In this document: positions 1-64,000 of the stretch, one piece after another
Position numbering within the stretch: position 1 is the stretch's first letter
Layout: each line of letters begins with the position of its first letter
NCBI GenBank assembly: GCA_016213825.1
Contig: JACQZP010000011.1
Span: 124,001-188,000, forward strand
From: Acetobacterium woodii
GTDB taxonomy: Bacteria > Bacillota > Clostridia > Eubacteriales > Eubacteriaceae
Length of the DNA stretch: 64,000 nt
Direction: 5' to 3'
Position numbers and translations under genes: made by a program
Notes under the pieces: generated by a model
Databases searched by the model: none
What the model saw: only the letters and a program-made list of their open reading frames with translations
Told to the model about the DNA's origin: nothing

Positions 1-702
1 TAAATTGATCAGGTTCTGGAGTTCCTGACTCGTCTGTCCTTTTCCTTTGGCAGCATCAAGATTAACCAGTTTATCAATACTTGATTCACTGGCACTTGAT
101 TTGCTTAAAACAGTTTCTAATTTAGCCAGTTCCTGCTCAAGTAAGGCCCTTTCTTTTGAAGGGAGATTCATCAGGAGACGGCTGGTTTCGATAAAAATGC
201 CTTTAAGGGTTTGATTGCGGTTTACATAGGCATCATAATGTCTGAGAATCGAAACTATGGCATCTTTTAACTGGGGGTATCCTTCCAGTTTAGCCAAAGA
301 TCTCAGGCTGTCAAAAAAAGAACCTTTGAAAATTGAATCAGTTTTATCTTGCAGGAGAAGCTCACTTAATAAATCCTGAGAATTGATAAAGATTCCATCC
401 AGAATATCTTTGGGAATAGCACCAGCCGAAGATTCAAAAAGTTCTGAAATCAGAACAAGTTTACGGAGCGCATCGGCTTGGGCGGTCGTACTATTTAATA
501 AGGGCTTTAAAATATCCTTTTGTAAATTTTGAAATAAGGTTTCGCGAAAACTCTCCTTCTGGAATTTTTCGGATACCGGTTCTATTTTTATGGCGTTATC
601 AAGGTTGTTGATATCAAAAATTGAATCACTTGGTGTGTGTTTACTGGGTATATCGTTAACCTTTGGTGTAGAAACAGTGGAGGTTATTTTTATACTATCC
701 AA
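1..702 (-). CDS. Unrecognised protein, 3'-truncated by window edge
   Basis: An uninterrupted minus-strand frame runs from a TTG start at 702 off the left edge, giving 234 visible residues. A GGGAG sequence lies about 8 nt before the TTG, which supports that start; the nearby ATG reads out of frame to an early stop. The protein begins MDSIKITSTV and is hydrophilic, rich in Leu, Lys, Ser and Glu, with long helical stretches (for example SRLLMNLPSKERALLEQELA). No signal peptide, membrane segment or catalytic motif is visible. It is divergent from cheA, so a flagellar or chemotaxis link is possible but unproven. I do not recognise the family. Confidence is for it being a gene, not for a function. 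Confidence 0.6.
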   Translation of the reverse strand, partial: MDSIKITSTVSTPKVNDIPSKHTPSDSIFDINNLDNAIKIEPVSEKFQKESFRETLFQNLQKDILKPLLNSTTAQADALRKLVLISELFESSAGAIPKDILDGIFINSQDLLSELLLQDKTDSIFKGSFFDSLRSLAKLEGYPQLKDAIVSILRHYDAYVNRNQTLKGIFIETSRLLMNLPSKERALLEQELAKLETVLSKSSASESSIDKLVNLDAAKGKGQTSQELQNLINL

Positions 703-1066
703 CAGAGAGCTCCCTTCATCTAAATAATTAAGATTATGTCAGTTTATTATTTATCGACCGTTTCTTAGTTAAGATTATACTTTATCACCAATAGATAATC
801 AATCTTTTCAGGATGCATTTCAAATATGGTAAGAATAAATAAAGAAGTCGGTTATTTTACTGGAGATCTAAAGTTCTTAATTGTTTTTGTCGATATAAAT
901 ACAGATGGATAAATTAATATTACATCTCAAAACACAGCTTTCTAATAAATAAACAATAGCAATTTGGGTATATCCTAAGTGAAATTGAAAAATAAAGTGC
1001 ATTTAATGCAAAAAGCCGATATAATAAAACAAGATAAAAATTTCGTGTATATAAAGGATGGACAAA
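703..1066. other. Divergent intergenic region upstream of cheA
   Basis: AT-rich gap of about 360 bases between the divergent truncated gene and cheA. Apart from the sigma-D-like box listed separately, I see no terminator hairpin, RNA gene or coding remnant here. It presumably holds promoters for both directions. Confidence 0.5.
993..1022 (+). promoter_or_regulatory. Candidate sigma-D (flagellar) promoter of cheA
   Basis: GCCGATAT at 1015-1022 is an exact match to the Bacillus sigma-D -10 consensus. TAAA at 993-996 could be the -35 element, but the 18-nt spacer is longer than the usual 14-16. The -10 lies about 45 nt before the preferred cheA start. The -10 match is seen directly; sigma-D use is inferred, and no fliA/sigD gene is in the window. 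Confidence 0.45.
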
Positions 1067-3235
1067 ATGAGTAATTATGATTCTGGAAATGATTCGATTT
1101 TAGAGATGTATATTTTTGAATCGGAAACGCTGCTTGATCAATTAGAGGAAATTTTACTTCAATCTGAAGACAATGCGGAATTAACTCCGGATGATATAAA
1201 TGAAATCTTCCGGATTATGCATACAATTAAAGGGTCTTCAGCGATGATGGAGTTTGATATGCTTGCGCATTCATCGCATAAATTGGAGGACTTATTCTTT
1301 GTTATTCGAGAAAACGGTATAAAACAAGAAGATTTTGGGGATTTGATGGATTTAGTTCTTAATTTTTCAACCTTTTTGAAGGGCGAAGTTGAAAAGATCA
1401 AAAATAACGAAACCCTTTTGGACGAAAATGAAGAACTGATCGTAGAAACCAATGCGTTTTTAAATCGAATTAAAGGGTTGGCCCAAGATGACCTTAAGCA
1501 TGAACAAGAAGAAACGATTCTTAAAAACGATGATGAAACAGAAACTTCAGTGAGACCAGATGAAGAAGATTTCTTTGGTGAGTTGAGTTTTGACGAAACA
1601 CCAATTGACAAAGTGGAAGATGAAGAACTTCAGACTGAAACTGTTCAAATTAATGTAACGCCTGGTGATGTAGAGAGTTCGCAAAAACCTAATCTCTATT
1701 GTTTGCATACCCGGTTTAAAGAAGATTCTCAAATGGAAAATATACGGGCATTTATGCTGGTTAACAAACTGGAATCTATTGGTAAGGTGTCGAAAAAAAA
1801 TCCAGAACAGTTAAACAATAATCCAGAAGCAGCGGGTATTATTTTAAAAAATGGATTTTTCTGCCATCTTGAAACAACGGCTGACAAAGAAACCATTGAA
1901 AATATTGCCTTAAGCATTTTATCAGTAAAAAGCATCGAGTTTTTAGACTGTGCTCAGGAAGAACTTGAACCGGAGGTTATTGAAAAATCTGAAGTCGTTG
2001 AAGTCGGGAAAAAGACGGCCGAGAAGGTCAATGATTCAAATGCGAATAAACAGAAAAACACAGTTCAGAATCTGATTAGTGTTGATCTCAACAAGTTAGA
2101 TACACTTATGAATCTGATTGGCGAGATCGTCATTACCGAATCCATGGTTTTTGGCAGTGTCGGAATGGAAGGGAAACGGGATGAAAGCTTTGAAAAGGCT
2201 TCGACACAACTACAGAAACTAACCGATGAACTTCAGGACATCGTGATGTCGATTCGAATGATTCCGATTGCCGGAACTTTTAAAAAAATGCAGCGGATTG
2301 TTAGAGACGTTGGTAAAAAACTCAAAAAAGAAGTGGAGTTTATTACCATGGGTGAAAGTACAGAGGTTGATAAAACCATTATTGATGGAATTGCTGATCC
2401 GTTGATGCATCTGGTTCGAAACGCTATGGATCATGGTTTGGAGAGTACTGAAGAACGAATTGCGGCAGGGAAAAACCCGGTTGGTAAAGTAATTCTTTCA
2501 GCACAGAATGTTGGCGGAGATATTATTATTTCGGTCAGTGATGACGGCAAAGGTCTGGATCCGGTTGGCATTTTAGAAAAAGCCAAAGAGAAAAAGCTGT
2601 TGGTTAAACCTGAGGAAGAGTATTCCGAAAAAGAAATTCTTAACCTGATTATGGCACCAGGCTTCTCTACCAAAGAGACAGTTACTGAGTTTTCCGGCCG
2701 TGGGGTTGGGATGGATGTGGTGAAGAAGAATATTGAAAAGGTTGGTGGTTCTATTTCCATTGAAAGCGAAAAAGGATCCAGTACCAACATTTTCTTAAAA
2801 ATACCATTAACTCTATCGATTATTTCAGGAATGGAAGTTCTGGTTGGGGAAGATATTTATGAAATCCCGATTAGTAATATTCGGGAGACATTTAAAATTA
2901 CTTCTAATCAACTGATTAAAGATCCAGACAACAACGAGATGGTTATGATCCGTGGGGTATGCTACCCACTTATTCGACTTCATGATATTTTTGAAGATAA
3001 AAAATGCGAAACCCATATTGAAGATGGCATTTTAATGCTGGTAGATTCCGGGGATACCTTCGCTTGTCTGTTTATGGATGATCTGATCAAAAAGCATCAG
3101 ATTGTTGTTAAACCAATTCCAAAGTACTTAAACCATTATTCAATTAAAAATTCGGGGATTGCTGGCTGTACGATTTTAGGAAACGGAAGTATTAGTCTGA
3201 TTGTTGATATTCCTGCTATTTTGGATCATTATTAA
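1067..3235 (+). CDS. cheA: Chemotaxis histidine kinase CheA
   Basis: CheA autophosphorylates on the P1 histidine and passes phosphate to CheY and CheB in the membrane-associated chemoreceptor array. Counted from the upstream ATG at 1058, P1 (HPt) covers about residues 10-120 with the phosphorylated histidine at 55 in MHTIKGSSAMM. An acidic linker and a P2-like region follow. The P3 dimerisation segment starts near VDLNKLDTLMNLIGEIV. The P4 ATPase carries an N-box (HLVRNAMDHGLE), G1 (DDGKGLD) and G2 (GRGVGMDVV), and a CheW-like P5 domain ends the protein. Length (about 720) is normal. The AAGGATGG sequence overlaps the ATG at 1058, so the ATG at 1067 is the better start. It leads into cheR 46 nt downstream. 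No cheW, cheY or cheB is visible here. Confidence 0.95.
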   Translation: MSNYDSGNDSILEMYIFESETLLDQLEEILLQSEDNAELTPDDINEIFRIMHTIKGSSAMMEFDMLAHSSHKLEDLFFVIRENGIKQEDFGDLMDLVLNFSTFLKGEVEKIKNNETLLDENEELIVETNAFLNRIKGLAQDDLKHEQEETILKNDDETETSVRPDEEDFFGELSFDETPIDKVEDEELQTETVQINVTPGDVESSQKPNLYCLHTRFKEDSQMENIRAFMLVNKLESIGKVSKKNPEQLNNNPEAAGIILKNGFFCHLETTADKETIENIALSILSVKSIEFLDCAQEELEPEVIEKSEVVEVGKKTAEKVNDSNANKQKNTVQNLISVDLNKLDTLMNLIGEIVITESMVFGSVGMEGKRDESFEKASTQLQKLTDELQDIVMSIRMIPIAGTFKKMQRIVRDVGKKLKKEVEFITMGESTEVDKTIIDGIADPLMHLVRNAMDHGLESTEERIAAGKNPVGKVILSAQNVGGDIIISVSDDGKGLDPVGILEKAKEKKLLVKPEEEYSEKEILNLIMAPGFSTKETVTEFSGRGVGMDVVKKNIEKVGGSISIESEKGSSTNIFLKIPLTLSIISGMEVLVGEDIYEIPISNIRETFKITSNQLIKDPDNNEMVMIRGVCYPLIRLHDIFEDKKCETHIEDGILMLVDSGDTFACLFMDDLIKKHQIVVKPIPKYLNHYSIKNSGIAGCTILGNGSISLIVDIPAILDHY

Positions 3236-3281
3236 GATAACATTATTAAGATAAGTTAAATTAAAAACACGAGGTAAGAAA

Positions 3282-4094
3282 ATGATAAAACTTAAGGAAG
3301 ACGAATTTCAAGCGATCACAACCTATGTGCATTCTAATTATGGTGTTGATTTACGAAAAAAAAGGCATCTGATTGAAGGACGCTTGAGTCATTATGTTTC
3401 CCAACTGGGTTATGACAACTATATGGATTATTTTGAGTATGTGAAGAATGATAAGAAGAATGATGAAATTAGTGTGCTCATTAATAAACTGACCACCAAT
3501 CATACCTATTTCTTAAGGGAAAGTGAACATTTTGATTTTTATAAACAACAGGTTCTTCCTTGGGTTGATGAAACAACAAAAACCAAAGATTTGCGGGTAT
3601 GGAGCGCTGGCTGCTCATCAGGGCAAGAGCCTTATACTCTTGCTATGATCACCCACGATTATTTAGGTGGTAAATTAAGTTCCTGGGACAGTACCATTCT
3701 AGCCTCGGATATTTCAGACAAGGTATTAATGACTGCCAAGTCCGGGGTTTATTCAAAGGAAGAGCTATCTAAGATTCCCATGGAATGGAAACGAAAGTAT
3801 TTTATGGATTATGATGAAGAGTACCTGTCGGTTACCGACCCGATCAGAAAAGGTGTGGCTTATCGAAATTTCAATTTATTAGCCAGATTTCCATTTAAGA
3901 AACCATTTCACGCCATCTTTTGCCGAAATGTTATGATTTATTTTGACAAGCCTACGAAAAATGCGATAGTGCAGAAATTCTATGATTCGTTACTTCCCGG
4001 CGGTTACTTTTTTATTGGTCAAAGTGAATCCCTTGCATCGGTCGAGCATTCGTTTAAATATGTGAAACCTTCCATTTACCAAAAAGAAGGCTAA
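3282..4094 (+). CDS. cheR: Chemotaxis protein methyltransferase CheR
   Basis: CheR uses S-adenosylmethionine to methylate glutamates on chemoreceptors, setting adaptation together with CheB. The 270-residue length is typical. An N-terminal helical domain (about 1-75) precedes the SAM-binding Rossmann fold. SAM motif I is WSAGCSSGQEPYTLAM near residue 105, and the later FCRNVMIYFD motif is the usual CheR F-R-N-V-x-I-Y-F signature. A GAGG ribosome site sits upstream of the ATG. It follows cheA directly, probably in the same transcript. No pentapeptide-binding TPR tail is present. Confidence 0.95.
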   Translation: MIKLKEDEFQAITTYVHSNYGVDLRKKRHLIEGRLSHYVSQLGYDNYMDYFEYVKNDKKNDEISVLINKLTTNHTYFLRESEHFDFYKQQVLPWVDETTKTKDLRVWSAGCSSGQEPYTLAMITHDYLGGKLSSWDSTILASDISDKVLMTAKSGVYSKEELSKIPMEWKRKYFMDYDEEYLSVTDPIRKGVAYRNFNLLARFPFKKPFHAIFCRNVMIYFDKPTKNAIVQKFYDSLLPGGYFFIGQSESLASVEHSFKYVKPSIYQKEG

Positions 4095-4198
4095 AGTACT
4101 TCACGAAAATGACGATAATACTAATAACAATCAATAATTAAGCAATTGTGGTAAAAATATAATTTAAAAGTAACAAATTTAAGTTTGGAGGGATGAAA

Positions 4199-6103
4199 AT
4201 GGCAACTTCAGTTAGTTCATCAACAAGCACTACATCGTCATTATCTGCAAAAACTGGAATGGGTGGACTGGTTTCTGGCTTGGATACCGATACTTTAGTT
4301 GAAAAAATGACAACGGGCAGTCGTGCGAAGATTGCTAAACAACAACAAAGTCTTCAAAAATTTCAATGGAAGCAAACGGCTTATCGAGGTGTTTCTAAAG
4401 CGCTTAAAGAATTTCAAAGCAAATATCTGGACGTGCTTTCTACAACAAATTTTAGGAGTGAATCCTTATACAATACTGTAAAAGCATCGACGACCTCAAC
4501 AAAAATTTCTGTTGAATCGACAAGTGCAGCGAATGCAGGTAGCATTGCGATTACGAACGTTACTCAGTTGGCAACAAATGAAACGATTTCTGGCGTCGCG
4601 GGAGCATCTAAACCACTCACCGGGAATGTGGCCACCACTGATATTGACGGTTTGTTGTCAGATATCACTGCGAATGGTAGTAGATCGTTTTTAATGAACT
4701 TAAATGGTAATGTTCGTACTGTCACATTAGATTCGACCTTCGTTTCAGACGCGGGAGCAGCTGGTGTGAATATCCAGACAGCGATGAAAGCAAAAATTGA
4801 TGCTGCTTTTGGCACAAAAACAGCCGGAGCATCAGTAGTAGATGTTTCCTGGAATGGCACACAGCTTGGATTTTCCTCATCAGGATCTCAAGTTACAATT
4901 AGTGCCTTAAATTATGATTCGGCTACTCTCACTAAATTGGGATTCACAGATGGTCAAAGTGACCGTATAAACACGACGAAGACACTTGCTGACATATCGC
5001 CTGCTCTGGTCAATTCGCTGGATGCTGGTGGAGTGTATAACTTCTCAATTAATGGAAAAAAATTCGAGTTTAGTAGTACAGATTCCTTGTCAACTGTGAT
5101 GAGTAAAGTGAATACAAGCGATGCGGGAGTGACTATGAGCTATTCCTCCATCACAGACAAATTTACATTAACCGCTAAGGAAAGCGGGGCTGGTGAGAAT
5201 ATTGTCATCAATGAAACCACAGGAAATTTAATGTCTGCATTTGGATTAACTGGGGCTGGATCTAATAAGATTGATGGTCAAAATGCGCTTTTGGATATTA
5301 ATGGAATCTCAGTCGCTCGAACATCCAATTCAATTGTAGTGGATGGCGTGAAAATTAATCTATTGGAAAAAACTGCAGCAGGTGAATCCCTGACGGTTTC
5401 AATGAAGGCAGATTCAACTTCATTAAAGGATACCATCAAGAGTTTTGTAACAGACTATAATAATACCATCAGTATGATCAATGGGCTCGTTAAAGAAGAC
5501 GTCGACAAGTCATATCTGCCCCTTTCTGATGAACAAAAAAAGGACATGTCTGAAACGGAAATTGCTGCTTGGGAAAAAAAGGCTAAAGTTGGCTTATTAC
5601 GGGGAGATAGTGCTCTAAAAGAGATCACATCAAAGATGCAAACATTGATGACGGGCAAAGGAACAAGTGGTGGCATCAGTCTTTATGATTTGGGAATTAC
5701 ATCGGCGGGCTATACTGAAAATGGCAAGTTGAAAATTGATGACGAAAAACTGACAGCAGCATTAGAAACAAAAGGCCCGGAAATAAAGGCACTTTTCGCA
5801 ACTGAAACGACCGGATTGGCAAATCAATTGAATTCTGTAGTCGAATCTGCAGTTAAAACAAGCGGGATTAAAGGATCGCGTGGATCATTAATTGAACTGG
5901 CCGGGTACGAATCAACTTTGAGTAATACTGAAAATAATTTAACTACTAGTATAACGAAAACGAATAAGACCATAACTGATCTAAAAACTGCTTTAAAAAA
6001 GGAAGAAACCTATTACTGGAGTAAGTTTACTGCTTTGGAAACGGCAATGCAAAAACTAAATTCACAAAGCTCAATGATTACATCATTTGGATCAGGTTCA
6101 TAA
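4199..6103 (+). CDS. fliD: Flagellar filament cap / hook-associated protein 2, FliD
   Basis: FliD forms the cap at the filament tip that folds exported flagellin into the growing filament. The N-terminal MGGLVSGLDTDTLVEKMTT block is the FliD_N signature, with coiled-coil-prone termini and a Ser/Thr/Ala-rich variable middle. The C-terminal half shows IKSFVTDYNNTISMINGLV and ends in another helical segment. There is no Sec signal, as expected for type III flagellar export. GGAGG at 4188-4192 abuts an ATG at 4193 with no spacing, so translation more likely starts at the in-frame ATG 4199 (MATSVSSS). It is followed 23 nt later by fliS. Confidence 0.92.
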   Translation: MATSVSSSTSTTSSLSAKTGMGGLVSGLDTDTLVEKMTTGSRAKIAKQQQSLQKFQWKQTAYRGVSKALKEFQSKYLDVLSTTNFRSESLYNTVKASTTSTKISVESTSAANAGSIAITNVTQLATNETISGVAGASKPLTGNVATTDIDGLLSDITANGSRSFLMNLNGNVRTVTLDSTFVSDAGAAGVNIQTAMKAKIDAAFGTKTAGASVVDVSWNGTQLGFSSSGSQVTISALNYDSATLTKLGFTDGQSDRINTTKTLADISPALVNSLDAGGVYNFSINGKKFEFSSTDSLSTVMSKVNTSDAGVTMSYSSITDKFTLTAKESGAGENIVINETTGNLMSAFGLTGAGSNKIDGQNALLDINGISVARTSNSIVVDGVKINLLEKTAAGESLTVSMKADSTSLKDTIKSFVTDYNNTISMINGLVKEDVDKSYLPLSDEQKKDMSETEIAAWEKKAKVGLLRGDSALKEITSKMQTLMTGKGTSGGISLYDLGITSAGYTENGKLKIDDEKLTAALETKGPEIKALFATETTGLANQLNSVVESAVKTSGIKGSRGSLIELAGYESTLSNTENNLTTSITKTNKTITDLKTALKKEETYYWSKFTALETAMQKLNSQSSMITSFGSGS

Positions 6104-6126
6104 TCTCAGAAAGGGGGGAGAATATT

Positions 6127-6519
6127 ATGCAATATGCTGACGCTTATCAAGAATCAAAGCGATATGCCATTGAATCCCTATCAAAAGGAGAGGTGGTTAT
6201 TAAGCTCTTCGAAGAAGCAGAAAAACAAGTAAAAATGGGCTTAATTCTCATTGAAAGAGATAATTTTGCAAAATCATATAATTGTATAGCAAAAGCTCAA
6301 AAGATTATTACCTCATTAAATCTATCGTTGGACATGCAGTATCCTATCTCTATAGAATTAAATGAGATGTACAGCTTTATTTTTACTAAATTGGGTGAAG
6401 CTAATGCAAACCGCGATATTCAGTTAATAAAGGATCTTTGGTCTTTAATTAATGATCTTAAAGATTCATTTAAGGAAGCCGAAAGAATAAGTAATCCCTT
6501 AAAATCTCGAGGAATTTAA
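6127..6519 (+). CDS. fliS: Flagellin export chaperone FliS
   Basis: FliS binds the flagellin C-terminus in the cytoplasm, preventing premature polymerisation before export. The 130-residue, all-helical protein begins MQYADAYQESKRYAIESLSKGEVVIKLFEEAEKQ, close to the classic N-terminal Y-x-x-x-x-V pattern and the L-x-L-Y/F-E-x-A block of FliS. The position immediately after fliD is the usual one. A strong AAGGGGGGAG ribosome site precedes the ATG. It ends one base before the next gene, which implies translational coupling. Confidence 0.88.
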   Translation: MQYADAYQESKRYAIESLSKGEVVIKLFEEAEKQVKMGLILIERDNFAKSYNCIAKAQKIITSLNLSLDMQYPISIELNEMYSFIFTKLGEANANRDIQLIKDLWSLINDLKDSFKEAERISNPLKSRGI

Positions 6520-6520
6520 A

Positions 6521-6916
6521 ATGAATGATTATTCTCATGAGTTTTGCCAAGAGAAAATTCTCATTTTGAAGGAATATGTGACGAAGGGTGAGGAGATTCT
6601 CAGCAGTGTTGAAGATTGGGAATCGCTGGCGGGGATACTGGAAGAACGAGATCAGTTGATTGGAAAACTTCAGGAATTGGAAGTTTATATTAAACTGAAA
6701 AACTCTGAAATATGCTGTACACAAGAGCAAAAAAGAGAAATAGATAATTTAATTAAACTGATTTTGGATATGGATCAAAGCTGTATAAGATTGATTCAGG
6801 ATGAAAAGAAAAAGACTTTAAAAGATTTAAAGGCTAACCAGCAGAATCAAAAGATAGCCGACTATCAAATTAATTTAACGCCGAATTATGGAACATTTTT
6901 AGATGCGAAAAAATAA
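6521..6916 (+). CDS. Small helical protein, possible FliT/FlgN-type flagellar chaperone
   Basis: 131 residues, highly charged and predicted all-helical (for example ILKEYVTKGEEILSS, EERDQLIGKLQELEVYIK). The ATG begins one nucleotide after the fliS stop, with a GAGG site inside fliS, so it is coupled to fliS. Many Firmicutes place FliT-like export chaperones at this spot, and size and composition agree, but sequence alone does not prove the family. No enzyme motif, signal or membrane segment is visible. A rho-independent terminator follows about 75 nt downstream, ending this transcript. Confidence 0.6.
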   Translation: MNDYSHEFCQEKILILKEYVTKGEEILSSVEDWESLAGILEERDQLIGKLQELEVYIKLKNSEICCTQEQKREIDNLIKLILDMDQSCIRLIQDEKKKTLKDLKANQQNQKIADYQINLTPNYGTFLDAKK

Positions 6917-6966
6917 ATAATGATTGTCAATCTCGAATAATTAAACTTTCAACGATTTGTTTAATT

Positions 6967-7148
6967 TATATGATTTAAGTAAAAGAAATTAGCAACTGAT
7001 AGTCAGTTGCTTTTTTTTGTGATTTGCAATATAATAAATTGATAATATTATAATAATGGTTGTGATAATAATCTAAAAAAGGATTTACAAATATGAGTTC
7101 ACAAAATTACTAAATTATAGTTAATAATTATACGATTTAAGCAAAAGA
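6967..7148 (+). repeat. Pair of 20-bp near-identical direct repeats
   Basis: TATAYGATTTAAGYAAAAGA occurs at 6967-6986 and 7129-7148, differing at two positions (T/C). The copies flank the fliS-operon terminator and precede the flgB promoter. Function unknown. The rest of the 6917-7447 gap is AT-rich and non-coding. Confidence 0.45.
6992..7018 (+). terminator. Rho-independent terminator after fliD-fliS operon
   Basis: Perfect 8-bp stem GCAACTGA (6992-6999) / TCAGTTGC (7003-7010) with a TAG loop, followed by eight T residues (7011-7018). Confidence 0.9.
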
Positions 7149-7193
7149 GTGAAGTACTTACTTAGTTATGACTAAAATTTACAATAAATTTAT

Positions 7194-7226
7194 TTGTCGT
7201 TTTGTTGAATTTATGTTATCATAACA
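7194..7226 (+). promoter_or_regulatory. Candidate vegetative promoter of the flgB operon with palindrome on -10
   Basis: TTGTCG (7194-7199), 17-nt spacer, TATCAT (7217-7222). The -10 lies inside the perfect palindrome TGTTAT-C-ATAACA (7214-7226), which could be a repressor or activator site. The leader to flgB would then be about 220 nt. I see no recognisable riboswitch in that leader. Confidence 0.45.
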
Positions 7227-7447
7227 ATGTCTCATTCTGACTGGTTTGGATTAATTTAAAATGATGATTTAATTATTTAGTAGGGACATCAAATAGTTAA
7301 AGATGAAAATTAAGTAACTAAATTAGAGAAGAATATGAAGATTGTGAAATATAGACTAAAAAATAAATAACTTTATGGGTAGAGCCTGTAAATTATGGAA
7401 TGAACCGTATAAATTTAGTAGTAAAAATAAAAGTAAGGAGAATGAAA

Positions 7448-7855
7448 ATGATTGGCGATTCAATATCATCGGCTTTATACCAAAAAGCGTTAGATGGCAC
7501 ATGGCAAAGACAACGGGCGATTACCAATAATATAGCTAACTCTGAAACACCGGGGTATAAAGCTGTTAAAGTTAATTTTGAAGATGCTTTAAAATCAGAA
7601 ATGAATAAACTTAAGACCAGTTCAGCTTCAACATCGACAGGTTTTATTGACGAAATGGAAAGCATTCAATCCATCCAAAATTCTAACATCAGCGTTTACT
7701 CTGGCGATACTTCAAGTCGTTTGGATGAGAATAACGTGGATTTAGAATCTGAAAACATCGATATGTCAAAAACTACAATGGAATATTACTATTTGGTTCG
7801 TGGTTTTAGTGATGATTATAACAGATTAAAATTAGCGATTAATGGAGGGAAATAA
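7448..7855 (+). CDS. flgB: Flagellar basal-body rod protein FlgB
   Basis: FlgB is a proximal rod subunit of the flagellar basal body, secreted by the flagellar type III apparatus. The signature near the N-terminus is clear: LYQKALDGTWQRQRAITNNIANSETPGYKAVKVNFED. The C-terminus ends with a rod-type amphipathic helix (TTMEYYYLVRGFSDDYNRLKLAINGGK). A longer frame begins at 7400, but AAGGAG at 7435-7440 is correctly spaced only for the ATG at 7448, giving the usual 135 residues. It is the first gene of the flgB-flgC-fliE-fliF-fliG-fliH-fliI-fliJ run, with flgC two bases after its stop. Confidence 0.93.
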   Translation: MIGDSISSALYQKALDGTWQRQRAITNNIANSETPGYKAVKVNFEDALKSEMNKLKTSSASTSTGFIDEMESIQSIQNSNISVYSGDTSSRLDENNVDLESENIDMSKTTMEYYYLVRGFSDDYNRLKLAINGGK

Positions 7856-7857
7856 AA

Positions 7858-8295
7858 ATGAGTTTTTTAAGTTCTTTTAATATTTCAGGTTCTGGCATGA
7901 CCGCTCAAAAGTATCGATTGGATATTATTTCTCAAAATATTGCCAATGCCCAGGTTACGCGAACAGAAAATGGACAACCCTATCGTCGCAAAATGACAGT
8001 ATTGAGTAGTGTCAATACGGGAACTTTTCAAGATGCTCTAAAAACCGCATCGGGTGAGGTTCAAAATGAAGGCGTTCAGGTAGAAGCTGTGATTGAGGAT
8101 GGATCTGCTTTGGTTCCGGTTTATGACCCAACCCATCCAGATGCCAATGCACAGGGTTATGTGATGTATCCCAATGTCAACACTGCTCAGGAAATGACCG
8201 ATGCCATGGGTGCAAGTCGGGCTTATGAAGCAAATGTAACAGCATTTAACGCAACCAAATCGATTGTTATGAAGGCCTTGGAAATTGGCCGATAA
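7858..8295 (+). CDS. flgC: Flagellar basal-body rod protein FlgC
   Basis: FlgC is a proximal rod component polymerised with FlgB and FlgF. The 145-residue protein shows the rod N-terminal motif SGMTAQKYRLDIISQNIANAQ and the C-terminal helix GASRAYEANVTAFNATKSIVMKALEIGR. The GYVMYPNVN segment before the C-terminal helix is also typical. The ATG follows the flgB stop by two nucleotides, with GGAGGG inside the flgB end, so the two are coupled. Confidence 0.95.
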   Translation: MSFLSSFNISGSGMTAQKYRLDIISQNIANAQVTRTENGQPYRRKMTVLSSVNTGTFQDALKTASGEVQNEGVQVEAVIEDGSALVPVYDPTHPDANAQGYVMYPNVNTAQEMTDAMGASRAYEANVTAFNATKSIVMKALEIGR

Positions 8296-8307
8296 AAGGA
8301 GAAGATG

Positions 8308-8628
8308 ATGTTTATAGTACCGATGAGTTCAATAATTGGCGGAAGCACGATTGGTTCCGTAACCAGCAATGCAACAAATACTGCAGCAACAGTTGATACT
8401 GGTGCTACCGGTGATTTTAAGAATGTCCTTCAGGATGTTATTAACAATGTTGAAGAAACCCAGGCGGCTACAAAGGTGGATGCATATAATTTGTCAATTG
8501 GAAAGATGGATGATATGCACACGATGATGATTAACTCAGCTAAGGCGGATGTTGCACTGGAAACCATGGTTCAGCTGCGAAATAAGGTATTAGAGTCATA
8601 TCAAACTGTTATGAGCACAGGTTTATAA
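8308..8628 (+). CDS. fliE: Flagellar hook-basal body protein FliE
   Basis: FliE joins the MS ring to the rod. The short protein has the C-terminal FliE pattern: DDMHTMMINSAKADVALETMVQLRNKVLESYQTVMSTGL, with FKNVLQDVINNVEETQ before it. Two ATGs lie in tandem (8305 and 8308). The AGGAG site favours the second slightly and the difference is one residue. It follows flgC by a few bases. A gap of about 140 bases separates it from fliF, unusually long for this operon. Confidence 0.9.
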   Translation: MFIVPMSSIIGGSTIGSVTSNATNTAATVDTGATGDFKNVLQDVINNVEETQAATKVDAYNLSIGKMDDMHTMMINSAKADVALETMVQLRNKVLESYQTVMSTGL

Positions 8629-8651
8629 ATTTGAGAACATCTCAAAAATGG

Positions 8652-8763
8652 TTAAAAATAAGAGTGAATACTGATCTGGAACTCGCGTTCTATGATAGGT
8701 ATTCCTTCTTTGTCTGTACTAATTTTAAGGGCTGCAATGACATCAAATTTTTTGGATGGATGA
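8652..8763 (-). pseudogene. Possible tail of a decayed minus-strand gene
   Basis: The fliE-fliF gap, read on the minus strand, gives a stop-terminated peptide with normal protein composition (HPSKKFDVIAALKISTDK, then EGIPIIEREFQISIHSYF). Upstream it runs into the antisense of fliF, where the frame becomes meaningless. This looks like a leftover 3' end, but the peptide is short and could be chance. No family recognised. Confidence 0.25.
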
Positions 8764-8772
8764 AAAAAGACA

Positions 8773-10374
8773 ATGAATGAAAAAATAAAAAGTTTTCTAG
8801 AAAAAATAAAGAATTTTTGGACGGGAAAATCCAAAAAAGTCAAGATGCTGATGATCGGCGGCGTGGTTGTTGTCCTGTTGGCGTGTATCGGTTTAACTTT
8901 CCTCCTAAATAATAAGACATATGTACCATTGTTTGAAGATTTAACCCAAGCAGAAACGACTGAAATCATGGCTGCCCTGACAGAAATGGAAGCGGATGTC
9001 AAACTTGATTCCAGTGGTAATATTATGGTTCCGAAAGAAGATGAAGCCCAAATTCGGATGAAGCTGGCAACGGCCGGTTATCCCAAAAACGGCTTAAGCT
9101 ATTATGTCATCCAAGACAACAGTAGCATGCTTTCCACGGATTATGAACGAAAGCAATATGAAAATATGCAATTGCAGGAACGAATCGGGGCGAGTATTAA
9201 AACTCTGGATGGTGTCAAAGACGCAATTGTAACCATCTCTGTACCGACCGAAAATGTGTTCTATTTGCAGGAAGATGAAAACACCACGGCTTCAGTTATT
9301 ATCCACTTGGAGAGTGGGAGTACTTTAAGTAAAGAGCAAATCATGGGAATTCAGAATTTGGTGGCAAAATCTGTTGGCGGTCTAACCATTGATAATATTG
9401 CGCTGACAGATGGTGAAGGAAATGACCTGGTTAGCAGCGTAACCGATTCTGTTGGCGGTGCGTCAAAAATGAAACTAACGAAAGAAATCGAAAATGACCT
9501 CAAACAAAAAGTCAATAATGTTTTGGATGGCCCATATGATCCTTCACAATATAAAATATCGGTAACGGCAACCCTAAACACAGATGCAGTCAAACAGGAA
9601 TCAACGGTTTACACACCGTCAGCTAATGGCAATAATTCAGGCGTAATTAATCAAGAATCATCCAGTTTGGACATTACAAATGGAACAGGTACTGCTACGG
9701 GTGTTGCAGGAACGACTGGCAATACCGATGTGACCACCTATGCGCAAAATGCATTAACAAATGGTGGTACTGTAACCGGAATTGATAAAAATACGACTTA
9801 TTCGGTTAGTCAAGATGTGACCCAAACCGAAAAGTCAGATCCTGCCATTGAAACGGTGTCCATTGGGATTGCTATTAATGATCCGGCGATGACTCCAGTA
9901 GCCCGGGAAAATCTGGTTCAGTTGGTAGCCTATGCGGCTGGGGTTACCCCGCAAAGTGTCACCGTGAGAAACTTTGAATTTGCCCAAGCGCAAGAGGAAC
10001 CCGTTGTACAGCCTGTATTTACGACTGAACGTTTACTCGTCTTTGGCGGAATTGGGGCCGGTGTGCTAGTTCTGTTGCTGGCATTGTTATTTATTCTAAC
10101 CAGAGGAAAAAAGAAAAAAGGCGAAGACACTGGCAAGAAAAAGAAGGGCAAACGTGGCAAACGGGGTGACGAATTTGACGCTGCCTTTGCTGAAGGGGCA
10201 GAGGGCGAAACAGATGATTTATTTGGAGCTCTAACCGCAGACAAATTAGAACCAATCGATCCGATTCATCCGCTCAGAGATGATAAAAAAGAAAAGATCA
10301 AAGAATTTGCAACTACTAATCCAGAAATTGCAGCTCAATTATTTAAGTCATGGCTTAAGAATGAGAGCGAGTAA
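8773..10374 (+). CDS. fliF: Flagellar MS-ring protein FliF
   Basis: FliF forms the MS ring in the cytoplasmic membrane, the base on which the rod, export gate and rotor assemble. Two transmembrane helices bracket the periplasmic ring-building domains: one near residues 23-46 and one near 417-440. The YscJ/FliF core includes VPLFEDLTQAETTEIMAALTE and RKQYENMQLQERIGASIKTLDGV. A Gly/Ser/Thr/Asn-rich loop lies around 285-345. After TM2 comes a very basic stretch (GKKKKGEDTGKKKKGKRG), and the extreme C-terminus (TNPEIAAQLFKSWLKNE) is the FliG-binding tail. Length 533 is normal. The ribosome site is weak. Confidence 0.95.
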   Translation: MNEKIKSFLEKIKNFWTGKSKKVKMLMIGGVVVVLLACIGLTFLLNNKTYVPLFEDLTQAETTEIMAALTEMEADVKLDSSGNIMVPKEDEAQIRMKLATAGYPKNGLSYYVIQDNSSMLSTDYERKQYENMQLQERIGASIKTLDGVKDAIVTISVPTENVFYLQEDENTTASVIIHLESGSTLSKEQIMGIQNLVAKSVGGLTIDNIALTDGEGNDLVSSVTDSVGGASKMKLTKEIENDLKQKVNNVLDGPYDPSQYKISVTATLNTDAVKQESTVYTPSANGNNSGVINQESSSLDITNGTGTATGVAGTTGNTDVTTYAQNALTNGGTVTGIDKNTTYSVSQDVTQTEKSDPAIETVSIGIAINDPAMTPVARENLVQLVAYAAGVTPQSVTVRNFEFAQAQEEPVVQPVFTTERLLVFGGIGAGVLVLLLALLFILTRGKKKKGEDTGKKKKGKRGKRGDEFDAAFAEGAEGETDDLFGALTADKLEPIDPIHPLRDDKKEKIKEFATTNPEIAAQLFKSWLKNESE

Positions 10375-10390
10375 CAATTAATGTATAAGG

Positions 10391-11407
10391 ATGTCGACAA
10401 ATATGGACGTTAGCTTAACACCAAGACAAAAAGCAGCCCAGGTAGTAATCTCACTTGGCGCAGATATCGCCTCCAGTATCTATAAACACCTGGCCGAGGA
10501 TGAAATAGAAATCTTAACCTACGAGATTACCCGGCAGGAAAGTGTTCCGCCTGAAGTTGCGGATCAGGTTATTGATGAATTTTATGGTCTTTGTGTGGCT
10601 CAAAAAGTGTACATTGAGGGTGGGGTAAACTATGCCAGAAATGTACTTGAAAAAGCTTTTGGGGTACAACAGGGGAGCGCTCTACTTGAGCGTGTAACAA
10701 AAACCCTGAGAACCAAGGCGTTTGAGTTTATTCGCAAGGCAGATTACAAAAACTTAATGAACATGATTATGAATGAACATCCTCAGACAATTGCTTTGGT
10801 GTTGTCATATGCCAGAGCAGACCAGGCGTCTGCGATCATCTCGGAGCTCCCCAAGAGCATTCGGGTAGAAGTTGTTGAACGAATTGCCCGAATGGATCGG
10901 ACCTCGCCTGAAATTATCAGACAGGTGGAAACGATCCTTGAACGTAAATTTGAATCGGTGGTATCCTTCGATTTACTGGAAGTTGGTGGTATCAACTACA
11001 TTGCTGAAATCATGAATAATATTGATCGTGGTACTGAAAAATATATCTTCGATGAACTCAGTAAAAATGATGCTAAACTGTCTGAAGAAATTCGAAAACG
11101 GATGTTTGTTTTCGAAGACATTGTTATTCTTGATCCGATGTCAATTCAGCGTTTTCTTTCTGAAATTGACACAAAAGAAATGGCCATTGCGCTTAAAGGC
11201 GCAAATAAAAACGTTTCGGATGTCATTTTCGAAAATATGTCTCAACGTATGGGCGATACAGTCAGGAGTGAAATGGAATACCTGCACAATGTAAGAGTTC
11301 GAGATGTGGAAGAAGCGCAGCAGAAGATTGTTTCGGTCATCAGAAGACTGGAAGAAGAGGGCGAGATTGTAACATCTAAGGGCGGAAAGGACGAGATCAT
11401 TGTCTAG
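10391..11407 (+). CDS. fliG: Flagellar motor switch protein FliG
   Basis: FliG is the rotor component that meets the stator and determines torque and switching. The 338-residue protein opens with the LTPRQKAAQVVISLGAD block that binds FliF. It has the middle-domain EHPQTIALVLSY motif and ends with a charged C-terminal domain (AIALKGANKNVSDVIFENMSQR) that carries the torque residues. The ATG at 10391 follows AAGG with almost no spacing; an ATG at 10403 is an alternative giving MDVSLTPRQK. It overlaps the start of fliH by eight bases. Confidence 0.95.
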   Translation: MSTNMDVSLTPRQKAAQVVISLGADIASSIYKHLAEDEIEILTYEITRQESVPPEVADQVIDEFYGLCVAQKVYIEGGVNYARNVLEKAFGVQQGSALLERVTKTLRTKAFEFIRKADYKNLMNMIMNEHPQTIALVLSYARADQASAIISELPKSIRVEVVERIARMDRTSPEIIRQVETILERKFESVVSFDLLEVGGINYIAEIMNNIDRGTEKYIFDELSKNDAKLSEEIRKRMFVFEDIVILDPMSIQRFLSEIDTKEMAIALKGANKNVSDVIFENMSQRMGDTVRSEMEYLHNVRVRDVEEAQQKIVSVIRRLEEEGEIVTSKGGKDEIIV

Positions 11408-12182
11408 TATTGTTAAAGCAAAATGGGTTACTCAAACAAGTACCCCGGTGGTCAGTCCAATCGAAAAAAAAGCCGAAACACACGTTGAAAATCTGACTGA
11501 ATCGAGTCAACTTGAAGAAATCGACGAGAATAAAATCATCCATGAGGATAGTGTTGAAGCCATGCGCTCAGCCAATGAGCTCATGAAAGAAGCGATTAAA
11601 GCCAGCCAAGAGATTAAAGAGAAATCTCAGGAAACAGGTTACCAAGAGGGTTTTTCCCAAGGATATGCGGCTGGTCATGAAGAAGGATTTCAGGAAGGTA
11701 CACAGGAAGGTTTTCAAACTGGTCTCAAAGAGGGTTTGGACGAGGGTTTATCTAAATCTGCGCTTGAAATTGAGCGCAAACTTCAAGAAATAAGTGAAGT
11801 GCTTGATCTGATCAAAACGGAGCGTCAAGAAGCCTTGGTTCGTCAGGAACAAGATATTATGGATGTTTCCTTTGAAGTTGCTAAAAAAATAATGAAACAT
11901 CATGTTCAGGATGACCACGAGCTGTTTCTGAAGTTCTTCGATGAAGTGATTCATGGAGATGAAGAAGATCTCAAAATTTATTTGTCAGAAAATCAAAAAA
12001 CGCTTGACCTTCATATTAATAGAGAAATGACTGAGAAACTTAAAAAATTAGCTAAAAAATCAAAGGTAATTATCCTTAAAGATGAAGATAAAATTATGGT
12101 AGAAACAAATGATTCGGTCATTGATATGAGTTTGCCGGTACAAATGAAGCAATTGGAAAAGGCCATCGAACAGAGTTCTTAA
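11400..12182 (+). CDS. fliH: Flagellar export ATPase regulator FliH
   Basis: FliH binds FliI and anchors or restrains the export ATPase at the base of the flagellum. It starts at a TTG overlapping the last eight bases of fliG, with AAAGGA upstream. The N-terminal half is acidic and helical. Residues 80-116 contain ten glycines at exact four-residue spacing (G80, 84, 88, and so on to 116), the GxxxG-type repeat helix known in FliH/YscL proteins. The C-terminal half (VAKKIMKHHVQDD onward) resembles the V-ATPase E-subunit-like domain that contacts FliI. fliI follows 13 nt later. Confidence 0.88.
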   Translation: MSSIVKAKWVTQTSTPVVSPIEKKAETHVENLTESSQLEEIDENKIIHEDSVEAMRSANELMKEAIKASQEIKEKSQETGYQEGFSQGYAAGHEEGFQEGTQEGFQTGLKEGLDEGLSKSALEIERKLQEISEVLDLIKTERQEALVRQEQDIMDVSFEVAKKIMKHHVQDDHELFLKFFDEVIHGDEEDLKIYLSENQKTLDLHINREMTEKLKKLAKKSKVIILKDEDKIMVETNDSVIDMSLPVQMKQLEKAIEQSS

Positions 12183-12195
12183 TTGGAGAAGCGAA

Positions 12196-13500
12196 ATGAA
12201 TAAAACTGAGGTTTGTAAAGCAATTCAACGAGCGGAAACCTATCACTATTTTGGGAAAATTGAAAAAGTCGTCGGCATGATGATTGAATCAGTTGGTCCG
12301 GAGTGCAGTATCGGTGATTTGTGCAAAATATTCGATCAGAATGCCGATCGCTATATTCTAGCTGAGGTGGTGGGATTTCGTGGCAATAAGGTTCTGCTAA
12401 TGCCCTATGAAGAGCCGGAAGGGATTAGTTTTGGCAATATCGTGGAACCAACCGGCTCGTCCTTAAGAATCGGGGTATCGGAAAATATGATCGGTCGGGT
12501 TGTCAATGCCATGGGGGAACCCATTGATGGTGGTGGACCGATTGAAAATACGATGCCCTACGATATTCAAAGCGCTGGGGCAAATCCTTTTTCTCGACCA
12601 TGTATTGACGATATCCTTGAATTTGGGGTAAAGGCGATAGATGGTTTATTGACGATTGGCAAAGGTCAGAGAATGGGGATTTTTGCTGGTAGTGGGGTCG
12701 GGAAAAGCACCCTGATGGGGATGATTGCCAGAAATGTCAAAGCCCAGGTTAATGTTATTGCCTTAGTTGGTGAAAGAGGCCGGGAAGTGCGGCAGTTTCT
12801 GGAAAATGATTTGGGCCAGGAAGGCTTAGAGCGATCCGTTATTGTGGTAGCAACCTCGGACCAGCCGCCGATGCAGCGAATGAAATGCGCCCTGACAGCG
12901 ACCACGATTGCCGAGTATTTCAAGGATCAGGGGAACGATGTGTTGTTGATGATGGACTCATTAACCCGGTTTGCCATGGCTCAGCGAGAAATTGGCCTGG
13001 CAACTGGAGAACCACCAGTTGCCCGAGGTTACACGCCTTCGATTTATGCAATGATGCCCAAACTGCTGGAACGAAGCGGGAATTTTGAAACGGGATCCAT
13101 CACCGGAATTTACACCGTACTGGTGGAAGGTGACGACATGAATGAACCGGTTGCCGATACGGTCAGAGGGATTATTGATGGCCATATTGTCTTGTCACGA
13201 AAAATCGCTGCCAGAAATCATTATCCGGCCATTGATGTTTTGAACAGCGTCAGCCGACTAATGTCCAATATTGTCGAAAAAGATCAATTGGAAGCGGCTT
13301 CATCCATGCGTAATATGATGTCGATTTATGATACAAACTACGATCTAGTAAGCATTGGAGCCTATAAAAGCGGCAGCAATCCTGCTCTGGATGTGGCGAT
13401 TAAAAAAATAGGTGGAATCAATCGCTTTTTACAACAAAAGGTGGATGAAAAGTGTTTTTATGATGAAAGCATTGAAGCCATGAAGAAGGCCGTCTTATGA
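12196..13500 (+). CDS. fliI: Flagellum-specific ATPase FliI
   Basis: FliI is the cytoplasmic hexameric ATPase that helps unfold and deliver substrates to the flagellar export gate. The 434-residue protein resembles F1-ATPase beta. The Walker A loop is FAGSGVGKSTLMG near residue 160, Walker B is DVLLMMDSLTRFAMAQREI, and the GEPPVARGYTPSIYAMMPKLLERSG segment is the family signature. GGAG precedes the ATG. The last base of its TGA stop is shared with the fliJ ATG overlap (ATGA), so fliI and fliJ are coupled. Confidence 0.96.
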   Translation: MNKTEVCKAIQRAETYHYFGKIEKVVGMMIESVGPECSIGDLCKIFDQNADRYILAEVVGFRGNKVLLMPYEEPEGISFGNIVEPTGSSLRIGVSENMIGRVVNAMGEPIDGGGPIENTMPYDIQSAGANPFSRPCIDDILEFGVKAIDGLLTIGKGQRMGIFAGSGVGKSTLMGMIARNVKAQVNVIALVGERGREVRQFLENDLGQEGLERSVIVVATSDQPPMQRMKCALTATTIAEYFKDQGNDVLLMMDSLTRFAMAQREIGLATGEPPVARGYTPSIYAMMPKLLERSGNFETGSITGIYTVLVEGDDMNEPVADTVRGIIDGHIVLSRKIAARNHYPAIDVLNSVSRLMSNIVEKDQLEAASSMRNMMSIYDTNYDLVSIGAYKSGSNPALDVAIKKIGGINRFLQQKVDEKCFYDESIEAMKKAVL

Positions 13501-13952
13501 AAAAGTTTCAGTTTCATTTAGGAAAATTACTTTCCTATAAAGATCAGAATTTAGAAAATGAAATGATGATCTTAGGTGGGCTCACCCGGCAGTTAAGCGA
13601 AGAGATGGATAAGCAGCTGGATTTGGAAGACCAGCAGGAAAAATGCCAGAAAAACTACGAACGAGATATGGCAAATTCCATTACCCCGATGGCCTGTCAG
13701 GTTTATATTCATTATATGTCTTTCTTAAAAGAGCAAATTAAAATTGTGGAAAAAAGAATTGACGAAATTACTGAAAAAATAGATATACAGATTGAAGTGG
13801 TCAAGAACTTAAAACTTGAAGCCCGTTCACTGGAAATTGTCAAGGAAAACCGATATGATGAGTATAAAAAAGAAGTCCTTAAAGAAAACGAAAAAGAGAT
13901 GGAAGAATTTATTTCCACCAGTAAAATTATAAATGGTGGTTCGAAGTATTAA
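13497..13952 (+). CDS. fliJ: Flagellar export protein FliJ
   Basis: FliJ is a small coiled-coil stalk-like protein that fits in the FliI hexamer and recycles export chaperones. The 151 residues are almost wholly helical and charged (KKFQFHLGKLLSYKDQNLENE at the start, then long heptad-like segments). The start matches FliJ proteins, which typically begin with F-x-F-x-L-x-x-L-L. The ATG overlaps the fliI stop by four bases. It is the last flagellar gene in this run; trxB follows 29 nt later and may be cotranscribed. Confidence 0.82.
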   Translation: MKKFQFHLGKLLSYKDQNLENEMMILGGLTRQLSEEMDKQLDLEDQQEKCQKNYERDMANSITPMACQVYIHYMSFLKEQIKIVEKRIDEITEKIDIQIEVVKNLKLEARSLEIVKENRYDEYKKEVLKENEKEMEEFISTSKIINGGSKY

Positions 13953-13981
13953 AACCGGTCAAATAGTCAGAAAGAGGTGTT

Positions 13982-14902
13982 ATGAAGATGTATGATACAA
14001 TTATAGTTGGGGCCGGACCAGCCGGTTTGGCTGCTGGGATCTACGCTGCCCGGGGGGCACTTAAAGTGCTTATTATTGAAAAGAGCGGTATTGGTGGGCA
14101 GATTGCCACCAGCTGGGAGATTGAAAATTATCCGGGTGCGCCTCCAAACAGCAACGGACCAGGTCTGACCGAACGAATGCGGGAACAGTGTGAAGAGTTT
14201 GGGGTAGAGTTTGCCACCAAAGCTTATCGATCCTCACAAAAGACTGAAAACGGTTTTATTGTCGAAACTGATGCTGGTAGTTTGGAAACCCAGACCATTA
14301 TTATGGCAACTGGTGCTGAACCCAAATTGATTGGCTGCAAAGGTGAAAAGGAATTACGGGGTATGGGTGTTTCTTACTGTGCTACCTGCGATGCCAACTT
14401 TTTTAAAGGACTTAAGGTCGCCGTCATCGGCGGCGGTGACACGGCCCTGGAAGAAGCCCTGTACTTAACGAAATTCGCTAAAGAAATTATAATTATCCAC
14501 CGCCGGAATGAATTGCGGGGTGCAAAGATTCTGCAGCATCGGATTCAGGAAAATGAAAAAATCTCGATGATGCTAAGCTCGGTGGTTGAAGAGATCAAAG
14601 GAAATGGCCTGGTCGAAGCGATTACGGTTAAAAATGTAGTAACAGGTGAGATTGCAGAAGTACCCATTGATGGGGTGTTCGTATTTGTTGGACAAAAACC
14701 AAATTCAGAAGCCTTTGTGGGTCATTTGGAGCGGGACGCCAGAGATTATCTGATCACCGATGATGAAATGCGCACTAATGTGCCAGGAATTTTTGCAGCC
14801 GGTGATGTCAGACGAAAATCATTAAGGCAAGTTGTCACAGCAACAGCCGATGGGGCAATTGCGGCGGTTAATGTCATTAAATTCATTGAAGAACTTAAGT
14901 AG
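13982..14902 (+). CDS. trxB: Thioredoxin reductase TrxB
   Basis: This cytoplasmic FAD enzyme reduces thioredoxin with NADPH. The FAD Rossmann motif GAGPAGLAAGIYAARG opens the protein. The redox-active CATC lies at Cys133/Cys136. The second nucleotide-binding region is GGGDTALEEA followed by the arginine pair in HRRNELRGAK, which indicates NADPH rather than NADH or ferredoxin. The C-terminal FAD motif is FAAGDVR. Length 306 is standard. AGAGGTG supports the ATG at 13982, with 13988 possible. No thioredoxin gene is adjacent. A strong terminator ends the gene. Confidence 0.95.
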   Translation: MKMYDTIIVGAGPAGLAAGIYAARGALKVLIIEKSGIGGQIATSWEIENYPGAPPNSNGPGLTERMREQCEEFGVEFATKAYRSSQKTENGFIVETDAGSLETQTIIMATGAEPKLIGCKGEKELRGMGVSYCATCDANFFKGLKVAVIGGGDTALEEALYLTKFAKEIIIIHRRNELRGAKILQHRIQENEKISMMLSSVVEEIKGNGLVEAITVKNVVTGEIAEVPIDGVFVFVGQKPNSEAFVGHLERDARDYLITDDEMRTNVPGIFAAGDVRRKSLRQVVTATADGAIAAVNVIKFIEELK

Positions 14903-14918
14903 ATTATGATATGATTAG

Positions 14919-14943
14919 GACTAACGAAAGTTAGTCTTTTTTT
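14919..14943 (+). terminator. Rho-independent terminator after trxB
   Basis: GACTAAC (14919-14925), GAAA tetraloop, GTTAGTC (14930-14936), then seven T residues. Confidence 0.92.
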
Positions 14944-14976
14944 ATTGAAAAATTATATAACAAATCGGGTGTAAAA

Positions 14977-16428
14977 ATGAATATCAAATTTGATTTAAAT
15001 ATGTCACAAACCCAAAAATTGATCATGACTCAAGAGATGCGGCAATCCATTGAAATTCTGCAGTTGACGGCAATGGAATTGAATAGTCTGATTGAAACTG
15101 AAATCATGGAAAATCCTGTCCTGGAATTTAACGAGGTCTCCATTAAAGATCTGGTGCCACTTAATGAGGAAGTGGGTCCCATCAAAGGCGAATTGGCTCA
15201 AGAAGAATCGGTTCAGGAGTTGCCGCCTAAAGATGAGATTCAATGGGACGAATACTTCCATAGCATGGAAAACGCCGATTATCGCGGCCAGATTCAATCA
15301 ACTCCCGATTCGGATGATGAATATGGTTTTGAAAAATTCACTTCTCAAGAGAAAACGCTCAACGAATATCTGCATTTTCAATTCAATATGCTTGAAAAAA
15401 ATCTAAGTGATTCAGAAAAACTGATTGGCGAATATTTAATTGACTGTATTGATGATAATGGTTATCTGATCATCGATCTCAACTATATTAAGGATATTTT
15501 GTCTGTTACAGAAGAACAGATCAACCAGATGATTGAAATTATCCAAAGATTTGATCCCAGTGGGGTCGGGTGTAGAAGCATTGAAGAATGTTTATTGATT
15601 CAACTTCATCAGATGGGGTATTATGACGATGAGGTGTATATGGAAATTGCCAAAAACCACCTGATGGATTTGGCGGACAACCAATTTAAGCGTATCGCTC
15701 AGGTCACCGGGCTGTCGGTTGAGGAGGTCTATGAGTTCAAAGAAGTTGTCAAAACCTTGGAACCAAAACCTGGACGGGAATTTTCCTGTTCAGAGCGGGT
15801 TTCTTACGTTATTCCTGATGGCAGTATCGAAATTGTCAATGATGAACTGGTAGTGAAGGTCAATGATGTTTCAGCACCGCGACTGCGGATCAATAACTAT
15901 TATAAGGGATTATTAAAAAACTCGGACAAAAATGAAGAAACCCGAGTTTATCTGGAAAAAAAGCTGGATGGTGCGGCTTTTCTGATCAAAAGCATCGAAC
16001 AGCGGCGAGATACGATTAAAAAGGTAATTATGGCTGTAGCTGAATCTCAAAAGAGCTTCTTTTTTGAAGGGGTTGCTGATTTGCGGCCACTGACGCTTAA
16101 AGCAATTGCCGAAATGATTGATGTTCATGAATCCACCGTAAGTCGGGCGATTCGGGGAAAGTACATTCAAACTCCCAAGGGGACCTTTGCGCTGAAGTTT
16201 TTCTTTAAACGAGGATATGCTCAGGGAGAAGAAGACCGATCATCTGATGCCATCAAGCGATACATTCAGGAGCTGATTGAGCAGGAAGATAAGAAAAAGC
16301 CGTTAAGTGACCAGAAAATTTCTGAATTGCTGCAGGGAAAAAATTTGGATGTGGCCAGACGGACAGTTGCCAAATATCGGGAAGCACTTCTGATCCAGCC
16401 ATCTTCCAAACGAAAAGAATATCGATAG
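14977..16428 (+). CDS. rpoN: RNA polymerase sigma-54 factor RpoN
   Basis: Sigma-54 directs polymerase to -24/-12 promoters and needs an AAA+ activator to open them. The Gln/Leu-rich region I (LIMTQEMRQSIEILQLTAMELNSLI) interacts with activators. An acidic region II follows, then the core-binding domain. The helix-turn-helix VHESTVSRAIRGKYIQTPKG lies near residue 390, and the RpoN box ARRTVAKYRE near 467 reads the -24 element. Length 483 is full. Both an activator (53458-55302) and a perfect -24/-12 promoter (55429-55444) occur in this window. Codon use is like its neighbours. Confidence 0.96.
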   Translation: MNIKFDLNMSQTQKLIMTQEMRQSIEILQLTAMELNSLIETEIMENPVLEFNEVSIKDLVPLNEEVGPIKGELAQEESVQELPPKDEIQWDEYFHSMENADYRGQIQSTPDSDDEYGFEKFTSQEKTLNEYLHFQFNMLEKNLSDSEKLIGEYLIDCIDDNGYLIIDLNYIKDILSVTEEQINQMIEIIQRFDPSGVGCRSIEECLLIQLHQMGYYDDEVYMEIAKNHLMDLADNQFKRIAQVTGLSVEEVYEFKEVVKTLEPKPGREFSCSERVSYVIPDGSIEIVNDELVVKVNDVSAPRLRINNYYKGLLKNSDKNEETRVYLEKKLDGAAFLIKSIEQRRDTIKKVIMAVAESQKSFFFEGVADLRPLTLKAIAEMIDVHESTVSRAIRGKYIQTPKGTFALKFFFKRGYAQGEEDRSSDAIKRYIQELIEQEDKKKPLSDQKISELLQGKNLDVARRTVAKYREALLIQPSSKRKEYR

Positions 16429-16521
16429 ACCCTAAAGACCATGACTAAAGATTGGCAAATGCACGTAAAACCCAATAAAGACATGGTTTTGCGAATTTCT
16501 TGTCGTTTTGGTCTTTTTAAC

Positions 16522-16572
16522 TTGTTTTTAATCTTGAAATGGAGTATAATAAATTTGTCCCGCTGGGACAAA
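16522..16572 (+). promoter_or_regulatory. cggR promoter with overlapping palindromic operator
   Basis: TTGTTT (16522-16527), 17-nt spacer, TATAAT (16545-16550). Directly at the expected transcription start is a perfect inverted repeat TTTGTCCC-GCT-GGGACAAA (16554-16572). CggR and SorC-type repressors recognise GTCCC/GGGAC half sites, so this is the likely autoregulatory operator for cggR and the downstream glycolytic genes. Confidence 0.72.
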
Positions 16573-16602
16573 AGTGAGCACGTCCGAAAGAAGGGTGATT
16601 CT

Positions 16603-18724
<2,122 letters not shown>

Positions 18725-18770
18725 TATAACATTTCAAGATCAAATAAAAATTAATAGTAAACACAAAACT

Positions 18771-18810
18771 TTTCAGAAGCTTTCGCATAAAAAATGCGAG
18801 GCTTCTGAAA
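18771..18810 (+). other. Stem-loop between gap and pgk without U-tract
   Basis: TTTCAGAAGC (18771-18780) pairs with GCTTCTGAAA (18801-18810), with an inner CGCAT/ATGCG stem. No run of T follows, so it is more likely an mRNA-processing or stabilising hairpin than a terminator. Confidence 0.6.
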
Positions 18811-18849
18811 TTGTTTATAACGAAAATTATAAACCGAGAGGATAAAACC

Positions 18850-20040
18850 ATGAGTAAAAAAACAGTATCCGATATTGAGTTGAAGGGCAAAAAAGTCCTG
18901 ATGCGGGCTGACTTTAATGTGCCATTGGATGAAAATGGCATGATTACCGATGAAACCCGAATTACTGCTGCGTTGCCAACGATTAACTATATTCTAGATC
19001 AGGGGGCATCGCTAATTTTGATGTCTCATATGGGTCGGCCAAAGAATCAGCCAAATCCCAAATATTCATTGGCACCAGTCGCAAAAAAACTATCTGAATT
19101 ATTGAAGAAAGAAGTCATTTTCAATGACGATGGGGCTGTCACTGGATCAGTGACGGTTGCCGCTGCGGCAGGATTAAAACCAGGCGAAGTGTTACTGCTT
19201 CAGAATACCCGGTTCAGAGCGGAAGAAGAGAAAAATGACCAGCGGTTTGCTAAAGAATTGGCAGATCTGGGGGATGTTTTTGTTAACGATGCTTTTGGAA
19301 CAGCCCACCGGGCCCATGCATCAACCGTTGGGATTGCCGAGATCTTACCGGGTGTTTCCGGATTCCTGATTCAAAAGGAATTGGATTTTATGGGAAAAGC
19401 TCTGGAAAATCCCGAACGCCCATTTGTTGCCATTCTTGGGGGATCAAAGGTTTCTGACAAGATTGGGGTCATCAATAATCTACTGGAAAAAGTAGATACC
19501 CTTATTATCGGTGGTGGCATGGCTTTTACCTTCTTAAAAGCACAAGGCTATGAAATTGGAAAATCACTACTTGAAGAAGATAAATTGGAGCTGGCTAATG
19601 AATTAGTTGCCAAAGCCAAGGCTAAAGGCGTTAATCTGCTGTTACCCGTTGATGTCGTGGCTGCTGAGACTTTTGCGGCTGATTCCCCCTTTGTGGTTGT
19701 GGATATTAATGCGATTCCAGCTAATTCATTAGGACTGGATATTGGTCCGGTTACAGCAGCGACTTTTACAAAGGCGATTATGAGTGCCAAAACGGTGATC
19801 TGGAATGGTCCCATGGGTGTGTTTGAAATGGCCGCTTTTGCCAAAGGCACCGAAGCGGTTGCCAAAGCAATGTCAGATTCCGATGCGATTACCATTATCG
19901 GTGGCGGTGACTCGGCGGCAGCGGTTAAAATTCTTGGTTATGAAGAAGGCATGAGTCATATTTCCACCGGTGGCGGCGCTTCACTGGAATTCCTTGAAGG
20001 AAAGAAACTACCAGGTATTGAAATCTTACAAGACAAATAG
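18850..20040 (+). CDS. pgk: Phosphoglycerate kinase
   Basis: This cytosolic enzyme transfers phosphate from 1,3-bisphosphoglycerate to ADP. The signature [15 protein letters not shown] lies near residue 17. Substrate-binding SHMGRPK, hinge [11 protein letters not shown], and the nucleotide-binding [11 protein letters not shown] and [13 protein letters not shown] follow. The frame is open from 18811, but GAGAGG precedes the ATG at 18850, giving 396 residues, the usual size. It is the monofunctional form with no fused tpi. A palindromic repeat element separates it from tpiA. Confidence 0.97.
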
Positions 20041-20059
20041 GTAATTAAGAAACTGCGAT

Positions 20060-20170
20060 GAGCTTCGCTGCCGGTTTGCGCTAAACAATTTTTACACTGT
20101 ACGGCGTACAGTCTAACGACTGTTCGCCTACACGTTACAAAATTGTTTGCGGAAACCGACATCAAAGCAA
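20060..20170 (+). repeat. Nested-palindrome intergenic repeat, copy A
   Basis: Between pgk and tpiA. Ends are inverted (GCTTCGCTGCCGGTTT ... AAACCGACATCAAAGC), with inner palindromes such as ACTGTACGGCGTACAGT and AGTCTAACGACT. The 69 bases at 20081-20149 are identical, in reverse orientation, to 33986-34054 (copy B). Non-coding. It could fold into a long hairpin in the glycolytic mRNA. Confidence 0.85.
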
Positions 20171-20231
20171 TTTTTGTTTGATGTTTTTAAATTTTAATAT
20201 TGCCTAAATAAACAAATCAAAGGAGAATACA

Positions 20232-20969
20232 ATGCGAAAACCAATCATTGCCGGAAACTGGAAAATGAATAATGATATTTTTGAAACAGAAAAATTAATG
20301 AATACGCTGTTGCCATTGGTAGCAGGAGCAGATGCTGAAGTAGTTTTTTGTCCCACCTATTTGGGTCTGCAAAAAGCCGTTGAAATGGCCAAAAACTCCA
20401 ACGTGGGAATTGGCGCTCAAAACATGCATTTTGAAAAAAATGGTGCTTATACCGGAGAAGTATCTGGAGAAATGCTACAGGCCATTGGAGTAAAATACGT
20501 TCTCATTGGTCACTCGGAACGGCGGGAGTATTTTAATGAAACTGATGAAGCGGTGAATAAAAAAGCCATCAAAGCGCTGAGCTTAGGGATTACCCCAATT
20601 GTCTGCTGCGGTGAAACCCTGGAAGAACGGGAAAGCGGAAAAGCCGAAGCAAAGGTAGTTGGCCAAATAGAAGCCGGGCTGAAAGGGATTGAAGACATCA
20701 CCAAAGTAGTCGTTGCCTATGAACCCATCTGGGCGATCGGTACCGGTAAAACAGCCAGTAAAGAAGAAGCCAACGAAGCCTGCGGTTGGGTGCGACAAAC
20801 CATTGCCAAAATGTTTGGTGAAGACGCCGCCCAAAAAGTCCGCATCCAATACGGTGGTTCGGTCAACCCCGAAAACATCAAAGACCTCATGGCCATGGAA
20901 AATATCGATGGCGCCTTGGTTGGTGGTGCGGCTCTCAAACCAACTTTCTCTGAGATTGTGAAGTTTTAA
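20232..20969 (+). CDS. tpiA: Triosephosphate isomerase
   Basis: This enzyme interconverts dihydroxyacetone phosphate and glyceraldehyde-3-phosphate. Catalytic residues are visible: Lys11 in AGNWKMN, His94 in LIGHSERRE, and Glu164 in [15 protein letters not shown]. The phosphate-binding YGGSVNPEN and [10 protein letters not shown] are present. The 245 residues are standard, with AAGGAG before the ATG. Repeat elements lie on both sides, and it remains in the order gap-pgk-tpiA-gpmI. Confidence 0.97.
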
Positions 20970-20992
20970 TTTTAAATCGACTAACGCAGTGC

Positions 20993-21011
20993 GGGCGATT
21001 AATAATCGCCC
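20993..21011. repeat. Short REP-like palindrome
   Basis: GGGCGATTA-A-TAATCGCCC, 9-bp perfect arms, just downstream of tpiA. This form of short GC-rich palindrome in an AT-rich gap is typical of dispersed extragenic repeats. No U-tract follows, so it is not an obvious terminator. Confidence 0.5.
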
Positions 21012-21061
21012 CTACAACTTGAGAATAAGAAAAAAAAGTTATATAACTGCCATATTTAAAA

Positions 21062-21286
21062 CGAACAATGATTGCTTCGCCGCCAGTTTTCACATACTAT
21101 TTCGTAACGTGTAGACGAACATGCTCTAGCCTATACGACGTACAGTGGAGAAATTCGCGGAGGTAATGAGCCAATCACAAGCTTGCTTGTAGTTGGCGAC
21201 TGCCCGCGACCTCGAAGAAATTCGCAACGCGATTTCTTCTGGTGTTTGGTGTAAACTGGCGGCGAAGCGCACGGCAGTATTGTTAA
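21062..21286 (-). repeat. Nested-palindrome intergenic repeat, copy C (enlarged, diverged)
   Basis: Between tpiA and gpmI. The left end CGAACAATGATTGCTTCGCC matches copy B (CGAACAATGGTTGCTTCGCT). The right end GTAAACTGGCGGCGAAGCG is the inverted partner. About 100 extra bases in the middle carry their own hairpins, for example GAAGAAATTCGC-AAC-GCGATTTCTTC. With repeat and palindrome, the 20970-21322 gap is fully accounted for, with no gene. Confidence 0.75.
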
Positions 21287-21322
21287 GTGTCTAAATAATT
21301 ATTGACCGAAAGGTGTTATCAA

Positions 21323-22858
21323 ATGAACAAAAATTTAACAGCTCTGATTATTCTGGATGGCTACGGCTTTACCAAATGTCATGAGGGCAATGCGGTGGAA
21401 CAGGCAAAAAGCCCGTTTCTTAATTCCCTATCCCAAAACTATCCTCATACCCTTATCACCGCCAGCGGCCTGGGCGTCGGATTGCCAGAAGGTCAGATGG
21501 GTAATTCAGAAGTCGGCCATTTAAATCTCGGTGCCGGTCGGGTTGTTTATCAGGAATTGACCCGGATTACCAAATCCATCGAAGATGGCGACTTTTTCGA
21601 GAACGTTGCCTTTTTGACCGGCATTCGCTCAGCTAAACAAAACGACGGCGCCTTGCATCTAATGGGTTTATTGTCCGATGGTGGTGTTCACAGCCATGAG
21701 TGCCATCTTTATGCATTACTGAGACTGGCAAAACAACATGGACTAAAGCGTGTCTATGTCCACTGTCTCATGGATGGACGAGATACTGCGCCGGACAGTG
21801 GCCTTGGCCATATCAAATCACTGGAAGCGAAAATGGCCGAACTGGGAGTGGGCCAAATTGCCACCATTACGGGTCGCTATTATGCAATGGACCGGGACAA
21901 CCGCTGGGATCGGGTCGAAAAAGCCTATGATGCCATGACCAGTGGCGAAGGACAACATGCCATTTCAGCAGTGGAGGTTATGGAAGAAACTTATGCGGCC
22001 AAAATTACCGACGAATTTGTGCTACCAACCATTATTGATACCGTTGAGGACAAGCGGATCAAGTCCAATGATACTATTATCTTTTTCAATTTCCGACCAG
22101 ACCGGGCCCGGGAAATAACCCGAGCGTTTATTGATCCTGCCTTTAAGGAATTCAACCGGAAAACCGGCTTTCTTGGTTTAAATTATGTCACCATGACTCA
22201 GTACGATAAATCCTTCGAAAATGTTTCGATTGCCTATAAGCCGGAAATCATCGACAATACTTTGGGTGAATATCTCAGCAATTTGGGGATTCCTCAGCTG
22301 AGAATCGCTGAAACAGAAAAATATGCCCATGTCACCTACTTTTTTAATGGCGGGCTGGAAAAACAATATCCCCTGGAAGACCGGGTGTTAGTACCATCAC
22401 CCCACGTGGCAACCTATGACTTGCAGCCGGAAATGAGTGCCTATGAGGTCGCTGAAAAAGCAGTGGCCGCAATTGAAAGCGAAAAATATCAATTAATGGT
22501 GCTTAATTTTGCCAATGCCGATATGGTGGGCCACACTGGCATTTTTGAAGCAGCCGAAAAAGCAGTGGAGGTTGTGGATGAATGTGCCCAAAAAGTTATC
22601 ACTGCGATCCTGGCAAAAGGTGGCAAGATCATCTTAACCGCGGATCATGGCAATGCTGAAAAAATGATTGATTATCAAACCCATCAGCCATTTACGGCCC
22701 ATACCTCCAATCAAGTCAAGTGCATACTGATTGGTGATGGCGATGTCAGTCTCAGAGATGATGGGCGATTGGCAGATGTGGCACCGACCTTGCTTGACCT
22801 GATGGATCTGCCGGTACCCAAAGAAATGACCGGAAAAACACTGATCAAATCAAAATAA
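21323..22858 (+). CDS. gpmI: 2,3-bisphosphoglycerate-independent phosphoglycerate mutase
   Basis: This Mn2+-dependent enzyme converts 3-phosphoglycerate to 2-phosphoglycerate through a phosphoserine intermediate. The metal ligand region LIILDGYG is at the N-terminus (Asp12). The catalytic serine is Ser62 in GQMGNSEVGHLNLGAG. The later ANADMVGHTG and LTADHGNAEKM motifs carry the remaining metal ligands. A frame opens at 21302, but AAAGGTG fits the ATG at 21323, giving 511 residues. No enolase gene follows; a strong palindromic terminator does. Confidence 0.96.
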   Translation: MNKNLTALIILDGYGFTKCHEGNAVEQAKSPFLNSLSQNYPHTLITASGLGVGLPEGQMGNSEVGHLNLGAGRVVYQELTRITKSIEDGDFFENVAFLTGIRSAKQNDGALHLMGLLSDGGVHSHECHLYALLRLAKQHGLKRVYVHCLMDGRDTAPDSGLGHIKSLEAKMAELGVGQIATITGRYYAMDRDNRWDRVEKAYDAMTSGEGQHAISAVEVMEETYAAKITDEFVLPTIIDTVEDKRIKSNDTIIFFNFRPDRAREITRAFIDPAFKEFNRKTGFLGLNYVTMTQYDKSFENVSIAYKPEIIDNTLGEYLSNLGIPQLRIAETEKYAHVTYFFNGGLEKQYPLEDRVLVPSPHVATYDLQPEMSAYEVAEKAVAAIESEKYQLMVLNFANADMVGHTGIFEAAEKAVEVVDECAQKVITAILAKGGKIILTADHGNAEKMIDYQTHQPFTAHTSNQVKCILIGDGDVSLRDDGRLADVAPTLLDLMDLPVPKEMTGKTLIKSK

Positions 22859-22889
22859 AGTAAAAATGGAAAAGATGTGACCGTTTACA

Positions 22890-22919
22890 TTAAAAAAGTC
22901 TCGATCGAGACTTTTTTAA
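22890..22919. terminator. Terminator after gpmI, fully palindromic
   Basis: A 30-nt perfect palindrome centred on GTCTCGATCGAGAC with A-run and T-run flanks, able to terminate in both directions. It closes the glycolytic operon before the secG promoter. Confidence 0.92.
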
Positions 22920-22922
22920 TGA

Positions 22923-22951
22923 TTGAAAATGTTTTTTGTCTATGATATTAT
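22923..22951 (+). promoter_or_regulatory. secG promoter (sigma-A type)
   Basis: TTGAAA (22923-22928), 17-nt spacer, TATTAT (22946-22951), about 33 nt before the secG ATG. Confidence 0.65.
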
Positions 22952-22983
22952 AACGTGCACGATTATATACGGAGGTGATACTA

Positions 22984-23211
22984 ATGAAAACAGCTTTATT
23001 GATTATTTTAATTATTTCCAGCTTTTCACTGATTACTGCGATACTTTTATCGCCAGCAAAAGTGGCCGGGATGTCAGGGGCCATTGCCGGTGGTGCTGAA
23101 TCTTTATTTGGAAAGAAAAAAGCAAAAGGATTTGAAGGCTTCTTAGAAAAAGCAACAAAAGTTTCAGGCATTTTATTTATGTTGTCGGCATTTGTTTATT
23201 CACTCATATAA
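22984..23211 (+). CDS. secG: Preprotein translocase subunit SecG
   Basis: SecG is a small membrane subunit of the SecYEG export channel. The 75 residues show two hydrophobic helices (TALLIILIISSFSLITAILL and VSGILFMLSAFVYSLI). They are joined by a Gly-rich cytoplasmic segment (SGAIAGGAESLFGKKKAKGFE) with the SecG-type G-G-A-E-x-x-F-G-K motif. GGAGG at 22971-22975 points to the ATG at 22984 rather than the GTG within the ribosome site. It has its own promoter and stands alone; the frequent neighbour rnr is absent. Confidence 0.9.
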   Translation: MKTALLIILIISSFSLITAILLSPAKVAGMSGAIAGGAESLFGKKKAKGFEGFLEKATKVSGILFMLSAFVYSLI

Positions 23212-23278
23212 AACATTCTGGCATTTATTTGGATGGTCTAAAAACTGACAGATGGAACTAATCAAATTACAGTTTATG

Positions 23279-23309
23279 GCTCCATTAAATGGAGCTATAG
23301 CGTTTTTTG
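23279..23309 (+). terminator. Possible weak terminator after secG
   Basis: GCTCCAT/ATGGAGC stem (23279-23295) with a T-run (TTTTTT) beginning about 8 nt after the stem. The offset makes it non-canonical. Confidence 0.35.
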
Positions 23310-23421
23310 TGACGCTCAGTTTCGTTATTTTTACAATCTTATTTCGTCGTGTAAACAATTAACTTAAAATGATTTAGAACTGCAACATTGCCTTTTAAGG
23401 TATTTTTTATGTCTAAAGCTA

Positions 23422-23450
23422 TTGACATATCTAAAAGGTAATACTAAAAT
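23422..23450 (+). promoter_or_regulatory. hppA promoter (near-consensus sigma-A)
   Basis: TTGACA (23422-23427), 17-nt spacer, TAAAAT (23445-23450), 38 nt before the hppA start. Confidence 0.8.
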
Positions 23451-23488
23451 TAGCATTCTAAGTCAAAAACTTTAAGAGGGAGAGAAAA

Positions 23489-25513
23489 ATGATAACATTT
23501 ATTGTGGCCGTGGGAATTATTGCTTTGATATTTGCATTGTATCTTTCAAAGTCAGTACTCAAGGAGAGTATGGGAACTGACAAAATGAAAGAAATATCAG
23601 AAGCGATTCAAGAAGGGGCGATGGCATTTTTAAACAGACAGTATAAGACGTTGTTACCGATAGCAATCGTAATTATTGTACTTCTTGCACTATTTACTGA
23701 GTTTGGAATTGCTTCTGCTATCGCTTTTGCTGTTGGGGCTCTATTCTCAACATTGGCAGGATACATGGGGATGTATATTGCGACAAGAGCAAATGCGAGA
23801 ACCACCAATGCAGCTCAAACCAGCTTGAAAAAAGCTTTGGGAATTGCTTTTAAAGGTGGTTCAGTAATGGGAATGGGCGTTGTTGGCCTGGGATTATTGG
23901 GGGTATCATTACTGTATATCTTTGTTGCCAACCAAAATCCAGACATGATTCCGGCAATTGACAGTTTTGCATTTGGTGCTTCACTAATTGCTTTGTTTGC
24001 CCGTGTTGGTGGCGGTATCTTTACAAAAGCTGCTGACGTTGGCGCTGACCTTGTTGGTAAGGTTGAAGCTGGAATTCCTGAAGATGATCCAAGAAACCCT
24101 GCCGTTATTGCTGACAACGTTGGTGATAATGTTGGTGACGTAGCTGGTATGGGAGCCGATTTATTTGAATCGTTTGCTGCGACATCGATTGCTGCTATGT
24201 TATTGGGTTCAGCTTTATTAGGTACTGCTGGTGTTATGCTACCAATGATGTTGGGTGCTGCTGGGATTGTCGCTTCAATTATCGGAACCTTATTTATTTA
24301 TACCGGTGATGATAGTAATCCACAATCCAGTTTAAATAGAAGTTTATATACATCATTTATATTGTCTTCTATTGCGGCGTTTTTATTGACAAAATACATG
24401 TTACCAGATCATCAATTTCAATTCTACATTGCCATTCAAGTTGGTCTAGTTGCGAACATTTTAATCGGTATCATTACCGAGTACTTTACATCATCTAAAT
24501 TCAAACCAGTTCAAAAGATTGCCGACTCATCAAATACCGGATCTGCAACCAATGTAATTTACGGTTTCTCTGTTGGTCTTGAAAGTACTGCTTTACCGAT
24601 TCTGGTTATCATTGGAACTGTAGCGGTTGCTTACTTTGTACCAGGTGGCGGAGAAAATGGTTTCTACGGTATTGCCTTAGCTGCAATGGGTATGTTATCC
24701 ATGGCAGGAACCATTGTCGCGATTGATGCTTATGGCCCAATTGCTGATAATGCTGGTGGGATTGCCGAAATGGCTGGTCTTGATCCTGAAGTTCGAAAAA
24801 TTACCGATAAACTTGATTCAGTAGGTAACACGACAGCAGCGATTGCTAAAGGCTTTGCTATCGGATCTGCTGCCATTACAGCGGTAGCTCTATTCTCGGC
24901 TTTTGCTCAGAGAGCCGAACTGTTAACACTGGATATTCTTAACCCATTGATTCTACTTGGACTTTTCTTCGGAGCTATGATTCCATACCTGTTCTGTTCT
25001 TTAGCAATGCGGGCTGTTAGTACAGCTGCCTTTGACATGATTACAGAAGTAAGAAGACAATTCCGTGAGATTCCAGGTCTTCTTGAAGGAACAGCAAAAG
25101 CTGACTCTAAGAAATGTATCGATATTTCTACAAAAGCAGCCATTAAACAAATGATCTTACCAGGTATTTTAGCACCTGCAAGCATTTTTGTTGTTGGTTT
25201 TGGCGTTGCTGCATTTAATCCAGAAGCAGCCCTTCAGGTTATTGGCGGGATGCTTGTTGGTGGAACAGCCAGTGGTGTTTTACTTGCTTTAACCATGTCA
25301 AATGCCGGTGGTGCCTGGGATAATGCCAAGAAATACATTGAAGAAGGTCACCATGGCGGAAAAGGCTCAGAAGCACATAAAGCTGCCGTTGTTGGCGATA
25401 CCATCGGAGATCCTTTCAAGGATACAGCCGGTCCTTCACTGAATGCAGTTATCAAAGTTATGGGTACTATTTCATTAATTGTTGCTCCTATTATTGCAGC
25501 AATGATTCATTAG
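23489..25513 (+). CDS. hppA: Membrane-bound ion-translocating pyrophosphatase, K+-dependent type
   Basis: The enzyme hydrolyses pyrophosphate and pumps Na+ and/or H+ across the cytoplasmic membrane. The 674 residues form about 16 membrane helices. The PPi signature DVGADLVGKVEAGIPEDD near residue 190 is intact, as are DNVGDNVGDVAGM and the C-terminal DTIGDPFKDTAGPSLN. The GNTTAAIAKG segment has Ala where K+-independent enzymes carry Lys, so this is the K+-dependent class. That class includes the Na+ pumps of anaerobes. Na+ versus H+ cannot be settled by eye. It has a near-consensus promoter and its own terminator, so it is a single-gene, probably highly expressed unit. Confidence 0.95.
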   Translation: MITFIVAVGIIALIFALYLSKSVLKESMGTDKMKEISEAIQEGAMAFLNRQYKTLLPIAIVIIVLLALFTEFGIASAIAFAVGALFSTLAGYMGMYIATRANARTTNAAQTSLKKALGIAFKGGSVMGMGVVGLGLLGVSLLYIFVANQNPDMIPAIDSFAFGASLIALFARVGGGIFTKAADVGADLVGKVEAGIPEDDPRNPAVIADNVGDNVGDVAGMGADLFESFAATSIAAMLLGSALLGTAGVMLPMMLGAAGIVASIIGTLFIYTGDDSNPQSSLNRSLYTSFILSSIAAFLLTKYMLPDHQFQFYIAIQVGLVANILIGIITEYFTSSKFKPVQKIADSSNTGSATNVIYGFSVGLESTALPILVIIGTVAVAYFVPGGGENGFYGIALAAMGMLSMAGTIVAIDAYGPIADNAGGIAEMAGLDPEVRKITDKLDSVGNTTAAIAKGFAIGSAAITAVALFSAFAQRAELLTLDILNPLILLGLFFGAMIPYLFCSLAMRAVSTAAFDMITEVRRQFREIPGLLEGTAKADSKKCIDISTKAAIKQMILPGILAPASIFVVGFGVAAFNPEAALQVIGGMLVGGTASGVLLALTMSNAGGAWDNAKKYIEEGHHGGKGSEAHKAAVVGDTIGDPFKDTAGPSLNAVIKVMGTISLIVAPIIAAMIH

Positions 25514-25555
25514 AAAAAGCCGATACTAAATTCACAAATACATTTAATTAAAATG

Positions 25556-25591
25556 AGAGAGATCTGTTACTTTTGTAACGGGTCTCTTTTA
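25556..25591 (+). terminator. Terminator after hppA
   Basis: AGAGATCTGTTAC (25558-25570), TTTT loop, GTAACGGGTCTCT (25575-25587) with two G-U pairs, then T-run. Confidence 0.88.
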
Positions 25592-25737
25592 TATTACTAA
25601 ATAATTTACTAAAACAAACTATTAATGTCATATTTATATATCACCCCACTTTCTTTATACAATCTTTACATGAATTATGATAATTTATATACGCTATGTA
25701 GAACAGCATAAATTTTAAGAATGATTCATATTCTGTT

Positions 25738-27660
25738 ATGAAAAAGGTGATTTATTTGTCAAAAGTTAAAAATGTACTGCTGGGGAAATCATTAAGATCA
25801 GATGAAATCAAACATGAACGTTTATCCCGACGGTGGGGCTTGCCAATATTGGCCAGTGATGCTGTTTCTTCAGTCGCCTACGCGGTTGAAGAAATACTAA
25901 TCGTTCTGGTTCCCCTGCTTGGCTTTGCCGCCTTTGGATATGTGCCTGGAGTTGTTGGCGCGATCATCCTGTTGCTTCTAATCCTGGTATTTTCTTACTC
26001 ACAAATTATTTCGCATTATCCCAATGGTGGCGGTGCGTATATTGTTTCCAAGGAAAACCTTGGTGAAATGCCGGCGTTAGTTTCAGCAGCTGCCTTGATG
26101 GTGGACTACATTCTAACTGTCGCGGTTAGTATTTCGGCATCAACCATGGCAATTGTCGCAGCGGTACCGAGTCTTGGCCCGTTTCGGGTTGAGATATCAG
26201 TTGCTTGTATTTTACTCATTACGCTGATCAATTTGCGGGGAATGCGGGAGTCATCAAAAATATTTGGGATTCCTACCTATGCGTTTATCATTGCCATGTG
26301 TATTATGATTGCGGTTGGATTCTTCAAACTATTCTCAGGAACCCTGACGCCAATCACTTATACGCCTGACCAACTAACAAGTGTCTTGCCGACCCAGGCA
26401 TTTCAAGGGGTTCTGGTACTGCTCGTATTAAGGGCATTTTCATCCGGCTGTTCGGCACTAACCGGGGTTGAAGCGGTGAGTAATGCCGTTCCGGCTTTTA
26501 AAGAACCTTCGCAGCGAAATGCCAAACATGTATTGTATTTACTCGCCGGGATTATCGTCATCGTTTTTGGTGGAACGACAATTTTGGCTGTTAGTTTACA
26601 TGTTGTCCACCTTGAAGGTACCACAGTTGTGGCTCAAATTGCCCAATCAATTTTTGGTCGAAACTTTTTTTACTACATTATTCAGATAACGACCTCATTG
26701 ATTTTAATTCTGGCTGCCAATACCGCTTATAATGGGCTGCCGCTGCTACTGTATTTGCTGGCCCATGACCATTATGTCCCCCGACAGTTTTCCCAGCGTG
26801 GTGCGAAGCTCAGCTTTTCCAACGGGATTCTGTTTATTATGGTGGTTGCTATTTTTCTGGTGGTTGTTTTTCATAGCGACCCGCATAATTTGATCCCGCT
26901 GTATTCGGTTGGGGTGTTTATTTCGTTTACCCTGTCCCAGTATGGCATGTTTAGAAAATGGCTCAGGGAAAAGGAAAAGGGTTGGCGATATAAATCCCTG
27001 ATAAATATGTTTGGAGCAATTGTGACCGGGGTTGGATCGCTGATTATTTTCTATTCCAAATTTTTTGAAGGTGCCTGGATGCTGGCCATTGCCATGCCAA
27101 TTATTATCTATGTGATGATTTATATCAGGAACCACTATGCCGAGGTTAAAAAACAGTTAGAATTAACAGAGTTTGCTCCCTATTATCCGAGACCGGCAGG
27201 AATGAAAGGAACGCCCTGTATTGTGCTCCTACAGTCCATTAATAAGGCAACCCTAAAAGCCCTTAATTATGCCAATACCATTTCAGATGACATAACGGTG
27301 CTTCATATTTGTCGTTACCCGAAACATGCTGAAGAATTACGGGCGCAGTGGGCGGAGCTGCAAATTCCCCTGAAACTGAAAATCATTGAGAATCCCTATC
27401 GCGATATTACCAGAACCTTGAAATGCTATGTCTATAAAAGGGAAAAGGATCTTGGTCATGGCGAAAATTTAACCGTCATTCTGATTAAATATGTGGCAAA
27501 TCATTGGTTTGACCTCGTTTTGCATAATCAAACCACATATTTCCTTGAAAAAATCCTTAGTCGTTTTAAAAATGTAACATCAGTGATTATACCTTATCAC
27601 TATTCACTTGACTCATTATCTAAGAATGGGAAAGACATCGATGAGGATGAAGTAGATTAG
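25738..27660 (+). CDS. APC-superfamily transporter, KimA-like (K+ uptake)
   Basis: A 640-residue membrane protein with about 12 helices and a cytosolic C-terminal domain of roughly 150 residues. The motifs SSVAYAVEEIL, YPNGGGAYIVSKENLGE, DYILTVAVSISA and FSSGCSALTGVEAVSNAVPAFK closely match Bacillus KimA (YdaO), a c-di-AMP-inhibited H+/K+ symporter. The family is annotated in Pfam as amino-acid permease, so an amino-acid substrate is not excluded. The C-terminal half looks like the KimA regulatory domain (cf. LHNQTTYFLEKILSRFKN). No ydaO-type c-di-AMP riboswitch is evident in the AT-rich 225-nt upstream gap. A strong terminator follows. Confidence 0.82.
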   Translation: MKKVIYLSKVKNVLLGKSLRSDEIKHERLSRRWGLPILASDAVSSVAYAVEEILIVLVPLLGFAAFGYVPGVVGAIILLLLILVFSYSQIISHYPNGGGAYIVSKENLGEMPALVSAAALMVDYILTVAVSISASTMAIVAAVPSLGPFRVEISVACILLITLINLRGMRESSKIFGIPTYAFIIAMCIMIAVGFFKLFSGTLTPITYTPDQLTSVLPTQAFQGVLVLLVLRAFSSGCSALTGVEAVSNAVPAFKEPSQRNAKHVLYLLAGIIVIVFGGTTILAVSLHVVHLEGTTVVAQIAQSIFGRNFFYYIIQITTSLILILAANTAYNGLPLLLYLLAHDHYVPRQFSQRGAKLSFSNGILFIMVVAIFLVVVFHSDPHNLIPLYSVGVFISFTLSQYGMFRKWLREKEKGWRYKSLINMFGAIVTGVGSLIIFYSKFFEGAWMLAIAMPIIIYVMIYIRNHYAEVKKQLELTEFAPYYPRPAGMKGTPCIVLLQSINKATLKALNYANTISDDITVLHICRYPKHAEELRAQWAELQIPLKLKIIENPYRDITRTLKCYVYKREKDLGHGENLTVILIKYVANHWFDLVLHNQTTYFLEKILSRFKNVTSVIIPYHYSLDSLSKNGKDIDEDEVD

Positions 27661-27680
27661 AAACTAAGAAATTTATCGAA

Positions 27681-27723
27681 AACTGAGACAATGTTGATAA
27701 TTCAACATTGTCTCAGTTTTTTT
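27681..27723 (+). terminator. Terminator after the KimA-like gene
   Basis: A 17-bp perfect stem AACTGAGACAATGTTGA (27681-27697) / its complement (27702-27718), TAAT loop, then T-run. Confidence 0.95.
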
Positions 27724-27820
27724 AGATTAATGGAAATTATTTTGGGTACTTAGTGAGTAATAAGAGTCTTAATGATTACTTATAATTTAACAAAAGTGTA
27801 TGCTTATATATGTAAATTAA

Positions 27821-27854
27821 TTGACAAAATGGTATAAATGTAATATCATTTATA
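27821..27854 (+). promoter_or_regulatory. Promoter and candidate autoregulatory operator of the RHH-clpB operon
   Basis: TTGACA (27821-27826), 17-nt spacer, TATCAT (27844-27849). A perfect inverted repeat TATAAATG-TAATAT-CATTTATA (27833-27854) covers the spacer and the -10. The first gene encodes a ribbon-helix-helix protein, so autorepression is the simple reading. Confidence 0.7.
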
Positions 27855-27870
27855 TAAAAGGAGTGATGAA

Positions 27871-28524
27871 ATGATAAAAAGTGTATACAGTTTAATGCTA
27901 TTCGATGAAATAGTTGAAAAGATAGACCAAATTGCCTATGAGAATAATACCAACCGCTCCCAGCTAATCAATGATATATTGGCAGAAAAAATCGGGTTAG
28001 TGACACCGGAACAGAAAATACAAAAAATTTTGGAACAACTGGATGAGAATTTTAGTGACACGCTGTCAGTCAGCCAGATTAACAAAAATTCCAGCATTCA
28101 ATTCGGCAAAAGCCTGAAATATAAGTACCGGCCCAAGGTTCGTTACAGCTATGAATTTATCAGTAGTAAGCGAGGGAAGTATGCGGTGCTAAAAATCAGC
28201 TCCCGGACTAAATCTGAAAATTTGAATGATCATTTTGATGAATTTTTCAAGCTAATTGCGGGTATTGAAAAAGAACAAAGAGCTGATCATGGAGATTTGG
28301 CAGAAAATTTAACGAATCATAAATTTGTGCGGGCCTTTGAGGATGAAGGGGAACTGACCCAGGATATCGAAACGGTCGCCGACAATCTGACTCGATATTT
28401 AAAAATGATCGACCGGGCAATGAATGTCTATTTTTCAAAAATCGATGAAGCTGAAGAAAAAGATATTGTTAGTGTTTTGGAAAATATTTACCGGGAAGAC
28501 TATAAAAAAAGAAACCACGATTAA
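27871..28524 (+). CDS. Ribbon-helix-helix (CopG-like) regulator with unknown C-terminal domain
   Basis: Residues 1-45 ([20 protein letters not shown], then [17 protein letters not shown]) fit the CopG/Arc fold: one beta strand, then two helices with the N-x-S/T-R-S motif. The remaining 170 residues are unrecognised, basic in the middle ([14 protein letters not shown]) and acidic near the end. A strong AAAGGAG ribosome site precedes the ATG. The promoter carries a perfect inverted repeat over the -10. It ends 43 nt before clpB, with no terminator between, so it probably controls itself and clpB. This would be a non-standard regulator for a ClpB chaperone, usually under HrcA, CtsR or sigma-32 in other bacteria. 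Target control is inferred. Confidence 0.72.
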
Positions 28525-28567
28525 CAAATTTAGAAAAAAGAAAATTATAAAAACGAGGTACACAATT

Positions 28568-31171
28568 ATGGATATGAATTTATTCACCCAAAAATCATTG
28601 GAAGCAATCAAAACGGCGGAGCTGATCGCCGGAGAATACAATCACATGGAAATCGAACCCGAACATCTGTTGATGGGGCTGATTACCCAGGAAAACGGCG
28701 TCGTCGGGCGAATCTTTGATCGCTTGGGTAAAAACTCCCATACCATTGCCGAAGAACTGCGCCGGGAAATTGGCAAGAAACCCAGTGTGTCCGGTCCAGG
28801 TCGGGAACAAGGCAAGGTTTATGTCAGCAGTGATACCGATAAGGTATTAAATGAATCCTATAAAGAAGCAAAAAAACTGGATGATCAGTATATTTCAGTG
28901 GAGTGTATTTTACTGGCACTGTATAGTCTGGGAAAAAAATCCAAGGCAGTTGAGATCCTGGAACGCTATGCTATTACTAAAAAAGAAGTGGAAAATGTCT
29001 TAAAGGAAGTGCGGGGGGGACAACGGGTCGTCAACGATCATCCGGAAGTCACCTATGAGGCCTTAAGCCAGTACGGACATGATCTGGTTCAGGACGCCAT
29101 TGACAATAAATTGGATCCGGTAATCGGTCGGGATTCAGAAATACGGCATGCCATTCGTATTTTAAGCCGGAAAACAAAAAACAATCCGGTGCTCATTGGC
29201 GAACCCGGAGTTGGCAAGACTGCCATCGTTGAAGGTTTGGCCATGCGGATCGTAGCCGGAGACGTTCCCGAAGGTCTCAAAGACAAGCGAATCATCGCTT
29301 TGGATCTGGGCGCTCTGGTAGCCGGAGCCAAATATCGCGGCGAGTTTGAAGAACGTCTGAAAGCCGTGTTAAAAGAAGTGGTGGACAGCAACGGCGAAAT
29401 CATCCTCTTTATTGATGAACTACACAACATTGTCGGTGCCGGAAAAACTGAAGGAGCCATGGATGCCGGGAATATGTTAAAACCGATGCTGGCTCGTGGC
29501 GAACTCCATTGTATTGGCGCCACCACCCTGGATGAATATCGCCAGTATATCGAAAAAGATCCGGCTCTGGAACGTCGTTTCCAACCGGTGTTGGTAGACG
29601 AGCCTACCGTAGAAGACACGATCTCCATTCTGCGGGGATTAAAGGATACCTATGAACGTTATCATGGCGTTCAGATTCTGGATACCGCTCTGGTAGCCGC
29701 AGCCACCCTCTCCAACCGCTATATTTCCGACCGCTTCCTGCCGGATAAGGCCATTGATCTGATTGATGAAGCCTGTGCCAAGATCCGCACCGAAATGGAC
29801 TCCATGCCGGAGGAAATGGACGAGGTCCGTCGTAAAATGATGCAACTGGAAATTGAAGAAGTGGCACTTAAAAAAGAAAAAGATACCCTTAGTAAAGAAC
29901 GTCTGGAACGGCTTCAAAAAGAACTGGTTGAATATAAGGAACGTTTCAATACCATGAGCATCCAATGGGAGAATGAAAAGCAGTCAGCGGATACTTTAAA
30001 ATCTCTCCAGGAGGAACTGAACAAGCTTACCTATGAACGGGAAAAAGCTATCCGTGAAGGCGACTATCGCAAGGCTTCTGAACTCGAATATGGTCTCATA
30101 CCGGAAAAAACAGCAAAAATTGAAGAGATCAAACGAAAAGCTGATGAAAAAGGTGATGAAGACAGTTTGAAGCGGGAAAAGGTCACTGAAGAAGAAATTG
30201 CCGAGATTATTTCTGACTGGACCAATATCCCCTTAAGTAAGCTGGTATCGGGTGAACGGGAAAAACTCTTAGCCCTGGAAGAAACCTTAAAACAACGGGT
30301 TATCGGCCAGGAAGAACCAATACTGAAAGTGGTTGACGCCATTATCCGATCTCGCGCCGGGATTAAAAACCCCAACAGCCCGATTGGTTCATTCCTGTTC
30401 TTAGGACCCACCGGGGTCGGGAAAACTGAGCTTGCCAAAGCTGTGGCAGCGACCCTCTTCGATTCAGAAGAAAATATGATTCGAATTGATATGAGTGAGT
30501 ACATGGAGAAATTCTCGGTCTCCCGTTTAATCGGCGCACCTCCGGGATATGTGGGCTATGAAGAAGGGGGTCAGCTGACGGAAGCTGTCCGACGTAAACC
30601 TTACGCTGTCATCCTGCTGGATGAAATTGAAAAAGCTCATAAAGATGTTTTCAATATCCTGCTGCAGATTTTAGATGATGGCCGGATTACCGATTCTCAG
30701 GGAAGAACCGTTGATTTCAAAAATACCATCATCATTATGACTTCCAACATTGGTTCTGAATATCTGTTGGAAGGGATCAATGCCTTTGGTGAAATTACTG
30801 AAAAAACCGAAGCAGCTGTGATGGAAATGCTAAAAAGCTATTTCAGACCGGAATTCCTGAACCGGATCGACGAAATTGTCTTGTATAAACCACTTAATAA
30901 GGAAGCTATCGGCAAGATCGTCACCCTGTTATTAAAAGATTTACAAAAACGGCTGGAAGAACGTCGTATTACCGTCACCTTAACCCAACAGGCCATTGAT
31001 GCTGTTATTGAAATGGGTTTTGATCCAGCCTATGGTGCACGACCCCTGAAACGATACTTGCAAAAACATATTGAAACCATGGTCGGAAAAGAGATCATCA
31101 AAGGGAATGTCCATGAAGGACAAGCTATTACCATTGATGTGGATCCCAATGGGGACTTTTATATGGTTTAA
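28568..31171 (+). CDS. clpB: ATP-dependent disaggregase ClpB
   Basis: ClpB is a hexameric AAA+ chaperone that works with DnaK to pull proteins out of aggregates. The 867 residues contain an N-domain (about 1-145), AAA-1 with Walker [14 protein letters not shown] near 205, and a coiled-coil middle domain (about 405-525) of ClpB length. AAA-2 has Walker [15 protein letters not shown] near 605. The long middle domain separates ClpB from ClpC, and no ClpP-binding loop typical of ClpA/C is apparent. The frame is open from 28424, but GAGG and homology favour the ATG at 28568. No CtsR-like tandem or CIRCE element is visible upstream. Confidence 0.95.
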
Positions 31172-31195
31172 ATAGATCTAAAGATAACTAAATAA

Positions 31196-31237
31196 AGAGA
31201 CCAGTTTTACCAACAACGGTAAGGCTGGTCTCTTTTT
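31196..31237 (+). terminator. Terminator after clpB
   Basis: A 16-bp stem starting AGAGACCAG (31196) and closing CTGGTCTCT (31225-31233), including two G-U pairs, AACAAC loop, then T-run. Confidence 0.93.
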
Positions 31238-31455
31238 ATGATGCAGAAGAGACAATTGCGTTTTTATTATATTTTCCAAAATATTTGCATTTTTGAAACA
31301 AAAAATTACTGATTTTATTAAGGTTATGTAAAAAAAACAGAATATTTCCGATAATAGTATCCACGCTGGACCGTTTTTTTTAGATGATAACGAATTCATT
31401 TTTTCATTTATTTGATATAATAATAACGAAATAAATATATTTTCGGAGGTAGAAA

Positions 31456-32553
31456 ATGCAAAAAATAATTATGTCTCCCAGCCGTTATGTTCAAGGTGCC
31501 GGAGAAGTAGGTAAATTACCAGAACATGTTGGAAAATTTGGTACATCAGCGCTGGTATTAATGAGCGGAACCATGATGCGGACAAAAGCGGACGAATTAA
31601 AAGCCAGTTTTGAAGCTGCTGGAATTAAATTTACACCCGAAAAATTTAACGGCGAATGTTCAAAGGTAGAAATAGCCCGGCTGCAGGCAATTGTCAAAGC
31701 TGAAGGTTGTGATGTTGTTGTTGGTGTTGGCGGTGGAAAAACTTTAGATACTGCTAAAGCAACTGCACATTATGAAAAACTGCCGGTTGTTATTGCTCCT
31801 TCCATTGCATCAACCGATGCACCTTGCTCGGCTTTATCCGTTATTTATACCGAAGACGGCGTTTTTGATGAGTATTTAGTACTTCCGAAAAATCCCGAAA
31901 TCGTTGTTATGGATACAGACATCATTAAAGCTGCTCCGGCCAGACTTTTTGTTGCTGGTATGGGCGATGCATTGGCTACCTATTTTGAAGCCCAAGCCAC
32001 CGTTGACTCAAATGGAACCACTATGTCAGGGGCTCACCCAACCCGATCTGCGCTTGCATTGGCAAGACTCTGCTATGATATTTTAATTGAAGACGGACTC
32101 AAAGCAAAACTGGCTGTTGAAGCGGCAACCTGTACCCCGGCAGTTGAAAATGTTATTGAAGCCAATACCTACCTCAGTGGCGTCGGTTTTGAAAGCGGCG
32201 GTCTGGCTGCCTGTCATGCTATCCATAATGGGCTAACCGTATTATCTGAATGTCACCATATGTATCATGGCGAAAAAGTAGCCTTTGGAACTCTGGTTCA
32301 GCTGGTTATGGAAAACCGATCCATGGAAGATATCGAAGAAGTGATCGATTTCTGTCTATCTGTTGGACTTCCAATTACCCTGGGCGAACTTGGCTGTACC
32401 GAACCAACTCCAGAAAAAATTATGGCAGTAGCGGTAGCCGCTGCTGATCCTGGCGAAACCATTCACAATATGCCATTTGATGTGGATGCAGACACCGTTT
32501 ATGCAGCCATTATGGCCGCTGATGCATTAGGTCGTTTGTATTTGTGTGAATAG
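31456..32553 (+). CDS. gldA: Glycerol dehydrogenase
   Basis: A Zn-dependent iron-containing-alcohol-dehydrogenase-family enzyme oxidising glycerol to dihydroxyacetone with NAD+. The NAD-binding GVGGGKTLDTAKA and SIASTDAPCS match the family. The metal ligands correspond to Asp171 (GMGDALATYFEA), His254 (ACHAIHNGL) and His271 (MYHGEKVAFGTL). The 365 residues are the usual length. GGAGG precedes the ATG. It is monocistronic, between the clpB terminator and a bidirectional terminator, with a TATAAT-like box at about 31420. No dihydroxyacetone kinase is adjacent. Confidence 0.93.
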   Translation: MQKIIMSPSRYVQGAGEVGKLPEHVGKFGTSALVLMSGTMMRTKADELKASFEAAGIKFTPEKFNGECSKVEIARLQAIVKAEGCDVVVGVGGGKTLDTAKATAHYEKLPVVIAPSIASTDAPCSALSVIYTEDGVFDEYLVLPKNPEIVVMDTDIIKAAPARLFVAGMGDALATYFEAQATVDSNGTTMSGAHPTRSALALARLCYDILIEDGLKAKLAVEAATCTPAVENVIEANTYLSGVGFESGGLAACHAIHNGLTVLSECHHMYHGEKVAFGTLVQLVMENRSMEDIEEVIDFCLSVGLPITLGELGCTEPTPEKIMAVAVAAADPGETIHNMPFDVDADTVYAAIMAADALGRLYLCE

Positions 32554-32620
32554 TTCAAGTTTAATTAAGTGAGTTAATTAAACAAGTGTAAAATTAATAT
32601 TAATAAATTTAAATAAAATA

Positions 32621-32664
32621 AAAGGTCGAAATTCCATTATGTTTAATGGAGTTTTCGACCTTTT
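32621..32664. terminator. Bidirectional terminator between gldA and the aldo/keto reductase
   Basis: AAAGGTCGAAA..CCATTA / TAATGG..TTTTCGACCTTT with a short loop; A- and T-rich flanks serve both converging genes. Confidence 0.88.
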
Positions 32665-32707
32665 ATTATTGTAAACTATTGTTAAAAAATCTGGCTTGAT
32701 TGTTCAA

Positions 32708-33727
32708 TTACACCAGCGGATCAAATAACTCCCGAGTTTGCTTGAGCATCTCCCGAATTGGCAGATTATAGGGACATCGGGGTTCGCATTCGCCGCATTG
32801 AATACAGTCTGAGGCATTGGCGGCAAAACTACGGTAACGGTCTAAAGCCCATTCCTCCAGATCATAGCGCCGGTAATAACCCTCCACGATAAACTGCATC
32901 GGAATATCAATACCCTGAGGACAGGGTGAACAATAGCCACAGCGACGGCAGAAGGTTTTCCCCAGGGCCTTGGCGTCTGCTTCAAAGGCTTTACGTTCTT
33001 CATCTGTTAAAGGGGTGAATTCATTACCCACCTTGGTGTTTGCCAAAACCTGCTTAACCGAATCCATCCCAGGGATCAGTACCGAGATATTGGGGTTTTC
33101 AGCCACCCATCTGAGGGCGTAATCGGCATTCATAAATGCTCCGCCGGCCAGCGGTTTCATGATGATGACGCCGACATTTTTGAGTTTGGCTTTTTCGAAG
33201 AGCGGAGCGCCCCGGTTTTCTACTATATTATAAGGAAATTGAATGGTTTCAAATTTATCCTCATCTAAAGCACGGTCTAACACCTCATAGCTGTGAGAGG
33301 TGATGCCGATATGCTTGATCAATCCTTGTTTTTTACATTCAACTAATGCTTCATAACCACCATTTGGACCCATAATGGTTTCATAGGCTTCCATGGTTTT
33401 GGCATTATGAAACTGGTATAAATCAATGATGTCTGTTTGTAACTCAGTCAGACTGATGTTAACGTCAGCCATGACATCATCATAGGTAAGTTTGGGGGTT
33501 TTAGTTGCCAGATAAAAACGCTCCCGGCCCCATTGTTTCAAGGCTTCACCAATCATTTCTTCACTATTGGTGTAAGCTCTGGCAGTGTCAATGAAATTAA
33601 CTCCTTCTTCAATAAGATTTTCAACAATTTCGTCGACTTCCCATTGGTTACAGCGTTGAATTGGAATACCACCAAACCCAATAAGGGACACTTCTAATCC
33701 GGTTTTTCCCAGTATTCGCGTTTCCAT
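32708..33727 (-). CDS. Aldo/keto reductase with C-terminal 2x[4Fe-4S] ferredoxin domain
   Basis: A TIM-barrel aldo/keto reductase (about 1-235) fused to a ferredoxin-like tail. Catalytic tetrad candidates are Asp47, Tyr52, Lys76 and His107. Two cysteine clusters follow: Cys260/263/266/269 (CRRCGYCSPCP) and Cys308/311/314/318 (CIQCGECEPRCP). Such proteins are common in anaerobes and are thought to couple carbonyl reduction to ferredoxin or NADPH electrons; the substrate is unknown. AGAGGTG precedes the ATG. It is one of few minus-strand genes. A hairpin ending in T residues lies about 50 nt upstream (33776-33816, minus strand). Confidence 0.88.
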   Translation of the reverse strand: METRILGKTGLEVSLIGFGGIPIQRCNQWEVDEIVENLIEEGVNFIDTARAYTNSEEMIGEALKQWGRERFYLATKTPKLTYDDVMADVNISLTELQTDIIDLYQFHNAKTMEAYETIMGPNGGYEALVECKKQGLIKHIGITSHSYEVLDRALDEDKFETIQFPYNIVENRGAPLFEKAKLKNVGVIIMKPLAGGAFMNADYALRWVAENPNISVLIPGMDSVKQVLANTKVGNEFTPLTDEERKAFEADAKALGKTFCRRCGYCSPCPQGIDIPMQFIVEGYYRRYDLEEWALDRYRSFAANASDCIQCGECEPRCPYNLPIREMLKQTRELFDPLV

Positions 33728-33775
33728 TTTACACCTCTTCTTTTCTTGATTTTGCTCATTTTAACATATCAAATA

Positions 33776-33820
33776 AAAAAAGTCATCCTATCTGAAAAAG
33801 TTTCATCGCGATGACTCGAT
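33776..33820 (-). promoter_or_regulatory. Hairpin/T-tract in the leader of the aldo/keto reductase
   Basis: Read on the minus strand: AGTCATC ... GATGACT followed by seven T, with TCATCGCGATGA as an inner perfect palindrome. It could be an attenuator of the reductase gene. Alternatively, ATGACT and TAAAAT just downstream, 18 nt apart, could be its promoter, in which case the hairpin would only shield it from read-through. Unresolved. Confidence 0.3.
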
Positions 33821-33954
33821 AAAGGTTGTTTTTTTAAGAATGAATTAATTACACTTCATTTGACACTGGAATCAATATTGTAGTAAAATGAAAATGTATT
33901 TAGTAAATACATTAAGTGTTAACATTAATAGATAATTGAGAAATTCTAAAGAAT

Positions 33955-34088
33955 CGAACAATGGTTGCTTCGCTGTCGGTTTCCACAAACAATTTTGTAA
34001 CGTGTAGGCGAACAGTCGTTAGACTGTACGCCGTACAGTGTAAAAATTGTTTAGTGGAAACTGGCAGTGAAGCTTATGGTAGTTTTGT
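33955..34088 (-). repeat. Nested-palindrome intergenic repeat, copy B
   Basis: Upstream of pgi. CGAACAATGGTTGCTTCGCT begins the element and GGCAGTGAAGC closes it. Bases 33986-34054 are the exact reverse complement of 20081-20149 in copy A. No coding potential. Together with the minus-strand leader hairpin it fills the 33728-34127 gap. Confidence 0.85.
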
Positions 34089-34127
34089 AAAACAGCGAAA
34101 TAGTCTTAAGAAAGAAAGGTAAGAAAT

Positions 34128-35465
34128 ATGAGTATTCGTTTTGATCTCTCTTATGCAAATATAGACCCCAGTGAATTTGAAAATCGTTTTGACCAATTGG
34201 CCAAAGCCAATGAGGATTTAATGAACAAGACTGGAGTCGGTAACGATTTTCTGGGGTGGGTGGATTATCCCCTGGAATATGATAAAGAAGAATTTGCTCG
34301 AATTAAAACAGCGGCAAAAAAAATACAGAATAAATGCGATGCTTTGGTGGTGATTGGTATTGGCGGATCTTACTTGGGCTCGAAGGCAGTTATTTCGGCT
34401 TTGACCAGTCCCTTTTATAATGAAGAACCCCGTTCAAAAAGAAACGGTCCTAAAATTTACTTTGCCGGTCAAAATATCAGTGGAAAATATCTGGAAAACC
34501 TGTTGGCTTTATTACAGGATCAGGAAGTTTGTGTTAATGTTATTTCCAAATCTGGGACAACCACCGAGCCAGCGATGGCCTTTCGATTCTTCAAAAAATT
34601 TCTGGAAGAAAAATACGGAAAAGCAGAAGCCAAGGAACGAATCTTTGTAACAACGGATCAATCCCGAGGGGCCTTGAAATTTATGGCCGATGAAGAGGCG
34701 TATGAAACCTTTGTGATTCCCGATGACATTGGCGGACGCTACTCTGTTTTTACCGCTGTGGGACTGCTTCCCATCGCCGCTGCGGGAATCGATATTGATG
34801 CCTTGATGGATGGTGGAAAATCCGGCTTTGAGGATTATAAGAAACCGAAGTTTGAAAAGAACCCCTGCTATCAATACGCGCTGTATCGTAATGTGCTTTA
34901 TAATCGGGGCAAAAATATCGAAATTTTGGTTGATTATGATCCTTCACTGGAGTATTTGGCAGAGTGGTGGAAACAGCTATTTGGTGAAAGTGATGGAAAG
35001 GACGGCAAGGGTCTTTTTCCAGCCGCGGTTCATTTCTCCACCGATCTTCACTCCCTGGGGCAGATGATTCAGGATGGCCCTAAAAATCATTTCGAGACTC
35101 TGATTGTTATTGATGAAGACCAGTCAAATCTCAAAGTCTTTCGGGACGAAAAGAATCTAGAAGGTTTGAATTACCTTGACAGTTGGGAAATTGATGCCAT
35201 CAATGAAAAAGCCTATATGGGAACGCTTTTGGCGCATGTTGACGGTGGCGTTCCCAATGGAATCATTCATCTCAAAAAGCTGGACGCCTTTCATATTGGC
35301 AAACTGATTTACTTTTTCGAAAAGGCCTGCGGCTTAAATGGCTATCTGTTAGGGGTTAATCCCTTTGATCAGCCCGGCGTCGAAGCCTACAAAAAAAATA
35401 TGTTTGCGCTGCTACATAAACCCGGCTATGAAGACTTAACGGCCGAATTGGAAGAACGGCTATAG
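34128..35465 (+). CDS. pgi: Glucose-6-phosphate isomerase
   Basis: This cytosolic enzyme interconverts glucose-6-phosphate and fructose-6-phosphate. The sugar-phosphate-binding [19 protein letters not shown] and [15 protein letters not shown] motifs are present, with [17 protein letters not shown] (the PGI signature). The C-terminal active-site lysine falls in [16 protein letters not shown]. The 445 residues match Firmicutes PGIs. AAGAAAGG precedes the ATG. It is separate from the glycolytic operon but carries the same repeat element upstream. A terminator follows closely. Confidence 0.96.
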
Positions 35466-35480
35466 AAAACCGCTAGATAA

Positions 35481-35513
35481 AAAACTCGTCATTTGTTAAA
35501 TGATGAGTTTTTT
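35481..35513 (+). terminator. Terminator after pgi
   Basis: AAAACTCGTCATTT-GTT-AAATGATGAGTTTT hairpin with one G-U pair, then T-run. Confidence 0.9.
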
Positions 35514-35573
35514 ATTTACTTTTATGTCATTTCATACTATTATATAGAACAGTATAAAAAATATGAAAATTTA

Positions 35574-35602
35574 TTGACAAATGCAAGATGGAATGTTACA
35601 AA
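35574..35602 (+). promoter_or_regulatory. Candidate promoter of the riboswitch/EAL transcript
   Basis: TTGACA (35574-35579), 17-nt spacer, TACAAA (35597-35602). The perfect -35 carries most of the weight; the -10 is weak. It would give a leader of about 190 nt containing the c-di-GMP aptamer. Confidence 0.45.
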
Positions 35603-35694
35603 TATGATGCAACATTGTTGGATAAAAAATATAAGTCATGTTTGCTAATTTGCGGAGAATAATCTTTGTTCTAGAAGTCTCCAGTCGCAAATGA

Positions 35695-35780
35695 TAATCG
35701 AATCAAGGGCAAAACTGTTGTGAAGCAGTGACGCAAAGCTAAAGGGACTTTTATAAGTCAGCCAGTTACTCAAATAAGTT
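35695..35780 (+). ncRNA. Cyclic di-GMP-I (GEMM-I) riboswitch
   Basis: The aptamer hallmarks are in order: AGGGCAAA (35706-35713), a hairpin CTGTT-GTGA-AGCAG (35715-35728) with a GNRA tetraloop, then GACGCAAAGC (35730-35739). A second hairpin follows, AGGGACTT...AAGTCAGCC, and then AGTTAC. This matches the class I c-di-GMP riboswitch in core, loop and receptor layout. No terminator lies between the aptamer and the GGAGG at 35791, so control is probably at translation. It sits directly before a c-di-GMP phosphodiesterase gene. An additional imperfect hairpin (35647-35692), containing TCTCC complementary to GGAGG, precedes the aptamer. Confidence 0.88.
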
Positions 35781-35800
35781 TAACGATTTAGGAGGTAGTG

Positions 35801-37309
35801 GTGAATTATAGTGAAAAAAAGTCTTTAACCATTAGTTTTGCTTTATTTTTTTTGGTAGTCTTGATCAGTTTTTTAAATTATCTTTCGATTTCACGGACCT
35901 CGTATTCAGATATGATCAGCATTGGTTTTTATGGTCTGGCTTTTACCGGGATGTTTGTGATTACCATCCTTAGTAATACTGCAGTTCGTGAAGTTAAGAA
36001 TGAAATAAACGAGATAAAAAAAATGCAGGATTTTGATGCCTTGACGGGCAGTCCCAATGGCATTAAATTCAGCCGCGATTGTGACCAGACCCTTAAAGCG
36101 AATCGGGATCATCGTTATGCAATAAGTATTTTTGATATTAATAAGTTCAAAGCGATCAATGATTTATTTGGTCGTCAGGTCGGCAATGAGATTCTTACGG
36201 CAATAGCCCAGATTCTTAAAAAACATATCAGAGATGATGAGTTGTTCTCCAGAATGGCCACCGATAATTTCAGTATTTTAATGAAATACGAAACGTACCG
36301 AGAATTTACGCTGCGGATTGAAAATCTGATTCATGAGATCAACGGCTATTCCAACCAATTCGTTGTCAGTATTTCGCTTGGCATCTATCTGATTGGCGAT
36401 GATGATCGGGAGCTGGATGTCAATGCCCTCAGTGATCGTGCCAATATGGCCAAATGTTCCATTAAAGATAATTCGCAAGTGAGCTATGCTTTTTATGATG
36501 AAGCCATGCGACAGCTGATGATCATTGAGAATAGTATTGAAAATCGAATGGAATTGGCATTAAAAAATAATGAGTTTGAAGTTTATCTTCAACCCAAATA
36601 TTTATTTTCTGATGAAAAAATAATCGGGGCTGAAGCACTGGTTCGCTGGAATGATCCAGTTAATGGCATGTTGCCGCCCAATGATTTTATTCCTTTATTT
36701 GAAAGAAATGGATTTGTCAAAAAAATCGATACCTATATGTTTGAAGAAGTATGTAAACTGCTTGATAAGTGGAAAAATGAAATGAATCAATTAGCGGACA
36801 TCATCATTTCAGTTAATTTTTCACGTCTGCACTTGGATAATTTATTGTTACCCGAAGAACTGAGTGAAATCACCAGTCGATACCAGATCGACCCGAAAAT
36901 GATTGAAATTGAGTTGACCGAGGGCACGATATTTGATAATGATGCTCAAATGATTGATATCATGAATCATTTAAAAGACTTTGGGTTTAATATTTCCATC
37001 GATGATTTTGGTCGGGCATATTCGTCACTAAATACGCTGAAAAATCTGCCGGCAGATATTTTAAAGCTGGATAAGGCTTTTTTTACCGAATCGTCCGATA
37101 ATCAGCGCGGCAAAAAAATTATTACCAGCATGCTGAATATGGCCAAAGATCTCGATCTGATCACGGTCGCCGAAGGGGTCGAAACAAAAGAACAGGTCGA
37201 TTTTCTCAAAGGGCTGGGGTGTGATATTGCTCAGGGCTTCTATTATGCCAAACCCATGAATGTGATTGAATTTGAAGCATTTGTCAACAAAAAACTGAAA
37301 TCAGCATAG
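35801..37309 (+). CDS. Membrane GGDEF-EAL protein, probable c-di-GMP phosphodiesterase
   Basis: Two N-terminal membrane helices (about residues 9-31 and 38-60), a GGDEF domain (about 75-230) and an EAL domain (about 245-495). The GGDEF active-site loop reads MATDNF at 153-158, so cyclase activity is probably lost. The EAL domain keeps EALVRW, VNFSRLHL, ELTEG, IDDFGRAYSSL, LKLDKAFF, VAEGVE and QGFYYAKPM, which are the metal-binding and catalytic positions, so it should hydrolyse c-di-GMP. GTG codons occur at 35798 and 35801; GGAGG spacing favours 35801. A c-di-GMP-I riboswitch lies immediately upstream. Monocistronic, with a terminator overlapping its stop. Confidence 0.9.
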   Translation: MNYSEKKSLTISFALFFLVVLISFLNYLSISRTSYSDMISIGFYGLAFTGMFVITILSNTAVREVKNEINEIKKMQDFDALTGSPNGIKFSRDCDQTLKANRDHRYAISIFDINKFKAINDLFGRQVGNEILTAIAQILKKHIRDDELFSRMATDNFSILMKYETYREFTLRIENLIHEINGYSNQFVVSISLGIYLIGDDDRELDVNALSDRANMAKCSIKDNSQVSYAFYDEAMRQLMIIENSIENRMELALKNNEFEVYLQPKYLFSDEKIIGAEALVRWNDPVNGMLPPNDFIPLFERNGFVKKIDTYMFEEVCKLLDKWKNEMNQLADIIISVNFSRLHLDNLLLPEELSEITSRYQIDPKMIEIELTEGTIFDNDAQMIDIMNHLKDFGFNISIDDFGRAYSSLNTLKNLPADILKLDKAFFTESSDNQRGKKIITSMLNMAKDLDLITVAEGVETKEQVDFLKGLGCDIAQGFYYAKPMNVIEFEAFVNKKLKSA

Positions 37310-37326
37310 GCCGATTTCAGTTTTTT
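37295..37326 (+). terminator. Terminator overlapping the EAL gene stop
   Basis: CTGAAATC (37295-37302) pairs with GATTTCAG (37313-37320), then six T. The stop codon lies in the loop. Confidence 0.85.
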
Positions 37327-37348
37327 GTGAGTTTTATTTACTTGCAAA

Positions 37349-37807
37349 TTATTCAGTGGCGTTTTCGAAATTAAGACCGCCGCAGGTGATATCAGCAAAA
37401 ACTGAAAGGGCTACTGCATTTTCAGGATCTTGACAAACCGTATTATCGGCGATGCCGCCAAATTTACAGGAATCCGTAATCTTTAATTTAAAATGATCGG
37501 GAACAATAATATTCATTCCGCCGTTGACGATGTTAACATCCATCCGGTAGTGATCTTTGTCGGTAACAACATCTGAAAAATCAAGCTGCATGCCGCCAAA
37601 AAAGGCGCCAAGTTTCAAGTCCCGCATGGTTTGATCATTGTAGTCCTTTAGCTTTCCGCCGTAAAGAACGAACTCGTCCATCGATTCCGGGCTCTTATCA
37701 AGGCCTGCTTCGAATTCTTTGGCTTTGTTAATAACACAGGCATGATAAAGAGCCATGCCGGTTGCAAAAACAACACCTGTTCCGATGAGGATATTTTTTA
37801 TTTTCAT
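37349..37807 (-). CDS. Membrane-anchored LiaF-like C-terminal domain protein
   Basis: 152 residues with one N-terminal membrane helix (about 5-23, IKNILIGTGVVFATGMALYH). A short charged linker follows, then a repetitive beta-rich domain: LGAFFGGMQLDFSDV, MDVNIVNGGMNIIVPDHFKLKI, and TCGGLNF. The recurring G-G-M-x-x-x-(V/F)-P pattern resembles the LiaF/DUF2154 right-handed beta domain of cell-envelope stress sensing proteins. No LiaRS-type two-component genes are adjacent. AAGGAT precedes the ATG on the minus strand. The assignment is by pattern; function remains unknown. Confidence 0.65.
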   Translation of the reverse strand: MKIKNILIGTGVVFATGMALYHACVINKAKEFEAGLDKSPESMDEFVLYGGKLKDYNDQTMRDLKLGAFFGGMQLDFSDVVTDKDHYRMDVNIVNGGMNIIVPDHFKLKITDSCKFGGIADNTVCQDPENAVALSVFADITCGGLNFENATE

Positions 37808-37923
37808 AGTGTATCCTTCCTGAGCTTTTTTATTTAGTTTATCATGATTCTCAGAAAAATCGAATCTTTTTTTGTTTTTTTTGAGAACATAGCTGATAAT
37901 TTTAACTTAAAATAAAGATATTA

Positions 37924-37932
37924 TGCTATAAT
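37924..37932 (+). promoter_or_regulatory. Extended -10 promoter of the HD-domain gene
   Basis: TGC-TATAAT (37924-37932), an extended -10 with no clear -35, about 56 nt before the ATG at 37989. Confidence 0.55.
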
Positions 37933-37988
37933 ATTTAAAGCTTCTGTTCAGTTTTTACTGAATAAATAACAATCAAAGAAAGGTCTCA

Positions 37989-38495
37989 ATGGAAACAAAA
38001 AAATATTATGATGAGTTTGAAACCATTGTTGGCGATATATTAACACATACTGAATTCCAAAAGATTAAAAAAATTGATCACCATGGCAATGGTTTGTTTG
38101 AGCATTCGGTTGCAGTTGGGTATTACTCATATCGGGTTGCCCGATTTTTGAGAATGGATTGTCATTCCATCGCCAGAGCTGCCACCCTTCATGATTTCTT
38201 CCTGGAATCATGGCAAGGAAAAGTAAAAACCGAAAAAGGATTCAATCGAATCAAAGAAATGCATGGTTTTTCACATCCAAAAACAGCCCTGGAAAATGCT
38301 GAAAAATATTTTGATATTGATGAGCGTCAAGCTGATATGATCGTCAAGCACATGTTCCCACTTACCCCAATTCCACCAATGAATTTAGGTAGTTGGGTGG
38401 TTACGGCGGTGGATAAATGTGTCGCGACTAATGAATTGATTTTTAAAAATACCCAGCCCATAAAACGGCTCAAAAGTTTGATGTCCAGAGCTTAA
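37989..38495 (+). CDS. HD-domain phosphohydrolase-like protein
   Basis: 168 residues of the HD superfamily. Metal-binding positions visible are the His in GLFEHSVAVG (His39), the His-Asp doublet in RAATLHDFFLE (His68-Asp69), HGFSHPKTAL, and the later Asp in TAVDKCVA. Members hydrolyse nucleotides or nucleotide second messengers; the substrate cannot be read from sequence. GAAAGG precedes the ATG. It lies 69 nt upstream of the isocitrate dehydrogenase gene, with no terminator between, and may be cotranscribed. Confidence 0.8.
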   Translation: METKKYYDEFETIVGDILTHTEFQKIKKIDHHGNGLFEHSVAVGYYSYRVARFLRMDCHSIARAATLHDFFLESWQGKVKTEKGFNRIKEMHGFSHPKTALENAEKYFDIDERQADMIVKHMFPLTPIPPMNLGSWVVTAVDKCVATNELIFKNTQPIKRLKSLMSRA

Positions 38496-38564
38496 CAGGC
38501 ATTTTGTGTCGTCTTAAGCCCTTATATATGACAATTAATAAATAAATTTGACGGAGGATATAAC

Positions 38565-39758
38565 TTGATCGAAGAACAAATTGAACGAGCAAAAGCCCAT
38601 TTTGGAGAGTTGGTAAAAGAACAGCTGACCCGGATTGAAAAAATGAAGGTCCAAAAGGATTTTACAGATTTTAAAACAAAAGATAAGATCATTGTCGGTA
38701 TTGTTGGTGGCGATGGCATTGGTCCATTTATCACCGCGGAAGCCCAACGGGTGTTAGAATTTTTGCTGGATGATGATGTGAAAACCGGGCGGATTGTTTT
38801 TAAGATTATCGACGGATTAACGATTGAAAATCGTGCCGCTTGCGGTAAAGCAATTCCCGATGATGTTTTAGCAGAGCTGAAAGCCTGTGATGTTATCTTA
38901 AAGGGACCAACAACAACTCCCCGTGAAGGTGATCCATGGCCAAATATTGAAAGTGCTAATGTGGCAATGCGCCGGGAATTGGATTTATTTGCCAATGTTC
39001 GTCCCGTGAGTGTACCTGAAAAAAATATTGATTGGACATTTTATCGAGAAAATACCGAAGGTGCCTATGCAGTTGGCAGTAAAGGCATCCATGTCAATGA
39101 GGATTTAGCCATTGACTTCACCGTGACAACACAGGAAGGTTCTGAACGAATCATCAAAGCCGCTTTTGATTATGCTGAGAAATCAGGTAAGAACAAGGTA
39201 ACAGTGGTAACCAAAGCCAATGTTATTAAAACCACCGATGGTAAGTTTTTAGATACGGCCAAAGCGATTGCCAAAAATTACCCAACCGTGGAAATGGATG
39301 ACTGGTATATTGATATTATGACCGCTAAGCTAGTCGACGAAAAACGACGAAGTCAATTTAAAGTCATGGTTTTACCGAACCTGTATGGCGACATCTTGAC
39401 CGATGAAGCGGCAGAATTCCAGGGTGGTGTCGGGACTGCCGGTTCAGCCAATATTGGTAAGCAATATGCCATGTTTGAAGCCATCCATGGTTCAGCGCCA
39501 AGAATGGTTGAAGAGGGTCGGGGACAATATGCCGATCCCTGCAGTATTATCCGTGCGGCTGGGATGCTGTTAGAGCATATCGGCTACCAGGAAAAGGCCG
39601 AACAGCTTCAAAAAGCATTGGACGTTTGCGGACTGTATGAGAAAAAATTAGTTCTCACTGGCCGGGAAACAGGAGCGACAGGTGCAAAATATGCCGATTA
39701 TGTTATGGAAACACTATCAAATCCAGACTTGGATGCGATTTATGCAAAATTTATCTAG
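38565..39758 (+). CDS. Isocitrate/isopropylmalate dehydrogenase family protein, probably isocitrate dehydrogenase
   Basis: A decarboxylating beta-hydroxyacid dehydrogenase that would make 2-oxoglutarate from isocitrate for glutamate synthesis in an anaerobe with an incomplete TCA cycle. GDGIGPFITAEA is the N-terminal coenzyme motif. NVAMRRELDLFANVRPV carries the substrate arginines, and NLYGDILTDEAAEFQGGVG the catalytic aspartates and metal site. AIHGSAPRMVEEGRGQYADP ends the coenzyme loop. The start is TTG at 38565, seven bases after GGAGG. The family also includes isopropylmalate and homoisocitrate enzymes. NAD versus NADP was not decided. A clean terminator follows. Confidence 0.8.
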   Translation: MIEEQIERAKAHFGELVKEQLTRIEKMKVQKDFTDFKTKDKIIVGIVGGDGIGPFITAEAQRVLEFLLDDDVKTGRIVFKIIDGLTIENRAACGKAIPDDVLAELKACDVILKGPTTTPREGDPWPNIESANVAMRRELDLFANVRPVSVPEKNIDWTFYRENTEGAYAVGSKGIHVNEDLAIDFTVTTQEGSERIIKAAFDYAEKSGKNKVTVVTKANVIKTTDGKFLDTAKAIAKNYPTVEMDDWYIDIMTAKLVDEKRRSQFKVMVLPNLYGDILTDEAAEFQGGVGTAGSANIGKQYAMFEAIHGSAPRMVEEGRGQYADPCSIIRAAGMLLEHIGYQEKAEQLQKALDVCGLYEKKLVLTGRETGATGAKYADYVMETLSNPDLDAIYAKFI

Positions 39759-39767
39759 TTGATGATG

Positions 39768-39794
39768 GGGCGTCTATTAAGACGCCCTTTTTTT
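39768..39794 (+). terminator. Terminator after the isocitrate dehydrogenase gene
   Basis: GGGCGTC (39768-39774), TATTAA loop, GACGCCC (39781-39787), then seven T. Confidence 0.95.
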
Positions 39795-39971
39795 GTTGAA
39801 TAAAATGGTTTAGTCAGATTCTGACGAGAGATGTATTCATCAGTTATTAGTGGAATAGTTTTTATTAAAAATTTTGTTTACACACCACCATAAGAAACCT
39901 GTTAATTTTTGGTCTTGTGGTTTTAAATATTATCTTAGTTTATTCATTATCATAAAATTTAGGAGGCTAAC

Positions 39972-41453
39972 ATGCTGGAGAAGATTGATTTAGGTGTAAC
40001 AATTGACAAAGAAACCTACCGTTTAGAAAAAGAACGGTTAACCCTGCGATTGGGGGAGCTGCAACGTACCCTTCATGACATGGGGATACCAGTTTTAATG
40101 CTGTTTGAAGGATGGGATGCAGCCGGCAAGGGTACTCTCATTAATGAATTGCTGATGCCCATGGACCCCCGGACGTTTCGGGTTCATAATTTTAAAAAAC
40201 AGGAAAGCGAAGACGAAATATTTCGTCCCTTCTTATGGCGCTACTGGACGAAGACCCCGGAAAAGGGTCAGATCGCAATTTTCAACCGCAGCTATTACAG
40301 CGATCTGGTTTATCGCAAATCTCTCGATGCCCTGAACTTGCGAGGATTAATGAATCAGGCCAATGAATTTGAACAAACATTATCAGATGATGGGATGATT
40401 ATCTTCAAATTTTTCATTCACATCAGCAAAAAAGAACAAAAGAAACGCTTTACCAAATTACTGGAAAACGATGCGACATCCTGGCGGGTAACCCCTCGCG
40501 ACAAGAAAGAAAATAAGCATTATGATAAGCTTTATGAAAAAGTCAATCGGGGATTGGAGCAAACGGATAATGACTGTGCCCCCTGGATCATTATTGAAGG
40601 TGAGCAAAAAGATTATGCCTTGATCAAGGTGCTAAGTGTTTTGGAAAAACGGCTGGAAAAAGCCATTGAAGATGTCAAAACAGCAACAGAAATTGAACTA
40701 AAGCCGCTGATTCACGAAGGTGACAAGCCGTTTCAGTCTAAAATACTGGATGGCATTGTATTGGATCAAACCATCAGCGAAGAAGACTATCAGGCCGAAA
40801 TCAAGGACTGTCAGAAGAAACTACGATTACTGCAGTATGAGCTCTATCGGGAGCGAATTCCGTTGATTGTCGGTTTTGAAGGCTGGGATGCCGGCGGAAA
40901 AGGCGGTTGTATCAAGCGGCTCACCCGGAATTTGGATCCCAGAGGCTATACGGTGTACCCGACCGCCAGTCCCAGTGATATTGAAAGAAAGCACCATTAC
41001 CTGTGGCGATTCTGGCGGGACATTCCTAAAAATGGACACCTGGGTGTATGGGATCGAACCTGGTATGGTCGGGTGATGGTCGAGCCGATTGAAGGTTTTT
41101 GTACCCAGGCTGAATTTGATCGCAGTTACCGGGAGATCAACGAGTTTGAAAAACAACTGGCCGACTGGGGTGCTATTGTGATGAAGTTCTGGCTGCAAAT
41201 TGATCAGGATGAACAGCTGCGGCGATTTACCGGCCGGGAAGAAAATCCCGATAAAGAATGGAAAATCACCGATGAAGATTGGCGTAACCGTGATAAATGG
41301 GGCGTTTATAAAATAGCAGTGGATGAGATGTTATTAAAGACGTCCACAGTTCATGCTCCCTGGATTATTGTCGAAGCTCAAAATAAGTATTTTGCCAGAA
41401 TTAAAGTGTTAAAAGAAACCATTGCAGCTGTCGAGACGCGATTAAATAAATAA
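39972..41453 (+). CDS. pap: Polyphosphate:AMP phosphotransferase, two-domain PPK2
   Basis: Two PPK2 kinase domains in one 493-residue chain. The first (about 1-235) has Walker A FEGWDAAGKGTL near residue 45 and the lid/catalytic IAIFNRSYYSDLVYRK. The second (about 255-490) has FEGWDAGGKGGC and GVWDRTWYGRVMVEP. Known two-domain (class II) enzymes phosphorylate AMP to ADP with polyphosphate. The family match is strong and the AMP specificity is inferred from architecture. AGGAGG precedes the ATG. The gene's final coding bases recur as a decayed fragment near 43140, beyond the permease gene. Confidence 0.9.
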   Translation: MLEKIDLGVTIDKETYRLEKERLTLRLGELQRTLHDMGIPVLMLFEGWDAAGKGTLINELLMPMDPRTFRVHNFKKQESEDEIFRPFLWRYWTKTPEKGQIAIFNRSYYSDLVYRKSLDALNLRGLMNQANEFEQTLSDDGMIIFKFFIHISKKEQKKRFTKLLENDATSWRVTPRDKKENKHYDKLYEKVNRGLEQTDNDCAPWIIIEGEQKDYALIKVLSVLEKRLEKAIEDVKTATEIELKPLIHEGDKPFQSKILDGIVLDQTISEEDYQAEIKDCQKKLRLLQYELYRERIPLIVGFEGWDAGGKGGCIKRLTRNLDPRGYTVYPTASPSDIERKHHYLWRFWRDIPKNGHLGVWDRTWYGRVMVEPIEGFCTQAEFDRSYREINEFEKQLADWGAIVMKFWLQIDQDEQLRRFTGREENPDKEWKITDEDWRNRDKWGVYKIAVDEMLLKTSTVHAPWIIVEAQNKYFARIKVLKETIAAVETRLNK

Positions 41454-41542
41454 TGAACCGTTGAAATAATGAATGTGTTTGGAATTCAGCCAGAGGCATG
41501 ATAAAATACTCCATGAAAAAAATTTTAATGGGGGAATTTTAA

Positions 41543-42997
41543 ATGAGTGAAAAAGAAAATGTCTCGAATGAAGATCTTCATCGTGGTCTAGAAGAAAGAC
41601 ATATTCAGATGATGGCAATTGGTGGAGCAATTGGGGTTGGTCTATTTTTAGGATCGGCGATGGCAATTAAGACGGCCGGTCCTTCAATTTTATTCTGTTA
41701 TGCCATTGCTGGTGTTATTCTGTTTTTTATTATGCGGGCACTGGGCGAGTTGGCGGTTGAAAATCCGGTAGCCGGATCATTTAGCGCTTATGCCAGTGAA
41801 TTTATTGGACCGCTAGCCGGGTATTTAACCGGATGGACGTATTGGTTCATGTGGATCGTAACCTGTATGGCAGAGGTTACAGCCGTTGGAATTTATGTAA
41901 ATTTCTGGTTCCCAAGTGTACCACAATGGGTTTCAGCCCTTGTTGCGGTTGCTTTTTTGACCTTGGTGAACTTAATTGCGGTCAAGGCTTTTGGCGAGTT
42001 TGAATTTTGGTTTGCGCTGATAAAAGTTGCGACCATAATTGTAATGATTATCTTAGGGATCGTGATGATTACTACCGGCCTAGGAAATGGCGGTGTCCCC
42101 GTTGGGATTTCCAACTTATGGAATAACGGCGGTTTCTTCCCGAACGGTATAACAGGAGCAGCACTGGCGATGGTAATGGTAGCTTTTGCCTTTGTCGGGA
42201 TCGAGCTGATTGGTGTGACTGCCGGTGAAGCCAAGAATCCGGATAAAGTCATACCGTCTGCGATTAATAAGGTTTTAGTCAGAATCCTGATATTCTATGT
42301 CGGTTCAATGTTTGTCATTCTGGCACTTTACCCCTGGGCGACAATTGGAACGACTGGTAGTCCGTTTGTAGCAACCTTTGTTAAATTTGGAATCGGGGCG
42401 GCTGCAGGCATTGTCAATTTCGTTGTCTTGACGGCAGCATTATCTTCCTGTAACAGCGGTATTTTTACAACTGGACGGATGCTCTATAATCTTTCGCTAC
42501 AAGGTTCGGCTCCCAAAATGCTTGGGCAGCTTAGTAAAACACAAGTTCCTAGAAATGCAATTTTAATTTCGGTGGGGTTCATGCTAATTGGAGTCTTACT
42601 TAATTATATTGTTCCGGCTAAAGTATTTGCGTATGTCACCAGTGTGGCAACCTTTGCAGGCGTTTTTTCATGGTTTATGATCTTACTGGCGCAAATGAAA
42701 TATCGAAAGACGCTGACGCCCGAACAAGTAAAGAAAATTAAATTTCCGATGAAAGGATATCCTTATGCGAATTATCTTAGCATGATATTTTTAGTAGTTC
42801 TGATCGTCATTATGTTCATGAGTCCAGATACGCGGGTAGCAGTTATTGTCGGACCGCTGTGGTTAGGGGGACTGGTTGCGTATTATTATGGCAGTGGCAT
42901 TCATAAACGTTCCTGTGTTACCGTAAAAGCGAACATCCCGGAATTTGATAAAATAGCCAATCCAGTAACGGTTGTCAATGACGCCAATGAAATATAG
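41543..42997 (+). CDS. Amino acid permease, AAT family (APC superfamily)
   Basis: A 484-residue transporter with about 12 membrane helices. It begins HRGLEERHIQMMAIGGAIGVGLFLGS, the AAT-family signature, followed by ELAVENPVAGSFSAYASEFIGPLAGYLTGWTYW. The GVTAGEAKNPDKVIPSAINKVLVRILIFYVGS motif near residue 225 is typical of proton-coupled permeases of the GabP/ProY/CycA/LysP group. The exact amino acid cannot be told. GGGG precedes the ATG 90 nt after the polyphosphate kinase stop. A terminator follows. Confidence 0.88.
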   Translation: MSEKENVSNEDLHRGLEERHIQMMAIGGAIGVGLFLGSAMAIKTAGPSILFCYAIAGVILFFIMRALGELAVENPVAGSFSAYASEFIGPLAGYLTGWTYWFMWIVTCMAEVTAVGIYVNFWFPSVPQWVSALVAVAFLTLVNLIAVKAFGEFEFWFALIKVATIIVMIILGIVMITTGLGNGGVPVGISNLWNNGGFFPNGITGAALAMVMVAFAFVGIELIGVTAGEAKNPDKVIPSAINKVLVRILIFYVGSMFVILALYPWATIGTTGSPFVATFVKFGIGAAAGIVNFVVLTAALSSCNSGIFTTGRMLYNLSLQGSAPKMLGQLSKTQVPRNAILISVGFMLIGVLLNYIVPAKVFAYVTSVATFAGVFSWFMILLAQMKYRKTLTPEQVKKIKFPMKGYPYANYLSMIFLVVLIVIMFMSPDTRVAVIVGPLWLGGLVAYYYGSGIHKRSCVTVKANIPEFDKIANPVTVVNDANEI

Positions 42998-43049
42998 AAA
43001 GGCTAATCTCAAAGAATTTAATTAGTTCTTTCAGATTGGCAACACAATC

Positions 43050-43087
43050 AAAAGTTCATTATGAAAAAAATTCATAATGAACTTTTT
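43050..43087 (+). terminator. Terminator after the amino acid permease
   Basis: AAAAGTTCATTATGAA (43050-43065), AAAAA loop, TTCATAATGAACTTTT with trailing T: 16-bp perfect stem. Confidence 0.93.
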
Positions 43088-43133
43088 AAGAAAATTTTAA
43101 CAAAAAATCGGTAATGGATTATTTTATGTAAAG

Positions 43134-43194
43134 AATAAAAGTATTTTACAGGATTAAAGTTCTTAAAGAAACAATTGCAACCCTAGAAAATTAA
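43134..43194 (+). pseudogene. Decayed C-terminal fragment of a PPK2 gene
   Basis: From 43141, the bases match the end of the polyphosphate kinase gene (about 41390-41440). Read from CAG/AGG in one frame, they encode R-I-K-V-L-K-E-T-I-A-T-L-E-N-stop, against R-I-K-V-L-K-E-T-I-A-A-V-E-T in the intact gene. Many differences are third-position or conservative, and a one-base deletion breaks the frame just upstream. This is the signature of a former coding sequence. The rest of that copy is absent, replaced by the terminator and an AT-rich gap. The remainder of the 42998-43387 gap holds the PFOR promoter. Confidence 0.65.
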
Positions 43195-43288
43195 TTAAAT
43201 GCACATTAACGTTAACCTTAATAAAAATTAGGGTAACAACTACAAAAATAGCCGATTTTTATAGCAAAAAATTACTCATAATAAAGTG

Positions 43289-43317
43289 TATACACGAAAA
43301 AACTAATATGATATAAT
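43289..43317 (+). promoter_or_regulatory. PFOR promoter
   Basis: TATACA (43289-43294), 17-nt spacer, TATAAT (43312-43317), about 70 nt before the start codon. The -10 is perfect, the -35 weak. Confidence 0.6.
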
Positions 43318-43324
43318 TTTCTAG

Positions 43325-46912
<3,588 letters not shown>

Positions 46913-46922
46913 TTAATATTTA

Positions 46923-46971
46923 AAAGAAACCGGAGCGACTGGTATTTGCCAGGGGTGCTTCGGTTTCTTTT
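46923..46971 (+). terminator. Terminator after PFOR
   Basis: AAAGAAACCGGAGC (46923-46936) pairs with GCTTCGGTTTCTTT (46957-46970), one G-U pair. The T-run is short and interrupted. Confidence 0.75.
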
Positions 46972-47024
46972 CTGATTAATTGATAATCGTAGTTAGAATA
47001 GTTAAATTTGAAATTTGTAAAAAC

Positions 47025-47060
47025 ATGCAATTATTATTTGAGTTGCATAGAATAATGCAA
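47025..47060 (+). promoter_or_regulatory. Phased ATGCAA/TTGCAT motifs upstream of the candidate sRNA promoter
   Basis: ATGCAA at 47025-47030, TTGCAT at 47043-47048 and ATGCAA at 47055-47060. The outer two belong to a 30-bp-spaced direct repeat (TGCAA[T/A]TATTATT), and TTGCAT-N6-ATGCAA is a perfect inverted repeat. They end about 33 bp before the -10 at 47093, where an activator would bind. Confidence 0.4.
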
Positions 47061-47090
47061 ATATTATTGAAATTGTCTTATTTGTGTAAT

Positions 47091-47259
47091 GCTATAATTA
47101 AAAAGCCATCGGTGCGGTACTTAATTGTTAAGCCAATGTAATCCGGGATGATGGATAAAATTGAGATTATGAAAAGAAGATAAATTTGTACAGTGATAAA
47201 TTTTTAGTCCAATCAAAATGGGAACCCCTGCACAATGGTGTGTAGAGGTTCCTTTTTTT
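47091..47259 (+). ncRNA. Candidate independent small RNA with own promoter and terminator
   Basis: Extended -10 TGC-TATAAT (47090-47098) predicts a start near 47105. A strong terminator hairpin lies at 47221-47252 (GGAACC...GGTTCC with one internal mismatch), then seven T (47253-47259). The roughly 155-nt transcript between has no open reading frame with a ribosome site. It contains CTTAA-TTG-TTAAG and CCATC...GATGG pairing. It does not match tmRNA, SRP RNA, 6S RNA or a riboswitch class that I recognise. The next gene downstream is convergent, so this is not a leader. It occupies most of the 46913-47303 gap. Confidence 0.55.
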
Positions 47260-47303
47260 CATAAATTGATGACAACTATCAGCGTGGTCTGATGGTGTCA
47301 AAA

Positions 47304-47561
47304 CTATTTACATTTTTGGGGAGATGGGTGTCTTCGGGCAAATCCATCGAGGTCATCATCAGGATTATGAACGGTTAATAACATTTTGTCCAAATCAAAA
47401 ACAAAATCAAAGTTACTGCCCGTTTTTAAATCTTCAAGTACGTCCATAATCATTTGACCGTCGCCGACATCATCCATGCTGAGAATGGCTTTTCCATGAT
47501 CGTCAAAATTAGCAACCTTCACTTTTTCTTGAATTACTTCAATAATACGTTTCTTTTCCAT
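47304..47561 (-). CDS. Small acidic protein of unknown function
   Basis: 85 residues beginning MEKKRIIEVIQEKVKVANFD, rich in Asp (GDGQMIMDVLEDLKTGSNFDFVFDLDKMLLTVHNPDDD). No signal peptide, membrane helix or metal motif is clear. AGAGGT with suitable spacing precedes the ATG, supporting a real gene. It lies on the minus strand between the candidate small RNA (convergent) and dnaG (divergent). The pattern of beta segments and acidic turns is compact, but I do not recognise the family. Confidence 0.6.
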   Translation of the reverse strand: MEKKRIIEVIQEKVKVANFDDHGKAILSMDDVGDGQMIMDVLEDLKTGSNFDFVFDLDKMLLTVHNPDDDLDGFARRHPSPQKCK

Positions 47562-47781
47562 AAAAATACCTCTTTCTAAATAATAGTATTGTTAGTTTTA
47601 TAAATACCCCGATAATTGAATTTTATCCACTGACAATCAGAATTTGAAAGATTAATGAAACTTTATTTTTGTTTAAATTTAAAAATAAAGGCTATTAAAA
47701 CAAGGAGAATTCTATTTTAGGTAGAATAGAGATAATAGACCCTTAAAAGTCAAGACTTTATTAAAAAAAAGGAAAACACAA
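47562..47781 (+). promoter_or_regulatory. Upstream region of the dnaG-rpoD operon
   Basis: AT-rich 220-nt divergent gap. ATTCTA-N7-TAGAAT (47709-47727) is a small inverted repeat followed by GATAAT (about 47731), a possible -10. I could not assign a convincing -35. Confidence 0.25.
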
Positions 47782-49563
47782 ATGACAACATACTACTCCG
47801 AGGAATTGATACAATCTGTCATCGAAGCAAATGATATTGTGGATGTCGCTTCGGGTTACATGACCTTAAAACGGGTGGGGAACTCCTTTAAGGGTAAATG
47901 TCCGTTTCATAATGAAAAAACAGCATCGTTCACGGTCTCCAGAGAAAAACAGTTATATCATTGTTTTGGCTGTGGGGCAGGCGGTAATGTGATTACCTTT
48001 ATTATGGAAATGGAAAAACTACCTTTTGTGGATGCCCTTAAGTTCCTGGCAGCTCGGGTGAATATTGTTTTACCTGAAAAGCAAAACGCTCAGGAAGATC
48101 ACCTGGCATATGAAACAAAGAAACGTCTGTATGAATTGCATCGGGAATCGGCAAACTATTATTATAAAATTTTAAAGACAAATCGTCCGGCGCTGGAATA
48201 TTTGATCAAAAGAGGAATCAGCCAGGAAACCATCCGTGAGTTTGGTCTTGGTTATGCAACAGAAGAATGGAGCAGACTAACAGACTTTCTCAAGACCAAG
48301 GGTTTTAGTGCCGAAGAAATGCTGGATTCAGGGCTGGTTTTGGCTTCGGAGAACAAGCGGCATTATGATCGGTTCCGCAGTCGGATTATGTTTCCGATTG
48401 TTAATCCCAGAGGACAGATTGTTGGCTTTGGCGGTCGTCTAATGGCAAACGGTACAAATGGACCAAAATACCTGAACTCTCCAGAAACCCCGATTTTTTC
48501 GAAAAGCTATGAACTGTACAATTTAAATCGTTGCAAGAATTTTATGGAAGATGGACGACTATTCATTGTTGAAGGCTATATGGATGTCATATCTCTTTAT
48601 GAAAAGGGGATAAAAAATACGGTGGCAGCTCTGGGTACGGCGTTTACACCATTTCATGGGAAAATACTGGAGCGCTATGCCAGCGAGGTGATTATTGCCT
48701 TTGATGGTGACAGTGCCGGAATATCGGCAACAGAAAAAGCAATGAATATCTTGAAAAAGACCAGTTTAAATGTTAAAATATTAAACTTGCCGGTAAATGA
48801 AGACCCAGATTCATTCGTCCAGAAATATGGCAATGAGGGATTTAATAATTTTGTTTCCAAAGCCTTGACCATTGTCGAGTATGAACTGGAATTGTTAAAA
48901 AGAAACAACGACCTCACCCAAACTGATGGCCGACTGCGTTACGGAAATGAAGCAATCAAAATATTAAAGCAACTGGAAACGTCCGTAGAAATTGATTACT
49001 ACAGCAAAATGGTTGCCCGGGAAACCGGGATTAACCAGGAAGTGATCCGACGCGAGGTAATTCGTTCAAAGACGAAGCAATCCGCCAATCCTGGTCAGTT
49101 AATTGAGGTTGACCAAAAAGGCACATTCACCCAGAAGATTCCGAAGGCCTATCAAAAAGCTCAGGAATTGGCAATTCGATACTGTTTAATAACACCTGAG
49201 ATGATTGACGGTTTTCCGATGGATTATCTGACCGAGCAGTTCTATAAAGATCTGCTTTTAACCATTTCAGAAAGGATCAAAACGGACAGAAAAATCGACA
49301 TCAATCAAGTGATGTCACATTTTGATGAATCAGAAGAAGTTCAAAAAATAGTTGAGTTCATGATGAACGAGGAGGAAGTCTCCCGGCTTGATTATCAAGA
49401 TGCTTTGGAAATAATGAATCGTTTTTATAATGAAGCTCAACTGGATAAGATTTCTGAACAAATAAAGAGAGAATCAACCAATGGTAACGACGAAGCGGTG
49501 GCAAGGCTCACCAATCAATTTATAGAAATCAAGAAAATGATGAAAGAAAACGGGAGGCACTAA
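47782..49563 (+). CDS. dnaG: DNA primase DnaG
   Basis: DnaG lays RNA primers at the replication fork. The 593-residue protein opens with a zinc-binding domain, [13 protein letters not shown] then [13 protein letters not shown] (CHC2 type), near residues 39-65. The primase core includes [24 protein letters not shown]. The Toprim acidic motifs are [11 protein letters not shown] and [15 protein letters not shown]. The variable C-terminal helicase-binding region ends the chain. AAAAGGAAA precedes the ATG. It ends one base before rpoD, with GGGAGG inside its end: the classic macromolecular-synthesis operon without rpsU. Confidence 0.96.
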
Positions 49564-49564
49564 A

Positions 49565-50716
49565 ATGAAACTTGAGAAAGTAATCGCAGAAGATATAATC
49601 TTAGATGTTGACGATGACAGCATTGAGATAGAAAAAGTCGCAATTGAATTGATGCCAGAAGTTCAGCAGCTTTTAAAACGCGGAAAAGCAAAAGGTAATT
49701 TAAATAACCATGATTTTGAAGAAATTCTGGAAAAGGCTGATCTGGATCCAGAAGAAATTGATTCAATTTACTTATATCTTCAAAAAGAAGGAATTGAAAT
49801 TGCCTTTACTGACCTTGAACTGGAAGCCCTGGAAGCGGCTGAACTGGAAGAAGAAAACCAGAAAGAAATTGAGCTGGCTGATTCGGTTAGCGTCAACGAT
49901 CCGGTTCGTTTATATCTTAAAGAAATTGGTAAGGTGCCATTATTAACGGGTGATGAAGAAATGGCTTTGGCGCGTCGGATGGAAGCCGGCGATGATTCGG
50001 CCAAGAAGGAATTGGCTGAAGCCAACCTGCGTTTGGTTGTCAGTATTGCCAAACGGTATGTGGGACGGGGGATGTCATTTCTGGATTTAATTCAGGAAGG
50101 AAACCTGGGATTAATTAAAGCTGTTGAAAAATTCGACTATACCAAGGGTTTTAAATTCAGTACCTATGCTACCTGGTGGATCCGCCAGGCGATTACCCGG
50201 GCCATTGCCGATCAGGCCAGAACCATCCGTATCCCGGTTCATATGGTAGAGACCATTAATAAGCTGATCCGGGTTTCCCGTCAGTTGCTCCAGGAATATG
50301 GACGCGAACCGACCCCAGCCGAAATTGGCAAGGAAATGGGCTTCTCTGAAGAAAAGGTTCGTGAAATTCAAAAAATTGCCCAGGATCCAGTTTCCCTGGA
50401 AACACCGATTGGGGAAGAAGAAGATAGCCATTTGGGTGACTTCATTCCTGATGAAGATGCACCGGCTCCGGCCGAAGCGGCATCCTATGCGCTATTGAAA
50501 GAACAGCTGATTGAAGTATTGAATACTTTGACCGAGCGGGAAGAAAAAGTGCTTCGTTTACGCTTTGGTTTGGATGATGGTCGAGCTCGGACCCTGGAAG
50601 AAGTCGGCAAAGAGTTTAATGTTACCAGAGAACGAATCCGACAGATTGAAGCAAAGGCCTTACGCAAATTGCGACACCCCAGCCGCAGTAAGAAATTAAA
50701 GGATTATTTGACCTAA
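49565..50716 (+). CDS. rpoD: Primary sigma factor RpoD (sigma-A/sigma-70)
   Basis: This is the housekeeping sigma factor. The 383-residue protein has an acidic N-terminal region 1.1 (about 1-105) and region 1.2 ([19 protein letters not shown]). Region 2 has [20 protein letters not shown] and [17 protein letters not shown] for -10 recognition and melting. Region 3 follows, and region 4.2 has [20 protein letters not shown] for -35 recognition. All are complete. The start ATG lies one base after the dnaG stop. trmK follows one base after its stop, so the genes are tightly coupled. Confidence 0.97.
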
Positions 50717-50717
50717 A

Positions 50718-51413
50718 ATGAACATAAAATTAAGTCCGCGGCTTGAGGTAATTGCCGGTTGTGTTGCCGGGGTAAAAACTATGGCTGATATTGGCACCGA
50801 CCATGGCTATTTACCAGTGTACCTGGTAGAAAATCACCTGGTTTCCACCGCTATTGCCAGTGATACCAACCATAAGCCGCTAAAAAAAGCAGCAAAAATT
50901 ATCAGCCAACAACAATTAGAAAGCTACATTGAGACCCGACTTGGTTCGGGTCTTTCTGTGCTTAAACTCGGGGAGGTTGAAGCTGTTGTGATGGCGGGCA
51001 TGGGAGGACTGCTGATCCGGGATTTATTGGAAGCGGAGCCACTGGTAGCGCAGGATGTAAAAAAATTGGTGCTCCAACCGATGAATAATCAGGCTGTGTT
51101 ACGAAGATACCTGGAAACGCACGGGTTTAAAATTATCAAAGAAGACCTGGCTCAGGAAATGGATCGGGTTTATGAAATAATGGTTGTCGCACCCGGCGAG
51201 ATGATCATGACTAATCCTCTGGAATATGAACTGGGGTTTGAGTTCGATAAAAACAAACACCGGTTATTGGAAACGCTAATCAATCGAAAAATTGGTTTGG
51301 AACAGAAGATTCTCATAAGTACCGAGGGCAAAGCAACCCCGGTTGCAAAAAGGCAATTCGAAGAAAGCAGCATATTTATCCAGAAATTGAATGAGGTGAA
51401 GAAATGTCTGTGA
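50718..51413 (+). CDS. trmK: tRNA (adenine22-N1)-methyltransferase TrmK
   Basis: TrmK methylates N1 of adenine 22 in tRNA, using SAM. The 231-residue protein has SAM motif I in ADIGTDHGYLPVYLV near residue 23, then AIASDTNHKPLKKA, and VVMAGMGGLLIRDLL (motif IV region). The C-terminal coiled-coil helices (FEFDKNKHRLLETLINRKIGLEQ) match the family. The ATG follows the rpoD stop by one base. It overlaps the next gene by ten bases. The order rpoD-trmK-nif3 is common in Firmicutes. Confidence 0.92.
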   Translation: MNIKLSPRLEVIAGCVAGVKTMADIGTDHGYLPVYLVENHLVSTAIASDTNHKPLKKAAKIISQQQLESYIETRLGSGLSVLKLGEVEAVVMAGMGGLLIRDLLEAEPLVAQDVKKLVLQPMNNQAVLRRYLETHGFKIIKEDLAQEMDRVYEIMVVAPGEMIMTNPLEYELGFEFDKNKHRLLETLINRKIGLEQKILISTEGKATPVAKRQFEESSIFIQKLNEVKKCL

Positions 51414-52522
51414 AACTAAATAAAATTATTCAGTCAATCGAAGCGATTGCGCCGGAAAAACTGGCAGAAGATTGGGACAATGTCGGTCTTCAGGTGGGCT
51501 CCCGGCAACAGCTGGTGAATAAGATTCTGCTGACCTTGGATATCTCCGCCGAGGTAGTTAAAGAAGCAGTGACAAAAAAAGCGGATCTGATTATTGCGCA
51601 CCACCCTTTTATTTTTAATGGTTTAAAAACCCTGTCATCGGACTGGGAAAAAGGGCAGTTGATTGAACAGCTGATCAAAAACGACATTGCCGTTTATGTG
51701 GCGCATACCAATCTGGACAAGGCCGAAACCGGACTTAATTACTATCTGGCCGAGCTGTTGGGATTAGAGAACATCCGCACCCTGGAACCGTCTAATCCGG
51801 TTACCTATTATAAACTGGTGGTTTATACACCGATGGAAGCGACTGAACGAATCATCGAGGTTCTGGGAAAAAATGGTGCCGGGGCTATCGGCGACTATGA
51901 TTATTGCACCTATCGTTCATCTGGTATCGGAACTTTTCGGCCATTAGCCGGATCAAATCCCTTTATCGGGAGCCTTGATAAGCTAGAAAGTGTGGCGGAA
52001 GACCGGATTGAAGCTATTGTACCCGTTTATGAACTAAAGAATCTGATTAATCAATTAAAAAAGAATCATCCCTATGAAGAAATGGCCTATGATGTTATCC
52101 CGCTGGAAAATGGCCGGTTGATCAATGAAAATGGCCTGGGAAAAATTGGCGTTTTAAAAGCGCCTATGGATGCTGCAGGATTTATTGGCGCAGTAAAAGA
52201 AAAGCTTGGTCTGATCACATTAAGAGGTGCCGGGAATATGCCGGAAACCATCCGTCGGGTGGCCATCTGTTCAGGTGCCGGAGCCGATATGATTGGTCTG
52301 GCCAAAGCCAAGCGAGCAGACGTGCTGATCACCGGGGATCTCAAGCATCATGATGGACAACGGGCTCAGGAAAATAATTTCTGGGTGCTCGATGCCGGTC
52401 ATTATGGCACTGAAAAGTGGGTTGTGGATTGCTTCCAAAAAATTTTGAAAACTGACCTGGGTGAAAACTGTCTGGAAATGATGGTTGCCGAAGCCTCCCG
52501 GGATTTTATTGTGAATTATTAA
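51404..52522 (+). CDS. Nif3-like dinuclear metal protein (YqfO type)
   Basis: 372-residue Nif3/GTP cyclohydrolase I type 2 homologue of uncertain physiological role. The two halves of the metal site are seen: ADLIIAHHPFIF near residue 60, AHTNLDKA near 105, and DAGHYGTEKW near 330. Between them sits the roughly 130-residue insertion (KLVVYTPMEATERIIEVLGKNGAGAIGDYDYC) that resembles PII/CutA-like domains in YqfO proteins. GAGGTGAAG precedes the ATG inside trmK, overlapping by ten bases. Last gene of the dnaG operon. No terminator is evident before the palindromic repeat D1. Confidence 0.9.
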   Translation: MSVKLNKIIQSIEAIAPEKLAEDWDNVGLQVGSRQQLVNKILLTLDISAEVVKEAVTKKADLIIAHHPFIFNGLKTLSSDWEKGQLIEQLIKNDIAVYVAHTNLDKAETGLNYYLAELLGLENIRTLEPSNPVTYYKLVVYTPMEATERIIEVLGKNGAGAIGDYDYCTYRSSGIGTFRPLAGSNPFIGSLDKLESVAEDRIEAIVPVYELKNLINQLKKNHPYEEMAYDVIPLENGRLINENGLGKIGVLKAPMDAAGFIGAVKEKLGLITLRGAGNMPETIRRVAICSGAGADMIGLAKAKRADVLITGDLKHHDGQRAQENNFWVLDAGHYGTEKWVVDCFQKILKTDLGENCLEMMVAEASRDFIVNY

Positions 52523-52566
52523 CCAATTTATTAGCAATTAAACCTTAAATTATATAAACAGTAGCA

Positions 52567-52664
52567 GTACCGACAATTGTTATATCATGTTGTTTGCATC
52601 AAAGCGAACACGGCGATAGCCTGTCCGATTTGCAGCAGACAACCGATTAACAAATGGTCGGTAC
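52567..52664. repeat. Palindromic GTACCGAC repeat element D1
   Basis: Bounded by inverted ends GTACCGACAATTGTTA (52567-52582) and TAACAAATGGTCGGTAC (52648-52664). The stem continues inward (GTTGTTTGC / GCAGACAAC). The left 20 bases are the exact reverse complement of the right end of element D2. It lies between nif3 and the rnpB promoter. Confidence 0.75.
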
Positions 52665-52724
52665 GATAGCTCAACGACAACCTAAATTGGTTAATAATTC
52701 TTGATCGAACATTTAAAATAATAC

Positions 52725-52753
52725 TTGAAGTTTGTGTAAAGACAGTGTATACT
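52725..52753 (+). promoter_or_regulatory. rnpB promoter
   Basis: TTGAAG (52725-52730), 17-nt spacer, TATACT (52748-52753), just before the 5' end of RNase P RNA. Confidence 0.65.
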
Positions 52754-52758
52754 ACAGT

Positions 52759-53103
52759 GATTTAGTAAATCAGATAGTCGCACCCGGAGTAATCCGGTTG
52801 AGGAAAGTCCGAGCTCCGCAGAGCATGGTGCCGGGTAACACCCGGTGGAGGCGACTCTAAGGCAAGTGCAACAGAAAGTATACCGCCAGCAATGGTAAGG
52901 ATGAAAGGGTGAGGTAAGAGCTCACCAGCGGTGTGGTGACATATCGGCTATGTAAACCCCACCTGGAGCAAGACCAAGAACGGACCAAGAAAGACGGCTG
53001 CTCGTCGTTGTCCTATGGTAGGTCGCTAGAATTTATTGGTAACAATAAATCGAGATAGATGACTATTTAAACAGAACTCGGCTTATAGATTTAGTAAATC
53101 ACA
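52759..53103 (+). ncRNA. rnpB: RNase P RNA, A-type
   Basis: This is the catalytic RNA that matures tRNA 5' ends. Conserved blocks in order are GAGGAAAGTCCGAGCTCC near 52800, GTGCCGGGTAACACCCGG, AGTGCAACAGAAAG with ACCGCC, the GGTGAGGTAAGAGCTCACC hairpin, and ACAGAACTCGGCTTATAG near the 3' end. The P1 strands (GATTTAGTAAATC) occur at both ends. Layout and the AGTGCAACAGAAAG block indicate the ancestral A-type found in most Clostridia. Ends are estimated from P1 to within a few bases. Confidence 0.95.
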
Positions 53104-53146
53104 AATGTAAATAAGGACTATTGCAGAAAGTGCGATACCCTTGGTC

Positions 53147-53279
53147 GTACCGATCAATTGTTAATCAGTAGTATGCGCGCAATTCGTACAGTTGCTAAGC
53201 TAAGTTTAGTTAATTTATAAACATAGATTTGCAACTGTTCGCCTTGAGGCATACATCACGATATAACAATTGTCGGTAC
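53147..53279. repeat. Palindromic GTACCGAC repeat element D2
   Basis: Bounded by GTACCGATCAATTGTTA (53147 onward) and GATATAACAATTGTCGGTAC (53260-53279). An inner stem pairs TATGCGCGCAATTCGTACAGTTGC-like bases with GCAACTGTTCGCC...GGCATA. It sits between rnpB and its terminator. AGGACTATTGCAGAA occurs on both sides of the element, at about 53113 and 53312. Confidence 0.75.
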
Positions 53280-53312
53280 TATTTCGACAGAATTTCAGAT
53301 AAGTATTTTTAG

Positions 53313-53343
53313 GACTATTGCAGAACCCTGCAATAGTCTTTTT
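53313..53343 (+). terminator. Terminator downstream of rnpB/D2
   Basis: GACTATTGCAG (53313-53323), AACC loop, CTGCAATAGTC (53328-53338), then five T: 11-bp perfect stem. Confidence 0.93.
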
Positions 53344-53370
53344 GCGTTTTCGGGAAATGGGTTGTATAAT
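53342..53370 (+). promoter_or_regulatory. Promoter of the sigma-54 activator gene
   Basis: TTGCGT (53342-53347), 17-nt spacer, TATAAT (53365-53370). The -35 overlaps the end of the preceding terminator T-run. The activator is thus itself sigma-A transcribed. Confidence 0.7.
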
Positions 53371-53457
53371 AAAGCTAGATTGATTTCGGTAATTGCGAAA
53401 CTAAACGCGATGCAATAATTGTTCGATGTTTATAAAATGCTTAAATGGGAGAATACC

Positions 53458-55302
53458 ATGAAGAAAAAAGAAGCCATCGAAAAAATGATCCGCAATAGCT
53501 TGAAGATGAACAAGCCGGTGATTGGGGTAGCAGTGGGATCGGGTCTTTTTGCCAAGCAGGCGATTAAGGGTGGCGCTGATCTGCTACTGGCGCTTAGTGC
53601 GGGGCGGTTTCGGGCGGCGGGGATTCCTTCAATTGGCTGTATGATGCCATTTAGCAACAGCAACGAGTTGGTGTTTGACTTTTCCAGCCGCGAAATATTG
53701 CCCAAACTTAAAGATAAGGCGGTGATCTGCGGTATTAACGCCACCGATCCCAATTATACCCACGAGGAACTGATCCAAAAAGTCAGCGATTTAGGTTTTA
53801 GCGGCGTCAATAATTTTCCGACCATTGGTCTGGTTGATGGACAATTTAGAGAGTGGCTGGAAGAAAAGGGACTGGGCTATGACCAGGAAATTGAATTTAT
53901 GAAAAAAGCCGTGGCAGCCAACCTCTTTACCATTGCCTTTGTGTTTGACGAAGCACAGGCCCGAGCAATGACGAAGGTCGGCGTAGATGTGGTTTGTGCC
54001 CATTTTGGATGGACTCGGGGCGGCGAAAAATCCGGAAAAGTTTTTTCCACCATCAATGAATGTCTGGAGATGACCGAACGGATTTTTGCTGCGGTAGATG
54101 AGATCAACCCCCGAACCTATAAGATGATCTATGGTGGACCGATAAACTCTCCTGAGGATGCCTATTATTTTTATAAAAACTCCCAGACCATCGGTTATAT
54201 TGGCGGTTCCAGCTTTGAGCGGATCCCCACCGAACTGGCCATCTCGGAAACGACGGATAAATTTAAAAATTATTATAAATTAAAACAGGAAAACAAACAT
54301 CTCAAAAAAGAGCTGCTTAAAAAAAGAGGCTTTGACGAAATTGTGGGTCAGAGTCTGATCATGCAGGATATGTATGAGCTCATCAATAAAGTAGCCGATA
54401 AAGATGTCAATGTACTAATTCAGGGCGAAAGCGGAACCGGAAAAGAGCTGGTGGCCAAAGCGCTACATTTTAATAGTAAACGTTGTCTAGGGCCATTGAT
54501 TAAGGTGAATTGCGCCGCCTTACCGCCCAACTTACTGGAAAGCGAACTGTTTGGCCATGAAAAAGGTGCCTTTACCGGAGCGGATAAGCGACGTCTGGGA
54601 AAATTTGAATTGGCCAATCACGGCACCCTATTTCTTGATGAAATTGGCGAAATGGACGTCGATCTGCAAGCCAAGGTTTTGCGGATCATCCAGCAGCAGG
54701 AATTTGAACGGGTCGGCGGAGAAAAAACGATTTTTGTGGATGTCCGGATTGTCTGTGCCACCAATGTGGATCTTAAACAGGCAGTGGCAGATAATCGCTT
54801 CCGGGAAGATCTTTATTATCGGCTGAATGTGGTGGAAATCAATACGCCGCCGCTGCGACGTCATCCTGAGGATATTCCGTTGCTCTGCAATCGCTTTTTA
54901 GAAGAGTTTAAAATCAAATACCAGCTGGAAGACAAGCGGCTGGCACCGGATGCTATGGCCTATTTGATGGAATACCTCTGGCCCGGAAATGTCCGGGAAC
55001 TGAAGCATGTTCTGGAACGGGCGGTCATTCTCAGTGAAGGTAAATATATCAGACGAAATGATCTGGTAGTGGAAGATTTTCATATTGCCCCGGAAAAACA
55101 GAAAGAAAAAGTACTTAGTCAAAAAAATTCTGAGCTGTTAGCTAATACTAAGGATTATCTGGAAAGCAATTATATTATGGAAATTCTCGAGGCCTGCCAG
55201 TGGAATCGGACGGAAGCGGCCAATCGCATGGGTATTTCGCGACGAACGCTTTATAACAAGATCCTAAAATACAATTTATCCGCCAAAGAGGTGGATGCAT
55301 AG
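53458..55302 (+). CDS. Sigma-54-dependent activator with PEP-hydrolase-like TIM-barrel sensor
   Basis: 614 residues in three parts. Residues about 18-270 form a TIM-barrel domain of the 'phosphoenolpyruvate hydrolase-like' family, sharing GFSGV-NFPT-GL-DG-FR and the GGSSFERIPTE ending with the protein encoded at 56752. A coiled linker (275-297) leads to an AAA+ domain with Walker A GESGTGKE (323-330), the sigma-54-contacting GAFTGA (370-375), and Walker B LFLDEI. A Fis-type helix-turn-helix ends it (NRTEAANRMGISRRTLYNK). A TTG at 53419 is in frame, but GGGAG fits the ATG at 53458. There is no receiver, PAS or GAF domain. The next gene has a sigma-54 promoter, so it most likely activates that operon in response to a ligand of the barrel. 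Confidence 0.9.
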   Translation: MKKKEAIEKMIRNSLKMNKPVIGVAVGSGLFAKQAIKGGADLLLALSAGRFRAAGIPSIGCMMPFSNSNELVFDFSSREILPKLKDKAVICGINATDPNYTHEELIQKVSDLGFSGVNNFPTIGLVDGQFREWLEEKGLGYDQEIEFMKKAVAANLFTIAFVFDEAQARAMTKVGVDVVCAHFGWTRGGEKSGKVFSTINECLEMTERIFAAVDEINPRTYKMIYGGPINSPEDAYYFYKNSQTIGYIGGSSFERIPTELAISETTDKFKNYYKLKQENKHLKKELLKKRGFDEIVGQSLIMQDMYELINKVADKDVNVLIQGESGTGKELVAKALHFNSKRCLGPLIKVNCAALPPNLLESELFGHEKGAFTGADKRRLGKFELANHGTLFLDEIGEMDVDLQAKVLRIIQQQEFERVGGEKTIFVDVRIVCATNVDLKQAVADNRFREDLYYRLNVVEINTPPLRRHPEDIPLLCNRFLEEFKIKYQLEDKRLAPDAMAYLMEYLWPGNVRELKHVLERAVILSEGKYIRRNDLVVEDFHIAPEKQKEKVLSQKNSELLANTKDYLESNYIMEILEACQWNRTEAANRMGISRRTLYNKILKYNLSAKEVDA

Positions 55303-55312
55303 CAATATTATT

Positions 55313-55347
55313 GGGCAATATATTCTCAAATCGGGAAAATATTGCCC
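55313..55347 (+). promoter_or_regulatory. Candidate upstream activating sequence
   Basis: GGGCAATAT (55313-55321) and ATATTGCCC (55339-55347) form an inverted repeat with a 17-nt spacer, about 83-117 bp upstream of the -24 element. No T-run follows, so it is unlikely to be a terminator. The distance suits an enhancer site for the adjacent activator. Confidence 0.6.
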
Positions 55348-55428
55348 GATTCACTTTGGGCTGAGAAAAGTTTTTCCCATTGACATATAAAGAATGACAT
55401 AATCATGGGGTTCGATACAAATTTATCA

Positions 55429-55444
55429 TTGGCACAAACCTTGC
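55429..55444 (+). promoter_or_regulatory. Sigma-54 (-24/-12) promoter
   Basis: TTGGCAC-AAACC-TTGC is a full match to TTGGCAC-N5-TTGC, with GG at -24 and GC at -12 in correct phase. It lies 88 nt before the UPF0261 start. Confidence 0.93.
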
Positions 55445-55531
55445 GTGTATATTAATTTATATAACTGTGCTTAGTTGAATAGATACTAAGTATCTTAAAT
55501 TCTAAGTAAAAAAATTCAAGGGGGGCATGGA

Positions 55532-56740
55532 ATGAAAAATGTATTAATCGTAGGGACCTTTGATACCAAGGGTCATGAATTCCAGTTTATTAAAGAGCTC
55601 ATCGAAAAACGGGGTCTCAGTACCACCACTATTAACTGCGGGGTTATCGGTGACCCCCTGTTCGAGCCGGATATTTCCAGCGATACCGTCGCCGCGGCAG
55701 GAGGATCGTCGTTGACTGAGCTCAAAGAAAAACATGATCGGGGATTGGGTATTGATGTTATGATGGCTGGCGCAGCTAAAATCACCAAAGATCTTTATGA
55801 TCAGGGCAAGGTTGATGGGGTGATCAGTCTTGGCGGATCAGCTGGCACCACCATTGGTACCTATGCCATGAGAAGTCTGCCAGTAGGCGTGCCAAAAATT
55901 ATGGTTTCCACGGTGGCTTCGGGAGATACCCGTCCCTATGTTGGTGAAAAAGATATCACGATGATGTATTCAGTGGTGGATATTTCTGGAATCAACAGTA
56001 TTTCCAATCATATTTTAGCCAACGCCGCCAACGCTATTGCCGGGATGGCCAGCTTTGATATTCCGGAACTAAAGGAAGAAAAGACCTTATTGGCGGCCAC
56101 CATGTTTGGCGTAACCACACCTTGTGTCACCACAGCCAGAGAATATCTGGAAGACCAGGGTTATGAGGTGCTGGTCTTCCACGCCACCGGGGCTGGCGGC
56201 ACGGCCATGGAAAGTCTCATCGAAGCCGGATTTATTAAAGGCGTCTTTGACGCCACCACTACCGAATGGTGTGACGAGGTGGCCGGCGGCGTGTTCACTG
56301 CCGGACCAACAAGACTGGAAGCCGCTGCCAAAGCAGGAATCCCGGAAGTCGTTTCAGTAGGCGCCTTGGATATGGTCAATTTTGGCGCCATCGAAACCGT
56401 TCCAGAAAAATACAAAGATCGCAACTTGTACAAACACAACGCCAGCGTTACCCTGATGCGAACCACCGTTGATGAATGTTCCCAAATGGGAAAAATCATC
56501 GCCGGAAAACTAAACATGGCCACCGGACCCGTTGCTTTGTTTCTGCCATTAAAAGGCGTTTCGGCAATTGATGTGGAAGGCGCACCATTCTATGGCCCCG
56601 AAGAGGATGCCGAACTGTTTAAACAATTAAGAATAAACATTGAAGATAAGGTCGAACTGATCGAAATGGATACTGATATCAACGACGAAGCCTTTGCCTT
56701 GGCAATGGCCAAAAAACTGATTTCGATGATCGAAGGATAA
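55532..56740 (+). CDS. UPF0261 / Tm-1-like ATP-binding protein
   Basis: 402-residue protein of the UPF0261 family, which corresponds to the N-terminal domain of tomato Tm-1. It begins [23 protein letters not shown], with a later glycine-rich [36 protein letters not shown] and [17 protein letters not shown]. Both are characteristic and probably nucleotide- or substrate-binding. The enzymatic activity in bacteria is unknown to me. AAGGGGGG precedes the ATG. It is the first gene behind the sigma-54 promoter and is followed 11 nt later by the TIM-barrel partner. Confidence 0.88.
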
Positions 56741-56751
56741 GGAGAAAAGAC

Positions 56752-57579
56752 ATGGCAATAAAACGAGAAGAAGTATTAAGACGCTTAAGAGAACAAGAAG
56801 CACAGGGAATTTCTGTGGTTGGGGCTGGAGCCGGTACTGGGATTTCGGCAAAATGCGCCGAAGCCGGCGGAGTGGATCTGATCATTATTTATAACTCCGG
56901 CCGCTACCGGATGGCCGGGCGGGGCTCTTTAGCCGGGCTGTTGTCCTATGGTGATGCCAATGCGATCGTCATGGATATGGCCAGAGAAGTAGTTACAATT
57001 GTCAAAGATACTCCGGTTTTGGCCGGGGTTTGCGGAACCGACCCCTTTAGAGATATGGAAATGTTTTTAAAACAGGTTAAAGAAGCCGGTTTCTCTGGGG
57101 TTCAGAATTTCCCCACCGTCGGTTTAATTGATGGTGTTTTCCGACAAAATCTGGAAGAAACTAACATGGGCTATGATCTGGAAGTAGATATGATCAGAAA
57201 AGCCCATGAGCTGGATCTGGTGACCACCCCCTACGTGTTTAATGTGGAAGAAGCTGAAAAAATGGCAAAAGCCGGAGCCGATGTGTTGGTCGCCCATATG
57301 GGACTGACCACCAAAGGCAGCATTGGTGCCGGTACATCAAAAACGCTGGATGACTGCGTTAAGTTAACTCAGGAAATTTGCGATGCCGGAAAAGCTGTCA
57401 ATCCGGATATCATGGTGATTGTTCATGGCGGCCCGGTGGCCGAACCGGAAGATGCCAAATATGTGCTGGATCGGACTAAAGGCGTTTGTGGATTCTTCGG
57501 AGCATCCAGCATTGAACGTTTGCCGACGGAAATTGCCATTACCAAACAAGTAAAAGATTTTAAAGATATCAAACTTTAA
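56752..57579 (+). CDS. PEP-hydrolase-like TIM-barrel protein (Tm-1 C-terminal domain homologue)
   Basis: 275-residue TIM-barrel protein. Motifs: [69 protein letters not shown] and [13 protein letters not shown]. It is a clear homologue of residues 18-270 of the activator at 53458 and, by family, of the C-terminal half of plant Tm-1. A PEP-hydrolase activity is implied only by the family name; the chemistry is not shown here. AAGGAG precedes the ATG, 11 nt after the UPF0261 stop, so the two are cotranslated and probably interact. A terminator follows. Confidence 0.88.
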
Positions 57580-57595
57580 AATGTATTAAATCAAT

Positions 57596-57642
57596 AAAAA
57601 AAGCGTTGATTGAAAGTTAAATCTTTTAAATCAACGCTTTTT
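57596..57642 (+). terminator. Terminator after the Tm-1-like operon
   Basis: GCGTTGATT (57603-57611) pairs with AATCAACGC (57629-57637), preceded by an A-run and followed by TTTTT. Confidence 0.9.
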
Positions 57643-57644
57643 CT

Positions 57645-57672
57645 TTTACACTTAACAACTATTTGGTATAAT
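57645..57672 (+). promoter_or_regulatory. Promoter of the FGGY kinase/activase operon
   Basis: TTTACA (57645-57650), 16-nt spacer, TGG-TATAAT (57664-57672): near-consensus with an extended -10. Transcription would begin near 57679, so the ATG at 57681 would be almost leaderless. Confidence 0.7.
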
Positions 57673-57707
57673 AGTATCAAATGCGTATGATGTTTGGAGA
57701 ATCGATT

Positions 57708-59255
57708 TTGAACAACAATGAAAAGAGCGAAACGATAAAAAGCGGAAAAAAGAATTCAGTTTTGACAATTGATTGTGGCACCCGCGGACTCCGGGGTATT
57801 ATTTTTGACGAAAGGGGCAACGAGCTGGCTAAAAGCGAAGAATTATTCAAAGGCTATTATTCGAAGCATTTTCAGTGGAAGGAAGCTTCTCCAGAAATGT
57901 TTTGGAAGGCACTGGTTAAGGTAGTTCAGGAGCTTAAGGACAAAGATCTGGTTTTGTTTGAGACAATCCAGGGGATGACCGTGTCCTGTCAACGAGACGT
58001 TATCACGGTTGTCGATGAGAAAGGTGAACCCCTGCGTAATTTTATCAGTTGGCTGGATCGCCGGGAACTGGCAGAACCGCTGCCTTATCCCTGGCCCTAT
58101 GCGCTGCTTTTTAAATGTATTGGGTTCAGTGGTTACGCAAAATCATTCAGTAAAACTGCTCATGTCAATTGGATTAGAAGTCAGGAACCGGAAATCTGGG
58201 CCAAAACCCACAAGGTCGTTTTTCTTTCGACCTATTTTTTGACCCGATTAACCGGGGAAATTGTTGATAGTCGATCAAATACCGCTGGTCATCTGCCCTT
58301 CGATACAAAAAAGAAGCAGTGGTGCGGTAAATATGATGTCAAACGTCAAATACTTCAGGTCGAGCCGGAAAAATGCTATGAGCTGACTGATTCCTGTGAA
58401 ATAATTGGCCAGTTGACAGCCGAAGCGGCTGAACTTACCGGTCTGCCGATGGGTTTGCCGATTGTGGCATCGGGCACCGATAAAGGCTGCGAAACGGTAG
58501 GCGTTGGGGCATTGACCCCAGAAATTGCCAGCATTTCATTGGGAACCCAATCGACGGTAGAGATTTCCACCAAAAAATATGTGGAACTGTACCCATTTTA
58601 TCCATCCTTCGCCGCCGTTGATAATGACGCCTATAATCCAGAGGTCACTATTTATCACGGATTTTGGATGGTCGAATGGTATGCCAAGGAATTTCTTCAT
58701 CAGTCTGATCCCAATGATATTCACGATCTGCTTGAAGGCTATCTTGAAACCACACCAGCAGGAGCAGATGGGTTGATTCACCAACCCTATTGGGGCCGAG
58801 AGGCCTTTCGGCCAGAAGCCAAAGGCTCGTTTATCGGATTCAGCGAAGGGCATGATAAAAGACATATTTATCGGGCTATTATCGAAGGCCTGGGATACGC
58901 GCTGTTAGAAGGGCTCGAACTGATTGAAAGAAAAACAAAGGTGCCAATTCAATCAATTGGACTTTCCGGCGGCGGATCCCGAAGTGACGGCGTCGCTCAG
59001 ATTATGGCAGATATTTTAAACCGGCCGGTTTACCGGGTGCAGACATTTGAAACTACGGCTTTAGGAGCGGCCATAGCCACCTTTGTTGGTTTGGGACAAT
59101 ATCCAGATATTCAAGTAGCTGGGAAAGCGATGATTCGAAAATCCCGGGTGTTTGAACCGAACCCGGAAAATGCCATGATATATACAAAAATATATAATAA
59201 ACGTTACAAGCAATTATACCGTCGGGTAAAACCCTTATATCAATCATATCGTTAA
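57708..59255 (+). CDS. FGGY-family carbohydrate kinase
   Basis: An ASKHA-fold sugar or polyol kinase of about 515 residues. Phosphate-1 is LTIDCGTRGLRGIIFD near residue 20. The proposed base is the Asp in ISWLDRRE. Phosphate-2 is SGTDKGCETVGVGAL with SLGTQSTVEIS, and the adenosine motif is GLSGGGSRSDGVAQIMADIL. The substrate is not readable; xylulose-, glycerol- and related kinases share these motifs. The frame is open from ATG 57681, but that is at the predicted transcript start. GGAGA at 57696 suits the TTG at 57708. It is probably cotranscribed with the activase 54 nt downstream. Confidence 0.88.
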   Translation: MNNNEKSETIKSGKKNSVLTIDCGTRGLRGIIFDERGNELAKSEELFKGYYSKHFQWKEASPEMFWKALVKVVQELKDKDLVLFETIQGMTVSCQRDVITVVDEKGEPLRNFISWLDRRELAEPLPYPWPYALLFKCIGFSGYAKSFSKTAHVNWIRSQEPEIWAKTHKVVFLSTYFLTRLTGEIVDSRSNTAGHLPFDTKKKQWCGKYDVKRQILQVEPEKCYELTDSCEIIGQLTAEAAELTGLPMGLPIVASGTDKGCETVGVGALTPEIASISLGTQSTVEISTKKYVELYPFYPSFAAVDNDAYNPEVTIYHGFWMVEWYAKEFLHQSDPNDIHDLLEGYLETTPAGADGLIHQPYWGREAFRPEAKGSFIGFSEGHDKRHIYRAIIEGLGYALLEGLELIERKTKVPIQSIGLSGGGSRSDGVAQIMADILNRPVYRVQTFETTALGAAIATFVGLGQYPDIQVAGKAMIRKSRVFEPNPENAMIYTKIYNKRYKQLYRRVKPLYQSYR

Positions 59256-59309
59256 ATTCAGATACGATCAGATTAGAACCGACATGTTAGAGAAGAGGTC
59301 ATAACATTA

Positions 59310-62300
59310 ATGAAAAACAATTATAAAATGGGAATAGACATCGGCTCGACTACTATTAAAGTAGTGGTGATCGATGAAAAAAATGAAATTATTTATGAAG
59401 AATACCGGCGACATTTATCCAATATCAAGGTCACAATCGTCAATCTTTTAAAGGAAACCTATGCAAAGCTGGGAGATCTGCAGTCCCGGGTATGCGTAAC
59501 CGGATCGGGCGGGCTGATGATATCCCAATGGCTGGGAATTCCTTTTGTTCAGGAAGTGGTGGCTAGCACCCTGGCAGTGGATCGGGTCATTCCCAAAACC
59601 GAGGTGGCGATTGAGCTGGGCGGTGAAGACGCAAAAATCACCTTTTTTAAAGGCACCATTGAACAGCGGATGAATGGCACCTGCGCCGGCGGTACTGGCG
59701 CCTTTGTGGATCAGATGGCGACCCTGTTAAAGACGGATGCTCAAGGGCTTAATGAACTATCCAAAACCCATACCATGATTTATCCGATTGCTTCACGGTG
59801 TGGGGTTTTTTCAAAAACAGATATCCAACCATTGATTAATGAAGGGGCTGAAAAAGCCGATATTGCTGCCTCAATTTTTCAGGCGGTGGTTAACCAAACC
59901 ATTAGTGGTTTGGCCTGTGGGCATCCGATCCGCGGGAATGTGGCGTTTTTAGGTGGTCCGCTTTATTTTTTATCCGAACTGAGACAGCGTTTTATTGAAA
60001 CATTAAAGCTAACTGACGAGCAAATTATTTTTCCGGAAAAATCCAATCTCTTTGTCGCCATCGGCGCGGCCTATTCGGCTGAAAAAGAGGAACGGATGAA
60101 TTTAGCAGATCTGGTTAAAGCGGTGGAAAATCTGGATTCAGTTTCAGAAAATGAAGTGGGCCGTTTGGAGCCACTTTTTAAAAGTCGACAGGAACTGGAA
60201 CAGTTCAGAGAACGGCACGAAAAAAATCAGGTAAAGAAAAAACCATTAAAAGATCATTCCGGCTGCTGTTTTTTAGGCATTGATGTGGGTTCAACCACTA
60301 CCAAAGCAGTGCTTATTGATGGCGACGGTGCTTTGCTGTATAGCTACTATGGTGGCAACGAGGGCAGCCCCCTGGCGCAATCGATAAAAATTATCAAAGA
60401 AATCTACGGATCGCTACCGGCGGATGTCTACATCGGCAAGTCAACCGTCACCGGTTATGGGGAAAGTCTGATCAAAAAAGCATTAAAAGTGGATATTGGC
60501 GAAATTGAAACCATTGCCCATTACAAGGGCGCAAAATATTTCTGTCCCGAGGTCGATTTCATTCTCGATATCGGTGGTCAGGATATGAAGTGTATGAAGA
60601 TTAAAAACGGCACCATTGACAGCATTATTCTCAATGAGGCCTGCTCGTCTGGTTGCGGTTCGTTTTTGGAGACCTTTGCCAAGTCTCTGGATCTTGACAT
60701 GAACGCCTTTGTTGAAGAGGCTTTGATGGCCGAAAATCCGGTGGATCTGGGAACCCGCTGCACCGTTTTTATGAATTCCAAGGTCAAACAGTCTCAAAAA
60801 GAAGGGGCCGAAGTGGGGGATATTTCTGCCGGTTTGTCCTATTCGGTCATTAAAAATGCTTTGCAGAAGGTTATTAAAATCCATAATCCCAAAGAATTAG
60901 GTGAGCATATCATTGTGCAAGGAGGAACCTTTAACAATCAGGCGGTACTGAGAACCTTTGAAAAAATCACCGAAAAAGACGTTATTCGACCAGATATTGC
61001 CGGATTGATGGGCGCTTTTGGAGCGGCGCTGATCGCCCGGGAAAATTATGTTACCGGTGAGCGCAGCAATCTGTTGGATTTAGAAGCACTCGACGATTTT
61101 GAAGTGGAAGTAGGACATCGGCGTTGTGGTGGCTGCAGCAATAATTGTCTGTTGACCATTAATCGTTTTAATGACGGCAGTCGTCACATCACTGGGAACC
61201 GATGCGAAATTGGCGAAGGCAATTCCAAAAAAAATGCTGAACTTCCCAATCTTTATCAATATAAATATCAACGGATTTTTAATTATCCGTCGCTGGCACC
61301 AGAAGAAGCCCCCCGGGGAAACATTGGCATTCCCCGAGTTTTGAATCTTTATGAAAATTATCCCTTCTGGCATACTTTTTTTACACACCTGGGATACCGG
61401 GTGGTGCTATCTCCGGAGTCCAACCGGAAGATTTACGAAAAAGGGATGGAAAGCATTCCTTCAGAATCCGTCTGCTATCCGGCCAAACTGGCTCATGGCC
61501 ATATTCAGGCGCTACTGGAACAGGGGATCAGTCTGATTTTCTATCCCTGCATTCCCTATGAAGAAAAGGAATTTGATGACGTCGACAACTGGTATAATTG
61601 TCCGATTGTGATGTCCTATCCTGAGACCATCAAACACAATCAGGATGATGTTCAAAAAGAGGGGATTACCTTTTTAAATCCGTTTTTACCCTTTGACAAT
61701 GATCAGCGTCTGGAAGAACGACTGGCTGAAATTTTCGGGGTCTATGGTATTAGTCGCCTGGAAATTACTGAAGCCATGGATGCCGCCATTTTAGAAAAAG
61801 AAGCCTTCCGCCGGGATATGGAGAAAAAAGGCGAAGAAACCATTGCTTATTTAAAAGAAACCGGCCAGAAGGGGATTGTATTGGCTGGCCGGCCTTATCA
61901 CATCGATCCTGAGGTCAATCATGGTCTCGATCATATTATTACTGGCTTAGATATGGCGGTACTCACCGAGGATGCCATTGCCCATCTTTATCATCCTAAA
62001 GAAGATGAACGCTTCCGGGTGCTGGATCAGTGGAAATATCACAGTCGTTTGTATAAGGCGGCTGAGGTGGTAAATCAGCATGATTTTCTGGAATTGGTTC
62101 AGCTAACTTCCTTCGGCTGCGGCCTGGACGCGGTAACTTCAGAGCAAACCCAGGAAATCCTGGAAAGTCATGGCAATATTTATACCCTCATCAAAATTGA
62201 TGAGGTCAATAATCTGGGCGCAATTCGAATTCGAATGCGATCCCTTAAAGCGGCGATGATCGAACGGGCGAAGAATAATATTGTGGTTACTCCCATCCCC

Positions 62301-63545
62301 ATGAAACAGCGGGTTGTCTTTACCAAAGCGATGAAAAAGAAGCATACCCTGCTGGCTCCCCAAATGTCACCGATCCATTTCGATTTTATTGAAGAGGCCA
62401 TGGAGAGCCGTGGATATCACATTGTGGTGATGCCCAGTGTAGACAATGCGGCCATTGATGAGGGCTTGACCTATGTTAACAACGACGCCTGTTATCCCAC
62501 TATTATCACCACCGGGCAAATCATGGCAGCACTTAAATCGGGCGAATACGATCTCGATAATGTGTCTGTTTTGATGACTCAAACCGGGGGACCTTGTCGG
62601 GCCTCCAACTATGTTGCTTTTATCAGAAAAGCGCTGGAATCAGCCGGTATGTCGCAAATTCCGGTTATTTCACTGAGTGCTATCGGTCTTGAAAAGAATC
62701 CTGGGTTTAAACTTAGCTTACCATTGTTAACCCGGTTGCTGGTGGGTATTGTTTACGGCGACCTGCTGCAAAGAGTTGTCAGCGGCACAAGGCCCTATGA
62801 GCTGCATCCGGGATCGACTGAAGAGTTATATCAATACTGGCGAAAAAAAATCAAAGCAAATATGAAAAAGGGAAATCTCCGGGATTTCAAAGAAAATGTT
62901 CGACAGATCGTCAAAGAATTTGATGCTCTGCCGCGAACCGATAAAAAGTTGCCGAAGGTTGCCATTGTGGGTGAAATACTGGTTAAATACCATCCAACCG
63001 CCAATAACAATCTTCAGGCAGTGCTGGAAGCCGAAGGCGCCGAGGTCGTCATGCCGGATCTGATGGATTTCTTCTTATACTGCTGTTACAACCAGGTATT
63101 CAAATATGAAGAACTATCGGGTAAAAGAAGATCGATGAAATCAGCAAAACTGATTATCAAGTTTCTGGAGTTTTCGCGAAAGAATATGAAGATCGCGCTG
63201 GCAGAAAGCACTCATTTCCATGCACCGTCCACCATTGAGAAAAAAGCCAAAAAAGCTCAGGAACTCATCTCACTTGGCAATCAGGGCGGGGAAGGCTGGT
63301 TCTTAACGGCCGAAATGATGGAGCTAATCGAAGACGGCGTCGAGAACATTGTCTGCGTGCAACCCTTTGCCTGTCTGCCCAACCATGTGATGGGCAAAGG
63401 GATGATTAAACCCATTCGTCAGAAATATCCACTTTCCAACATCGCCCCCATCGATTATGATCCGGGAGCAAGTGAAGTCAATCAGCTCAATCGTATTAAG
63501 CTGATGATGGAAACCGCCAAACGTAATCTGGATCGGAAAAATTAA
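59310..63545 (+). CDS. Giant acyl-CoA dehydratase activase-like protein (two BadF/HgdC ATPase domains + DUF2229 + HgdB-like)
   Basis: 1411 residues. Two activator-type ATPase domains of the HgdC/BadF family come first. Domain 1 (about 4-270) has [25 protein letters not shown] and [15 protein letters not shown]. Domain 2 (about 325-590) has [27 protein letters not shown] and [15 protein letters not shown]; its Cys pair is the usual inter-subunit [4Fe-4S] site. A cysteine cluster follows ([22 protein letters not shown]), then a DUF2229 region ([18 protein letters not shown]) and a C-terminal dehydratase-like part. Such proteins use ATP to drive low-potential electrons into radical dehydratases; the specific partner is unknown. 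AGAGG precedes the ATG. A strong terminator follows. Confidence 0.85.
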
Positions 63546-63577
63546 AAAAAGACTGGCCTGTTTCGGCCAGTCTTTTT
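63544..63577. terminator. Terminator after the activase gene
   Basis: GACTGGCC (63551-63558), loop, GGCCAGTC (63565-63572), with A-run before and T-run after. Confidence 0.95.
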
Positions 63578-63801
63578 GACTACGGATTTTTTGCAAAAAA
63601 AGAACCGCTTCAGAAGAAACAGCTCGTTTTTCTAAATGAAAAAGGGGAGTAATTCATTTAGTGATAAAGGATTATATGTGATATTTTTATTATATGGAGA
63701 AGGAACAAAGAATACAATCATTATTTTTCCTATAACGTTTTCAAAAAAATGTAATAGTTTACAATTTAATCTAAAATTTACATAATAGAATTCGTGGATG
63801 T

Positions 63802-63808
63802 GTTATAA
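63802..63808 (+). promoter_or_regulatory. Extended -10 of the response-regulator gene
   Basis: TGT-TATAAT, about 31 nt before the start codon, with no clear -35. The gap from 63578 to here is AT-rich, and I see no gene in it. Confidence 0.4.
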
Positions 63809-63838
63809 TTTTATTAAACAAAAAAACAAGGAGTCTGC

Positions 63839-64000
63839 ATGAAAAAAATATTAATTATCGAAGATGAGTTAAATATATATGAATTGATTAAATTTAACCT
63901 GGAAACCCATGGATTTGAAGTCGATGGGGTACAAGATGGTGGTATTGCCATCGAAAAAATATTAAGCATGTTACCGGATTTAATTATTCTGGATCTGATG
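63839..64000 (+). CDS. OmpR-type response regulator, 3'-truncated by window edge
   Basis: The first 54 residues of a receiver domain are visible. MKKILIIEDELNIYELIKFNLETHG has the acidic pocket (Glu8-Asp9-Glu10), and PDLIILDLM places the phosphoacceptor aspartate at residue 52. The E-D-E-x-x-I-x-E-L-I-x-F-N-L pattern is typical of PhoB/WalR-like regulators that have a C-terminal winged helix, here beyond the window. CAAGGAG precedes the ATG. A sensor kinase gene is expected downstream but not seen. Confidence 0.88.
   Translation, partial: MKKILIIEDELNIYELIKFNLETHGFEVDGVQDGGIAIEKILSMLPDLIILDLM

Follow-up and report, generated by a model that had tools for sequence, protein, structure and literature searches.

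A class I c-di-GMP riboswitch aptamer is found directly before the gene of a membrane GGDEF-EAL protein, a predicted c-di-GMP phosphodiesterase (PDE), in the Acetobacterium woodii window (the whole 64 kb stretch of DNA analyzed here). The first-pass annotation read this as a riboswitch-PDE linkage, and the reading is supported by conservation of the aptamer in 11 of 11 orthologs of the genus. Folding models suggest, with moderate confidence, a translational switch turned ON by the ligand, a predicted sign that would place the PDE in negative feedback. The features of the locus, by position in the window, are:

34128-35465: upstream gene, before the riboswitch-PDE unit
35474..35518, + strand: predicted intrinsic terminator at the end of the upstream gene (terminator scan), separating it from the riboswitch-PDE unit
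35574..35602, + strand: possible promoter TTGACA-N17-TACAAA, weak, read from the sequence and outside the consensus-scan sites
35698..35773, + strand: class I c-di-GMP (GEMM-I) riboswitch aptamer, RF01051, 57.7 bits (gathering score 35)
35709, + strand: G at the Vc2 G20 position, a ligand contact (RF01051 alignment)
35761..35770, + strand: masking strand GCCAGUUACU, which within the aptamer belongs to the base of P3, with predicted SD-to-start pairing in the consensus free fold
35769, + strand: C equivalent to Vc2 C92, the expected pairing partner of c-di-GMP; paired with the Shine-Dalgarno (SD) sequence in the free fold, P = 1.00
35790..35795, + strand: SD sequence AGGAGG
35801..37309, + strand: membrane GGDEF(degenerate)-EAL protein, predicted c-di-GMP PDE; preferred start GTG 35801, the open reading frame opening at GTG 35798
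36032..36469, + strand: GGDEF domain (PF00990, 78.1 bits), motif ATDNF instead of GGDEF
36545..37255, + strand: EAL domain (PF00563, 224.3 bits), nine examined residues intact
37292..37326, + strand: inverted repeat (11 bp) and T run, likely terminator, at the stop codon of the PDE gene

The start codon is, from the sequence, more likely the second GTG (35801) than that at 35798, since it gives better SD spacing and the ATG of L024, the most divergent ortholog, is situated at that place. The riboswitch-PDE unit is probably monocistronic because a terminator-like site is present upstream (35474-35518) and the inverted repeat with its T run is found at the stop codon. The terminator scan of the PDE gene 3′ end gave no site within its 8-nt loop limit; the repeat at 37292-37326 has a 10-nt loop. 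TTGACA is not seen at the aligned place in the three orthologs compared (L016, L017, L018). Another candidate, an upstream structured element (leader hairpin TTTGCGGAGA...TCTCC..CGCAAA), was rejected; by eye it is partial in a 97% ortholog and absent from the others. On the minus strand at 37349-37807, convergent with the PDE gene, the window carries a protein with a LiaF-like C-terminal domain, and, by eye, DNA resembling this region is also seen after the ortholog in some genus members. An RNase P RNA, bacterial class A, is present at 52762-53101 on the plus strand (285 bits).

A class I aptamer had been placed at 35695-35780 in the first-pass annotation, which proposed a covariance-model search for GEMM-I. 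That search was positive: the RF01051 match at 35698-35773 spans the whole model, all 87 positions, with E = 1.1e-8 for the 64 kb window. It is one of two gathering-level Rfam matches in the window, c-di-GMP-I and RNase P. The distance to the ribosome site, earlier given as 10 bases, is corrected to 16 nt, counted from the end of the match at 35773 to the AGGAGG start at 35790. The ligand contacts G20, A47 and C92 (Vc2 numbering) are all present (in GGGC, GCAAAG and GUUAC). C92 is kept in 10 of the 11 orthologs and is U in L024. Scores for two sub-families stay under their gathering scores: c-di-GMP-I-GGC (RF03167) gives 52.1 bits for the window locus against 59, and c-di-GMP-I-UAU (RF03168) gives 59.5 bits for L024 against 65.9. 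Judged by its sequence, the window aptamer is a real class I c-di-GMP aptamer, predicted to bind that ligand. An A at position 20 is the defining change of the c-AMP-GMP variant (GEMM-Ib); all 11 orthologs have G there, and c-AMP-GMP was rejected as ligand on this ground. A passage in PMC9481103 is in line with this definition of the variant.

The protein search covered 41 genomes, 19 of them of the host genus, and gave 11 genus orthologs including the window's own (L014). Orthologs are found in 11 of the 19 genus genomes with 58-100% identity. All 11 leaders show an aptamer match with E = 8.1e-8 or lower. RF01051 above cut-off is shown for seven of these (L014, L016-L020 and L022); in the ortholog search a sub-family model fits better in L014, L015, L021, L023 and L024 but is below that model's cut-off. 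L025, a 44% homolog from another genus searched alongside, shows no aptamer match in its leader. The start codon is GTG in 10 of the 11 orthologs, with its G pairing with the GCC strand. In the most divergent ortholog (L024:1392-1467) the ligand-pairing C is replaced by U, the start is ATG and the SD-masking helix is missing; the aptamer end folds against its own codons instead. A related-locus search of genome contigs gave 23 loci, none with more than 42% identity, and may have left out near relatives; these 23 loci are the source of the ordinary SD-start regions for the 105-gene comparison below.

The EAL domain had also been described as intact, and this is borne out by the 224.3-bit match and by nine residues that do not vary among the 11 orthologs (E278, N339, E371, E374, D401, D402, K422, E458 and Q478, numbered from 35801). 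The importance of these nine residues for catalysis is established for the family. The GGDEF motif is degenerate in every ortholog, ATDNF in 10 and STDNF in one, and the cyclase motif GG(D/E)EF is absent from all 11. Two hydrophobic stretches are present at the N-terminus, where the 19-residue windows that show them start at residues 6-15 and 38-40. Among solved sequences the nearest is 4rnh (MorA; E = 6.4e-67), a GGDEF-EAL protein deposited as a motility regulator. The two proteins share the GGDEF-EAL tandem and their EAL residues align, whereas the window protein has ATDNF for GGDEF and the two N-terminal hydrophobic stretches. The plain reading is that of a protein that probably works as a PDE and lacks cyclase activity. 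The degenerate GGDEF would also suit a c-di-GMP-binding receptor or trigger enzyme that is not a working PDE, with a loop that is regulatory and not degradative; however the invariant EAL residues and the closeness to 4rnh, a GGDEF-EAL motility regulator, speak against this, and it is considered very improbable.

No terminator-like site is found between the aptamer and the gene, either in the terminator scan of the window locus or by eye in the orthologs. Control is therefore probably translational, and transcription attenuation at the PDE gene is rejected on the same ground. In the RNAalifold consensus of the 11 leaders, the aptamer segment GCC-GUUACU pairs with the last two G's of the SD through the start codon. 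In this helix 93.9% of cells pair, against 68.7% or 72.9% when the strands are slid by 3 and less at other slides. There is no two-sided covariation in the masking helix among the 11 leaders; all variation is one-sided and the aptamer side hardly varies. Single-sequence free folds give P(C92-SD) of at least 0.92 in 10 of the 11 and 0.13 in L024.

In the proposed mechanism, the aptamer 3′ strand, which includes the ligand-pairing C, would in the absence of ligand mask the region that reaches from the end of GGAGG to the GTG by pairing with it. Rising c-di-GMP would capture that C and stabilize the aptamer, and the masking helix could not form. The SD would then be freed, ribosomes would translate the EAL phosphodiesterase, and the enzyme would lower c-di-GMP. 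An ON switch on this gene thus means a negative feedback loop. The sign had been left open in the first-pass annotation, ON giving negative feedback and OFF a bistable switch; comparative folding favors ON, as a prediction and with some signs for the rival.

For the bound state the aptamer helices were enforced and C92 was blocked, in a model free of any term for ligand energy or tertiary contacts. Going from free to bound, GGAGG gains at least 0.24 in unpaired fraction in 8 of 11 orthologs, e.g. from 0.41 to 0.87 in L014. The remaining values are 0.79 to 0.75 in L021, 0.79 to 0.81 in L023 and 0.51 to 0.46 in L024. Opening of the start codon shifts by less than 0.1 in 7 of 11, and the masking result varies with the modeled 3′ end of the RNA.

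Leaving ligand and tertiary contacts aside, stability favors the free model over the bound one by 5-17 kcal/mol, and this modeled gap leaves doubt over equilibrium switching. Kinetic control is likely, since the aptamer is made before the SD. The same strong preference for the free form, with masking of the SD that may be too tight at equilibrium, would suit an aptamer that binds c-di-GMP but acts through transcript stability, Rho or pausing and not through SD masking, and effects at the mRNA level would be invisible from sequence. But the aptamer-to-SD distance and the complementary spacer are conserved and no intrinsic terminator is found in the leader, so that this route is considered improbable.

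The masking pairing was compared with shuffled and ordinary sequences. When linker and downstream sequence are shuffled, P(C92-SD) reaches 0.9 in 0-12% of cases (8 of the 11 orthologs, 150 shuffles each; L015, L019 and L023 were left out as near-duplicates). Values of at least 0.9 are obtained in 28-100% of variants with synonymous recoding of the first codons and in 69-95% of variants with linker-only shuffling, both over the seven tested orthologs that have C at this position. As recoding and linker shuffles often keep the pairing, the signal is mainly in the SD-start segment itself. Its complementarity to the aptamer strand is matched or beaten by the SD-start regions of 4-16 of 105 other genes (7 of the 11 orthologs) and by 2-7 of 31 other SD-start regions (all 11 orthologs). 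The SD-start complementarity is thus only moderately unusual and, taken alone, suggestive. The whole leader folds no better than shuffles (z = −0.86).

The main rival to the ON reading is an OFF switch, in which the ligand would favor a P1-like helix of the 5′ flank with the ribosome-site segment or beside it, giving a positive, possibly bistable loop. Class I switches can be OFF, as for Cd1 and for Vc2 as described in the relevant passage of PMC9262584. Immediately ahead of the SD there is a short complement of the 5′ flank, which measures 5 bp in L014 and L015, is longer in L016, L018, L019, L021 and L022, and touches the start of AGGAGG in some orthologs; by eye, L014 and L016 keep one flank pair through G-C versus A-U. 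When the RNA is cut 15 nt past the SD start, the flank in the bound state pairs with spacer and start, with at least 2 pairs expected in 7 of 11 (L014, L015, L016, L018, L019, L020 and L022). With 45 nt, however, most of this pairing is lost: L016 retains 2.3 expected pairs, and a weak remnant of about 1 is seen in L018 and L019. The flank helix is also weak or absent in L017, L020, L023 and L024 (−0.1 to −2.6 kcal/mol). In 10 of the 11 bound 45-nt models GGAGG is at least 0.64 unpaired, and with a longer flank AGGAGG is at least 0.53 unpaired in 10 of 11. An OFF switch is considered unlikely, although it is the strongest of the alternatives.

The host genome carries 13 class I aptamers over cut-off. 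Downstream genes, assigned by open reading frame lists and Pfam scans of most first genes, are:

FliK-FlgD-FlgE/F/G-FliM operon: 1 aptamer
Prepilin-peptidase gene in an apparent pilus cluster: 2 aptamers
Beta-helix protein: 4 aptamers in tandem
ChW/beta-helix protein: 1 aptamer
PepSY protein: 1 aptamer
Pilin-like genes: 2 aptamers, the second by eye
1907-aa PKD/Y_Y_Y protein: 1 aptamer
GGDEF-EAL PDE of the window: 1 aptamer

Of the first genes examined behind aptamers, none but the PDE gene belongs to c-di-GMP metabolism. In contrast to the PDE locus, the two aptamers of the pilus locus are each followed by a terminator-like site. The earlier statement that the genome carries a full flagellar locus has partial backing: CheA, FliD, FliF and a FliI-type ATPase are found among 10 window open reading frames scanned, the names FliI and CheA being a reading of domain matches. 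The same contig also encodes FliK, FlgD, an FlgE/F/G-type protein and FliM, about 55 kb before the window; these are preceded by another aptamer. About 530 nt separate the class I aptamer at L102:3638-3724 (G000:C35:68637-68723) from the FliK-FlgD operon that it precedes, and this interval contains a terminator-like site (L102:4054-4073).

The four tandem aptamers before the beta-helix protein are at L097:7525-7962 (G000:C10:299524-299961, minus strand) with 67.7-75.6 bits, and no terminator-like site is seen on the minus strand in L097:5700-8200. Similar runs of four aptamers are found at G018:C552:3825-4262 and G007:C27:1312-1853. Two tandem class II c-di-GMP riboswitch matches, with 46.2 and 51.8 bits against a cut-off of 53.5, are found at L103:3506-3719 (G000:C10:470505-470718) before a 619-aa open reading frame that starts like a secreted protein.

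A motif survey of the loci gave 39 distinct aptamers, 17 of which have an SD and start within 60 nt. These consist of 10 PDE leaders and seven others with CCGAAAGG, in which the aptamer abuts the SD. In the seven non-PDE leaders, which are from the same genus, the pairing probability of C92 with the SD is at least 0.60 in six and 0.09 in L076. The proteins behind these seven leaders look secreted, two by Pfam and five by their N-termini. The leaders of L097, L075, L076, L080, L093 and L095 end in CCGAAAGGA(G) with a tiny hairpin, and the ligand-pairing C can pair with the SD. SD masking in secreted-protein leaders would fit the expected ON control of surface proteins at high c-di-GMP.

Aptamers were found in 39 of 67 genomes of the order that were searched. 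Twenty of these are among the 48 genomes outside the genus, and the 20 hold 76 aptamers and 138 EAL matches (fragments included). Seven of the 76 aptamers are just upstream of a same-strand EAL gene in four other genera (coordinates compared by eye), where chance would give about 0.2 pairs, an estimate that takes roughly one gene per kb and about 57 Mb. The seven come from all four aptamer-bearing g5 genomes, probably one lineage, and from G033, G035 and G057; in G057 an open frame extends across the aptamer, with the probable start about 97 nt past it. The GEMM-I aptamers of L120-L126 are directly before EAL genes of PAS-GGDEF-EAL, GGDEF-EAL and REC-GGDEF-EAL type.

The protein in g5, a sister genus, differs from that of the window and is PAS-GGDEF-EAL (L120). 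The g5 aptamer 3′ strand pairs with the SD-to-start segment, with C92 at 0.99, 0.97 and 0.80 in L120, L121 and L123, and in these three the unpaired fraction of the SD goes from 0.25-0.31 in the free state to 0.48-0.51 in the bound state. SD-start complementarity in g5 is matched by 0-3 of 105 other genes (three of the four leaders, with L122 left out). L122:494-580 is a 47-bit g5 aptamer with an altered P3 end and may be decaying. In G033 and G057 a terminator adjoins the aptamer, and in L126 the terminator is drawn in both free and bound states; the sign at terminator-bearing EAL loci is possibly different. A wider reading is put forward tentatively, as somewhat less than an even chance: EAL PDE genes in the order would repeatedly be under c-di-GMP riboswitches (five genera), an arrangement that would act as RNA homeostat. 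The ligand-pairing C would, in at least two genera, also be part of the strand masking the ribosome site, so that messenger and ribosome would compete directly and the signal would induce its own destruction, while other genera may have the opposite sign by way of terminators.

GEMM elements upstream of cyclase and PDE genes are mentioned in reviews that cite Sudarsan 2008 (PMC3971182, PMC12564702); in the passages concerned neither names a case like the window locus or gives a switch direction for PDE genes. Riboswitch control of c-di-GMP metabolic genes is called rare in a passage of PMC6366702. In C. difficile, where type I riboswitch targets are treated in part of PMC3649979, a section of PMC6200980 has one PDE gene decreasing with c-di-GMP and a tendency to increase for several others, and that section does not mention a riboswitch on a PDE. 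An ON and an OFF switch of the class I type are both described as sequestering the ligand-pairing cytosine in a passage of PMC9262584; Vc2 is called OFF there and ON in the corresponding passage of PMC12564702. Class I tandems are counted as 347 doublets and 12 triplets in an excerpt of PMC9481103. The main text of the A. bakii transcriptome study (PMC6239172) has no mention of c-di-GMP, and the portion of PMC9495176 drawn on here has nothing on PDE targets. The titles and abstract starts listed from open-access literature showed no experimental work on PDE genes under a c-di-GMP riboswitch. Riboswitch-PDE pairs are thus known in principle and described as rare, and the window pair is a real, conserved further case. 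Such a conserved pair would give compact second-messenger feedback that needs no protein regulator, and would tie the aptamer-bearing surface-protein, pilus and flagellar genes of the genome to a built-in signal limiter.

Compared with the c-di-GMP-I family (RF01051), the window aptamer is alike in its whole-model match above cut-off and in the ligand-contact positions kept. It is unlike the family in its short P3 arm, whose 5′ strand can also pair with the first codons when the RNA is in its free fold, and in the nearness of the ribosome site. Cd1, the flgB-operon riboswitch of C. difficile described in parts of PMC9262584 and PMC3649979, is also a class I aptamer whose ligand-binding C is paired in an alternative fold. 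However it acts on flagellar genes as a transcriptional OFF switch, whereas the window leader has no terminator and is situated before a PDE gene. The class I aptamers before cyclase and PDE genes noted in the passages of PMC3971182 and PMC12564702 show the same arrangement in kind as the window.
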